This document shows, in pieces, positions 1 to 50,739 of a stretch of DNA of 50,739 nucleotides (its first letter is position 1; each line of letters opens with the position of its first letter). This stretch comes from Nitrosospira sp. (GTDB lineage: Bacteria > Pseudomonadota > Gammaproteobacteria > Burkholderiales > Nitrosomonadaceae), in the NCBI GenBank assembly GCA_013450215.1, contig JACDSH010000012.1:1-50739 (forward strand), written 5' to 3'. A program made the position numbers and the translations under genes. The notes beneath the pieces are model-generated. The model had not been told where the DNA came from, did no database searches, and worked only from the letters and a program-made list of their open reading frames with translations.

Positions 1-2
1 AA

Positions 3-401
3 TCTCCGGACGGGGTGACATTGCTGCCGCTGGAAAAATTACTGGCAGAATCAGACATCATCAGTCTGCATCTCCCCTACAGCACATCGACCCACCACCT
101 ACTCAACGCTGAATCCTTTGCTCGCATGAAGACTGGCGCAATCGTAATCAATGCCGCTCGGGGCGGCCTTATTGATGAGTCCGCACTAGAAGAGGCGCTC
201 AATTCTGGAAAGCTTGGTATGGCCGCGCTCGATGTTTTTGAACAGGAGCCTTATCTTGGTCCACTACTCAAATGTAATAATATAATTTTGACCTCTCACA
301 TCGGCTCTCTTGCAAGAGAGGCTCGTCAACGGATGGAGATCGAAGCCGCGGAGAATCTTCTCCAGGGGTTGATCAGAGCAGGTTTAATGGAGAACCTATA
401 G
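3..401 (+). CDS. D-isomer-specific 2-hydroxyacid dehydrogenase, C-terminal part (cut by window edge)
   Basis: This is the C-terminal part of an NAD-dependent D-2-hydroxyacid dehydrogenase of the phosphoglycerate-dehydrogenase type. The frame is open to the left edge, so the real start lies outside the window and the in-frame GTG at 15 is not a start. Family signatures are clear: SDIISLHLP, then KTGAIVINAARGG with the substrate-binding Arg, LDVFEQEP with the Glu of the relay, and ILTSHIGS with the catalytic His. There is no ACT domain after the catalytic part, so this resembles short SerA-like enzymes found in polysaccharide and secondary pathways rather than full-length SerA. The next gene begins 3 bp after the stop, so the two are probably co-transcribed. 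The substrate is unknown. Confidence 0.85.
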   Translation, partial: SPDGVTLLPLEKLLAESDIISLHLPYSTSTHHLLNAESFARMKTGAIVINAARGGLIDESALEEALNSGKLGMAALDVFEQEPYLGPLLKCNNIILTSHIGSLAREARQRMEIEAAENLLQGLIRAGLMENL

Positions 402-404
402 ATA

Positions 405-1337
405 ATGAACTCTGACAAAATTGCCATCGTATTCGGCGCCAGCGGATTTCTTGGAAGTCATGTGGCTGATGCGCTGTCATCTGCTGGTTATAAGGTACGT
501 TTATTTGATCGCTGCCTCTCGCCTTATCTCAGTCCCGATCAGGAGATGATCATCGGTGACATCATGGACTTAAACCAGGTGGTAGAGGCGACTCGTGGGG
601 CGAGCGTGGTCTACAACTTCGCAGCCATCGCCGATATTGATGAAGCACACAACAATCCACTCGCCACCGCAAGCGTCAATGTCCTGGGTAATATGCATGT
701 CCTGGAGGCGGCCCGCCTTGCAGGTGCCCATCGTTTTGTTTTCGCCAGCACCATCTACGTCTACTCCGAGTCCGGCTCCTTCTACCGAGCGAGTAAGCAA
801 GCTGCAGAGCGCTTTATCGAGACCTATCATGAGCGTTACGGGCTAGAGTACAGCATCTTGCGGTATGGATCTCTGTACGGCAGACGTGCCGATACCCGCA
901 ACGGCATCTACCGCATGCTGCAGGAGGCGGTGGAGCATCACTCGATTACTTATCAAGGTAGCGGTGAGGCGATCCGTGAGTACATTCACGTTGAAGATGC
1001 CGCGCGGATGAGCGTGCAAGTACTGGCCCCTGAGTTTGCCAACCGACATCTGATCCTAACCGGGCAAGAGCGTCTACGCATCAAAGAGGTCATGACCATG
1101 ATCTCTGAAATTATGCCGTGGAAGGTAGACCTGAACTTTGATGAGGGCAATGCGTTACACCACTACGAAATAACGCCCTATGCATTTCAACCCCGTGTCG
1201 GTCGAAAGTTGGTGCTCAACGAGCATGTTGACCTAGGACAAGGTCTGCTCGACTGCCTCAGGGATATCCATACAGCCTTGCATCACTCGGGGGATAACGA
1301 TGACGCCACGCCAGCAGTATCTGACAATAGGGCATGA
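405..1337 (+). CDS. NAD-dependent epimerase/dehydratase (extended SDR family)
   Basis: An extended short-chain dehydrogenase/reductase of the sugar-nucleotide epimerase/dehydratase group, 310 aa. The N-terminal Rossmann motif is FGASGFLGS (about residues 9-17), with a conserved NFAA after the fourth strand. The active site has ST in FASTIYVY and a Tyr-x3-Lys in FYRASK. REYIHVEDAA, near residue 190, is typical of UDP-glucose 4-epimerase-like enzymes. Substrates of this family are usually nucleotide sugars, but the specific one cannot be read here. The ATG at 405 follows the dehydrogenase stop closely, and the gene overlaps the HAD phosphatase by 4 bp (ATGA), which implies translational coupling. 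A ceramide-reductase-type role, suggested by the lipid locus next door, is less likely because that locus is on the other strand. Confidence 0.85.
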   Translation: MNSDKIAIVFGASGFLGSHVADALSSAGYKVRLFDRCLSPYLSPDQEMIIGDIMDLNQVVEATRGASVVYNFAAIADIDEAHNNPLATASVNVLGNMHVLEAARLAGAHRFVFASTIYVYSESGSFYRASKQAAERFIETYHERYGLEYSILRYGSLYGRRADTRNGIYRMLQEAVEHHSITYQGSGEAIREYIHVEDAARMSVQVLAPEFANRHLILTGQERLRIKEVMTMISEIMPWKVDLNFDEGNALHHYEITPYAFQPRVGRKLVLNEHVDLGQGLLDCLRDIHTALHHSGDNDDATPAVSDNRA

Positions 1338-1975
1338 GCACGAGGAACTGGCAGGCCATCATATTCGATTTTGATGGTGTGGTGGTTGAGTCAGGAGACA
1401 TTAAGACTCAGGCATTCGCTGATCTCTACCGGCCTCATGGTGAGGCGGTCACATCCGCCGTGGTTGAGTACCACAAAGCTCATGGTGGTATGTCGCGCTA
1501 CCAAAAGTTCCGCTACTTTCAACAGCACCTGCTAGGCAAGCCACCTCTGACAGTGGAAGAGGAGCAGGAACTGGATCAACAGTTCTCTAAACGAGTGGTC
1601 GAGTCCGTCATTGATAGCCAGGCGGTACCCGGTGCAAATGAGTTCATCCGTCAGCAAGCATCTCTTATACCGCTATTTGTAGCCTCTGGCACACCGGAAA
1701 CAGAGCTCATTACCATCGTCACACGCCGCGGCCTAGCACCCTACTTTGTCGAGGTACGAGGCTCCCCCACATCGAAGCAGACCTTGATCGCAGATATTCT
1801 GTCGGCCCACTCCCTCACCCCTGAGCATGTTTTAATGATCGGTGATGCTCTGATTGACTACCAGAGTGCAGATCTGAATGGTGTCTCGTTCCTGGGCCGG
1901 GTGCGCGCTGGAGATGACAACCCATTCCCGCCACAAGTTGAAACAGTGGTCGATCTGAATTCTTTACTTACCTGA
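1334..1975 (+). CDS. HAD-superfamily hydrolase, phosphoglycolate-phosphatase-like
   Basis: A 213-aa haloacid-dehalogenase-superfamily phosphatase with a helical cap. Motif I is FDFDGVVVES (nucleophile Asp near residue 12), motif II is the Ser of VASGT, motif III is the Lys in TSKQTL, and motif IV is GDALIDYQSA with its acidic pair. The cap lies between motifs I and II, as in subclass C1 enzymes such as phosphoglycolate phosphatase and beta-phosphoglucomutase. It is the last gene of the plus-strand cassette. With a dehydrogenase and an SDR it could dephosphorylate a sugar phosphate or a modified glycerate or sugar intermediate. The substrate is not determined by sequence. The next gene is convergent, 47 bp away. 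Confidence 0.85.
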   Translation: MSTRNWQAIIFDFDGVVVESGDIKTQAFADLYRPHGEAVTSAVVEYHKAHGGMSRYQKFRYFQQHLLGKPPLTVEEEQELDQQFSKRVVESVIDSQAVPGANEFIRQQASLIPLFVASGTPETELITIVTRRGLAPYFVEVRGSPTSKQTLIADILSAHSLTPEHVLMIGDALIDYQSADLNGVSFLGRVRAGDDNPFPPQVETVVDLNSLLT

Positions 1976-2022
1976 TTGGCTGACAGTATAAGGGTGCACG
2001 GATTCAACCCATGTGACCAGCA

Positions 2023-2991
2023 TCAACGCAGCACACCCTTTCTCAATAATTGCCAAAGAATTTTATAGCCCCATAATACGGGATGTCGTCTCAGCATGGG
2101 GGTGATCTCGACATGTACCCCGGTATGTCGTTCGATCTTCCAAGCGGCATAGCTTACGCAATCTCGGAAGGTAAATGCCGCCTTCGTCAGTCTCAGAACT
2201 GACAGAACTCTGCCTTGCCAGCGGCGCAGCCGCCAGTTCCGCAGTGATCGTTGTTGCTCTGCCTCATCAGCCAAGCAGCGGTAAGTTCCATCCTGCATGG
2301 CCTCCATTTTTTCCATCAGCATCGGCAAAGCCTGTGCCGTCAGTCTTGTGTAGTCCTCAAGATTCAGTTGGGTCAGTTGGTGGGCTCGTGTCTCCCTCTC
2401 GGTTCGAAGTTCTGCCCCATAGGTCAGAGATAATCCCTTGGTCCAGATCTCTTCTGCAGTCACCGTGCATGACCCCAGTGATGGGATGCTCGACCCGAGG
2501 AATGTTACCACCGCATGGGCTAACGCATGATGGATGCGATGTCGAGTGGCGTCATCTCTCACATGCATCAGCCGTGTGGGCTGAGCAAAACGAGCCCACA
2601 GATAGGGATGGAACCAATCGCGAGTACCCTGTTCAAAATCCGCCATTGATACCACTGCATACTTTGCGCGAAACTTCTTCTCCTGATCCGATGCCTCCAG
2701 ATAGAAAACGTTCGGCGCCAGCCATGCATTGAGATGTCGCAAGAGATGCTCCGGGTAGGCACGACTATAGTCATCCACCACAACATAAAAATCAACAACC
2801 CCATCAGCTGCATCTTGCGAGCGTAGGCATGATCCATAAAGAATCACCGCATCCAGCGATACACCGAAGCGCGCAATCAGCTCATCGACCAGGATCGAGA
2901 AGTCTGTCGGTACCGCCCTAGAACTCATGGATGCCATCTCCAGAATTAAGCTATCTGGGAGATGTCGACTTGATACCGACACAGAGTCCAT
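2023..2991 (-). CDS. Tam41-like nucleotidyltransferase, putative lipid cytidylyltransferase
   Basis: A 322-aa protein without an obvious membrane segment. Residues about 47-80 carry a polymerase-beta-type nucleotidyltransferase signature: ILYGSCLRSQ, about ten residues, then VVDFYVVVDDY. This GS...VDFxxxVDD pattern resembles the Tam41/Mmp37 family, whose mitochondrial members make CDP-diacylglycerol from phosphatidate and CTP. The assignment rests on the motif only; the rest is not recognised. It is the last gene of the minus-strand lipid locus, 5 bp after a lipid kinase. A plausible role is therefore to activate the phosphorylated lipid made by that kinase with CTP. A general nucleotidyltransferase-fold protein with another substrate is the alternative. 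Confidence 0.6.
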   Translation of the reverse strand: MDSVSVSSRHLPDSLILEMASMSSRAVPTDFSILVDELIARFGVSLDAVILYGSCLRSQDAADGVVDFYVVVDDYSRAYPEHLLRHLNAWLAPNVFYLEASDQEKKFRAKYAVVSMADFEQGTRDWFHPYLWARFAQPTRLMHVRDDATRHRIHHALAHAVVTFLGSSIPSLGSCTVTAEEIWTKGLSLTYGAELRTERETRAHQLTQLNLEDYTRLTAQALPMLMEKMEAMQDGTYRCLADEAEQQRSLRNWRLRRWQGRVLSVLRLTKAAFTFRDCVSYAAWKIERHTGVHVEITPMLRRHPVLWGYKILWQLLRKGVLR

Positions 2992-2996
2992 TATTA

Positions 2997-4007
2997 TTAT
3001 GCGTTTGTAGTTGTATCACCCGGTACCAGGAAGGTAACCGGCCCAGCTGCAGAAATACGTAGCGGCCCATCTTGACTTGTTGCCCGGTAAAACTCACCGT
3101 CGATGATGTAATCATCATCCATCAGTATCTCTAGTACGTTAGTATTATGACTGTGATATCCATCCTGCTCCTTGAGGGCCGCACTATGGCCTGATAGTAG
3201 AAGCCGTAATGCGTGCCAAGGAGGGCTCTTCTGTTGCTCAACATATGTAACATGCAGAGGTTCTTTCTCCCGCCCCCAGTAGGGGCGCATACCGAACAAC
3301 AATCGGTCAAGAGCACTGACAAAGAGGAGTAGATAGGTTCCTTTATGAGTCAGACCATTCTTATCGGTGATTGACATCTGAGTCGGCGCCCATAGCCCAG
3401 TCCTTCGTCCAAGAATCACTCCAACAAGATATCCCAACATGATGATTCCAGAGTAAGCCTCCCCGGTGATGCCAGACTGCTTAACTTGGCTCCGAGAGAG
3501 TATCACGGCATGCGCAATCAGACCGACACCAAAGAACATGCCATAAACCTTAGTGGTCCCAGGTTGCTCAATAGAAAGTACCGGGCGTTGCAATAACAGA
3601 GGGGTAGACCGCTCCAATAAACAATCTCTCAATCGCCGCAAGATGGACTCTGGTGTACTCATCATCCCAAGATCCAGCGCAATCATATTAGTGGTGCCCC
3701 CAGGAACGATTGTCAGAACCGGCCACTTTACAGGCTGTGATATAAAGAGGTGGGTCAACACTGCCTGAACTGTTCCATCACCACCAATGATTACCAGCAA
3801 ATCAATATCGGCCTTCAAGAGGGCATCCATCGATGCACTGATCTCCGGTTTATCCGATGCTTCCAAACAAATCGAGGCGGAAATCTCCGCAAGAATATTT
3901 CTCACCACATCAATATTCTTGCGGATACGGCCACTGCGAGGATTTAAAAGAAATCCAACCTTGGCCGTTCCAGAAGCTAATCTATCGATCTGTGACTGCT
4001 CTACCAT
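2997..4007 (-). CDS. Diacylglycerol-kinase-family lipid kinase
   Basis: A 336-aa soluble or peripheral lipid kinase of the DAGK catalytic-domain family (YegS/DgkB/ceramide-kinase-like). Visible motifs are FLLNPRSGR near residue 20, the nucleotide-binding IIGGDGTVQAV near residue 75, and VPGGTTNMIALDLG near residue 103. The C-terminal half has the family beta-sandwich features, with IDGEFYR near the end. These enzymes transfer phosphate from ATP to diacylglycerol, sphingosine or ceramide. The ATG start has AGGA a few bases upstream, and a roughly 200-bp gap separates it from lptG, which leaves room for an internal promoter. Next to an acyltransferase, LptF/G and a Tam41-like protein, a ceramide- or diacylglycerol-type substrate is inferred. 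Confidence 0.85.
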   Translation of the reverse strand: MVEQSQIDRLASGTAKVGFLLNPRSGRIRKNIDVVRNILAEISASICLEASDKPEISASMDALLKADIDLLVIIGGDGTVQAVLTHLFISQPVKWPVLTIVPGGTTNMIALDLGMMSTPESILRRLRDCLLERSTPLLLQRPVLSIEQPGTTKVYGMFFGVGLIAHAVILSRSQVKQSGITGEAYSGIIMLGYLVGVILGRRTGLWAPTQMSITDKNGLTHKGTYLLLFVSALDRLLFGMRPYWGREKEPLHVTYVEQQKSPPWHALRLLLSGHSAALKEQDGYHSHNTNVLEILMDDDYIIDGEFYRATSQDGPLRISAAGPVTFLVPGDTTTNA

Positions 4008-4164
4008 CTATCCTAACCAGTACACGACTTAAAATCTGAACAGCCATTTTTTCTTTACCCCGACAGATAACACTCGCCAAATGCTGCCGTAAATTGCCCT
4101 GACCGGACCAAATACAACAATCAATCGCTAAATAGGGCAAGGACAGAGAATGAGTAATCTATCG

Positions 4165-4170
4165 ATTATA
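4165..4170 (-). promoter_or_regulatory. Candidate -10 element upstream of the lipid kinase
   Basis: On the minus strand this is a perfect TATAAT in the 208-bp gap between lptG and the lipid kinase. No good -35 hexamer lies 16-18 bp upstream and there is no extended TG. It may be an internal promoter for the kinase and Tam41-like pair, but support is weak. Confidence 0.25.
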
Positions 4171-4215
4171 ACCGAACCACAATCACAGCTACGGATGAGC
4201 TTTTTACAGGTGATC

Positions 4216-5280
4216 CTAAAAAAACCGTCGCAGCCAGAGACTGGCCATGGTAATCAGCACCAATCCCGGGATCAGGGCGGTCAATAGTGGATTGAAGTTT
4301 AGCCGCAAACCAGTATTTGCAATAATCTGATCAACTAGATAAATGCCCACCCCCATTAAGGCAGCGAGTACCATCTTCCTACCAAGACCTGTTCTCGCCG
4401 AACTCAGGACAAAGGGTATTGAAAATAGCAGCATCGCGATGGTTGTCAGTGCACCACCCATCTTTCGCCACAAGGCCATCGAATAGGCATCCGCCTCCTG
4501 ACCTGTATCACGCAAGAAGCTGACATGCTGAAACAGTTCGGTAGGAGAGAGGCTCTCGGGTGATTTATTCAGGGTCGATATATCTTCTGGATTCACGAAT
4601 GATTTCCAGAGAATTGAGCTTGCATTCGCCGACTCAACTCTCTCTCCAGTAAATGTCTTTGTGATGACATCATTCAGCTCCCAGAGATTATCATCAATAA
4701 CGATGGCATACTTGGCATGGGTGTAAGTCACCAAGAAACCATTACGATCAAAGTGCATCAGCTCGATATTCTCCGCTCTCTTGTCTCCCTGCATCTCACC
4801 AATGCGTAATATATTCTGCTCATCCCGAGTCCAGATACCCAACCCCTTGCCCAACTCTGTAGTCTTTCCAAGTGCAGCTGCCTGATTTGAGAAGGCTTTC
4901 TGTTGAAGGTATGGTGCAACAAACTGCTCCAGTACAGCAATAAATAGTAACAGCGCCAGCCCAACCCCGAGCGGGGCAAGACTGATACGAGTAGGGGAGA
5001 GCCCTGCCACCCGTAACGCGGTTAATTCCAGATTAACTGCTAACCGTCCCAGAGCAAAGACAGTTCCCAATAATGCGATAAAGGGCGCAAGCTGAATAAA
5101 TCTACGTGGCAATAAGAAGCTCGTATCCAAGAGCGCATCCTGCACACGGTAAGTCCCTGTCCCAACTTTACCTAGTTGCTCCAGTAAATCGAGAAAAGAG
5201 AACGCAGGTAGAATCACCGCAGTGGCAACGACCAGTCCGATCAGAACCTGAAGAGTCAGATAACGGTTAATGATTGTCAT
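4216..5280 (-). CDS. lptG: LptG-family permease (LPS-transport-type inner-membrane protein)
   Basis: A 354-aa YjgP/YjgQ-family permease. N-terminal transmembrane segments (INRYLTLQVLIGLVVATAV and the stretch around residues 55-120) are followed by a periplasmic beta-jellyroll of about 150 residues and three C-terminal helices, the standard LptG layout and length. The start overlaps the stop of the LptF-type gene by 4 bp (ATGA). In canonical systems LptF and LptG form the inner-membrane heterodimer of the LptB2FG ABC transporter that extracts lipopolysaccharide and passes it to LptC. Here the pair lies inside a lipid-synthesis locus and not beside pepA. It may therefore be a paralogue that exports another lipid; the sequence alone does not settle this. 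Confidence 0.85.
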   Translation of the reverse strand: MTIINRYLTLQVLIGLVVATAVILPAFSFLDLLEQLGKVGTGTYRVQDALLDTSFLLPRRFIQLAPFIALLGTVFALGRLAVNLELTALRVAGLSPTRISLAPLGVGLALLLFIAVLEQFVAPYLQQKAFSNQAAALGKTTELGKGLGIWTRDEQNILRIGEMQGDKRAENIELMHFDRNGFLVTYTHAKYAIVIDDNLWELNDVITKTFTGERVESANASSILWKSFVNPEDISTLNKSPESLSPTELFQHVSFLRDTGQEADAYSMALWRKMGGALTTIAMLLFSIPFVLSSARTGLGRKMVLAALMGVGIYLVDQIIANTGLRLNFNPLLTALIPGLVLITMASLWLRRFF

Positions 5281-6353
5281 CGACGCAGAAGCATCCTCTG
5301 ATCAGGACTGGATGAAAGCAAGCCAAACGCGGCAATGAGCATCAGAGCATATAACCACCACACCCCGGGCAGGCTGCCGACGGTGCCTTGCTCGACCCAA
5401 GTCTGAGCCAATCCTCCTAGGATGTAATACATCGCGAAGACCATGGCGGCTAGGAAGAGGTGCTTCTCACCCTTGTCCTGGCGGGGCGAAGAACGAGTGA
5501 ATGCGATGGCGATCAAGGCCAGCAGGATCGTTCCGATCGGTCGTGAGAGTCTCCACTGCAACTCGGCAATGTCACGAGACTGGTCTGAACCTGCTAAGTG
5601 CCAACTGGTAGCAGACTTACGTGCATAACCCGCTGAACTACCTTTATCAGTGAAATATACTAACTTGTCGAACTGAGCGATGGTGTCTTTCGCGGTCGAG
5701 TGCATGAACCGGTAGACATAACCATCAGATAGATGGATTTGGGACCGCTGTCCGATCTGAAATTTCTGCTGCCAACCCTCCTTGGCCACAATGATCTCAC
5801 TGCTGTCACCCTTATTGACATAATGGAATACATTCCTCATCTGCTTGTCAGGGCCATCCTTGCTCTGAATATAAATGACTCGACCACTCCCCTCACTTCC
5901 ATAAAAACGCCCAGCCTGGAATCGGTCCGTATTTAACTCTGCCTCTGCCTGCACATTCAGCGAAAAATTTTCCTGATAAGCCCAAGGCCGTACGAAAATT
6001 GACAAAAGGCCGATGATGATTCCGATCGGAATGGCAACCATCAGAACGGCGTAGATTATGCGACGGTCACTGACTCCGGCAGAGCGTAATACATTGATCT
6101 CCTGGTCCCGGTGCAGCCTTCCAAGACCAATAACGATAGCAACATACAACGCCAACTGCATCAGCACATCTAGTGATATAACCGTCTTCAGCATGACCAG
6201 CTTTAGCATGGCCATAACACCAAGAGACTCGGTCAGCGCCCCCGCCAGGAAACGTCCACTGACGAAGCTTGCATACAACCCCGCCAGTATCACGATAATC
6301 ACCACAAACGGTATAAGTAGCTCGCGTATGATATACCGTTCTATTATTTTCAC
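5277..6353 (-). CDS. lptF: LptF-family permease (LPS-transport-type inner-membrane protein)
   Basis: A YjgP/YjgQ-family permease of about 358 aa with N-terminal helices (IIRELLIPFVVIIVILAGLY), a central periplasmic jellyroll domain (roughly residues 125-250) and C-terminal helices containing LSRPIGTILLALIAIAF. I place the start at the GTG at 6353, giving VKIIERYIIREL, because family members begin directly with this amphipathic helix and a purine-rich AAGGTGG lies just upstream. An in-frame GTG at 6389, one base from the preceding stop, would add 12 unusual residues. It is coupled to the LptG-type gene by a 4-bp overlap. It is expected to pair with LptG and an LptB ATPase, which is not in the window. 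Confidence 0.8.
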   Translation of the reverse strand: MKIIERYIIRELLIPFVVIIVILAGLYASFVSGRFLAGALTESLGVMAMLKLVMLKTVISLDVLMQLALYVAIVIGLGRLHRDQEINVLRSAGVSDRRIIYAVLMVAIPIGIIIGLLSIFVRPWAYQENFSLNVQAEAELNTDRFQAGRFYGSEGSGRVIYIQSKDGPDKQMRNVFHYVNKGDSSEIIVAKEGWQQKFQIGQRSQIHLSDGYVYRFMHSTAKDTIAQFDKLVYFTDKGSSAGYARKSATSWHLAGSDQSRDIAELQWRLSRPIGTILLALIAIAFTRSSPRQDKGEKHLFLAAMVFAMYYILGGLAQTWVEQGTVGSLPGVWWLYALMLIAAFGLLSSSPDQRMLLRR

Positions 6354-6389
6354 GCGCACCCCACCACCACCTTCATAGCAAAGAGACAC

Positions 6390-7238
6390 TCATGCGGCCG
6401 GATGCCGATCTTTGGTCTCACTCCCACCTTGGAAGGATAATGCCTCTCCCGCCAGGATCGACTCAACGAGCATCATATCTTCAACCTTGTCGACATCGAC
6501 ACCCGCCTGTGGGTAAGGCAGTGTCACTGTCCGTACCTTAACGCCGACCCTGGACGAGACCGCATTCAGTGCCTGGTCAAGTGTCAGCTGCCCCATCAGG
6601 TAGGAGAGAACTGCTCCCGGGCCAAGAACCTGTGAAACCAAGCGCCAAGGGCGCTTACGCAGATCTTCAGCCCTCTGCCAGAATGTGACCAGATCTCGTC
6701 CACGATGATTAAAAAAAGCATAAAGATTGCATCCACAGATCCCGCCATCACGTAACCGTATCACCGTACGCCTCGTTCCCGGAAAAGCAACATCGACATC
6801 CGCATGTTTAACCACCCCCACCGTGGCATCACTATCCATCGCAGAGGACTCACGTAAAAAATAGCGGATAATTGCAGGGGTGAGTAGCGCATGATCAGCC
6901 GTCGTTAATAATACCGGCGAGTCATTGACCATCTGAGACAGGCCACTATTGGCACTACGACTTGGCGAGTCCAAGTTCGGTAGCCAGCTGACACGGCCCG
7001 ACTCTATCCGCTTCTGCAGCTCCGGGCAGTCTGGGAGAACAGATGCGGGGGGGCCGCATATAACAATCTTGTCTATTATCTCGCTCGACTCCAGCGCATC
7101 CAATACCCGGATGATCATCGGCCTTCCAGCAATCGGTGCAATTGCCTTACAGGCAGTGCCTGCCCTGCTCGCCACTGGGTCGTGAGTGGTCCGATCCGCC
7201 GCCAGCACCAGAGCACTAAACCGAACTGTCTGATTCAT
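6390..7238 (-). CDS. MobA-like NTP transferase domain protein
   Basis: A 282-aa nucleotidyltransferase-fold protein of the GT-A/MobA-like type. It starts FSALVLAADR and has CKAIAPIAGRPMIIRVLDAL, which gives the conserved Lys and GRPM of sugar- and cofactor-nucleotidyltransferases. The usual glycine-rich loop (LAGGxGxR) is replaced by a longer loop, LAADRTTHDPVASRAG. A TTADHALL segment near residue 113 matches the metal-binding Asp strand. The substrate is unknown. It sits between the GNAT-type acyltransferase and LptF, ending directly before the LptF-type reading frame. It could build the head group of the lipid made here, for example as a CDP- or other nucleotide-activated precursor, but this is inference. 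ATG start at 7238. Confidence 0.7.
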   Translation of the reverse strand: MNQTVRFSALVLAADRTTHDPVASRAGTACKAIAPIAGRPMIIRVLDALESSEIIDKIVICGPPASVLPDCPELQKRIESGRVSWLPNLDSPSRSANSGLSQMVNDSPVLLTTADHALLTPAIIRYFLRESSAMDSDATVGVVKHADVDVAFPGTRRTVIRLRDGGICGCNLYAFFNHRGRDLVTFWQRAEDLRKRPWRLVSQVLGPGAVLSYLMGQLTLDQALNAVSSRVGVKVRTVTLPYPQAGVDVDKVEDMMLVESILAGEALSFQGGSETKDRHPAA

Positions 7239-7282
7239 CTTAAATTTCCATTACTGATATTTTCTGTGAGGTCGCTGGCGAC

Positions 7283-8437
7283 TTAAAGGGTCCGGCCATA
7301 GATGCGGTATCGCTTATACTGCCTGCTCCCAATGAGATCAAGGATACCGCGCATCGGCTTATTATTCTCGAGTATCCACGACATCTCAACCTCACGGATC
7401 CCCGCAGAGAGCGTTGACTTCCGGGGCCCATCGATCACCATAAAGGCCAGAGCCATTCCGAGGGGGGTATTCTGAAACTGCTTACGTACTCCCATCAACG
7501 GGATCCGACCGGTACGGGCTGAGTGGCCTCTGTACCACCTGATCAAACGGATCCAGCCGAATGGAAATAAACTCCCATCAAGCTTAGAAAGGATCTCATT
7601 CAGATTAGGTAGCCCCACCATAAATGCCGCAGGGATGCCATCGACCTCTGCAATCTGGATAAAGCCCTCCGGCACGAGCAGTCGCAGGCTATTACCCAGC
7701 TCTGCGAACTCTGCCTCGGTGAAAGGGATAAAACCCCAATTCTCTGACCAAGCATCGTTAAAGAGATCACGCAGAACCTCCATCTCAGCGCTAAATTGAT
7801 CCATGCGCAGATTCCTGAGATGTATCCGTTTAGAAAATTTGTTGATCAGTGCTCGCATCACACGCGGCACCTCGAAGTCCACATCAACCCAGTAGGCGAG
7901 TAGGTCCTTGACCGTTTGGTAGCCTCGTTCTTCGAGTAATCGTCCGTACCATCTCGGCGAGTGAGGCATCATCACCGCCGGCGGAGTGTCGAATCCATCC
8001 ACCAAGATGCCGCACTCCTGATTAATGGATAGACTGAATGGTCCACTGACATGCTTGGTATCCCGAGCGACCAGCCATTCCTCGGCGGTCTGTATCAGTG
8101 CCGCACATACCTCGCTATCGTCCACACACTCGAACGACCCAAAGTGCCCGGTATCTGCTCCGTGGTGTTGCCGGTGAATCCGATCAATCTGTGCACTGAT
8201 CCTTCCCACCGGTTGATTATCCCGATAGGCGATCCATGCCTGCCATTCTCCATGCTTAAAGAATGAGTTAAATCGGGAAAAATGAAACCTCCGTTCGATG
8301 CGTAGAGGCGGAACCCACATGGGGTCATCTGCATAGACATGCCAAGGAAGATTGATGAATCTTCCCATCTCGCGGTAGTTGGTGACCGGGCGCACAGTCA
8401 AGACTGAGGACGTTAATTGACTGGACTTCTCATTCAT
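7283..8437 (-). CDS. YghO/bCerS-like GNAT-fold N-acyltransferase, candidate ceramide synthase
   Basis: A 384-aa protein of the large GNAT-related family that includes E. coli YghO and, as I recall, the bacterial ceramide synthase bCerS of Caulobacter. Diagnostic stretches are the N-terminal DDPMWVPPLRIERR, then FKHGEWQAWIAY, VGRISAQIDR, GHFGSFECVDD, GPFSLSINQECGILVDGFD and MMPHSPRWY, with a C-terminal GNAT-like half containing FIQIAEVDGIPAAFMVGLPN. No signal peptide or membrane segment is evident. The family transfers acyl groups to amines. It is the first gene of the minus-strand lipid locus, 44 bp ahead of the NTP transferase. The ceramide-synthase reading depends on context (lipid kinase, Tam41-like protein, LptF/G) and not on a catalytic test. 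Confidence 0.75.
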   Translation of the reverse strand: MNEKSSQLTSSVLTVRPVTNYREMGRFINLPWHVYADDPMWVPPLRIERRFHFSRFNSFFKHGEWQAWIAYRDNQPVGRISAQIDRIHRQHHGADTGHFGSFECVDDSEVCAALIQTAEEWLVARDTKHVSGPFSLSINQECGILVDGFDTPPAVMMPHSPRWYGRLLEERGYQTVKDLLAYWVDVDFEVPRVMRALINKFSKRIHLRNLRMDQFSAEMEVLRDLFNDAWSENWGFIPFTEAEFAELGNSLRLLVPEGFIQIAEVDGIPAAFMVGLPNLNEILSKLDGSLFPFGWIRLIRWYRGHSARTGRIPLMGVRKQFQNTPLGMALAFMVIDGPRKSTLSAGIREVEMSWILENNKPMRGILDLIGSRQYKRYRIYGRTL

Positions 8438-8871
8438 AGCAGAGGATGGATAGAGATGATGACTGTACGTGAGTATTGTATATTATTGCCACGTCTAAGC
8501 GCGTTAACTCGTTTCCAGGTGGTATCATATTCATCAGTTACACGCTTCGTCCTCAAGACCAAAGGACCGAACGGTGAAGTTACACGCCAGCAAGTCGGAA
8601 TTTTATAGACCAGAGGGAACGATTAGTTAATGGCACCTGTCAGAATAAAAATCGAACTCGAAAGCGCAGTCCATACCAGATAAATTGCCAGACCAGTTAA
8701 TAATAAGCTGACATTTCAGCTACATCAATGCTCGTCAGCAACCCGAAGAACCGGTGATGAAGTAGACTAAGGCGATTTGAAGCTGGCAGCTTGAGTTAGT
8801 CGTTACGCTGGGGAAAGTTTTAGGCGGCAGTTAGGATTTTTTGTAAAAACACTTTATTAAGAGGCTGGTCA
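8438..8871 (+). other. Intergenic region (434 bp) between divergent genes
   Basis: It lies between the start of the minus-strand lipid locus and the start of the small plus-strand membrane protein, so it should hold both promoters. I found TACAAT-like elements on the minus strand about 50-70 bp ahead of the acyltransferase but no convincing paired -35. A 63-codon plus-strand frame at 8417-8608 overlaps the acyltransferase start and has no protein-like features. No RNA gene or repeat was recognised. Confidence 0.5.
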
Positions 8872-9129
8872 ATGGATGATCCCATATATAACTTACTTAT
8901 TTCTCTTACCCTTATTCCCGTTGCAATTGGACTGAACATCTGGGTGAGGCAGCGCCGTCGTCGCCGTCTCAACGAATCCGGGGAGGGGGAGTTTAATAGC
9001 CTCTCGGTAACACTGATATCAACAATAGGCGAAGGTCTTGCCGTGGTTTCGAGTCTGATGTGCGTTATCTGGATCATGGGGGGAATAGTAAGATTCCTAT
9101 TCCCAGCCATGTTTGGTGCGAAACTTTAG
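8872..9129 (+). CDS. Small two-helix membrane protein of unknown function
   Basis: An 85-aa frame beginning with ATG, 9 bp after AAGAGG, a plausible ribosome-binding site. It has a hydrophobic segment at about residues 6-25 (YNLLISLTLIPVAIGLNIWV), a strongly basic cytoplasmic-type loop with RQRRRRRLNE, and a second long hydrophobic segment at about 47-80. This is a sensible topology with positive charges between two helices. It stands alone between the lipid locus and topB (convergent). I do not recognise the family. The regular topology and ribosome site argue for a real gene rather than chance, but homologues would be needed to be sure. Confidence 0.55.
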   Translation: MDDPIYNLLISLTLIPVAIGLNIWVRQRRRRRLNESGEGEFNSLSVTLISTIGEGLAVVSSLMCVIWIMGGIVRFLFPAMFGAKL

Positions 9130-9286
9130 CGGTGATTGATGCCTATTGGAGAAGTTGAGCGCTTGAAGGGAGCTATTAACCCCCCAAGTTCAGGCTGAAT
9201 TGATACTTGTTGGATGTATTGGATAGATACGCACAGTAAGCCCACACACTCTACCAAGACAATTCAACTGCTTCTGACGGATGTGC

Positions 9287-11815
9287 TTAGGCTTTACGGA
9301 CGGAAGATTTTTTAGCGGCTGACACCCTGGACATGGGCTTTACCGCCTTTGTTTCTGCTGCTGCCTTTGCCTGCCTCGGCTCAAACTCGAAACCCACCTT
9401 CCCACCTGCACCCATCACAAGATAGGCTGAAAATGGCCGCCCCTTCTTAGAGGTAAACTTTGGCAGCAAGTCGGTTCTACCCGCCGCTAATAACTTGACG
9501 ACTTGTTCACGCTCGATGGGACGCTTAAGAATTATTTTCCCAGTTTTGAAATCACAACTACGGACGCCACCGACAGCCTTCTCACAGGTATAGCTCATGC
9601 CATGATCAAATACCCCGCTGCCACATCGCGGGCATTTTCCGAGCGACTCTTGGCCAGAGAAATCCACCTCTTCTGCCGTCTCTTCCCCGTTTCCACCAAA
9701 ATCAAATTTCATTTCAAGATCATCGTTGAGCTTAATATTGGCATCGAAAAGCCTCCCCATCTTGCTACGAAAGCCTTGCAACGGACCAACTTCTCGCTGG
9801 GTAATCAGGGCCTCCATCTCCGCCACTTCAAATTGTCGCCCTGCAACAATCTTCCACAACGCAAAATCACATTTCTTACACTGAAACTTCTTGTAGGTCT
9901 CATGCACCACACCACCACATTTAGGGCAGGGTGATTTGAGCGTGGAGAAATCCCCACTGATAGTTTCACCACGATTGTTCTTCGCCTGTTCAACCATATG
10001 GCGTGTCATGACGGCGATCTCTTCCATGAAGGAATTGCGCTCAAGCTTTCCCTGCTCGATCTGACGTAACTTAAATTCCCAGTCACCTGTTAATTCGGGT
10101 GAAGTGAGTTCTGGCACCTTCAGACCTCTCAACAATGTAATTAGTGAGAATGCCTTGGCGGTGGGGTGCAGTTCACGCCCGACCCGCTGCAAATAGTTTT
10201 CGTATACCAATCCCTCGATAATCGAAGCACGAGTAGCCGGCGTACCGAGCCCCTTCGCACTCATGGCCTCGCGTAGCTCTCCGTCCTCAACCAACTTTCC
10301 CGCGTTCTCCATGGCAGATAGCAGCGTAGCCTCGTTGAACCTTGCTGGTGGACGGGTCTGATGGGGGATAACCTTTACCTCTTGAGCGAGAACCGACTCG
10401 TTTAACTCTACTGCAACCAGAGTCGAGTCATCGTCGACCCCGTCCGATTGCGCTTCCTTACCGTAAACCGCCTGCCAGCCAGGGCTGACCATCACCTTGC
10501 CCTCGGTCTTAAAGGGTTCGTCTTCAACTCGAGTGATGCGGGTGGTGACAAGGAACTCGGCAGAGGGATAGAAGACTGCCAGAAATCGCTTGGTAACCAG
10601 GTCATAGAGCTTGGCCTCTGCATCGCTCAGATTCTTGGGTTCGAGCGATGTTGGGATAATGGCAAAATGGTCTGAAATTTTGGCATTATTGAATATGCGT
10701 TTATTAGGCTTGACCCAGCCTGCTTTCAATATCTGCTTAGCGAATACTCCGTAGCGAGTACTCTCCAATGAACTCAGGGCATCCTTAACAGTATCAATAT
10801 AATCTTCCGGCAATGCGCGAGCATCGGTCCTCGGATACGTCAAGGCCTTATGCTTTTCGTATAAAGCCTGCGCCAAACCCAACGTACTCTTGGCGGAGAA
10901 ACCAAATCGTCCATTAGCATCTCGCTGCAAGCTGGTGAGGTCGTACAGCAGAGGGCAGATCTCTGTAGTGGGCTTACTTTCTTCGGTGACGAAGCCCGCC
11001 TTATCTTGGCATTTGACACGGATAGTCTCGGCATTCTTCTGATCCCACAGCCGCTCTGCCTTATGTTCGCTATCTTTCTTTTCTTTAGAAAACTTTTCGT
11101 CGAACCACCGGCCATTATAGTTACCGGCCTTGGCGGAAAAACTGCCATGTATTTCCCAATAGTCATGTGGGATAAACTTCTTGATGACCTCTTCCCGCTC
11201 AACTAGGATTGCTAGCGTCGGTGTCTGTACTCTCCCCACCGTGGTCTTGTGAAACCCGCCCTCCTGAGAGTTGAATGCTGTCAAGGCGCGTGTACCATTA
11301 ATCCCGACCAGCCAGTCTGCTTCCGAACGACTCACTGCAGCCTCTGCCAATGGCTGCAAGGCAGCATCATCAAGCAACTTTGCAAAACCCTCTCGGATTG
11401 AGGTGGGAGTCATTGACTGCAACCAGAGACGCTTGACCGGCTTCTTGGTGGCAACATGGCGCTTAATGTAATGGAAGATTAACTCCCCCTCGCGTCCCGC
11501 GTCACAAGCATTGATAAGTGCATCCACATCCTTGCGCTTGATCAGCTTAGTCAGGAGCTTCAGTCGTGACTCGGTCTTCTCGATGGGATGGAGGTCAAAG
11601 TGAGGGGGAATGACCGGCAGATTTGCAAAACTCCATTTGCCGCGCTTAATCTCATATTCTTCCGGCACCGCCAGCTCGAGCAAATGACCTATGGCCGACG
11701 ACAACACGTATTGATCGTTCTCGAAGTAATCCGTCTGCTTGGTGAAACCACCCAATACCCTCGCAATATCTGCTGCGACAGAGGGTTTCTCGGCGATGAT
11801 TAGAGTCTTACCCAT
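9287..11815 (-). CDS. topB: DNA topoisomerase III
   Basis: An 842-aa type IA topoisomerase that relaxes and decatenates DNA by single-strand passage. The N-terminal TOPRIM domain starts with KTLIIAEKPSVA and contains NACDAGREGELI with the metal-binding acids. The nucleophilic Tyr is residue 327 in ALTYPRTDARALP, close to Tyr328 of E. coli TopB. The C-terminus carries two zinc ribbons, one with CPKCGGVVHE plus CKKC and one with CPRCGSG plus a later Cys pair, and ends in a basic tail. That is longer than E. coli TopB (about 650 aa) but usual for betaproteobacterial TopB. In many relatives it follows lysM-dprA-smg, which are absent here. ATG start at 11815. Confidence 0.95.
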   Translation of the reverse strand: MGKTLIIAEKPSVAADIARVLGGFTKQTDYFENDQYVLSSAIGHLLELAVPEEYEIKRGKWSFANLPVIPPHFDLHPIEKTESRLKLLTKLIKRKDVDALINACDAGREGELIFHYIKRHVATKKPVKRLWLQSMTPTSIREGFAKLLDDAALQPLAEAAVSRSEADWLVGINGTRALTAFNSQEGGFHKTTVGRVQTPTLAILVEREEVIKKFIPHDYWEIHGSFSAKAGNYNGRWFDEKFSKEKKDSEHKAERLWDQKNAETIRVKCQDKAGFVTEESKPTTEICPLLYDLTSLQRDANGRFGFSAKSTLGLAQALYEKHKALTYPRTDARALPEDYIDTVKDALSSLESTRYGVFAKQILKAGWVKPNKRIFNNAKISDHFAIIPTSLEPKNLSDAEAKLYDLVTKRFLAVFYPSAEFLVTTRITRVEDEPFKTEGKVMVSPGWQAVYGKEAQSDGVDDDSTLVAVELNESVLAQEVKVIPHQTRPPARFNEATLLSAMENAGKLVEDGELREAMSAKGLGTPATRASIIEGLVYENYLQRVGRELHPTAKAFSLITLLRGLKVPELTSPELTGDWEFKLRQIEQGKLERNSFMEEIAVMTRHMVEQAKNNRGETISGDFSTLKSPCPKCGGVVHETYKKFQCKKCDFALWKIVAGRQFEVAEMEALITQREVGPLQGFRSKMGRLFDANIKLNDDLEMKFDFGGNGEETAEEVDFSGQESLGKCPRCGSGVFDHGMSYTCEKAVGGVRSCDFKTGKIILKRPIEREQVVKLLAAGRTDLLPKFTSKKGRPFSAYLVMGAGGKVGFEFEPRQAKAAAETKAVKPMSRVSAAKKSSVRKA

Positions 11816-12463
11816 GAATCTCCTGTGAGTATCCGTAAACCGCCAGTGACCACCTTTAACAGGAGTGCGAACCCGGTCACTGAGATCTCAGAATAGTTGC
11901 GTTGATAGGGGTCATTTGGGGCGCGGCCCGTCAGATTAACAGTCAAAAATTTCACTTCGAATGCTACCAGCATGGAGGATCGCGCTTCTGCCGTCAAGCG
12001 GATGAGGGCTTCCGTGTATCCATATTCCTAGCATGATGATCCGGATACTTGAGAGGCCGCAAACCATCTAAATCCACCCTCTCCGTATTACTGGCGGCGG
12101 CCAACATCATTTGAAACAGCAGCCCTCCAAGAGTATAGACCGCAACCGTTTCACTAGTCTCAAGTCTTGCTTGATGTTAGGAAGAGCCGCTAGATCATGT
12201 TAGGTGAATAGAGATCAATCTCAACGGCCTCAAAGCAGCTTGAAAAAAGATCGAAAACAAGATCCCGGATATAATGGGCGCTCTAAGAGTTCAAACCTCT
12301 ATACAGACTAAATCATGACCAAAGACTCTGTCTCATACTATAGATCACGGGCAAGAGTCTGCGTGTGGCGAAGCACTCGTAGAGAGGTAAGCTATTGAAG
12401 AAGTGCTCTGATAATATGCCCTAGATTCTGTTCAGTCAGTCTATTCAATAAACAAGTCCTACT
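11816..12463 (-). other. Intergenic region (648 bp) between topB and def, possible gene-loss scar
   Basis: The region separates divergent topB and def. Near topB there is an 8-bp inverted repeat (CAGTGACC at 11844 with GGTCACTG at 11875) and a 12-bp perfect palindrome, CTGAGATCTCAG, at 11880-11891. A minus-strand frame is open from 12176 to 11994 (60 codons), with a protein-like stretch VAVYTLGGLLFQMM, but there is no clear start signal. A perfect TATAAT lies at 12270-12275 on the plus strand without a matching -35. No complete gene, tRNA or known small RNA was recognised. Confidence 0.5.
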
Positions 12464-12967
12464 ATGGCAATCTTGAAGATACTGCAGTACCCAGATGGCC
12501 GACTGCATACAGTAGCGGCGAGGGTCCCAGAAGTAAATGGCTCCATTCGCGCATTAGTGCAAGGCATGGCAGAGACCATGTATGCTGCCCCCGGTATCGG
12601 TCTAGCAGCGACGCAGGTTGATGTACATCTATGTGTGATCGTGATCGACACATCCGACACCCGTGACCAGTTACACGTCTTGATCAACCCTGAAATTACT
12701 GCCAGAAGCGGTCAGTCTGTCCATGAAGAGGGCTGCCTCTCGGTACCAGGAATCTTTGAAAAGGTAAAACGTGCCGAGCGGGTCTCTGTCAAGGCGCTGA
12801 ACCGTGACGGCCATCCCTTTATGCTCGATGCCGATGGACTACTGGCAGTGTGCATACAGCACGAGATGGATCATTTACTCGGAAAGGTATTTGTTGAGTA
12901 CCTGTCCCCACTGAAAAAATCTCGCATCCAGTCTAGATTAAAGAAACAACAGCGAAAGCCGGTGTAA
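12464..12967 (+). CDS. def: Peptide deformylase
   Basis: A 167-aa metalloenzyme that removes the N-formyl group from nascent proteins. All three signatures are present: motif 1 GIGLAATQV, motif 2 EEGCLSVPG with the metal-binding Cys, and motif 3 [12 protein letters not shown] with the two His ligands and catalytic Glu. The N-terminus [14 protein letters not shown] is typical. It is followed 130 bp later by fmt, the enzyme that adds the formyl group to initiator Met-tRNA, the usual pairing. The upstream gap is long, so its promoter is likely in the 150 bp before the ATG, but no clear box was identified there. Confidence 0.96.
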
Positions 12968-13097
12968 TAGCCCTCATTTGCTTTGCGGCCAATCCGCTAT
13001 GAACACCTCATCTATTTATGAACCGTTATAGCACTCCTCCCAGACAGCTATTTGAGAGAGCCCCTGAACAGATTCCCTGAGGCGGACTAGACTTAAC

Positions 13098-14036
13098 ATG
13101 AAGATCATTTTTGCTGGAACTCCGGTATTCGCCGCGCATGCACTTGAAGCGCTGCTGAAGGCTGGGCACGAGATCGCGATGGTGCTGACCCAACCTGATC
13201 GTCCTGCCGGGCGAGGAATGCAGGTCACATCAAGCGCAGTTAAGAGACTGGCACAACAGCACGAACTCCCCCTGTTGCAACCCCACTCACTCAAGCAATC
13301 TGAGATCGATTCTCAACTCACTTCGATCAATGCTGATGTGATGGTGGTTGCCGCTTATGGATTGATACTCCCTAAATCCATCCTGAACATTCCCCGCTTG
13401 GGATGTCTCAATATCCATGCCTCACTACTGCCTCGCTGGCGTGGCGCAGCACCGATACAAAGATCAATCCTAGCGGGTGACTGCGCAACCGGGATTACCA
13501 TTATGCAGATGGATCAGGGTCTCGATACCGGCCCCATGCTGCTTCAGAAAAGTATCCCCATCGCAGCAGATGATACCTCTCAGACCCTACACGACAAGCT
13601 CGCTTTAATGGGGGGGCGCTGCATCGTGGAAGCTCTGTCACTTCTGCAGCAAGGAAGGCTCTCCGCCACCGTTCAGGATGAAACGTTGGCCAGTTACGCA
13701 TCCAAACTAGCGAAGAGCGAATCCAAAATCGACTGGCAGCTAGATGCAGAGCAAATCAACCAGGCCGTCCGCGCATTTAACCCGCACCCCGGCGCACACT
13801 CCCTCATCCATGCAACCCCTCTTAAAATATGGCAGGCCGAGGTGGGGGTAAGTAGTCCCGGCAATCCTGGAGAAGTTATCTCAACCGAACGAGAAGGTAT
13901 CGCGGTGGTATGCGGGAAGAACTCTCTGGTACTGAAAGTGATACAAAAATCGGGCGGGAAAAAAATGAATGTGGGCGAGTTTCTCACAGGCAGTCGATTA
14001 CGGCCTGGTGATCGCTTCGAATACCTAGATGATTAA
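13098..14036 (+). CDS. fmt: Methionyl-tRNA formyltransferase
   Basis: A 312-aa enzyme that formylates Met-tRNA(fMet) using 10-formyltetrahydrofolate. The N-terminal formyltransferase domain begins MKIIFAGTPVFAAHALEAL. It has the catalytic Asn and His in LNIHASLLPRWRG, the signature RGAAPIQRSILAGD, and the catalytic Asp in MDQGLDTGPML. The C-terminal tRNA-binding domain follows from about residue 205, with AFNPHPGA. Length matches the family. It overlaps rsmB by 8 bp, so the two are likely translated together. Confidence 0.96.
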   Translation: MKIIFAGTPVFAAHALEALLKAGHEIAMVLTQPDRPAGRGMQVTSSAVKRLAQQHELPLLQPHSLKQSEIDSQLTSINADVMVVAAYGLILPKSILNIPRLGCLNIHASLLPRWRGAAPIQRSILAGDCATGITIMQMDQGLDTGPMLLQKSIPIAADDTSQTLHDKLALMGGRCIVEALSLLQQGRLSATVQDETLASYASKLAKSESKIDWQLDAEQINQAVRAFNPHPGAHSLIHATPLKIWQAEVGVSSPGNPGEVISTEREGIAVVCGKNSLVLKVIQKSGGKKMNVGEFLTGSRLRPGDRFEYLDD

Positions 14037-15315
14037 AACTCAGCACCTGTCTACCTTGGTCGTGAGCAAGGTGCTGGATGGTGCAAGCCTGACTACAGTG
14101 CTGCAGGAGACTTGGCGAGATCATCCCTCTCTTTCCGGTCAACAGCGCGGAGCGATTCAGGACATAAGTTACGGGACCTTGAGATTCTATGGTCAACTGG
14201 ATGCATTGCTCGGACTCCTCGTGAAAAAACCGCTACAGCACCAAGATCTTCGGTGTCTGTTACTGGTCGGCTTGTATCAACTGCAATATAGCAAGTCCTC
14301 CCCTCATGCAGTGGTGGACCATGCCGTATCTGCATCTTCTGGCCTGGGGGGCAGCAAACATAATAAAGGAGCCCCTGGGCTGGTCAATGCAGTATTGCGC
14401 AACTTCATGCGGCAACGCGCGACTCTACTGGCACAAGCGATCAAGAGCGATGTCGGTCGGCATTCCCACCCTCAGTGGTGGATAGACAGGATACGCGAGC
14501 AATATCCAAACGATTATCAGGCGATACTAGAAGCTGGGAATCAACATCCTCCCATGACGCTGAGGGTCAACCGTCGCAAGTTAAAGGTAGCGGATTACCA
14601 GAAACAGCTCCAAGAATGCGGCATGACCGCACATTCCCTATGGGACGATGCTCTCATCCTTGCGCAACCGGTTGGAGTGGAAAGGTTACCAGGATTTAGC
14701 TCAGGACTTGTGTCGGTGCAGGATGCGGGTGCACAACTGGCAGCGCCACTCCTTGACGTACGTGATGGAATGCGTGTACTAGACGCCTGCTCTGCCCCTG
14801 GGGGTAAGACGGCACATCTATTGGAACTTGCGGACGTGGAACTGACCGCGATCGACCATGATGACGTCAGGCTCTCTCGAGTGGCACAAAACCTCACACG
14901 TCTCGAACTCAAGGCTCACCGTCTTATCTGCGCTGATGCAGCCCAGCCGATAGAGTGGTGGGATGATAAGCCCTTTGATCGTATCCTGGCCGATGTACCC
15001 TGCTCCGCCTCGGGAGTGACACGACGTCACCCCGATATTAAATGGCTACGACGCGAGACTGATCTCCCTCACTTTGCTGCCAACCAACAGAAAATACTTG
15101 ATGCCTTATGGCAGACCCTGGCTAGAGATGGTAAATTGCTCTATGCCACTTGCTCGGTATTCGTCGAAGAGAACAAGCTGCAGGTGACAAAATTTTTGAG
15201 TCATCATCCAGATGCACGTCCGTTACCGCTCTCCAGAATGGAAGCGCTTGATGGTCAACTGTTGCCGGGCCCCCAGCATGACGGTTTCTTCTATACCCTG
15301 TTGCACAAGTCCTGA
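14029..15315 (+). CDS. rsmB: 16S rRNA m5C967 methyltransferase RsmB
   Basis: A 428-aa SAM-dependent RNA cytosine-5 methyltransferase (RsmB/Sun). An N-terminal NusB-like RNA-binding domain (about residues 1-140, with GAPGLVNAVLRN) precedes the catalytic Rossmann domain. That domain has motif I, VLDACSAPGGKTAHLLEL, motif IV with ADVPCSASGV, and motif VI with ATCSVF carrying the nucleophilic Cys. The enzyme methylates C967 of 16S rRNA. The ATG lies inside the end of fmt (8-bp overlap). The downstream DUF4390 gene starts about 13 bp after its stop. Confidence 0.95.
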   Translation: MIKTQHLSTLVVSKVLDGASLTTVLQETWRDHPSLSGQQRGAIQDISYGTLRFYGQLDALLGLLVKKPLQHQDLRCLLLVGLYQLQYSKSSPHAVVDHAVSASSGLGGSKHNKGAPGLVNAVLRNFMRQRATLLAQAIKSDVGRHSHPQWWIDRIREQYPNDYQAILEAGNQHPPMTLRVNRRKLKVADYQKQLQECGMTAHSLWDDALILAQPVGVERLPGFSSGLVSVQDAGAQLAAPLLDVRDGMRVLDACSAPGGKTAHLLELADVELTAIDHDDVRLSRVAQNLTRLELKAHRLICADAAQPIEWWDDKPFDRILADVPCSASGVTRRHPDIKWLRRETDLPHFAANQQKILDALWQTLARDGKLLYATCSVFVEENKLQVTKFLSHHPDARPLPLSRMEALDGQLLPGPQHDGFFYTLLHKS

Positions 15316-15328
15316 CCTCATCGCACGG

Positions 15329-15910
15329 TTGTTGCGCGTATCCGCGATCTTGGTGCTGGCTGCAGGCTTCTTACTATCTGGTAGCGTTCATGCAGAAAAT
15401 ATACGAATAAAGTCCGTCGCGCTGGATGCGGCGGATGAGGGTTATCAGTTCAACGCAGATGTTGAGATTACACTCAACCCCATTCTAGAGCGGTCACTTG
15501 GGAAGGGGATCGTTCTGTACTTTGTGAGCGAACTCACCCTCCTGGGTCCACGTTGGTACTGGCTCGACGAGAAGGTTGCCCGTAGCAAACAGAGAGAGGC
15601 ATTAAGCTACTACGCGCTCACACGTCAATACCGCTTGAGCCGGGGATCATTGTCACAGAACTTCAGCACTCTGAAGGAAGCTCTACAGGTTTTGGGAAGG
15701 CTACGTAACCACCCCATTGTCGCAAACTCCGAGCTCAATCAGAATGTTGAGTATATTGCAGAGCTAAGGGTGTGGCTTGACCTGTCCCGCTTACCCAAGC
15801 CATTCCAAGTAGAAGCAATTAGCTCGAAGGAATGGAATCTAAGCTCCGACACGTTGCAATGGAGTGTAAAACTCCCCCCTCAGAAAACACATCACGGAAC
15901 CCGGCCGTGA
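15329..15910 (+). CDS. DUF4390 domain protein, secreted
   Basis: An exported protein of about 193 aa with the DUF4390 pattern: NADVEITLNPILERSLGKGI, then PRWYWLDEK and YYALTRQYRLS. I chose the TTG at 15329 because it gives a compact signal peptide, LLRVSAILVLAAGFLLSGSVHA, cleaved before ENIR. The longest frame starts at 15212 and would overlap rsmB by about 100 bp. There is no strong ribosome-binding site at the TTG, so 15332 or coupling to rsmB are alternatives. The function of DUF4390 is unknown. It sits consistently between rsmB and an NtrY-type kinase in Betaproteobacteria, which suggests a periplasmic role linked to that sensor. Its stop overlaps the likely kinase start (GTGA). Confidence 0.8.
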   Translation: MLRVSAILVLAAGFLLSGSVHAENIRIKSVALDAADEGYQFNADVEITLNPILERSLGKGIVLYFVSELTLLGPRWYWLDEKVARSKQREALSYYALTRQYRLSRGSLSQNFSTLKEALQVLGRLRNHPIVANSELNQNVEYIAELRVWLDLSRLPKPFQVEAISSKEWNLSSDTLQWSVKLPPQKTHHGTRP

Positions 15911-18078
15911 AGTATCTCATCATTATTGGCTCAGGACTGGGTGCGGTGATGTTGCTCCTGCTTGCAACCGCAGGTGCCAATGCCGGATTCCTTGAACGCC
16001 GCTATCAACTCTTAATCGCGCTCAACGTCGGGTTTGTGTTGCTTCTGATGGTGGTGGTCGGTTATCTGCTATGGCGATTCAGACGCAGACTCAAGGACGG
16101 CGTATTTGGCTCCAAATTGGCTCTGCGACTGTTACTTATCTTCTCTTTGATGGCAACCCTTCCTGGCGTTCTGGTGTATAGCGTATCGGTACAGTTCCTG
16201 GGGAAGAGTATCGAGTCCTGGTTTGATATCAAGGTAGACCGGGCACTGGAAGGCGGTCTGAATCTTGGACGCTCGATGCTAGATGATCTAATGGACGAGT
16301 TACGCGAAAAGACTCAATCCATGGCGATTACTCTGTCCAAGGAAACCACCCCGTCACCAGCAATACTAGCCCAGTTGGTTGACCACTCAAGGATGCAGAA
16401 GGCTACGCTATTTAATCAAGGGGGTGGAGTGGTCGCATTCTCTGGAGCGGAGATTGCAAGTCTAGTTGTAAGAGTGCCGAATGAGGAGGAAATAAATCAT
16501 GCTAGGATTCAAGGAGTCTATAGTAAGATCGATTCCATACCCGACAAGGGACTGTATTTATGGGCGGTAGCACTTGTCAATGGACAGCGACCGGGGGAAG
16601 TCGATCGGATACTGCAGTTACTGCAGCCCGTCCCGAAAAGTCTGGCGGATGATGCCGAGATTGTGCAGGCGGTATACCGCGACTATCAGGCACTATCATT
16701 ATCGCGTCAGGGTATGAAGGAGCTCTACGCGGTGACTCTAACACTGGCGCTATTGCTCTCTCTTCTTTCTGCAATAGCTGCTGCCTTTCTGATCAGCGAG
16801 CGACTGAGCGCACCCCTGGGTATGCTGGCTGAAGGTACTCATGCCGTTTCCAAAGGGGATTTCAGTAGACGTCATCCGGTGCAGAGTAAAGATGAGCTAG
16901 GGGTGTTGACCGAGTCATTCAACCTCATGACTCAGCAACTGGAAGAGGCTCGTATAGTGACCCAACGCAATCAGCACGAGGTAGAGAGTGCCAGGGCCTA
17001 CCTGGAGAGCATACTGTCCAACCTTTCATCCGGCGTTCTCGTATTTGATGAGGAGCTGCGACTACGTACTACGAATCTTAGCGCGGAACAAATTCTAAAG
17101 ATCCCCCTCACCCATCTTGAGGGTCTGACCATGGAAGAGTGCGTGGCAAAAGCCCCTCAACTGCATTCTCTCGAATCAACAATCTTAAGAGAGCTCCATT
17201 CAGAGAGGGCGGGGGAGTGGCAATGTCAAGTGGAACGCTCGGTCGATGAAGGCAATCAGGTACTGCTGCTGCGAGGGTCTCGTCTGCCCCAAGACTCTGG
17301 TGGTGGTGGCGTCGTAGTCTTTGATGACATCACCAACCTGTTGCAGGCACAACGCACTGCAGCATGGGGGGAAGTGGCTCGACGCCTGGCTCATGAAATC
17401 AAGAACCCCCTCACTCCGATCCAACTCTCTGCAGAGCGTATGCAACATAAGCTTGCGGAGAAGTTAGGTGGGCAGGATGCAGAGATACTACAGCGCTCGA
17501 CCGAAATTATCGTCAACCAGGTTGATGCTCTAAAGAGAATGGTCAACGAGTTCAGCGAGTATGCCAGAGCACCTAAATTGGAGTTACACCTACTGGACAT
17601 TAATAAACTGGTTGAGGAAGTGCTGGCACTATATGAGCGCACAAATGAAGGTGTGGAGGGTGAACTGGCCCCTCACATCGAACTGCTGCTCAACTCCAAC
17701 CTTCCTCTGGTAAGGGGTGACTCAGCACGGTTGCGACAGGTGATCCACAACCTACTACAAAATGCTCAAGACACACTGACAGGCACCACGGAACCCACCA
17801 TCACAGTCCGCACCGAAGTATTGCAGGGCTCGGTAAGTCTCAGTGTAAGCGACAATGGGGGTGGCTTCCCAGATGAGGTCAGAGCGCGTGCATTTGAACC
17901 CTATGTCACCACCAAGCCCAAGGGCACCGGACTCGGCCTGCCTATTGTCAAGAAGATCGTCGAAGAACACAATGGCACGATACAAATCGAAAACATTCTT
18001 CCGCACGGGGCACGTATCTCCATCACCCTGCCCATGACGGCGGAAAGCATTACAGCTGCCAAGACCGAGACCGTGTGA
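15907..18078 (+). CDS. ntrY: NtrY-family sensor histidine kinase
   Basis: A membrane sensor kinase of about 723 aa. Predicted helices lie near residues 2-22, 33-57, 72-96 and 270-295, enclosing a periplasmic region. HAMP follows (about 295-350, ending KDELGVLTESFNLM), then PAS (about 365-460), then the kinase core. The phospho-acceptor is His496 in RLAHEIKNPLTP; the N box is VIHNLLQNAQD, G1 is SDNGGGF and G2 is KGTGLGLPIVKK. The GTG at 15907 overlaps the DUF4390 stop and starts just before the first helix. In-frame ATGs at 15832 and 15859 would add hydrophilic residues. It is the cognate partner of the regulator 65 bp downstream. The signal is unknown; NtrY homologues are linked to nitrogen, redox or envelope control. 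Confidence 0.9.
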   Translation: MKYLIIIGSGLGAVMLLLLATAGANAGFLERRYQLLIALNVGFVLLLMVVVGYLLWRFRRRLKDGVFGSKLALRLLLIFSLMATLPGVLVYSVSVQFLGKSIESWFDIKVDRALEGGLNLGRSMLDDLMDELREKTQSMAITLSKETTPSPAILAQLVDHSRMQKATLFNQGGGVVAFSGAEIASLVVRVPNEEEINHARIQGVYSKIDSIPDKGLYLWAVALVNGQRPGEVDRILQLLQPVPKSLADDAEIVQAVYRDYQALSLSRQGMKELYAVTLTLALLLSLLSAIAAAFLISERLSAPLGMLAEGTHAVSKGDFSRRHPVQSKDELGVLTESFNLMTQQLEEARIVTQRNQHEVESARAYLESILSNLSSGVLVFDEELRLRTTNLSAEQILKIPLTHLEGLTMEECVAKAPQLHSLESTILRELHSERAGEWQCQVERSVDEGNQVLLLRGSRLPQDSGGGGVVVFDDITNLLQAQRTAAWGEVARRLAHEIKNPLTPIQLSAERMQHKLAEKLGGQDAEILQRSTEIIVNQVDALKRMVNEFSEYARAPKLELHLLDINKLVEEVLALYERTNEGVEGELAPHIELLLNSNLPLVRGDSARLRQVIHNLLQNAQDTLTGTTEPTITVRTEVLQGSVSLSVSDNGGGFPDEVRARAFEPYVTTKPKGTGLGLPIVKKIVEEHNGTIQIENILPHGARISITLPMTAESITAAKTETV

Positions 18079-18143
18079 TTACGGTCACTCACAAATAACC
18101 CCCGGGGAATGTCCACCATGACTAGATGCTCTAAATTGAAAAC

Positions 18144-19394
18144 ATGACCAACAATACAATACTTGTAGTTGATGATGAGATCGGCATACGTGAGTTGCTA
18201 TCTGAAATCTTGCATGACGAAGGTTACCAAGTGGCACTGGCAGAGAATGCCGAGCAAGCTCGAAACTGGCGTAGCCAAAACCTTCCAGATCTAGTGCTGC
18301 TCGATATCTGGATGCCCGACACTGATGGGATTACTCTCCTGAAAGAGTGGTCTGGAAGTGGGCTACTCACCATGCCGGTGGTGGTGATGTCTGGACATGG
18401 AACTATCGAAACTGCGGTCGAAGCAACGCGTATTGGCGCGTTCGGTTATCTGGAAAAGCCGATACCCCTACAAAAGCTTTTGAGTACGGTCGGTCGCGCG
18501 CTCCGCGGTGGGCAGGTCAAACCATACTCCACACTCTCTCTTAACAACCTGGGCAAGGGGTCGATGATCACCAATCTAAAAGCCCACTTAGAACAGGTCA
18601 TTCACCTTAAGGCTCCGCTGCTACTCACTGGCGAACCTGGAACCGGGATGAGGCTATGTGCTCGATTCCTGCACCGCCCGAATACACCCTGGGTGGAACC
18701 GGAGACACTCACGTCTCTTGCAGACTCCCCGCTCGCGATGTTGGAGCAAGCTCAAGGTGGTTTATTGTTTCTCAACGAGATTGGCAAGATCAGTCGACTG
18801 GAGCAGAGGGGCCTACTGCTCCTGCTAGGAAAACTCGAAAAATACAACGTTCGACTGGTGTGCGCCACCTCACTACCACTATCTGATCTAACAGCAAAGG
18901 GCGAGTATGACTCTAGACTGTATGAGATTCTGAACAGTCTCTGCATTAATGTCCCCGCCCTAAAAACACATCGGGAGAACATTCCTGAGCTTGCTAGTCA
19001 GATGCTTTCTAGCAGCATTGAATCCGGGGAAGCGCCCCCGCGAAAATTCACTACTGCTGCACTAAATGCGTTACGCAACTATGACTGGCCCGGCAACCTC
19101 TCGCAATTAACCGGTGTCGTTCGATCATTGGCACTAACCGGCACTAGTGATGAAATTTCAGTCGATGACGTGACGCGGGCACTGTCCTCTTCGATGTCGG
19201 CACAGAAAGTTTCAAACGTGCCGCTTAATATTCCCCTGCGAGAGGCGCGTGACTTATTCGAAAAGCAATACTTTGATCGGCTCATCGAGCAGGAAAGCGG
19301 CAACATGACACGGGTGGCTGAACAATCAGGGCTGGAACGAACGCATCTTTATAGAAAACTCAAACTATTAGGTGTCAAACTACGAAATCAATAA
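18144..19394 (+). CDS. ntrX: NtrX-family response regulator with degenerate AAA+ domain
   Basis: A 416-aa response regulator. The receiver domain (1-120) has acidic DDE near residue 10, phospho-acceptor Asp54 in LLDIWMPDTDG and Lys105. The central AAA+ domain is reduced and altered. Walker A reads GEPGTGMR, so the catalytic Lys is Met169. Walker B reads LLFLNEIG, with Asn211 for Asp. The region that should hold the sigma-54-contacting GAFTGA loop is missing, with only about 40 residues between Walker A and B. The Fis-type helix-turn-helix is intact at the C-terminus (MTRVAEQSGLERTHLYRKL). It therefore probably binds DNA under NtrY control but cannot hydrolyse ATP or activate sigma-54 RNA polymerase. 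ATG at 18144; the pair looks like an operon. Confidence 0.9.
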   Translation: MTNNTILVVDDEIGIRELLSEILHDEGYQVALAENAEQARNWRSQNLPDLVLLDIWMPDTDGITLLKEWSGSGLLTMPVVVMSGHGTIETAVEATRIGAFGYLEKPIPLQKLLSTVGRALRGGQVKPYSTLSLNNLGKGSMITNLKAHLEQVIHLKAPLLLTGEPGTGMRLCARFLHRPNTPWVEPETLTSLADSPLAMLEQAQGGLLFLNEIGKISRLEQRGLLLLLGKLEKYNVRLVCATSLPLSDLTAKGEYDSRLYEILNSLCINVPALKTHRENIPELASQMLSSSIESGEAPPRKFTTAALNALRNYDWPGNLSQLTGVVRSLALTGTSDEISVDDVTRALSSSMSAQKVSNVPLNIPLREARDLFEKQYFDRLIEQESGNMTRVAEQSGLERTHLYRKLKLLGVKLRNQ

Positions 19395-19454
19395 CCTCCC
19401 CCCTCACGGGTGACCTGTTTTACAATTCCCCTAAGTTTCACAAATTTTTCACAG

Positions 19455-19483
19455 TTGTCTGACACCGCGTCTTAAGCGATAAT
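19455..19483 (+). promoter_or_regulatory. Candidate sigma-70 promoter for the tkt operon
   Basis: TTGTCT (19455-19460), a 17-bp spacer and GATAAT (19478-19483) lie about 95 bp before the tkt ATG. The -10 sits inside a short inverted repeat (AAGCGA with TCGCTT, followed by TT) that could alternatively end ntrX transcription, so promoter and weak terminator readings overlap. Confidence 0.45.
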
Positions 19484-19575
19484 GTCGCTTTTAACAGTGC
19501 ACATCGCTTTTTTGGGTGCGCGTGTGCTGTATTTTTATTTTTTTATATCTAGTTGAACGAGGGAGTTCTGCGTCT

Positions 19576-21591
19576 ATGGCTACATTCAGTGATTTTAATG
19601 CGCCGGTTTTCAAGAATCTGACCAGCGCCATCCGTGCTTTAGCGATGGATGCTGTCCAAAAAGCCAACTCAGGCCATCCTGGCATGCCCATGGGCATGGC
19701 AGAAATCGCTGAAGTATTGTGGATTCATCATCTGCGGCACAATCCTGCCAACCCTAAATGGGCTGACCGAGACCGTTTCGTACTGTCCAATGGGCACGGA
19801 TCGATGCTGATTTATGCGCTATTGCACCTGACCGGCTACGACTTACCGATGGAGGAGATCAAGCGTTTCCGCCAGTTTCACTCAAAGACCCCAGGTCACC
19901 CAGAGTATGGATACACACCCGGCGTTGAGACCACCACTGGACCTCTCGGGCAGGGCATCACCAATGCTGTCGGTATGGCACTGGCGGAAAAGATCCTTGC
20001 TTCCGAGTTCAACCGCCCCGGTTTCGACATCGTTAACCACTATAGCTATGTATTCCTTGGCGATGGCTGCCTAATGGAAGGGATCTCACACGAGGCCTGC
20101 TCACTGGCAGGTACATTGGGTCTAGGCAAACTTATCTGCTTTTATGACGACAATGGAATCTCCATCGATGGCCATGTCGAGGGTTGGTTCACCGATGACA
20201 CACCCAAGCGCTTTGAGGCCTACGGGTGGCATGTGGTACCCAATGTCAATGGCCATGATCCGGTTGCCATTGAGGCGGCAATTGAAGCGGCCAAAAAGAT
20301 CAGTAACAAACCCACGATGATCTGCTGTAAGACAGTGATAGGGCTCGGATCTCCTAATAAGGCCAATACCCACGAAGTTCATGGAGCGGCGCTAGGAGAT
20401 GCAGAGATCGCGGCCGCTCGTCCCCACATCGGCTGGAACCATCTTCCATTTGAAATCCCTCAGGAGATCTATGAGCTTTGGGATGGACGGGCCAAAGGCA
20501 AGAAGCTGGAGGAAGAGTGGAATCAAAAGTTTAACGAATATGCGAAAAAATACCCTATTGAAGCAGCCGAGTTTACACGGCGCATGTCCGGCGATCTGCC
20601 GGCAAACTGGCGTGAGCATGTTGATGGATTCATCAATCGCGTTAATGCCAAGGAAGAGACCATCGCCAGCCGCAAGGCTTCGCAAAATGCAATCGAGGGA
20701 TTGGCTCCAGTCTTGCCAGAGCTGATCGGAGGATCCGCAGATCTGGCCGGGTCGAACCTCACACTATGGTCAGGTTCAAAAGGGATCAGCCGTGAAAACG
20801 GTGGCAATTATGTCTATTACGGTGTACGTGAATTCGGCATGAGTGCGATGATGAATGGACTGTCATTACACGGCGGGATTATCCCCTACGGCGCCACCTT
20901 CCTGATGTTCTCAGAGTACGCTCGGAACGCCCTGAGAATGGCCGCTCTGATGAAGATCCGTAATCTGTTTGTGTTTACGCATGACTCAATTGGATTGGGC
21001 GAAGACGGTCCAACCCACCAACCGGTCGAGCAGACCGCGACACTGCGCTATATCCCGAACATGGATGTATGGAGACCCTGCGACACCGTCGAATCTGCGG
21101 TGGCTTGGGCACGGGCAATTGAACGCATGAACGGCCCCTCAACACTGATCTTCAGCCGTCAGAATCTACCATTCCAGAAACGCGATGCAGCAACCATCAA
21201 GCTGATCGATAAAGGGGGTTATATCTTGTCTGAAGCCGCCGCTGCGAAACCGCAGGCGATCCTCATCGCTACCGGCTCAGAGATTGGCTTGGCGATGAGC
21301 GCACAAAAAGAACTGGCAGAGGCCGGCATTCATGTCAGAGTGGTCTCGATGCCTTGCACTAATCTATTTGATCGTCAGGACCAATCCTACAGGGACAGCG
21401 TCCTGATTAAGGGTGTGCGCCGAGTTGCGGTTGAGGCCGGAATATCCGACTTCTGGCGCAAGTACGTAGGACTTGAGGGAGCGGTGGTAGGAATGGAGAC
21501 CTTTGGCGAATCTGCGCCCGCCAACGAACTCTTCAAACATTTTGGATTCACTGTTGAGAACGTAGTGAAGACCGTGAAGGGCGTCATCTAA
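19576..21591 (+). CDS. tkt: Transketolase
   Basis: A 671-aa thiamine-diphosphate enzyme that moves two-carbon units between sugar phosphates in the pentose phosphate or Calvin cycle. The ATG at 19576 is preceded by GGGAG and starts [11 protein letters not shown]; an upstream in-frame start at 19516 adds an implausible leader. Signatures are [13 protein letters not shown] near the N-terminus, the thiamine-diphosphate/Mg motif [13 protein letters not shown] ending in DDN, and [14 protein letters not shown] in the pyrimidine-binding domain. It is the first gene of a run with gap, pgk, pyk and fba. The sequence does not tell cbbT from a housekeeping enzyme, and no RuBisCO or phosphoribulokinase gene is in the window. 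Confidence 0.96.
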
Positions 21592-21652
21592 ATAATTGAC
21601 AGAACAGCGACGCGTAAGTTAACGCGCCGCTCCAGCATATTTTCCAATTTAA

Positions 21653-22663
<1,011 letters not shown>

Positions 22664-22732
22664 CTTGTAATTCAACACAGCTCGTAGACCCAGTACGTCC
22701 ACTGTACTTTTGGCGTCGCAGATGCCTAGCAA

Positions 22733-22764
22733 TTTAAGGGGTGGCTCGTAGGCCGCCCCTTAAA
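22733..22764 (+). other. Intercistronic RNA hairpin between gap and pgk
   Basis: A 13-bp stem: left arm TTTAAGGGGTGGC at 22733-22745, right arm GCCGCCCCTTAAA at 22752-22764, six-base loop, with one G-U wobble pair. The sequence after it (ATTTATATAAATTT) is not a clean U tract, so it is more likely an mRNA stability, processing or attenuating element than a full terminator. It ends 24 bp before the pgk ATG. Confidence 0.6.
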
Positions 22765-22788
22765 ATTTATATAAATTTGGAGCTTTCC

Positions 22789-23967
22789 ATGTCCGTCATC
22801 AATCTTGTCGACCTCGATCTCAAGGGTAAGCGTGTATTCATTCGTGCCGATCTCAATGTGCCCATCAAGGACGGCAAGGTCACATCCGATGCCCGTATTA
22901 CTGCCTCCATGGCCACCATCAACCACTGCCTAAACAAGGGCGCCAGGGTCATGGTAACTTCTCACCTGGGCCGTCCTGAAGAGGGTGTATGGTCTGAAGA
23001 GAATTCTCTCAGGCCAGTCGCTGACAATATTGCCGCACGTCTGGGTAAGCCTGTAAGACTGATTAAGGATTGGGTTGAGGGTGGATTCGAAGTCGCGGAA
23101 GGTGAGTTGGTAGTTCTGGAGAATTGCCGCGTCAATAAAGGTGAGAAGAAGAATCTGGATGAGACTGCCCAAAAATACGCCCGTCTGTGCGATATCTTCG
23201 TGATGGATGCATTCGGCACCGCACACCGTGCCGAGGCATCGACCCACGGAATTGCCAAGTATGCTCCCATTGCCTGTGGGGGCATCCTCTTGACCCAGGA
23301 GTTGGAGGCTCTGACCAAGGCACTACTAAACCCAGCACGGCCGATGGTTGCTATCGTCGGTGGGTCTAAGGTCTCGACCAAGCTGACAGTACTTGAGTCC
23401 CTATCCGAGAAGGTTGATCAGATGGTGGTCGGTGGCGGTATCGCTAACACCTTCCTCAAAGCCACTGGCAAGAATGTCGGCAAGTCCTTGTGCGAGGATG
23501 ACCTGATCCCAACCGCAAAGATGCTAATGGATAAAATGGCAAAACGTAATGCCTCCATTCCGATCGCGAAGGACGTTGTGGTCGGTAAGAAATTCGACGC
23601 GAATGAACCGGCTGTGTTGAAGGATGCCGGTGCAGTCGCTGATGATGAGATGATCTTCGATATCGGGCCAAAGAGTGCGCAAGAGCTGGCAGACATCATT
23701 ATGAAAGCGGGCACGGTAGTATGGAATGGTCCAGTCGGTGTGTTCGAGTTTAACCAGTTCGGCTCCGGCACCAAGACCATTGCAATGGCGATCGCCAATA
23801 CCAGCGCATTTACCCTGGCAGGTGGCGGTGACACTATCGCCGCGATCCAGAAGTACGGTATCTATGACAAGATATCCTACATCTCAACAGCTGGTGGTGC
23901 CTTCCTCGAATTCTTGGAAGGCAAGAAACTGCCCGCCGTCGAGATACTCGAAGAACGCGCGCGCTAA
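22789..23967 (+). CDS. pgk: Phosphoglycerate kinase
   Basis: A 392-aa enzyme that transfers phosphate between 1,3-bisphosphoglycerate and ADP. The start is the ATG at 22789, eight bases after GGAG; the frame also has an earlier GTG at 22741 that lies inside the hairpin and is not credible. Conserved pieces are [32 protein letters not shown], a hinge region with [18 protein letters not shown], and [10 protein letters not shown] near the C-terminus. The length is that of a bacterial monomeric PGK. It is followed 32 bp later by pyk, so co-transcription is likely. Confidence 0.96.
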
Positions 23968-23999
23968 CCTCTGAGACACCCCTTACCGCCACTCACAGA

Positions 24000-25436
24000 A
24001 TGATCCGAAGAACAAAAATCGTCGCAACCCTTGGGCCCGCCTCCAGCACTCCAGAAGTTCTAGAGCGGATGATCAATGCAGGGGTTGATGTAGTCCGCAT
24101 TAACTTCTCCCACGGCACCCGAGAGGAGCACATCGAGCATGCCGAGCTCGCTCGTTCGCTGGCCCGTGCCGCTGGTCAGACGGTAGGCGTACTGGCAGAT
24201 CTGCAGGGGCCAAAAATTCGTATCGGCAAGTTCGAACATGGAAAGATCACTCTTAAGGCCGGTGACAAGTTCGTTCTGGACGCTGAGTGTGAGATGGGGG
24301 ACCAGGAAAAGGTCGGTCTGGATTACAAAGAACTACCGAATGATGTAGGAACCGGGGCAACACTGATGCTGGACGATGGACGTATCGTGCTCGGCGTCTC
24401 GCAGGTCAAGGGGCGCCAAGTCCATTGCGTGGTGGAACAGGGTGGAGTGCTCTCCAACAACAAGGGGATCAACCGTAAGGGGGGTGGACTCAGCGCGCCT
24501 GCATTAACACCAAAGGATATGGAGGACATCAAGACTGCAGCAGCCCTCAAGGCAGATTACCTCGCGGTATCATTTCCGCGCACAGGTGAGGATATGCGGT
24601 GGGCCCGTGACCTGATGCATCAGGCCGGTGGCAAGAGTCTGATGATGGCAAAAATTGAACGCTCAGAGGCGATCCTAGCTCTGGACGATATTCTGCTAGC
24701 CTCCGATGCAATTATGGTGGCTCGCGGTGACCTGGCGGTGGAGGTGGGTGACGCGGTGGTCCCTGCACTGCAGAAGAGAATGATACGTGCTGCACGCCTT
24801 AACAATAAGCTTGTGGTGACCGCAACCCAGATGATGGAGTCAATGATCACCAGCCCGATTCCGACCCGGGCCGAGGTATCAGACGTAGCCAATGCGGTTC
24901 TGGATGGCACTGATGCGGTCATGCTGTCCGCCGAATCTGCCGCTGGAGATTATCCGGTTGAAACAGTCGAGGCCATGGCCAGAGTATGCCTCGAAGCAGA
25001 GAAAGAATTTCTGGCAAGCCAGGACCAACGGCGTTTCCAGTCCGGTATCCCAGACACCATTGAGGAGGCGATCGCACGCGCCACCATGTTCACCGCCAGC
25101 AATCTCAAGATCCGCGCTATCGCGGCACTCACACAGAGTGGCCATACAGTCCTACTGATGTCTCGCAGAAACTCCAATGTGCCCATATTTGCGCTGAGCC
25201 CACAGGAGGGTACCCGCCGTAAGATGACTCTATTCCGAGGCGTCTACCCAATTAAATTCAGTGGCGGATCGAATGATCCAGAGTCAATCCTAGGCCTGGC
25301 AGAAACCGAGCTACTCAAACGTGGTGCGGTGCATAATGGGGACCTTATCATTATGACCATCGGAGAGCCGGTCGGGAAGGCGGGCGGTACCAATACCATG
25401 AAGATCGTCAAGGTCGGGGAGCATAGAAATGCATAA
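24000..25436 (+). CDS. pyk: Pyruvate kinase
   Basis: A 478-aa enzyme that makes pyruvate and ATP from phosphoenolpyruvate. It starts MIRRTKIVATLGPAS and has the substrate- and K+-binding INFSHG region. The B domain is inserted after LQGPKIRIGKFE. The catalytic Lys is in MMAKIERSEAI, and VARGDLAVEVG and TATQMMESM are typical. The C-terminal allosteric domain is present. The ATG comes 32 bp after pgk without a strong ribosome-binding site. A 107-bp AT-rich gap separates it from fba, so fba may also have its own promoter. Confidence 0.95.
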   Translation: MIRRTKIVATLGPASSTPEVLERMINAGVDVVRINFSHGTREEHIEHAELARSLARAAGQTVGVLADLQGPKIRIGKFEHGKITLKAGDKFVLDAECEMGDQEKVGLDYKELPNDVGTGATLMLDDGRIVLGVSQVKGRQVHCVVEQGGVLSNNKGINRKGGGLSAPALTPKDMEDIKTAAALKADYLAVSFPRTGEDMRWARDLMHQAGGKSLMMAKIERSEAILALDDILLASDAIMVARGDLAVEVGDAVVPALQKRMIRAARLNNKLVVTATQMMESMITSPIPTRAEVSDVANAVLDGTDAVMLSAESAAGDYPVETVEAMARVCLEAEKEFLASQDQRRFQSGIPDTIEEAIARATMFTASNLKIRAIAALTQSGHTVLLMSRRNSNVPIFALSPQEGTRRKMTLFRGVYPIKFSGGSNDPESILGLAETELLKRGAVHNGDLIIMTIGEPVGKAGGTNTMKIVKVGEHRNA

Positions 25437-25543
25437 TCAAAAGGCGTTCTAAAAAAAGCGACCAACATTTCCTATCTGATCGCCTATATTATTTTAGTAT
25501 TCACGAGTTTTTATAAGCAAATTCTTACTAGAAGGAGACTCAA

Positions 25544-26608
25544 ATGGCACTCGTATCATTGCGGCAACTATTAGATCATGCAGCAGAAAATGGCTACGGC
25601 CTTCCCGCTTTCAATGTGAACAACCTGGAGCAGATTCAGGCCATTATGCAGGCGGCTGATGAGTGCAACAGCCCGGTCATCATGCAAGGCTCTGCCGGTG
25701 CGCGTAAATACGCCGGTGAGGCCTTTCTACGACATCTGATCGCCGCGGCGGTCGAAACCTATCCACATATACCTATTGTGATGCACCAAGATCACGGTGC
25801 ATCACCCGGCGTCTGCATTAACGCAATCCGTAGCGGATTCTCCAGTGTCATGATGGACGGATCCCTAGAGGCCGATGCCAAGACACCATCATCGTATGAA
25901 TATAACGTTGAGGTCACCGCTAAGGTGGTCGAGATGTCACATGCTGTCGGCGTTTCTGTCGAGGGAGAGCTGGGATGCTTAGGCTCGCTCGAGTCCGGTA
26001 TGGGTGAGGCTGAAGATGGTCATGGTGCCGAGGGCAAGTTATCACATGACCAGCTGCTAACCGACCCGGAGCAGGCTGCTGACTTTGTTAAGCAGACCGG
26101 CGTGGATGCCTTAGCGATTGCCATCGGCACCTCGCACGGCGCTTATAAATTCACCCGGAAGCCGACCGGTGACATTCTCGCCATCGAACGCATTAAAGAG
26201 ATCCACAAGCGTATTCCCAATACCCACCTGGTGATGCATGGATCCAGTTCCGTACCTCAGGAGTGGCTCGATATCATCCGCGAGTTTGGCGGTGAGATGA
26301 AAGAGACCTACGGCGTGCCCGTTGAAGAGATCCAAGAAGGGATCAAGAATGGCGTGCGTAAGATCAATATCGATACCGATATCCGCCTCGCCATGAGCGG
26401 TGCAGTCCGCCGTCATCTAGCCAAGAACAAGAGCGAGTTCGATCCACGGAAATTCCTCAAGGATGCAACTGCCGCCGCCAAGGATATCTGCAAGGCTCGT
26501 TTTGAAGCATTCGGCTGCGCTGGACAAGCTAGCAAGATCAAGCCGATCATGCTAGACAGTATGGCAAATAGATATGCCAAGGGTGAGCTGAAGGCCGTGA
26601 TCAAGTAA
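25544..26608 (+). CDS. fba: Class II fructose-bisphosphate aldolase
   Basis: A 354-aa zinc-dependent aldolase that interconverts fructose 1,6-bisphosphate with dihydroxyacetone phosphate and glyceraldehyde 3-phosphate; related enzymes also act on sedoheptulose bisphosphate in the Calvin cycle. It starts [19 protein letters not shown], has Zn ligands in [10 protein letters not shown], then [23 protein letters not shown] and VMHGSSSVP with a further His ligand, and KINIDTD near the phosphate site. GAAGGAG lies close upstream of the ATG. It is the last gene of the carbon-metabolism run and is followed by a strong terminator. Confidence 0.96.
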
Positions 26609-26630
26609 TCATCGGGTTTCGGTCCACGTT

Positions 26631-26668
26631 AAAAAGAGGGGCCCCCTAAGGGGGCCCCTCTTTTTTTT
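26631..26668. terminator. Bidirectional intrinsic terminator after fba
   Basis: The stem is GAGGGGCCCCC at 26636 pairing with GGGGGCCCCTC ending at 26660, with a very short loop. It is flanked by A5 on the left and T8 on the right, so it works as an intrinsic terminator for fba and, in reverse, for the convergent CYTH-CHAD gene. Confidence 0.95.
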
Positions 26669-26698
26669 ACTAAACGGATCGATCGACCGAGTACGCTG

Positions 26699-28246
26699 CT
26701 ACCAGAATGGCTCGATCTTAGTAAGCTTCACCCAAGCCCGTTCCAGCTCAATTCTTTTCAACGAGGACAGGCCCTCACCCCATCCGAGGATCATACCAAC
26801 CGCCTCCTGCTGACTACCGGTATCCCCCTCCACAGGCAACTCGCTCAGTAGTCTTTTGGCATTAACGGTGTCGTTCATCACTCCCAAGATATCTTGCAAT
26901 AAGGATAAGGTCCGGATGTAGCGTCCCGCCCCCTTGGACGGATAGAGTCCAATAAAAAATTCAACGGCATACCGCTGCTTCTTAGCGACGATGCGCAGAT
27001 CATGCAACTCCGCTACGCTGAAACTCGTCAACCCCTCTCCTTTCCTCATCATTTTCTGATGCCGATCCGCCAGAAGGTTGTCTGCAAACTTCTTCACCGT
27101 CACTCCTGACTGTGTTCCAGTCATCTTGATGGATGATGTACCAGTCTGATCGAACCAGTCCTCCTCAATTAACCATTCACCCATCTGCAACATCAATTGC
27201 ACATAATGATTTGACTCAATGGCGTGGCATGCAGATTCATGGTGCTGTCTTTGCAAATGGTTACACCTATCCTGCAATACCTTCATCCCGGTGTGTTCAG
27301 AGAAACTCGCGCAAATCGGTGCCATTGTCTCAATGACAAACACATCCCAGTCCCGTGCTGGCCCCAATTGACTGCTAAGCCACTTCAGTTCACGAGACAA
27401 CGAAGAGAGGCCATCCTTTGGTAATACCTTGGAGAAGAGACTCACTGCTGAACGCTGCCTCCTCAGCGCAACACGCATCTGGTGTAAGTACTCGGTATCT
27501 TGGCCTAACAGCATCCCGCTCTCATTGGCATGCAGATGATTGAGGCAGCTCCAACTAATGGCCTTGAATGCGGTGCTGACACTCATCTCCGGATCAAGCT
27601 TGACCTGCCCTGACTTAATCGGCAGCGAATCACCGTTGAGGCAGAGCATGTAGCCACGCTCTGCCTTACTCACATTCACCAGTCTGAATGGAGCACTGTT
27701 CAGTAGTTCCAACGCGAGTTGAAATAGTTGTCCAGGTCTACCTGATTTCAATTCCAGCTCGACTTCGCACAGCGGTATTCTGTCATCACCGGAAATAATC
27801 TCTCCCCGGTCCAGACAGAACTCTACTTCACCACCATCAGAAAGACGGAGCATGCGGGCACTACGCTTGAAGTCTGTGGTAAAAATAGGTCTCAGCTGGT
27901 CACGTAGTTCGACCGAACTAAATAGCCTGATGAGGGCAGGGTCCGTTATCTTGGTAAAATCGAGTCGCTCTTTCAGAACCGGGAACTCCCACTCATCGCG
28001 CTGATGCAGTCCTGCGGTAACGCCTCCACTCCCCTTTATGGTCTGCACCCACCTCCTGCCGCTACGGCGCAACCGTAGCCCGATACCGTGACGTTTGAGG
28101 TCTAGCTTTGGGGTATCGTAATAAATACTGTAGAGTCTTTGCGTGACCGGCTTGGAAATGCTTAATGACTTGAGTAGGGTACTACGCTGCAGACGTGTAA
28201 CACCATCAGGGGATAGACTCAGCTTGAGCTCGGTTTCGATCGGCAT
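26699..28246 (-). CDS. CYTH and CHAD domain protein (putative inorganic triphosphatase)
   Basis: A 515-aa two-domain protein. The N-terminal CYTH domain (about residues 1-200) begins with the ExExK signature in IETELKLSL, the metal and triphosphate tunnel of inorganic triphosphatases and YgiF. The C-terminal CHAD domain (about 220-510) is helical with conserved basic and His residues, such as YLHQMRVALRRQRSA and ELHDLRIVAKKQRYAVEF. CHAD binds polyphosphate in characterised proteins. The gene lies 34 bp after ppk1 on the same strand, so the pair is probably one transcript. Triphosphate hydrolysis or localisation to polyphosphate granules is the likely role. ATG start; it converges on fba. Confidence 0.9.
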   Translation of the reverse strand: MPIETELKLSLSPDGVTRLQRSTLLKSLSISKPVTQRLYSIYYDTPKLDLKRHGIGLRLRRSGRRWVQTIKGSGGVTAGLHQRDEWEFPVLKERLDFTKITDPALIRLFSSVELRDQLRPIFTTDFKRSARMLRLSDGGEVEFCLDRGEIISGDDRIPLCEVELELKSGRPGQLFQLALELLNSAPFRLVNVSKAERGYMLCLNGDSLPIKSGQVKLDPEMSVSTAFKAISWSCLNHLHANESGMLLGQDTEYLHQMRVALRRQRSAVSLFSKVLPKDGLSSLSRELKWLSSQLGPARDWDVFVIETMAPICASFSEHTGMKVLQDRCNHLQRQHHESACHAIESNHYVQLMLQMGEWLIEEDWFDQTGTSSIKMTGTQSGVTVKKFADNLLADRHQKMMRKGEGLTSFSVAELHDLRIVAKKQRYAVEFFIGLYPSKGAGRYIRTLSLLQDILGVMNDTVNAKRLLSELPVEGDTGSQQEAVGMILGWGEGLSSLKRIELERAWVKLTKIEPFW

Positions 28247-28280
28247 GATATTGTCCGAGTTACCTCATGCCAGTTCGGAT

Positions 28281-30356
28281 CTACTTAACAATTGAAAGCG
28301 CTGTGAGAAGGGCCTCTTGGGCGCAAAAATTCTTGCTGCTACGGGCAGTTATTAGGTGGTAATCACCATCCGAATCCATCTCCCAAGATTGTCCATTATC
28401 CCTGAGATAGGGCTTTAACCCTTCGGTGAGTACGCGTTTTTTCAGTCGTGAATTCAGAACCGGAAAACATATCTCGATCCGCCGAAAAAAATTTCGGTCC
28501 ATCCAATCTGCACTGGAGAGATACGTATTGTTAGAGCCATCGCTACGAAAGTAGAAGATGCGAGTATGCTCAAGGAATCGTCCAATCACCGATCTCACAC
28601 GGATATTCTCTGATAGTCCAGCGATGCCAGGTCTCAGCACACAGACACCACGCACAATGAGATCGATCTTCACCCCTGCCGAGGAGGCATCATAGAGAGC
28701 CCGGATGACTTCTGGCTCCAGCAGAGAATTCATCTTGGCAATGATACGAGCCGGTCTTCCATCCTTCGCAATCTGCATCTCGTTTTTAATCGCTTTAAGA
28801 GTCTCTCTGTGAAAGCTAAATGGTGATTGCCACAGGTGTTTTAACTTCCCCGCCTTTCCAAGACTGGTCAGCTGTGTGAATACTTCATTCACATCAGCGC
28901 AAATTTCTTCGTTACAGGTGAGTAACCCGAAATCAGTATATAAGCCGGCAGTTCTGGGATGATAATTTCCAGTGCCAAGATGCACATAACGGCGTAATGA
29001 GCCCCCTTCCCGTCTCACGATCATTACCATCTTGGAATGGGTCTTGTGACCGACCACGCCGTAGACCACATGAGCACCGACTCCCTCCAGACGACCGGCC
29101 CAGTTAATATTAGCCTCCTCATCAAACCGAGCCAGCAATTCAACCACGACCGTCACCTCCTTCCCCTTACTCGCCGCATCAATGAGGGATTCCATGATCA
29201 CAGAATCGGTTCCGGTACGATAGACCGTCTGCTTGATAGCTACTACGCAAGGGTCCACTGCAGCCTGTTGGATGAAATGAACTACCGGTTGAAATGATTG
29301 GTATGGGTGATGCAATAGGATATCGCTCTTACGCATCATCTGAAAAATATCATCCCCTCTATTTTTCTGGGATATTGCCGGCAGACCGGGGATAAAGAGT
29401 GGATACTTTAAGTCTGAACGTTCAATCTGGTCAGAGACCCCCATCATTCGTACTAGATTCACTGGACCCTCTACCTGGTAGAAGTCTTCAGGAGTCAATC
29501 CGAATTGATCCAGCAAAAAACTCGCTATATGTGGAGGGCACCCATCCGATACTTCCAACCTCACAGCATCACCAAAATGGCGGTGCGGAAGCTCAACTTG
29601 CAGCGCCACTCGCAGATTCTTGACCTCCTCCTCATCTACGAATAGATCGCTATTCCGAGTGACTCGGAATTGATGACATCCCAGTACATTCATTCCGGAG
29701 AATAGCTCGTCGACATGGGCATGCAGGACTGATGATAAAAAGATGAAATCGTACCCTCCGGCACTGATCTCTCGAGGCAATAGAATCAAGCGTGGCAGCA
29801 CCCGTGGCGCCTGCACAATCGCCACTCCAGAAGCTCGCCCGAAAGCATCCTTCCCACTCAACTGCACCACAAAATTTAAGCTCTTATTAAGTACGCGTGG
29901 GAAGGGATGTGCTGGATCAAGTCCAATCGGAGTCAGTACCGGCATCAAATCTCGAAAGAAGAATGCCTTGACCCATTCTTGCTGAGCGCCGCTCCAATCG
30001 GCCCGCCTCAGGAAGTTAATTCCCTCACCCGCTAGCTCTGGCAGAATCTCATGGTTCAGTAACTGATACTGTTTTTTGACCAGCTCGTGAGTCTTCTCTG
30101 AGACTATCTTGAAAACTTCCCCCGACTCCATCCCGTCGGGTGTGCGGACGAGCGACCCCAACTTGATTTGTTCCTTCAGTCCGGCAACTCGTATCTCAAA
30201 AAATTCATCTAGATTACTGCTGACGATACTTAAGAATTTCAACCTCTCTAAGAGAGGCGTCTCTCTATTCTCTGCCTGGGCGAGTACCCGCTTGTTGAAT
30301 TCGATCAGACTTAACTCTCGGTTAAGAAATAGATTGGAGGTGGGTACTCTGATCAT
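28281..30356 (-). CDS. ppk: Polyphosphate kinase 1
   Basis: A 691-aa enzyme that polymerises the gamma-phosphate of ATP into inorganic polyphosphate. It begins with the N domain FLNRELSLIEFNKRVLAQA, followed by PPK head and catalytic domains. The candidate autophosphorylated-His segment is YVHLGTGNYHPRTAGLYTD, preceded by GHKTHSKMVMI, both typical of the phospholipase-D-like C1 domain. The second HKD-like region follows. The length is that of standard PPK1. No exopolyphosphatase gene (ppx) is adjacent, unlike in some genomes; the CYTH-CHAD gene takes the next place instead. ATG start at 30356. Confidence 0.96.
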   Translation of the reverse strand: MIRVPTSNLFLNRELSLIEFNKRVLAQAENRETPLLERLKFLSIVSSNLDEFFEIRVAGLKEQIKLGSLVRTPDGMESGEVFKIVSEKTHELVKKQYQLLNHEILPELAGEGINFLRRADWSGAQQEWVKAFFFRDLMPVLTPIGLDPAHPFPRVLNKSLNFVVQLSGKDAFGRASGVAIVQAPRVLPRLILLPREISAGGYDFIFLSSVLHAHVDELFSGMNVLGCHQFRVTRNSDLFVDEEEVKNLRVALQVELPHRHFGDAVRLEVSDGCPPHIASFLLDQFGLTPEDFYQVEGPVNLVRMMGVSDQIERSDLKYPLFIPGLPAISQKNRGDDIFQMMRKSDILLHHPYQSFQPVVHFIQQAAVDPCVVAIKQTVYRTGTDSVIMESLIDAASKGKEVTVVVELLARFDEEANINWAGRLEGVGAHVVYGVVGHKTHSKMVMIVRREGGSLRRYVHLGTGNYHPRTAGLYTDFGLLTCNEEICADVNEVFTQLTSLGKAGKLKHLWQSPFSFHRETLKAIKNEMQIAKDGRPARIIAKMNSLLEPEVIRALYDASSAGVKIDLIVRGVCVLRPGIAGLSENIRVRSVIGRFLEHTRIFYFRSDGSNNTYLSSADWMDRNFFRRIEICFPVLNSRLKKRVLTEGLKPYLRDNGQSWEMDSDGDYHLITARSSKNFCAQEALLTALSIVK

Positions 30357-30443
30357 GGAAGGTGGACTAAATTACAAGACTTGAACCACTTATCCTTGTA
30401 GCCATTCTCGGACATTATGGCAAGAGGCTGTCCACTGACAGAC

Positions 30444-30713
30444 TTACTTAACTGGCACATAGCCCACTGGCTTCTCTGCCCCACTACCAAAGAAGTACGC
30501 CTCAAGTTGCTCGGCTAAGTATTTACGCGCTTTGATATCAGAGAGATTGAGTCGGTACTCATTGACCAACATAGTCTGGTGCTTGAGCCACGCAGCCCAA
30601 GCCTCCTTCGATACATTTTCAAAGATACGTTTTCCCAATTCCCCCGGATAGGGCAGAAAGTCCAGACCCTCTGCCTCGCTACCCAGCTTGATACATTTGA
30701 CGGTTCTTGCCAT
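30444..30713 (-). CDS. yggX: Fe(II)-trafficking / oxidative damage protection protein YggX
   Basis: An 89-aa protein of the YggX family. It starts [21 protein letters not shown], giving the conserved early Cys, then [28 protein letters not shown] and the C-terminal EAYFFG. Members protect iron-sulfur clusters from oxidants and may carry ferrous iron. Its length is full. It lies 87 bp upstream of ppk1 and 74 bp downstream of argA on the same strand, but spacing does not prove an operon. Confidence 0.93.
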
Positions 30714-30787
30714 TTATCCCTCTCCCATTAAATTGGCCACTCGATCTTGATACGGCCCATTCACCGCCTAGCAGGTTACTGCACACA

Positions 30788-32125
30788 CTAAATTTTTTTT
30801 ATGAGGGCCTTGGATCGGCGCTGATAGTTATACATCCCCTGCTTTTCCTTGGGCAGTTTCCCAATCCCAATCTCCTCGAAGCCGCGTTCGAGAAACCAAT
30901 GCGCAGCACCGGTGGTGAGTACAAATAACTTTTTGCTGCCCTGTGTCTTAGCTTTGACCTCGACATACTTAAGTAGTGTGTCGCCATATCCTGCGTTGCG
31001 ATGATCGTAATGCACCGCAAGGCAGGCGAGTTCGCTCACTCGCTCATCAGGAAAAGGATAAATCGCGGCACAGGCTACGATCATGCAATCATGCTCGAGC
31101 ACAACAAAACGGTCCATCTCCATCTCCAATACTTCTCGGCTACGACGTACCAATACACCCTTGGCCTCGAGTGGTTCAATCAATTGCAGGATGCCCCCCA
31201 CATCTTCAATCCCCGCACCCCGCAGGGTCTGTAACGGTCCTTGAGAGATCATGCTTCCGGTACCGTCATGAGTAAATAGTTCCTGCAATACCGCCCCATC
31301 CACATGGCGACTGATGAGATGCGCCCGGGCCACCCCCCCTTCGCAGGCTTGCACTGCATAGGGGAGATACGACTGAACGTCGTCAGAGATCTTGGTCGAG
31401 CCATCTGCTGCCCTTGCGAGTAACTCCTTACTCTCAGTCACGGTCAACTCTCTCAGCAGTTTATTAGATTTTCCTTTGGACTTCTCTTCGACACCCCTAG
31501 CATCCATCAGAAAAATAAGCTTCTCCGCATTGAGTGCTATTGCAGCTGCCGCGGCAACATTTTCCAGAGTCAGATTGAAGATTTCACCGGTTGGAGAATA
31601 ACCAAGTGGCGACAGCAGGGCCACTTCACCCTGCTCTAACCGTGACCGGATCGAGACAGCATCGATCTTACGAACTTCGCCAGTGTGCATCAGGTCAATA
31701 CCCTCCAACACTCCGATCGGTCGGGCCGTGACAAAGTTACCGCTAGCAACGCGTATGGAGGCATTCGCCATGGGTGAGTTAGGCAGGCCCATCGATAGTA
31801 ATGCCTCGATCTCAACGCGCACCCGCCCCACCGACTCCTTAACGCATTGGAGTGTATCGGTATCCGTCACGCGCATTCCATTGACATAGGAGGTTTGTAG
31901 TTTACGTTCCTGCAGCCGCACCTCAATCTGTGGGCGCGCACCATGCACCAGAACCAGCCTTACTCCCAGGCTCGATAGCAGGTTAAGGTCGTGAACCAGT
32001 CCCACGAACTTCCCATCTGCAACCACCTCACCACCGAAAGCAACGACAAAGGTTTTGCCTCTGAAGCCATTGACATAGGGGGCCACCGATCGGAACCAGT
32101 CGACAAAATCAGTATTGATCTTCAC
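30788..32125 (-). CDS. argA: Amino-acid N-acetyltransferase (N-acetylglutamate synthase)
   Basis: A 445-aa bifunctional-architecture ArgA that acetylates glutamate in the first step of arginine synthesis. The N-terminal amino-acid-kinase domain (about 20-285) has VVAFGGEVVADG and LVLVHGARPQIE; in this family it serves arginine feedback inhibition. The C-terminal GNAT domain (about 300-440) has acetyl-CoA-binding features such as LACLAVHYDHRNAGYGD and LFVLTTGAAHWFLERGF. The starting helix FVDWFRSVAPYVNGFRGK is characteristic of ArgA. The 139 bp upstream of its start, toward rsmE, contain no gene. Confidence 0.94.
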   Translation of the reverse strand: MKINTDFVDWFRSVAPYVNGFRGKTFVVAFGGEVVADGKFVGLVHDLNLLSSLGVRLVLVHGARPQIEVRLQERKLQTSYVNGMRVTDTDTLQCVKESVGRVRVEIEALLSMGLPNSPMANASIRVASGNFVTARPIGVLEGIDLMHTGEVRKIDAVSIRSRLEQGEVALLSPLGYSPTGEIFNLTLENVAAAAAIALNAEKLIFLMDARGVEEKSKGKSNKLLRELTVTESKELLARAADGSTKISDDVQSYLPYAVQACEGGVARAHLISRHVDGAVLQELFTHDGTGSMISQGPLQTLRGAGIEDVGGILQLIEPLEAKGVLVRRSREVLEMEMDRFVVLEHDCMIVACAAIYPFPDERVSELACLAVHYDHRNAGYGDTLLKYVEVKAKTQGSKKLFVLTTGAAHWFLERGFEEIGIGKLPKEKQGMYNYQRRSKALIKKI

Positions 32126-32264
32126 GTTCTAAGTTGACGCATTTTAAATATCCACCAAATAGTTAGGCGATGGCCATAGTTTACAAGTCAACACCCAAAA
32201 CTCAAAACTAAGAGACCGAGGGACAGACCAGATGTGAGTATGTTGACCCTATAACTGAGTCCCA

Positions 32265-33032
32265 TTAATAATCGCCCCACAGGGCCTGCATCGCTGCAAC
32301 TGCAGCCAGCGCCGCCGTCTCAGTACGAAGTATGCGCCCACCCAGTTTCAATGGTACAAGCCCAGCAACCAGAGCGGCAGCCTCTTCCTCTGGTGCAAAT
32401 CCCCCTTCCGGCCCAACCATCACAGTCAGCGAGGAGCATTGAGTTGCTTCCGGAAAATCCCTAAGCCTCTTCTTTGATGTAGGGAGAAGCATAAAACACG
32501 GGTTATGAACTGACTCACCGGGCAAGATCTTGTGCTCGCCCATCTGACGACTCAACCAATCAGATAATGACAATACCGGCAGCAATTGCGGCAAATGATT
32601 CCTGCCACACTGTTCGCATGCAGAGATCACGATCTGGTGCCAATGCTGTAATCGTTTATCCGCTCGCTCACCTGAGAGTCTGACGAGACTTCTAGTTGTG
32701 ATAATCGGCTGAATGCGGCTTACACCCATCTCAACCGCTTTTTGTATGATCCAGTCCATCTTCTCGTTAGCGCATACCGCCTGTACCAACGTGATATCGA
32801 GAGGCGACTCACACTCGGCTGCAAGATGTTCCTCCACCGTGACCGTGGTGCCGCTCTTGCCGATACTCGCAATAACTGTCGAAAACTCGCCACCACTGCC
32901 GTTAAATAGAGTGACCCGATCCCCTGGCTCCAGCCTCAACACGCGAGCGGCGTGGTGAGCGGCATTGGGGGGTAACTCGAGGATTCGGCCCGGGGTAATC
33001 TCGCCGGGGCAATAGAAGCGGTGTGTCGTCAT
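32265..33032 (-). CDS. rsmE: 16S rRNA m3U1498 methyltransferase RsmE
   Basis: A SPOUT-class methyltransferase of about 255 aa that modifies U1498 of 16S rRNA. The start is taken at the ATG giving MTTHRFYCPGEI, where family members begin. An in-frame ATG at 33056 would add eight residues and has no better ribosome-binding site. The N-terminal PUA-like domain contains HHAARVLRLEPGDRVTLFNG. The SPOUT knot carries MVGPEGGFAPEEE and LGGRILRTETAALAA, which bind SAM. It is divergent from the thioredoxin-like gene, 67 bp away. Confidence 0.94.
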   Translation of the reverse strand: MTTHRFYCPGEITPGRILELPPNAAHHAARVLRLEPGDRVTLFNGSGGEFSTVIASIGKSGTTVTVEEHLAAECESPLDITLVQAVCANEKMDWIIQKAVEMGVSRIQPIITTRSLVRLSGERADKRLQHWHQIVISACEQCGRNHLPQLLPVLSLSDWLSRQMGEHKILPGESVHNPCFMLLPTSKKRLRDFPEATQCSSLTVMVGPEGGFAPEEEAAALVAGLVPLKLGGRILRTETAALAAVAAMQALWGDY

Positions 33033-33099
33033 ATTTTCTGGGTCAAATGCGACCATGATAATATAAAACCCGTTACTGTCAGAAATTCAGGAGAAGAAC

Positions 33100-33657
33100 A
33101 TGGCAAGCTTAGAAACACCCATTTGTGATTTCGGCTGGAAGGCATTGGATTTTGATTTGCCTGGAGTCGATGGGAATCGTTACAACCTATCATCGGCGAG
33201 AGGTGAGAATGGGCTTCTGCTGATGTTCATCTGTAACCATTGCCCTTATGTGAAAGTGATACGGGAGCGCATCATGCGAGATGCAAAGGAACTTCGTCAG
33301 TACGGTATCGGCACTATCGCCATCATGTCTAATGACCCCGCCGATTATCCAGAAGATTCTTTCGAAAATATGTCGAGGGTATCGCAAGAATTCGACTTCC
33401 CATTCCCCTATGTATGGGATCAGACCCAGCAGGTCGCAAAGGATTATGGTGCGGTCTGTACGCCGGATTTTTTTGGCTTTAACAGCAGTCTCGAGTTGCA
33501 GTATCGAGGGAGGCTAGATGCCTCACGCAAAGAGGCCGCACCTGCCGATGCGCGGCGCGAGCTATTCGATGCAATGAAGCAGGTCTCAACAATGGGGCAA
33601 GGACCTCGTCAGCAGACCCCCAGTATCGGCTGCTCGATCAAGTGGAGAACAGAATAA
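33100..33657 (+). CDS. Thioredoxin-family (AhpC/TSA-like) protein
   Basis: A 185-aa thioredoxin-fold protein of the alkyl-hydroperoxide-reductase/TSA-related group. It has no signal peptide. After the hydrophobic strand LLLMFICNHCPYVKVI the redox motif is CNHC followed by a Pro, in the usual place, and CTPDFFGF provides the cis-Pro region. It is typical of the small cytosolic thioredoxin family protein often annotated as redoxin. The ATG follows AGGAGAAG. The inositol-monophosphatase-like gene starts 2 bp after its stop, so the two are translated from one message. Confidence 0.85.
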   Translation: MASLETPICDFGWKALDFDLPGVDGNRYNLSSARGENGLLLMFICNHCPYVKVIRERIMRDAKELRQYGIGTIAIMSNDPADYPEDSFENMSRVSQEFDFPFPYVWDQTQQVAKDYGAVCTPDFFGFNSSLELQYRGRLDASRKEAAPADARRELFDAMKQVSTMGQGPRQQTPSIGCSIKWRTE

Positions 33658-33659
33658 GC

Positions 33660-34442
33660 ATGATCGAGGAGGTCATCTCTGTAGTCAGGACTGTGGCTCA
33701 GCAGGAGATCATGCCTCGTTACCTACGAGTGGCCCATCAACACAAGTCTGATGGCAGCTTATTTACCGAGGCCGATCTAGCGACGCAAGAGGCACTCACT
33801 CGTGAGCTGAGGAAGATCTACCTAGCTCCGGTCGTGGGTGAGGAGATGTCTGAGACAGAGCAGCGAGAACAATGGCTGGCCGGTGACTCTGGTCTGTGGT
33901 GCATGGACCCGATCGATGGCACCTCTAACTTCGTCAGTGGGCTGCCCTATTTTGCCATTTCAGTTGCACTGATGCGCCACGGAAGGAGCATCCTCGGGGT
34001 GGTTTACGATCCGGTAGCGGATGAGATGTTCTATGCTGAAAAGGGCAAGGGTGCATACCTCAATGGCAAAAAGCTGCCGCTCAAGGAACATGTTCCCGCT
34101 CTTTGTAACGCAATCGCGGAGGTCGACTTAAAGCGTCTTAGCTATAAATTAGCTGCAGCGGTCGCAACCGATCTGCCTTGTTCCTCCCAGCGTAATTATG
34201 GCGCCAGCGCACTAGACTGGTGCTACACCGCTGCCGGTCGTTTTGATATCTATCTACATGGTGGACAGAGGCTGTGGGACTATGCCGCAGGCTATCTAAT
34301 CCTGGAAGAGGCGGGGGGGCGGATATGCGGTCTGGATCAGGATGATTTCTGGGCAGAGCCTCTATGGCAGCGAGCAGCCATTGCGGGGCTCGATCCTGAC
34401 CTATTCTTGCAGTGGCGGGACTGGGTTCGCTCACACCGGTAA
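33660..34442 (+). CDS. Inositol-monophosphatase-family phosphatase
   Basis: A Mg-dependent phosphatase of about 260 aa in the IMPase/FBPase superfamily. I take the ATG at 33660, ten bases after GGAGAA, rather than the GTG at 33642. Metal-binding motifs are FTEADLATQ near residue 35, VVGEEMSE near 60, MDPIDGTSNF near 83 and LWDYAAGYLILEEAGG near 205. Members hydrolyse inositol phosphates, histidinol phosphate, 3-phosphoadenosine 5-phosphate or sugar phosphates, and this sequence does not decide between them. It is the second gene of a two-gene unit with the thioredoxin-like protein, and trkA starts about 70 bp downstream. Confidence 0.88.
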   Translation: MIEEVISVVRTVAQQEIMPRYLRVAHQHKSDGSLFTEADLATQEALTRELRKIYLAPVVGEEMSETEQREQWLAGDSGLWCMDPIDGTSNFVSGLPYFAISVALMRHGRSILGVVYDPVADEMFYAEKGKGAYLNGKKLPLKEHVPALCNAIAEVDLKRLSYKLAAAVATDLPCSSQRNYGASALDWCYTAAGRFDIYLHGGQRLWDYAAGYLILEEAGGRICGLDQDDFWAEPLWQRAAIAGLDPDLFLQWRDWVRSHR

Positions 34443-34511
34443 AGCTGCTGACATGGCCGCCCACATTAAACAGGAATAGAATCTCAACATTTCAAGAGGC
34501 AGATAAATCGA

Positions 34512-35963
34512 TTGAAGATTATTATTCTGGGCGCAGGACGGGTCGGCACATCGGTTGCGGAGAGTTTGGTGAGCGAGGCCAACGATATCACCATGGTCGA
34601 CCTCGACTCGGATCGACTGCACCTGCTGCAAGACCATCTTGACCTGCGAACGGTGGTAGGGAATGCCTCTCACCCATCTGTCATGATACGGGCCGGCGCC
34701 GAGGATGCAGATATGATCCTTGCTGTGACTCAGAGTGACGAGACTAATCTGGTGGCATGTAAGCTCGCTGCCACCATGTTTAACACCCCGACCAAGATCG
34801 CACGTATTCACTCGGCCAATTTTCTGGCCTATCCAGAAATTTTTTCTGCAGATAATTTCTGTGTTGACTTTGTCATTTGCCCGGAAAAGATCCTGACCGA
34901 GTACATCGAGAAACTGATTGAGTTTCCGGAGGCATTGCAGGTACTTGATTTCGCTAATGGCAAGGTGAGCCTAGTCGCGGTCCGTGCTTTTCACGGGGGT
35001 CCTTTGGTCGGGCGTGAGTTACAGGAACTCCGCCAGCATGTGCCCAATGTCGACACACGTGTGGCCGCAATCTTCCGCAAGGACCGGCCCATCATCCCCG
35101 AAGGCGATACCGTGATCGAGGCTGAGGATGAGGTATTTTTTATTGCTCCCGAGAAAGACATACGTGCCGTGATGAGAGAGATGCGGAGAATGGACAAGCC
35201 AGTCGAGCGCGTAATGATTGCTGGTGGTGGAAATATTGGAAAGCGCCTCGCCAAAGCTCTCGAAAAAGACCATCAGGTAAAGATCATTGAGTACGACAAG
35301 CGCGCAAGCGAACGATTGGCAGCTGATCTGGATCATGCCCTAGTGCTGCATGGAGATGCCACAGACGAGGATCTACTGGAGAGTGAGAATATCGCAGAGA
35401 TGGATATGTTCTGCGCTCTCACCAATGATGACGAGAATAACATCATGTCAGCGCTGCTGGCTAAGCGTATGGGTGCTCGCAAGGTGATCGCACTCATCAA
35501 CCGCAGCGCCTATGTGGATCTGGTGCAAAGTGGCAGTATTGATATCGCCATCTCCCCTGCGCAGGTCACCATCGGTTCCCTTCTCACGCATATCCGTCGC
35601 GGGGATGTGGCGGCGGTGCATAGCCTTCGTCGTGGTGCAGCAGAGGCATTAGAACTTGTCGTACACGGTGACGCCCGATCGTCCAATGTAGTGGGTCGCA
35701 AAGTGGCGGATATCAAGCTACCTAAAGGTGCCAGCATCGGGGCCATCGTTCGCGGTCTGCCGACAACAGAAGGCAGAGACCCGGGAGAAGATGATGGAAA
35801 AAAGAAGGCGAGAGGCGCTTCATCCAATCCGGATGCGCAGGTATTAATCGCTCATCATGACACTGTGATTGAGACAGGGGACCATGTCATTTTATTCGTG
35901 ATCAATAAGAAGTTGATCCACCAGGTAGAGGAGTTGTTTCAGGTCGGTGTTGGATTCCTGTAA
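34512..35963 (+). CDS. trkA: Trk potassium uptake regulatory NAD-binding protein TrkA
   Basis: A 483-aa cytoplasmic regulatory subunit with two tandem RCK units. The first Rossmann fold is MKIIILGAGRVGTSVAESL. The start codon is TTG at 34512, with GAGG upstream. The second fold has MIAGGGNIGKRLAKALE near residue 236. Each RCK_N domain is followed by an RCK_C domain. It binds NAD(H) and controls the TrkH channel. The second RCK_C contains an extra charged stretch, GRDPGEDDGKKKARG, near residue 422, which makes the protein longer than E. coli TrkA (458 aa). It lies 12 bp before trkH. Confidence 0.95.
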   Translation: MKIIILGAGRVGTSVAESLVSEANDITMVDLDSDRLHLLQDHLDLRTVVGNASHPSVMIRAGAEDADMILAVTQSDETNLVACKLAATMFNTPTKIARIHSANFLAYPEIFSADNFCVDFVICPEKILTEYIEKLIEFPEALQVLDFANGKVSLVAVRAFHGGPLVGRELQELRQHVPNVDTRVAAIFRKDRPIIPEGDTVIEAEDEVFFIAPEKDIRAVMREMRRMDKPVERVMIAGGGNIGKRLAKALEKDHQVKIIEYDKRASERLAADLDHALVLHGDATDEDLLESENIAEMDMFCALTNDDENNIMSALLAKRMGARKVIALINRSAYVDLVQSGSIDIAISPAQVTIGSLLTHIRRGDVAAVHSLRRGAAEALELVVHGDARSSNVVGRKVADIKLPKGASIGAIVRGLPTTEGRDPGEDDGKKKARGASSNPDAQVLIAHHDTVIETGDHVILFVINKKLIHQVEELFQVGVGFL

Positions 35964-35975
35964 ACGGAACCCTCG

Positions 35976-37433
35976 ATGAACCGACTCTTCGCCGTCACCA
36001 ATGTACTGGGCATGGTGGTCATGATATTTGGCCTCACCATGCTGCCTCCCCTTGCACTCTCCTTCTGGACGGATGACTCGGCTCTATTCGCCTACCACCA
36101 GTCGTTCGTTATCACTTTATTCTGTGGGTTAGTGATGACCATGGCAACACGCTGGTACCGGCGGGAGCTTCAGGTACGCGATGGTTTCTTACTGGTGGTA
36201 CTGGTCTGGTCGGTGTTGCCGATATTTGCCACCCTCCCGTTCATGTTCTTCATGCCTCAACTCAGTTTCGCGGATGCCTATTTCGAAGCCGCGTCTGGCA
36301 TCACCACCACCGGCGCTACAATCCTCTCTAGTCTGGATAGCCTACCTCCCTCAATCAATCTGTGGCGGTGCGAGCTACAGTGGTTGGGCGGTATGGGGCT
36401 GATCGTCCTAGCGGTTGCGATTCTGCCGCTACTCGGTGTGGGTGGACGGCAGATGTTCAAGGCCGAGACACCCGGCCCTATGAAGGACACCAAGCTGACC
36501 CCCCGCATCGCCGAGACTGCCAAGGCTCTATGGTTAATCTATGCAGGATTGACCCTGTCTTGCATCATCGCTTACCGACTGGCCGGTATGGACTGGATCG
36601 ATGCGGTGATGCATGCATTCACCACCTTAAGTCTGGGTGGAGTCTCCTCGCATGATGCAAGCTTCGGTTACTGGGATTCGGCTTTGATAGAGTGCGTCGC
36701 GATCTTCTTCATGCTGGTTGCAGGGCTTAATTTTGCGTCTCACTTCTTAGTGTGGCGAGCGAAAAGCTTTCTCCCCTACCGCAATGACCCAGAGGCCGGG
36801 ATGTTCATCATGATCACAGCGGCAAGCTGTATCGGTCTCACGTTCTATCTCTGGCTCATGGAGGTATACCCCGACCCATTAACGGCACTACGCTTTGCCA
36901 GCTTCAATACAGTCTCAATCGCGACCTCCACCGGATATTCCAGCACGGATTACTATCTGTGGCCGATCTTTGCGCCATTGTGGATGCTCTTCCTCTCCAG
37001 CTTTTGCTCATCATCAGGATCCACGGGTGGTGGCATTAAGATGATCCGTGCCCAGATTCTATTCAAGCAAGTATTCCGCGAGATGATCTTGATCATGCAT
37101 CCCCAAGCGATCTCCCCCGTGAAGGTTGGCGGTAGCGTAGTGCCAAACCGTATCGTTTTTGCAGTATTGGCCTTCCTATCGATCTACATCGCTAGTATCG
37201 CTTCAATGACCCTGATCTTGACACTGAGTGGGCTGGACTTAGTGACAGCACTGTCCGCGATCGTGGCATGTATCAACAACCTAGGGCCCGGTTTTAGTCA
37301 GGTTGGTCCCGCAACTACATTTTCGGTCCTTACTGACTTTCAGATCTGGGTCTGCAGTTTTGCTATGTTATTGGGTCGGCTGGAGCTTTTTACGTTATTG
37401 ATTGTATTCACCCCCGCATTCTGGAGAAAATAA
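35976..37433 (+). CDS. trkH: Trk potassium uptake channel protein TrkH
   Basis: A 485-aa membrane protein of the TrkH/TrkG family with four pore-loop repeats. Visible selectivity-type segments are ASGITTTGATIL near residue 107, FTTLSLGGVSSHDAS near 217, ASTGYSSTDYY near 316 and the fourth around NNLGPGFSQVG near 430. LSSFCSSSGSTGGGIKM is also typical. It forms the K+-conducting subunit that TrkA gates. The gene follows trkA by 12 bp, consistent with an operon, and the ATG has GGAA a few bases upstream. Confidence 0.95.
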   Translation: MNRLFAVTNVLGMVVMIFGLTMLPPLALSFWTDDSALFAYHQSFVITLFCGLVMTMATRWYRRELQVRDGFLLVVLVWSVLPIFATLPFMFFMPQLSFADAYFEAASGITTTGATILSSLDSLPPSINLWRCELQWLGGMGLIVLAVAILPLLGVGGRQMFKAETPGPMKDTKLTPRIAETAKALWLIYAGLTLSCIIAYRLAGMDWIDAVMHAFTTLSLGGVSSHDASFGYWDSALIECVAIFFMLVAGLNFASHFLVWRAKSFLPYRNDPEAGMFIMITAASCIGLTFYLWLMEVYPDPLTALRFASFNTVSIATSTGYSSTDYYLWPIFAPLWMLFLSSFCSSSGSTGGGIKMIRAQILFKQVFREMILIMHPQAISPVKVGGSVVPNRIVFAVLAFLSIYIASIASMTLILTLSGLDLVTALSAIVACINNLGPGFSQVGPATTFSVLTDFQIWVCSFAMLLGRLELFTLLIVFTPAFWRK

Positions 37434-37601
37434 TCATCAGCCGTCTCTTGCAAAACCCCTTGTGAATTAACCCGTTCCGCCTCCTCCCCCCCGATCCAAT
37501 AGAAGCGACTTACACCGTCGATAGCCAATTCTTCGGCCGCTTGATAGAATCACGCTTTTCCATTTAATCGAACCCATCCATCACCCCACTCAGGATTATT
37601 C

Positions 37602-38852
37602 ATGGCCACCAAAGACTTTTACCCAGCTAAAAAAATCAACACCTTTTATCCTCCTCAACGGACCCTGATGGGACCAGGACCATCGGACACTCATCCCCGT
37701 GTTCTGTCTGCGATGGCCCGACCAACCCTGGGCCACCTGGACCCGGTATTTACCGAGATGATGGAGGAGATGAAGAGTCTCCTGCGTTACTCATTCCAGA
37801 CCAATAACTTGCTGACCTTCCCAGTCTCCGGCCCTGGCTCGGTGGGGATGGAGATGTGCTTCGTCAATATGGTTAATCCCGGTGATAAGGTGATCGTATG
37901 CCGTAATGGGGTATTCGGCGGACGTATGATCGAGAATGTACAACGATGCGGCGGTATTGCGGTGGCGGTCGAAGACAAATGGGGAGAGCCGGTAGATCCA
38001 CAGAAATTAGAAGATGCACTAAAACAAAATCCAGACGCAAAGATCGTCGCCTTCGTTCATGCCGAAACATCCACCGGCGTATTGTCCGATGCAAAGACTC
38101 TGTGCGAGATTGCCCGCCGATACAACTGCATGACCATCGTTGATACGGTTACCTCCTTGGGCGGCTCACCCATTCTGACCGATGAATGGAAGATAGACGC
38201 GATCTACTCTGGCAGCCAGAAATGTTTGTCTTGCCCGCCGGGTCTGTCACCGGTCAGTTTCTCCGAACGCGTGGTTGACCTCGTCAAGAATCGTCAGAGA
38301 AAGGTACAGAGCTGGTTCATGGACCTGAATCTACAGCTCGGTTACTGGGGTACCAGCCGCACCTACCATCACACTGCACCCACCAACGCACTGTATGCAC
38401 TCCACGAGTCCCTCTTCATGCTCTACGAAGAGGGTCTAGAGCACTCCTGGGCACGGCATCAACGTAACCACCAGGCACTGAAAGCAGGACTAGAAACGAT
38501 GGGCATAGCATTCGTAGTGGCAGAAAAATATCGGTTACCACAATTGAATTCCGTACATGTACCGGCAGAGGTAGACGAGAAGGAAGTCCGTCGCAGACTG
38601 CTCGCCGACTACAGCTTAGAGATCGGTGCAGGCCTGGGTGACTTTGCGGGCAAGATCTGGCGTTTCGGACTGATGGGTTATTCCAGCAAGATCGAGAACG
38701 TGATGCTGTGCCTAAGCGCACTAGAAAACGTATTCTCAGATATGGGAAGGAAGATTGATTCTGGCGCTGCCGAGTCGGCTGCACATAAGAGTTATGCCGC
38801 CAACCCCTTGCCACTGCCGCAAAAGATATCTTTGTCACTACATGGAAAGTAG
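37602..38852 (+). CDS. Serine-glyoxylate / alanine-glyoxylate aminotransferase-type enzyme
   Basis: A 416-aa class V PLP aminotransferase. It starts near LMGPGPSDTHPRVLSAMARP, the family hallmark. VSGPGSVGMEMCFVNMV and DTVTSLGG, with the Asp that binds the PLP nitrogen, follow, and the Schiff-base Lys is in YSGSQKCLSCPPG. RTYHHTAPTNALYALHE completes the substrate side. It most likely converts glyoxylate and serine or alanine to glycine and hydroxypyruvate or pyruvate, as in photorespiratory salvage or the serine cycle. The exact amino donor is not decided by sequence. It stands alone between trkH and the convergent metF. Confidence 0.88.
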   Translation: MATKDFYPAKKINTFYPPQRTLMGPGPSDTHPRVLSAMARPTLGHLDPVFTEMMEEMKSLLRYSFQTNNLLTFPVSGPGSVGMEMCFVNMVNPGDKVIVCRNGVFGGRMIENVQRCGGIAVAVEDKWGEPVDPQKLEDALKQNPDAKIVAFVHAETSTGVLSDAKTLCEIARRYNCMTIVDTVTSLGGSPILTDEWKIDAIYSGSQKCLSCPPGLSPVSFSERVVDLVKNRQRKVQSWFMDLNLQLGYWGTSRTYHHTAPTNALYALHESLFMLYEEGLEHSWARHQRNHQALKAGLETMGIAFVVAEKYRLPQLNSVHVPAEVDEKEVRRRLLADYSLEIGAGLGDFAGKIWRFGLMGYSSKIENVMLCLSALENVFSDMGRKIDSGAAESAAHKSYAANPLPLPQKISLSLHGK

Positions 38853-38873
38853 TAACAGAAGGCTATAAAAAGT

Positions 38874-38905
38874 TACCGTCCTCCTCTTCTATGGGGAGGA
38901 CGGTA
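38874..38905. terminator. Hairpin terminator between convergent aminotransferase and metF genes
   Basis: An 11-bp stem: TACCGTCCTCC at 38874-38884 pairs with GGAGGACGGTA at 38895-38905, ten-base loop. On the minus strand it is followed closely by T5, which fits an intrinsic terminator for metF. On the plus strand the T tract is lacking, so it is less certain there. Confidence 0.75.
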
Positions 38906-38928
38906 CTAACTGCCCGGCAGAGACAGCG

Positions 38929-39774
38929 TTATAAGCCCAGCCTTTGCCAAATCGTACTCGTTAGTCCTGCCGAGTTCAGGGTATAGAAGTGCAACCCAGG
39001 CGCCCCCCCCTTGAGTAATCGGTCACACAGATCAGTCACGACATCAAGTCCAAAAGCACGGATTGACGCACTGTCGTCACCGTAACTCTCCAACCTCTTC
39101 CTGATCCACCGTGGAATCTCAGCACCACAGGTGTCTGAGAATCTTGCCAATTGAGAGAACTTGTTAATCGGCATGATGCCGGGCACGATCGGGATACAGA
39201 TCCCCTCAGCCTCGCATGCCTCTATAAAATTAAAGTAGGCATCCGCATTGTAGAAGTACTGAGTAATCGCGGAATTTGCACCCGAGTCCACCTTCCGCTT
39301 AAAGTTCTGAAGATCCTCCTGCGATGACCGTGATTGGGGGTGATACTCCGGGTAGCCTGCTACCTCGATATGGAATGCATCTCCAAACTCTCTCCGGATA
39401 AACATGACCAACTCATTAGCATAACGAAACTCTCCCGCCTGAGCCATGCCCGATGGCAAGTCACCACGGAGTGCGACGATATGACGGATACCCTGGTCAC
39501 GGTACCTCTCCAGCATGGTGCGGATATTCTCAGCTGTCGATCCGATGCATGAGAGATGCGGAGCCGCGGCATGCCCTTCAGCTTGAATCTCCAATACCGT
39601 TTCTAGGGTACGGTAGCGGGTGGAGCCCCCCGCGCCGAAGGTCACTGAGAAGAATTTTGGATTGAGTTGAGCCAATTGCCTACGAGCAGCACGCAGCCTC
39701 TCCACCCCCTCCGGTGTCTGTGGAGGGAAGAACTCAAAACTGAATGTGGGGGCAAACTTTTTCTGTGATTCCAT
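38929..39774 (-). CDS. metF: 5,10-methylenetetrahydrofolate reductase
   Basis: A 281-aa FAD enzyme that reduces methylene-tetrahydrofolate to methyl-tetrahydrofolate for methionine synthesis. The start is the ATG at 39774, with GGAG about ten bases upstream; a TTG at 39795 would add seven residues. It contains FSFEFFPPQTPEG at the N-terminus, FFSVTFGAGGSTR, HIVALRGDLPSG and SAITQYFYNADAYFNF with PIVPGIMPI, the standard beta-alpha barrel signatures. It is downstream of ahcY by 27 bp on the same strand. The three methyl-cycle genes metK, ahcY and metF thus follow each other. Confidence 0.95.
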   Translation of the reverse strand: MESQKKFAPTFSFEFFPPQTPEGVERLRAARRQLAQLNPKFFSVTFGAGGSTRYRTLETVLEIQAEGHAAAPHLSCIGSTAENIRTMLERYRDQGIRHIVALRGDLPSGMAQAGEFRYANELVMFIRREFGDAFHIEVAGYPEYHPQSRSSQEDLQNFKRKVDSGANSAITQYFYNADAYFNFIEACEAEGICIPIVPGIMPINKFSQLARFSDTCGAEIPRWIRKRLESYGDDSASIRAFGLDVVTDLCDRLLKGGAPGLHFYTLNSAGLTSTIWQRLGL

Positions 39775-39801
39775 TTCCTGACTCCCTCCATCCAAAAAGA
39801 A

Positions 39802-41241
39802 TCAGTACCGGTACATTTCCGGCTTGTATGGGCCGTCTTTATCCAGGCTGAGGTACTTCGCCTGCTCTTCGGTCAACTCGGTCAGCCTGACACCCAGCTT
39901 CTTGATATGAAGCCTGGCCACCTTTTCATCGAGTTGCTTGGGCAGCACATAAACATTCTTCTGGTACTTTGCGTTGTTCTGCCAAAGCTCCATCTGAGCC
40001 AGCACTTGATTGGTAAATGAACTGGACATAACAAATGATGGGTGTCCGGTTGCACAACCCAGATTAACCAGTCTGCCCTGAGCCAACACAATGATGCGTC
40101 GACCCGTTGGGAAGATGACATGATCCACCTGAGGCTTGATATTCTCCCAGCGATACTTCTGCACCGAAGCGATATCTATTTCAGAATCGAAGTGACCGAT
40201 ATTGCAGACGATGGCCTGGTTCTTCATCTTAAGCATATGGTCATGGGTGATGACACGCAGATTGCCGGTCGCGGTGACAAAAATATCAGCCTGGTCACAT
40301 GCCTCGTCCATGGTGACAACACGATAACCCTCCATCGCTGCCTGTAGCGCGCAGATCGGATCTATCTCAGTAATCCATACCGTCGCACCCAGACCGCGCA
40401 GTGATTGAGCACATCCCTTGCCCACATCCCCGTATCCGCAAACGATGGCCACTTTCCCAGCAATCATCACGTCAGTGGCCCGCTTGATACCATCCACCAA
40501 GGACTCACGACATCCGTAGAGATTGTCAAACTTTGACTTGGTGACCGAGTCGTTCACATTAAAAGCAGGAAATGGAAGCTCGCCTTTTTTCTGCATCTCG
40601 TACAGACGGTGCACGCCGGTAGTGGTTTCTTCTGTCACACCCCGAATATTGGCAAGGATGTTGGAGTACCATCCCGGATGACTGGCCACCCTCTTCTTAA
40701 TGGCCGCGTAAAGGGCCTGCTCTTCTTCGTTGGTTGGATTGGCGATGACGGATAGGTCCTTCTCAGCCTTGCTGCCGAGTATGATCAGCAGTGTGGCATC
40801 ACCCCCATCATCCAGAATCATGTTCGGTGTTTTATGCGCACCCGACTCTTGACCCGGCCACTCAAAGATACGGTGGGTATACTCCCAGTAGTCATCCAGT
40901 GATTCGCCCTTATAGGCAAATACCGGAATACTCGCCGCAGCGATAGCCGCTGCCGCATGGTCCTGGGTAGAATAGATATTACAAGAGGCCCAGCGTACTT
41001 CTGCACCCAGCTTGACCAGGGTCTCGATCAGTACCGCTGTCTGGATGGTCATGTGCAGAGATCCTGCAACACGTGCCCCGGCCAGAGGCTTCTGGTCAGC
41101 GTATTCTTCGCATAGCGCCATCAAACCCGGCATCTCGGTTTCGGCGATAGCAATCTCCTTACGTCCCCATCCAGCAAGGGACATATCTGCAACTTTATAA
41201 TCGGTGAATTGGACGCCAGATGAATTGGACGCAACGCTCAT
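39802..41241 (-). CDS. ahcY: Adenosylhomocysteinase (S-adenosylhomocysteine hydrolase)
   Basis: A 479-aa NAD-dependent enzyme that cleaves S-adenosylhomocysteine to adenosine and homocysteine. It has [32 protein letters not shown] with catalytic Lys and Asp, the NAD-binding [17 protein letters not shown], and the C-terminal [13 protein letters not shown]. The length includes the insertion typical of bacterial and plant enzymes. The ATG at 41241 follows AGGAG. The 5' leader is an SAH riboswitch, so expression should rise when S-adenosylhomocysteine accumulates. It lies between metK and metF. Confidence 0.97.
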
Positions 41242-41259
41242 GGAATAATCTCCTGAAAA

Positions 41260-41345
41260 TGAACGAGCGCCGTTGTTACGGTATCCTCCTTCGCCGAGCC
41301 TCGCGGGACTGTGCCCGTTGCAGCGCTCCTCAGCGTGGAGGGTAG
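41260..41345 (-). promoter_or_regulatory. S-adenosylhomocysteine (SAH) riboswitch upstream of ahcY
   Basis: Read on the minus strand, the leader contains GAGGAGCGCTGCAACGGG, then AGGCTCGG, then CAACGGCGCTCG, which match the core of the SAH riboswitch as I know it. The outer stem pairs CTGAG with CTCGG. An inner stem is CGGG with CCCG. The pseudoknot pairs GAGCGC (41323-41328) with GCGCTC (41265-41270). The element ends about 19 bases before the ahcY ATG and its AGGAG. Characterised members turn on ahcY when SAH binds. Confidence 0.92.
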
Positions 41346-41385
41346 AACTAAACTTTAGATGGATCCGCTACTCTTTAAGCTAAAA

Positions 41386-42555
41386 CTAGCCCTTGATCCC
41401 CGCATCATCGCGAAGCTGAGCAGCCTTATCAATCGACTCCCAGGTGAATTCTGGCTCATCCCGTCCGAAGTGACCATAGGCAGCAGTCTTGGCATAGATC
41501 GGACGCAGCAGATTGAGGGAATGAATGATGGCACGTGGGCGCAAGTCAAAATGCCGCTCTACCAACTTGGCAATCGCCTCATCAGAAATCTTCCCTGTAC
41601 CGAAGGTATCGACCATCAGTGAGACCGGTTTTGCGACGCCGATGGCATAGGCCACCTGTACCTCACACCTGCTCGCTATTCCGGCAGCAACGATATTCTT
41701 GGCCACATAACGCCCAGCGTAAGCCGCTGAACGGTCAACCTTGGAGGGGTCCTTACCAGAAAAAGCACCACCACCATGATGGGCCGCGCCGCCATAGGTG
41801 TCGACAATGATCTTACGTCCTGTTAGCCCGCAGTCACCCATCGGTCCACCCACCACAAAACGCCCCGTTGGGTTAACCAGATAACGAGTATCGCCGCTCA
41901 GCATGCTCTTCGGAATCACCGGCTTGATGATCTCCTCAATCACCGCTTCGGATAACGACGCATGAGAAATATCAGGATGATGCTGGGTCGATACAACCAC
42001 CGTCTCTACTCGTTGCGGCTTGCCATTCAGATAACTCACCGATACCTGTGACTTAGCATCCGGGCGTAGCCATGTCAGACGTCCATCCTTTCTAAGCTCT
42101 GCCTGCCGCTCCATCAAACGATGAGCATAGTAAATCGGCATCGGCATTAATTGAGGTGTCTCATCGCATGCATATCCGAACATGAGGCCCTGGTCGCCTG
42201 CACCCTGATCCATCTCCTGCTCTTTAGTACGGTTCACTCCCTGGGCGATATCAGGGGACTGCTTGTTGAATGCGGTTAAGACTGCGCAGGTGGAGGAATC
42301 AAAACCAATGTCCGAACTGGTATAGCCAATCCTTCTGACAGTCTCTCGAGCGACCACATTGTAGTCAACCGAAGCATGCGTCGTGATCTCACCCGACATG
42401 ACAATCAGACCGGTGCTGCAGAGGGTCTCGCAGGCTACTCTTGCATTGGCATCCTGTGCCAGGATCGCATCCAGAATAGAATCTGAAATCTGATCAGCAA
42501 CCTTATCTGGATGGCCTTCGGATACGGACTCTGATGTGAAAAGATATTCGCTCAT
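41386..42555 (-). CDS. metK: S-adenosylmethionine synthase
   Basis: A 389-aa enzyme that makes S-adenosylmethionine from methionine and ATP. The N-terminus [20 protein letters not shown], the loop [16 protein letters not shown] and [19 protein letters not shown] are diagnostic, with Mg- and K-binding acids in place. The ATG at 42555 follows GGAGAAC. It lies 144 bp upstream of ahcY, with the SAH riboswitch in that gap. I looked for a SAM riboswitch ahead of metK and saw none. Confidence 0.97.
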
Positions 42556-42683
42556 GTTCTCCAGTCCGTCATAAATTCAAAATAGCCTCATAGAATAACA
42601 GATTATTCAGGTTGATCGCTATGGGGTAAAGGGGGTCCTCAGCCGTGATAATGACTTGGGGCTTGACTAGAGGCTCTTGAAGA

Positions 42684-42941
42684 CTAGTTGCAGCCTTCCA
42701 TCTTGTAGATGAAGTATCCGTCCTTGCTAATCGCATCGACGACATTAGCCGGCGCACTCTGGCTATGACAGAAGCTGCATTCCTTGCTCGTGATGGTGGC
42801 ACCCTCCTCGCCAATGGATATCAGCCACTGCTTGGCGTACTCGACCGCTTTAGGGTCATCCTTGACTGCGGTGAAGACATCAAAGTGCATGGTATGGCCA
42901 TCCTTAGCCTTAACATAGGTATCGTAAACGTGCATTTCCAT
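42684..42941 (-). CDS. DUF2024 family protein
   Basis: An 85-aa protein that starts MEMHVYDTYVKAKDGHTMHFD, the pattern of the small DUF2024 family. The C-terminal half has a CSFCHSQ pair of cysteines that could bind metal or be redox-active. The ATG follows GAGGAACA. The function of DUF2024 is unknown. The gene lies 128 bp upstream of metK on the same strand and is divergent from the pstS-type gene. The sequence does not show whether it shares a transcript with metK. Confidence 0.75.
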   Translation of the reverse strand: MEMHVYDTYVKAKDGHTMHFDVFTAVKDDPKAVEYAKQWLISIGEEGATITSKECSFCHSQSAPANVVDAISKDGYFIYKMEGCN

Positions 42942-43190
42942 GATTGTTCCTCTATAAATTAGAGACTTGTATAAATGAAGAGAACACTATCTCAACCGCT
43001 TAAGCAAACACCGCATAGACTATCATGACAGTGACAAAAGTGGAATGTGGCCACTTTCGAGGTATGCTGAGCTGGTCACAGGGAGACAAACATACATAAC
43101 GATACCTTGTGTCACAATCTTGCAATATCGGTAGCTTATGATGCTTTCGATGCTGCCATGTGGCAACCATCATAAACAGTGGAGGATGAA

Positions 43191-44216
43191 ATGTTACGAT
43201 CACACAATTTTAAATTCAAGTTACTGAGCGTGTCCACCTTAGTGGCCACGTTGATGAGTATTGCCGGCATTACGAATGCGCAATCGATCGTCAAAATTGA
43301 CGGCTCGAGTACTGTCTACCCCATCACCGAGGCGGTTGCAGAGGACTTCCAAATAGCCAAGAAAGGCGCCGTCCGGGTCACAGTAGGCATCTCCGGCACG
43401 GGCGGGGGCTTTAAGAAGTTCTGCCGTGGCGAGATCGATATCGCTAACGCCTCCCGCCCCATCCAAAAGAAAGAGATGGAGGATTGCAAGAAGTCCGGGA
43501 TCCAGTATATCGAGATGCCGGTGGCTTACGATGCATTGACCGTGGCAATCAACCCAAAGAATACCTGGGCCACGACCATGACCATTGCAGAATTGAAAAA
43601 GATGTGGGAACCATCCGCGCAGGGAAGGGTGACCAAGTGGAGTCAGATCAATCCTTCCTGGCCGGATGAAACCTTCAAACTCTACGGCGCAGGCGCGGAT
43701 TCTGGCACCTTCGACTACTTCACTGAAGCAGTCGTTGGCAAGGCCAAGTCAAGCCGTGGTGACTTCACTGCTTCTGAGGACGATAACGTTCTGGTACAAG
43801 GGGTCGCGAGTGACAAGAATGGGTTAGGCTTCTTCGGATTCGCCTACTATATCGAGAACCAAAAGAAAGTGTCCGCTGTTGCAATCAATAACGGAAAGGG
43901 GGGGGTTATTCCATCCTCAGAAACGGTTGAGGATGCCACCTACCAACCGCTTGCCCGTCCTATCTTTATCTATGTCAGTACCAAAGCAGCAGATAAGCCT
44001 GAGGTGAAGGAGTTCGTTACCTACTACATGAAGAATGCGGTCAAGTTGGTGCAAGAGGTGCAGTACTTCCCATTACCACCAAGCGCCTACACCACCATCA
44101 TGACTCACTTTAGTCAGAAACGAACCGGAACAATATTCGGTGGCACATCGGCCGTGGGTCTCTCGATCGCCGAACTACTCAAGCGCGAGGCCCGTCTTGA
44201 GTTCGAGCATAATTGA
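43191..44216 (+). CDS. pstS: Phosphate ABC transporter substrate-binding protein, PstS family
   Basis: A 341-aa periplasmic phosphate-binding protein. The start is the ATG at 43191 after GGAGGATGAA; a GTG at 43179 opens the frame earlier. A signal peptide, [22 protein letters not shown], is followed by [19 protein letters not shown], the phosphate-binding [22 protein letters not shown], and [17 protein letters not shown]. The C-terminal [20 protein letters not shown] is typical of the PstS-related PBP2 family. No pstC, pstA, pstB or phoBR gene is nearby, so this is a stand-alone binding protein. A terminator follows, then a porin gene with PHO-box-like repeats, which ties both to phosphate acquisition. 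Confidence 0.92.
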
Positions 44217-44266
44217 ACGTTTAGTTTAACCTGCACTATCTGTAGTCGATTAGCTCCTGAAAAAAC

Positions 44267-44309
44267 TCACAAGGGGGTGCGCGCCTTAGCCCGCACCCCC
44301 TTGTGATTT
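44267..44309 (+). terminator. Intrinsic terminator after pstS
   Basis: A perfect 15-bp stem: TCACAAGGGGGTGCG (44267-44281) pairs with CGCACCCCCTTGTGA (44292-44306), with a ten-base loop and a short TTT after it. AAAAA precedes the stem. Confidence 0.85.
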
Positions 44310-44428
44310 CCAACTGACAACCCTCCTCAACTCACGGCCACTCCATCCCCAAAATAGATGCTGATCTCTGTCCTTCCTGAAATCACTTCTGCCAAGCAGT
44401 TTTTAAATTGAATCCAGTAACTCGATCT

Positions 44429-44468
44429 TTGTCATAAAACTGTTACAAAGACGTAATAAGGCTGTCAC
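44429..44468 (+). promoter_or_regulatory. PHO-box-like tandem repeats upstream of the porin gene
   Basis: Units TTGTCAT (44429), CTGTTAC (44440) and CTGTCAC (44462) fall on an exact 11-bp register, with a degenerate unit at 44451. The first two give TTGTCATAAAACTGTTAC, close to the PhoB consensus CTGTCATA-A-A-CTGTCAC. The last unit ends about 55 bp before the porin ATG. This implies PhoB control under phosphate limitation. Confidence 0.75.
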
Positions 44469-44522
44469 AAGACATCGATACCATTCCTCTCAGTTTCATT
44501 AAACATAACTGGGAGGGAAGAT

Positions 44523-46259
44523 ATGAAATTATCAAAAATTACGGTGGCAGTTGTTGCTGCTTTAGGTGTCGGACTGGGTGCGGGGATGGCATCAACCGCC
44601 TTCGCACTCGATCTTTACGTGGACAAGAAAACTAAACAGATCTTTACAGAGGCAGGTCCTGGACGGGAGAAGATTGGTTCCTTCACCAAGGTTGATGATG
44701 CTCCTGCTGAATCTGCAGTAAAAGCAGATGCATCCGATCCAACGCAACTCCGAAGAGATCGATCAGCTGCAATGAGGGAAAAGGCTGCAAGTGCGCGCCT
44801 GATTAATGATGTCGCGGTTCTTCAAGAACGTGTTAAGGAGACCGAGAGTGTCCACATGAAGTTTGATGACCGTGGTCTACACTTTGAGAGCAAGGACGGC
44901 AACTTCTCGATGTCCTGGAATGGACGGTTACAAGTCGCATCACAGTACAACTTTATCAATGACCCCCAGGCTAATTCTAGTTATCTAAATAGTCACGGAG
45001 ATATTACTCAAAGCCTCCCTAATGAATTCAATAGCGGCATGAATATTCGCCGAGCTCGTTTGGGTGCTGAGGGTACCTTCATGAAGATTTTAGATTACAA
45101 ATTTGAGTACGACTTTAGCCGAGCCAATGGAACGGTGGCAGCCGGAATTACTGACGCATTCGTACGATTGAATCAGAGTAATGCGCTGTCATATAAATTG
45201 GGATCCTTTAAGGAACCATTCAGCTTGGAAGAGGCGGCCAGTAACCGATACCTCACCTTTATTGAACGTCATATGTCAGTCAATACCTTTGTTGATAACC
45301 CAAACACCTACAAGACCGGTATCGGCGCCAATTATGCGATCCCCCGGTGGCAGACCGGTTGGGCCTTTATGACAGAGCCGGTCGGCGCCTGGTCATCAGC
45401 CTCCACCTCGGTTAATTCGGGTAGCTCAGGAAATGGCAATGGTAACCAAAACCGAAATAACGGATCCGGAGACATGGGGTGGGAGGGCATCGCCCGCATA
45501 TCTGGTCGACCATTTATGATTGATGATACCCGCTTCGTTCATGTTGGTATGTCTGGTGGCCATACCGACGTCACTAACTCGTATAAGTCTGATGGAAGCT
45601 TTCAAGGTGCGGGTGGAACGGGTGGTGGTGGTGGGATGGCCTTCTTTGCCTTCCCTGGAACCAACGTCGACCGAACCAATATGCTGAATACCGGTAACTT
45701 AACGTATGGGAGTGCAGGCACTGCGAACCAAGTCCGGATAGATAGCTATGATCGATACGCAGCGGAAATCTGGTTAAATCACGGCCCATGGTCAGTTCAA
45801 GGGGAATACCTCCGTACCAATATTAATGGCCTAGGGTACGGCGGCGAGCATCTGACTGGCGCCTACGGGTTCGTAAGTTACTTCCTGACCGGCGAATCTA
45901 AGGCCTATCACGTTAGAAATGGAGCGGCGAACCGGTTAAGACCTAGACAGCCCTTTGGTTGGACCAAGAATAGTGGATGGGGTGCTTTTGAGGTTGCAGC
46001 TGGTTATGACTATATTGACATGAATAACGGGATCATTAAAGGAGGTAAGGCGGACATGGCCAGAATGGGCTTAAACTGGTACCCTCACTCAAATATTAAA
46101 TGGCAAGCCAATATTCAGCACATTTTAGATGTGAATACTGCCGGCACTCCGCGCAATGAAGCAGGTACAGGGTTTTCAGGTGGCGCTGGCGCGCGTACCA
46201 ACGGTATGAATAATGCCGATATGACCTTCTTTGTAACGCAACTCCAGGTCGATTTCTAA
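44523..46259 (+). CDS. Phosphate-selective-type porin (OprO/OprP family)
   Basis: A 578-aa outer-membrane beta-barrel protein. A signal peptide ends at ASTAFA. A charged stretch (about residues 60-110, RDRSAAMREKAASARLINDV and onward) is likely a coiled coil, as in OprO and OprP. The barrel then begins with FSMSWNGRLQVASQYNF, contains NIRRARLGAEGTF, and ends QLQVDF with the terminal Phe needed for insertion. Surface loops are rich in Gly, Asn and Ser, as in SGNGNGNQNRNNGSG near residue 300. OprP-type channels take up phosphate or polyphosphate. The PHO-box repeats upstream support this substrate, but the Arg ladder could not be checked by eye. GGGAGGGA precedes the ATG. Confidence 0.88.
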   Translation: MKLSKITVAVVAALGVGLGAGMASTAFALDLYVDKKTKQIFTEAGPGREKIGSFTKVDDAPAESAVKADASDPTQLRRDRSAAMREKAASARLINDVAVLQERVKETESVHMKFDDRGLHFESKDGNFSMSWNGRLQVASQYNFINDPQANSSYLNSHGDITQSLPNEFNSGMNIRRARLGAEGTFMKILDYKFEYDFSRANGTVAAGITDAFVRLNQSNALSYKLGSFKEPFSLEEAASNRYLTFIERHMSVNTFVDNPNTYKTGIGANYAIPRWQTGWAFMTEPVGAWSSASTSVNSGSSGNGNGNQNRNNGSGDMGWEGIARISGRPFMIDDTRFVHVGMSGGHTDVTNSYKSDGSFQGAGGTGGGGGMAFFAFPGTNVDRTNMLNTGNLTYGSAGTANQVRIDSYDRYAAEIWLNHGPWSVQGEYLRTNINGLGYGGEHLTGAYGFVSYFLTGESKAYHVRNGAANRLRPRQPFGWTKNSGWGAFEVAAGYDYIDMNNGIIKGGKADMARMGLNWYPHSNIKWQANIQHILDVNTAGTPRNEAGTGFSGGAGARTNGMNNADMTFFVTQLQVDF

Positions 46260-46294
46260 GAGTGCCATAACACTCGCTTCAAGACGTAATCCTC

Positions 46295-46326
46295 AAGGGC
46301 CCCGGAGATCTCCGGGGCCCTTTTTT
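46295..46326 (+). terminator. Intrinsic terminator after the porin gene
   Basis: A perfect palindromic stem, GGGCCCCGGAGATCTCCGGG continuing to GGCCC (46297-46320), is followed by T6. The stem is very GC-rich with almost no loop, so one or two central pairs must open. Confidence 0.93.
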
Positions 46327-46485
46327 ACATCTACAGCTCTAGTCCTCATAAAGATAGAGCACACTGATCTTGTATCAACCGGTGCATCCCCAAGGGAGAG
46401 CTGCTAGAATCCATGCAACATCCTCTTGAAAAAGAGAAATATTCCCTCAACGAACTAACTCTGTCCATCGCTTGTCGAACTTTTT

Positions 46486-47127
46486 ATGGAACGAATTATT
46501 GCCATTATTCTTGTCCTTGCATCCGTCAGCCCGCTCACGTGGGCATTCGATGTGAAGAGCCCCGGACCAGAATGGACCGAGGCCAAGCGGTCTCATGAAT
46601 TAGTCATCTTCATCAAAGACGTGAATGAGGGTCGTAAGATCATTGCGGTTTCAGAAGTGAATGCCTTGCCTGAGGCCATCTTCAATATCGTTAGCGATAT
46701 CGAAAACCACTCCGAGTTTATGCCCTATGTGAAAGAATCGAGGATACTGAGCCGCAGTAGTGATACCGAGCTTGTTTTCTATCAACGTATCGCACCCCCA
46801 TTCGTGAGCGATCGCGATTATCCACTCAGATTCACAATGACCCGCGGCACACCAGCAAATGGAAATGTATTCAAGACCGAGTGGAGCGTTACTCCAAAGA
46901 CCATCCCCGAGATCAAGGGTGTTGTGAGACTCACGCTCAATGATGGATCCTGGCTGATAGAGCCAACCGATGGGGGTAAACGGTCGCGCCTCACTTACAC
47001 ACTGTTGACCCACCCGGGTGGGATGATTCCAGACTTCGTTGTAAACCAATCAAATACCGTTGCAATCCCAAAGTTATTCGAAGCGGTCAAGAAACGTGCG
47101 ACCGAGAAGAGGATTGCATTAAATTAA
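46486..47127 (+). CDS. START-domain (SRPBCC-superfamily) protein, secreted
   Basis: A 213-aa exported protein. The N-terminus MERIIAIILVLASVSPLTWA is a good signal peptide cleaved before FDVKS. The rest fits a START-type lipid- or ligand-binding fold: PEAIFNIVSDIENHSEFMP, YQRIAPPFVSDRDYPLRF, GSWLIEPTDGGKRSRLTYTL and a C-terminal helix NQSNTVAIPKLFEAVKKRA. This matches the periplasmic START-domain proteins of unknown function found in many Proteobacteria. There is no clear ribosome-binding site before the ATG. It stands alone between the porin terminator and the DCC-family gene, 62 bp apart. A role in lipid transport is plausible but not shown. Confidence 0.82.
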   Translation: MERIIAIILVLASVSPLTWAFDVKSPGPEWTEAKRSHELVIFIKDVNEGRKIIAVSEVNALPEAIFNIVSDIENHSEFMPYVKESRILSRSSDTELVFYQRIAPPFVSDRDYPLRFTMTRGTPANGNVFKTEWSVTPKTIPEIKGVVRLTLNDGSWLIEPTDGGKRSRLTYTLLTHPGGMIPDFVVNQSNTVAIPKLFEAVKKRATEKRIALN

Positions 47128-47189
47128 GTCAGCCTCTTCTCGTCTAAAAAGACGATCCAGCACCACCCATCATCGTCATACCATCAAAT

Positions 47190-47558
47190 ATGCCCAGCAA
47201 GGTCTACTACAACAGCGCCTGCCCCGTCTGCGATGCGGGCATTAAAGATCAGCGCCGTCGCATGGAGGGGTGTGGCCTAAAGGATATCGAGTGGGTCGAT
47301 GTGCACGCTCATCCGGAAATGGTGTCCGAGCTTGGCGCATCACTGGAAGAGGTGCGTGAGCGTCTGCACGTTAAGGACTCAGATGGTCGGATCAGTGTGG
47401 GGTCAGATGCATTCACCCACCTCTGGTCACAAACCCATGGACAGCGCTGGCTTGCTGCGGCGTTTCAGTTGCCCGTACTCAAGCAGGCCATGCGTTTAAT
47501 GTATAACCTCTTCGCACGACTGCTCTATCGCTGGAATCTCGCCAAGAAGAACTGGTGA
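47190..47558 (+). CDS. Thiol-disulfide oxidoreductase DCC family protein (DUF393)
   Basis: A 122-aa protein of the DCC/DUF393 family. The motif YYNSACPVCDAGIKDQ near the N-terminus has the CxxC of the family, with the Asp after it. IEWVDVHAHPEMVSELG and the later KDSDGRISVGSDAF, the WAA-like RWLAAAFQLPVLK and the C-terminal NLFARLLYRWN complete the pattern. Members are thought to be thiol-based redox or electron-transfer proteins. There is no signal peptide. The convergent pyrC lies 64 bp downstream. It may share a transcript with the START-domain gene. Confidence 0.88.
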   Translation: MPSKVYYNSACPVCDAGIKDQRRRMEGCGLKDIEWVDVHAHPEMVSELGASLEEVRERLHVKDSDGRISVGSDAFTHLWSQTHGQRWLAAAFQLPVLKQAMRLMYNLFARLLYRWNLAKKNW

Positions 47559-47622
47559 TGGCGTTACGAATGGCACCCCTTCAGAAGAGGGGGTATATCT
47601 GAGTGGAGTCAAGGGAGGTGCG

Positions 47623-48675
47623 TTAAACTATCTTCCAGTGAATGTCTTCCCCCGCCCGTAGCGGAATTAGTGCCTCTCCAAAAAACTTCATCTCAGATGG
47701 AACTCTCCAGCTCTCCTTCACCAGCGTAATGGTCTCCCGGTTACGCGGTAGCCGGTAGAAATCTGGGCCATGAAAACTTGCGAAGGCTTCCAGTTTATCT
47801 AACGCCCCCACCTGATCGAAGGCCTCTGCATAAAGTTCAATGGCGGCATGTGCGTTGTAAATGCCCGCACAGCCACAGGAAGACTCCTTACTAATCTTAG
47901 AGTGAGGGGCGCTGTCGGTCCCTAAGAAAAATCTTGTATCGCCACTGGTAGCCGCATCGACCAATACCTGTCTGTGACGCTCTCGCTTGAGTACTGGTAG
48001 GCAGTAGTGGTGAGGACGAATACCGCCCTGGAAGATGGCGTTACGATTCAGTAGCAGGTGATGCGGGGTAATGGTCGCAGCGATGCCATTCGACGCAGCT
48101 CGAACGAAGTCCACCGCCTCTTGGGTCGTGATGTGCTCCATCACCACCCGTAATTGTGGGAATCGTTGGGTGATGGGGAAGAGCACCTGATCAATGAAGA
48201 CCCTCTCCCGGTCAAATATATCCACCTCGGGGTCAGTCGACTCACCATGCACGAGCAACGGCATGCCCACCCTCTGCATCTCACCGAGCGTGGCATAACA
48301 ACGAGCGATATCCGTCACCCCTAAATCAGAGTGGGTGGTCGCCCCGGCAGGATAATATTTGACGCCATGGACTACTCCACTGGCCTTGGCAGCGACGATC
48401 TCCTCAGGGGTGGTATGGTCGGTCAGGTACAGCGTCATAAGCGGCTGAAAGTGCATCCCTGGAGGCAAGGCTTCCAGAATACGATCACGGTAAGATGCCG
48501 CCATGTCGGTTGTCACCACCGGAGGCCTGAGATTGGGCATGACGATGGCCCGGGCGAAACGATGCGCTGTATGGGGCAACACGGCCTTCATCTGCGGTCC
48601 ATCGCGAAGATGAAGGTGCCAATCGTCTGGGCGGGTGAGGGTTATCGTCGTCAAAATGCTGTGTGCCGTAACCAT
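47623..48675 (-). CDS. pyrC: Dihydroorotase
   Basis: A 350-aa zinc enzyme that closes N-carbamoyl-aspartate to dihydroorotate in pyrimidine synthesis. Class II signatures are present: [14 protein letters not shown] with the HxH metal ligands, [25 protein letters not shown] with the Lys that is carbamylated, [16 protein letters not shown], and [15 protein letters not shown] near the C-terminus with the catalytic Asp. The ATG is at 48675. It is a single gene convergent with the DCC-family gene. An imperfect set of inverted repeats lies in its leader. Confidence 0.96.
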
Positions 48676-49117
48676 TTCTGGTGTGATCCAAGATTGTACC
48701 CCAACCGCTTAATTGATACGTCCAGAGCTATATTTTGATGCCTTCAACTTCACCCTTCAGAAGGAACTCCATTTGCCATTATCTTTGAAGGCTAGTTCCT
48801 TGGGAGCATTCAGCCGCTGTTACCTCGAGCTCAGCTAACTCTGACCACCCCCTTCCTTTATAGCCATTTCCTTCAGAAAGCTCAGATAACAATTCATGAT
48901 CAATCTTTTTTTCAGTCGAACTCTCTCATCATTTAGTCGGTGCTAATTGAATAAATTCAGAACTAAATTCACCTCTCAATTCCAGCTCTCTTATATCGCT
49001 CTAGATCTACTAAAGTCCACGGTTGACCTAGACGGCTTATCTTAGAGCTCTTTAACAACAGGCGGGGTTAACAAGACTGGTATGGGCATCCATTCCATTA
49101 CTTCAGAGTTGACCCCG
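48676..49117 (-). other. Intergenic region (442 bp) between pyrC and the TPR-glycosyltransferase gene
   Basis: Both flanking genes read leftward, so this holds the pyrC promoter and the end of the glycosyltransferase transcript. Inverted repeats are AAGGAACT (48761) with AGTTCCTT (48794), CCTTCAA (48741) with TTGAAGG (48785), and GCGGGGTTAAC (49062) with GTTGACCCCGC (49108). No gene or known RNA was recognised, and no T tract marks a clear terminator. Confidence 0.5.
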
Positions 49118-50739
49118 CTAATGCTTAATCTCAATATGATCTGGCAATAAGTCATTTTGATATCGCTCATACATTTCAGTGTACGCATCTTCAATGTGAC
49201 GAGTAAATAGCGGTGTATCAAATAGAGGTGTAGTTAGTCTATTTGCAGCCAATTTATTTTTAATGTTTTGATGCTTAACGCGATTTGTTGCCAACTCAAT
49301 TGCAAGAATCCCATATTCAGCTCGCGTGTTCGTAATTAACTCTGGCAAATTAATGGCAGTAAGCAAACTAGCCGCCATCCTGCTCGCGAAGGATTCCCCA
49401 ATGCATGTTATTACAGGCAACCCTGCCCAAAGTGCATCACTAGCAGTTGCACCAGCATTATAGGGCAGCGTATCTAAGAATAAATCGGCGATTTGATAAC
49501 TTGCCAAGTACTCTGGCAATTGCATTCTCTTTGCGAATACTAGACGCTGCGGATCTAGACCACGCTTTTCCGCTTCTTTACGTAAATTTACAACAGCTGT
49601 TTGGTTGGCCTCAGACAGCCACAAAACACTTCCCGTAACCGAATTAAGAATGCTTATCCAACTATCAAAAACATGCGGCGTAATCTTATAGCTACTATTA
49701 AAACAGCAGAATACAAAACCTTCTACAGGCAATCCCAACTCCTCTCTAGTAAATTTCTTACCTGAAATTACTCTCTTCCTGTCATTTACCTGAAAGCTAT
49801 TTGGCAAATACGCTATCTTCTCTACGTAATGCTGCTGACTGTGTTTCGGAATAATCGTCTTGTCTGCAATCAGATAATCTATATAGTCAGCTCCTGAAGT
49901 GCCGGGGTAACCGATATAACCGACTTGTATTGGAGCTGCCCGATACGAAAAGATACCCATCCTGTTATTTCCAGTATGCCCCCCCAAATCAATAGCAATA
50001 TCAATTTTTAAGCTCCTAGCGAGGATCGCTACCGCGCTATCAGGCTGGGATGTAACATCAATAAATTTATCAAATGCTGCCATTACCCTTTTTCTCATCG
50101 CATCATTCGTATCAGCTCCGAATGAGAAAGCAATCAACTCGAATCGCGATCTATCATGTATTTCAAATAACTCTGCCGCTAACAATGAGACAGCGTGATT
50201 TCGAAAGTCAGCAGAAAAATACCCAATACGAATTTTATTTGAGCGTTGTAGCTTAAGGATAGGCCCTAAAGATAAATTATAAGGATTCCTATCCTTAGTC
50301 CATATCTCTGCTGCTTTACGCTGTATGAGCAATGAAGTTGTTAGGGAGAGGATACCGAAGCTTGGGGAAGACTTGATACCTAATTCGATTTTTGTTATTA
50401 ATTCAGCAACATTACTCTCTAGATTACTCCAATCATTCAAATGCATTCTTGCGTGAAGTCGCATACCAATCAAGTAATCTAAATCTGGCTTTAATTGAAT
50501 TGCTTTGTCATAGCTCGAAGCAGCAGCATCAAATCGCTTAAGGTGTTGAAGCGCATTGCCACGGTTGTAGTAGGCCTTCACATAGTCCGGATCTAATTGA
50601 ATCGCTTTATCATAGCTCACAACAGCCGCCTCAAGTTGCTTGAGGTCGTGAAGCGCATTACCACGATTGTAATAGGCTTCCGCGTAGTCCGGATCTAATT
50701 GAATCGCTTTATCATAGCTCACAACAGCCGCCTCAAGTT
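49118..50739 (-). CDS. TPR-repeat O-GlcNAc-transferase-like glycosyltransferase (GT41), N-terminus beyond window
   Basis: At least 540 aa of a protein open to the right edge, so its start lies outside. The N-terminal part is a run of 34-residue TPR units (SYDKAIQLDPDYAEAYYNRG and copies). A linker follows, then a GT41 catalytic region of the SPINDLY/OGT type: IRIGYFSADFRNHAVSLLA with the His of the active site, DIAIDLGGHTGNNRM, GYIGYPGTSGADYIDY, FNSSYKITPHVF with the Lys that contacts UDP, and LDTLPYNAGATASDALWAG. These enzymes add sugars to Ser or Thr of proteins or act in surface glycosylation. The gene is visibly richer in A and T than its neighbours, which suggests recent acquisition. Confidence 0.88.
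   Translation of the reverse strand, partial: LEAAVVSYDKAIQLDPDYAEAYYNRGNALHDLKQLEAAVVSYDKAIQLDPDYVKAYYNRGNALQHLKRFDAAASSYDKAIQLKPDLDYLIGMRLHARMHLNDWSNLESNVAELITKIELGIKSSPSFGILSLTTSLLIQRKAAEIWTKDRNPYNLSLGPILKLQRSNKIRIGYFSADFRNHAVSLLAAELFEIHDRSRFELIAFSFGADTNDAMRKRVMAAFDKFIDVTSQPDSAVAILARSLKIDIAIDLGGHTGNNRMGIFSYRAAPIQVGYIGYPGTSGADYIDYLIADKTIIPKHSQQHYVEKIAYLPNSFQVNDRKRVISGKKFTREELGLPVEGFVFCCFNSSYKITPHVFDSWISILNSVTGSVLWLSEANQTAVVNLRKEAEKRGLDPQRLVFAKRMQLPEYLASYQIADLFLDTLPYNAGATASDALWAGLPVITCIGESFASRMAASLLTAINLPELITNTRAEYGILAIELATNRVKHQNIKNKLAANRLTTPLFDTPLFTRHIEDAYTEMYERYQNDLLPDHIEIKH
50525..50739 (-). repeat. 102-bp TPR-encoding DNA repeats
   Basis: Successive TPR units repeat at the DNA level with a 102-bp period (34 codons). 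At least 55 bases at 50583-50637 are identical to 50685-50739, and the second copy runs into the window edge. The innermost unit, toward the catalytic domain, has diverged. Such near-identity points to recent duplication or homogenisation, and copy number may vary between strains. Confidence 0.85.

Follow-up and report, generated by a model that had tools for sequence, protein, structure and literature searches.

The window, that is, the whole 50,739-nucleotide stretch of Nitrosospira sp. DNA analysed here, encodes an NtrX-like response regulator and the sensor kinase NtrY (Table 1). Upstream of ntrX and on the same strand lie def, fmt (named by eye), rsmB, a DUF4390 gene and ntrY. The order rsmB, DUF4390 gene, sensor and regulator matches that of the betaproteobacterial NtrX/PlrR branch as set out in the accessible text of PMC13001219. 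The HEIKN motif of NtrY starts at residue 521 (nucleotide 17392), and HEIKN sensors are described in the same text as both kinases and phosphatases (PMC13001219). Homologues of trkA and trkH are found at 34512-37433, ca. 15 kb past the 3' end of ntrX. According to the accessible text, the trkAH genes of Bordetella lie directly 3' of the ntrYX homologues (PMC13001219). The window also holds a SAH riboswitch (RF01057, 60.9 bits; 41258-41337, minus strand) just 5' of the S-adenosylhomocysteine hydrolase gene (39802-41241), and two long minus-strand open reading frames with no Pfam match at 1e-5 (2023-2991, 322 amino acids; 7283-8437, 384 amino acids).

Table 1. Features of the ntrYX locus, in window coordinates.
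Feature	Position	Strand	Evidence
rsmB, conserved neighbour	14029..15315	+	NCBIfam RsmB above cut-off
DUF4390 gene, plrP family homologue	15212..15910	+	PF14334, 164.9 bits; true start probably downstream of ORF start
ntrY sensor histidine kinase	15832..18078	+	NtrY_N, HAMP, PAS, HisKA, HATPase_c
ntrX-like response regulator	18144..19394	+	ORF of 416 amino acids
Receiver domain, residues 4-121	18153..18506	+	Pfam Response_reg, 98.3 bits
Asp54, predicted phosphorylation site	18303..18305	+	D in 132/132 beta, 60/60 outgroup and 7/7 AAA+-less relatives
Shortened AAA+ domain and lid, residues 133-356	18540..19211	+	PF14532, PF25601; predicted fold similar to sigma-54 activator AAA+ domains
Degenerate Walker A, GEPGTGMR, Lys replaced by Met169	18630..18653	+	Residue position and alignment
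Shortened stretch at the site of the activators' loop 1 with GAFTGA	18660..18746	+	Walker A-to-B spacing 30-32 vs 50-54
Degenerate Walker B, Asp replaced by Asn211	18756..18785	+	Residue position and alignment
Arginine-finger position, Asp256	18909..18911	+	R in 60/60 outgroup, 0/132 beta
Sensor II position, Ser320	19101..19103	+	R in 56/60 outgroup, 1/132 beta
Pre-HTH helix and Fis-type HTH, residues 366-416	19239..19391	+	HTH_8; 14/51 columns invariant

The ntrX product matches Response_reg (98.3 bits), Sigma54_activ_2 (PF14532, 145.1 bits), AAA_lid_14 (52.7 bits) and HTH_8 (27.9 bits), all above cut-off. Its best NCBIfam model is NtrX (NF051870) at 267.7 bits, under the curated cut-off of 600 bits, a score reached by none of the 143 genomes in the class sample. 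The closest relatives with a genus name come from Nitrosospira and Nitrosomonas (70-76% identity), and one Nitrosomonadales MAG encodes a protein of 83% identity; judged by these relatives, the organism belongs to the family Nitrosomonadaceae. An initial annotation, made from the DNA letters, had read the protein as an NtrX-type regulator with Met in Walker A, Asn in Walker B, an intact receiver Asp and an intact Fis-type DNA-binding end. A position check on the 416-residue frame bears this out: Walker A reads GEPGTGMR and Walker B LFLNEIG, residues 54, 169 and 211 are Asp, Met and Asn, and the HTH scores above cut-off.

Sites with the published alphaproteobacterial NtrX consensus GCA-N9-TGC (PMC7240162) occur in the window at chance level (17 found, 17.3 expected, for a consensus that is alphaproteobacterial). 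Upstream of mraZ, one of 29 regions of 300 bp holds such a site, against a mean of 1.18 in shuffles that preserved base composition only; 30 loci had been tried, one of which had no open reading frame, and the predicted starts at L305, L308 and L309 are unlike MraZ starts. A conserved dcw target of NtrX is thus unsupported, the consensus being at chance upstream of mraZ.

Catalytic residues and domain loss among relatives

The protein was compared with 132 betaproteobacterial sequences that have an AAA+ domain. Genomes of the order supplied 52 of them and named betaproteobacterial loci 80; because both sets share some genomes, 127 of the sequences are distinct. The outgroup of 60 NtrX took in the 30 top scorers of the alphaproteobacterial search and the 30 of the gammaproteobacterial one, and is thus no random sample. 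Left out of the residue counts were G005, truncated at a contig end and in agreement in its visible part, and G007, a genome 89% complete with a best match of only 2.8e-20.

The Walker A Lys is found in none of the 132 betaproteobacterial orthologues and in all 60 outgroup NtrX. Since it is missing from 52/52 short forms of the order and from 80/80 named loci, its loss is neither chance nor an assembly slip. The arginine-finger column (256) holds Arg in 60/60 outgroup and 0/132 betaproteobacterial sequences, the sensor II column (320) in 56/60 and 1/132, respectively, and the Walker B Asp is kept in 30/30 alpha, 15/30 gamma and 5/132 beta sequences. Where sigma-54 enhancer-binding proteins have the Walker A Lys, the Walker B Asp and the arginine finger, the window protein therefore has Met169, Asn211 and Asp256. 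The shortening of the AAA+ domain, also part of the initial annotation, is equally evident: the Walker A-to-B stretch, which is the loop 1 region, measures 30-32 residues in the 132 betaproteobacterial sequences versus 50-54 in the outgroup, and the loop 2 stretch 21 versus 31. The comparison with betaproteobacterial orthologues that the annotation had proposed thus finds the losses lineage-wide. Its implied picture of a special protein was too narrow, as this form is the usual one in the lineage.

The missing GAFTGA loop needs a different reading. The motif is indeed absent from the window protein, as had been claimed; it is, however, not a loss of this gene, since a GAFTGA-like motif is found in 0/30 alpha, 0/30 gamma and 0/132 beta NtrX, and its lack therefore predates the gene. 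As judged from these alignments, all NtrX sampled share the absence of GAFTGA, gamma NtrX already show an eroded Walker B, and what marks the betaproteobacterial branch is that it has lost the Lys, the arginine finger and both loops. A quick tree built from receiver and HTH places the betaproteobacterial NtrX, the window protein among them, on one branch (79 rows, SH-aLRT 98).

Two observations concern other members of the family. The gamma NtrX (L254-L283) all keep the Walker A Lys (30/30), but 15/30 have another residue for the Walker B Asp, which may represent an earlier phase of this decay. G058, a genome of the order, encodes a second, longer NtrX-like protein (L064, G058:C29:89250-94596), counted separately as G058b. 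Its loop spacing is full-length, but Arg stands at the Walker A Lys position and Lys at that of the Walker B Asp.

Some relatives have no AAA+ domain at all. It is wholly absent in 7 of 61 genomes, which come from 7 of the 25 families sampled, and the seven proteins, 211-264 residues long, consist of receiver, linker, conserved helix and HTH. All seven adjoin ntrY. Among the same 61 genomes no NtrX was found in one, the incomplete G007. The best NtrX matches in 250 genomes of the order fall into two classes with a gap between them, 175 at 2.7e-82 or below and 68 at 1.1e-56 to 8.7e-33, and 7 genomes have no match at 1e-30; these classes were tallied by hand from a table, and only the seven AAA+-less proteins were checked as sequences. 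The quick tree needs four changes among the 79 betaproteobacterial rows to account for the loss of the domain. When the seven AAA+-less rows were forced into one group, the likelihood rose (p-AU 0.68), so that a single origin is not rejected and several independent losses cannot be claimed.

Sigma-54 and the retention of NtrX

The genome of the window (1.6 Mb, 99.8% complete) carries rpoN only as a pseudogene, at G000:C4:69539-70172 (L009, minus strand), between lptB and hpf. Set against G004, a close relative whose rpoN is an intact open frame of 503 codons, it has lost codons ~26-256 and 316-345, a TAA stop lies inside the middle piece, and the frame is broken near codon 429; with several separate lesions, an assembly error is unlikely. 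No second sigma-54 match was found anywhere in this genome, nor a full sigma-54-activator domain, the best family match having E=1e-6. With only a pseudogene for rpoN and no full activator domain, the window NtrX can hardly act via sigma-54 in this organism, and ntrYX has been kept despite the wrecked rpoN.

Full sigma-54 matches are present in 54 of 60 relatives. The six genomes with no sigma-54 match (G011, G017, G020, G026, G029 and G032) belong to another genus of the family, and all six have NtrX; in the four with an lptB match (G011, G017, G020 and G032), hpf follows lptB within ~190-260 bp. G026 (79% complete) and G032 (8% contamination) retain full activator domains despite having no sigma-54 match, which runs against a simple story.

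Across the order, the sigma-54 core-binding domain has no match in 18 of 250 genomes, and the window's genome has only the remnant; these 19 genomes without intact sigma-54 span nine families. NtrX matches at E<=1e-30 are found in 17 of the 19 and in 226 of the 231 others, so retention of NtrX depends little on sigma-54. The two of the 19 without such a match are G359 and G401, from a family in which four other genomes have an NtrX match only at ~1e-33; G469 (91% complete) and G555 (86% complete) may reflect assembly gaps.

Constraint, fold and mode of action

Among the 52 short forms, 47/118 columns of the receiver, 14/51 of the HTH and 4/224 of the AAA+ domain are invariant. The ratio of AAA+ to receiver mean identity is 0.58 in beta, 0.87 in alpha and 0.81 in gamma sequences. 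The proposal that the losses hit the ATPase and sigma-54 functions and spare sensing and DNA binding fits this pattern: conservation is highest in receiver and HTH, and the losses extend to the arginine finger and the sensor II Arg. The AAA+ domain is nevertheless not free to drift, since its dN/dS of 0.03-0.29 (12 pairs) indicates purifying selection, and it may have a function. Ten residues of the region are invariant in 43 sequences; one is Gln and the other nine are Gly, Pro, Leu, Ala or Trp, so that they reveal no conserved polar site. The predicted structure of the window protein (mean pLDDT 84.6) keeps the AAA+ fold (against 1ny6, Z 22.9, rmsd 2.0 over 214 residues) and also resembles VpsR, FleQ and other NtrC-like proteins, while a pTM of 0.54 makes the arrangement of the domains unsure.

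We conclude, with a probability of about 0.85, that the window protein is the NtrX of the betaproteobacterial rsmB-DUF4390(plrP)-ntrY-ntrX cluster and would act as a phospho-switched DNA binder with a dead AAA+ domain and a sigma-70-type output. NtrY would phosphorylate and dephosphorylate Asp54, as its HEIKN motif suggests, and the DUF4390 protein probably tunes this control, as proposed for Bordetella. Phosphorylated NtrX would then bind DNA through its Fis-type HTH and activate or repress promoters of the sigma-70-type polymerase. The AAA+ domain, presumably devoid of working ATPase and unable to engage sigma-54, would still fold and serve most likely as a spacer or dimer scaffold. Such output needs no AAA+ domain, as shown by the receiver-plus-HTH relatives and the PlrR genetics published in PMC13001219, of which the accessible text was used. 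For this organism, the missing ATPase residues, the shortened loops, the rpoN pseudogene and the receiver-HTH relatives thus support the initial suggestion of a phosphorylation-controlled DNA-binding protein working without sigma-54.

VpsR and FleQ use the NtrC-like fold outside the classical sigma-54 mechanism, and both bind c-di-GMP. The AAA+ domain of NtrX could likewise have acquired a new, non-ATPase job: it might bind a ligand, either a nucleotide or, like FleQ and VpsR, c-di-GMP, or else contact RNA polymerase, and thereby gate the HTH. Purifying selection on the domain, the retained fold with its likeness to these proteins, and the many genomes that keep the domain when others manage without it are all compatible with this alternative, which we nonetheless consider unlikely. 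The ten invariant residues include no conserved polar site, and some families have dropped the domain altogether. LFRS is the FleQ element tied to c-di-GMP binding; no LFRS-like element was seen by eye in the window protein, in which no c-di-GMP site was recognised.

Could ntrX instead be a decaying remnant with little function left? The genome is small and reduced, the AAA+ domain is diverging, and sigma-54 and its activators have been lost. Against this, the frame is open, dN/dS relative to G004 is 0.195 overall, 0.12 in the receiver and 0.04 in the HTH, and 225 of the order's 229 good-quality genomes keep an NtrX match. Furthermore, the accessible texts list ntrX as putatively essential in Azoarcus olearius (PMC9769520) and as candidate essential in Herbaspirillum seropedicae (PMC5086560), two other Betaproteobacteria in which the form of NtrX may differ. 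Decay is therefore very improbable. Least credible of all is that NtrX still works with sigma-54 by joining other activators in mixed rings: such partners exist elsewhere, given the 54 relatives with full sigma-54 matches, but both loop regions are shortened, and for the window's genome we reject a retained link in view of the rpoN pseudogene and the lack of any other full activator domain.

Returning to NtrX as a phospho-switched DNA binder, we tentatively propose a wider scenario, possible though rather less than even in our estimation. NtrX may show, among present-day lineages, how an ATP-driven enhancer-binding protein turns step by step into an ordinary phospho-switched regulator: GAFTGA is absent from every NtrX sampled, the ATPase residues and both sigma-54 loops went next, in Betaproteobacteria, and certain families finally dropped the entire domain. 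Midway through, the dead AAA+ domain might have taken on a new role, e.g. as a platform for phosphorylation-gated dimerisation or for contact with the polymerase, and remained under selection for that role even after the loss of sigma-54. Because sigma-54-less genomes retain NtrX, they offer a natural experiment on an enhancer-binding activator changing its mode of action. In this lineage, annotating these genes as nitrogen regulators that depend on sigma-54 misleads.

Comparison with known regulators

The Brucella abortus NtrX (PDB 5m7n, 5m7o, 5m7p) resembles the window protein in having receiver, AAA+ and HTH domains and no GAFTGA, and the model aligns with 5m7p_B over residues 2-411 at 36% identity. 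In contrast to the window protein, it retains the Walker A Lys, the Walker B Asp and full-length loops. A closer match to the shortened AAA+ core is PDB 3co5, a fragment of a putative two-component response regulator, which likewise has no Walker A Lys and aligns gap-free across the shortened AAA+ part; unlike the window protein, it is a 143-residue domain alone. We take this fragment to be from Neisseria. The PDB matches to VpsR and FleQ reflect the NtrC-like fold that these proteins have in common with the window protein.

The Caulobacter NtrX also has no GAFTGA, and NtrC proteins without GAFTGA are reported, in the accessible text, to be active at sigma-70 promoters (PMC10274813). The latter, from Caulobacter and Rhodobacter capsulatus, are the NtrC-class regulators to which the window NtrX may be likened in its output. 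They differ from it in needing ATP binding, and in Caulobacter also ATP hydrolysis (PMC10274813), whereas the window NtrX has no ATPase residues.

The best parallel is PlrR of Bordetella, an NtrX family member that consists of a receiver and a DNA-binding domain, and whose phosphorylated form is essential in vitro according to the accessible text of PMC13001219. PlrR and the window NtrX share the order rsmB-plrP(DUF4390)-sensor-regulator, the receiver Asp, the C-terminal DNA-binding domain and a HEIKN sensor; PlrR is without an AAA+ domain, whereas the window protein retains a dead one between receiver and DNA-binding domain. The literature search, to which subscription papers were mostly closed, returned no description of such an intermediate. 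An NtrX without GAFTGA, and PlrR as a receiver plus a DNA-binding domain, are already in print; new here are the decay in stages and an intermediate whose AAA+ domain is dead and which outlived sigma-54. The statement in the accessible text of PMC13001219 that betaproteobacterial NtrX are without an AAA+ domain seems too general, a shortened, dead AAA+ domain being present here and in the 132 aligned betaproteobacterial sequences, and our analysis refines it: many betaproteobacterial NtrX keep a dead AAA+ domain.
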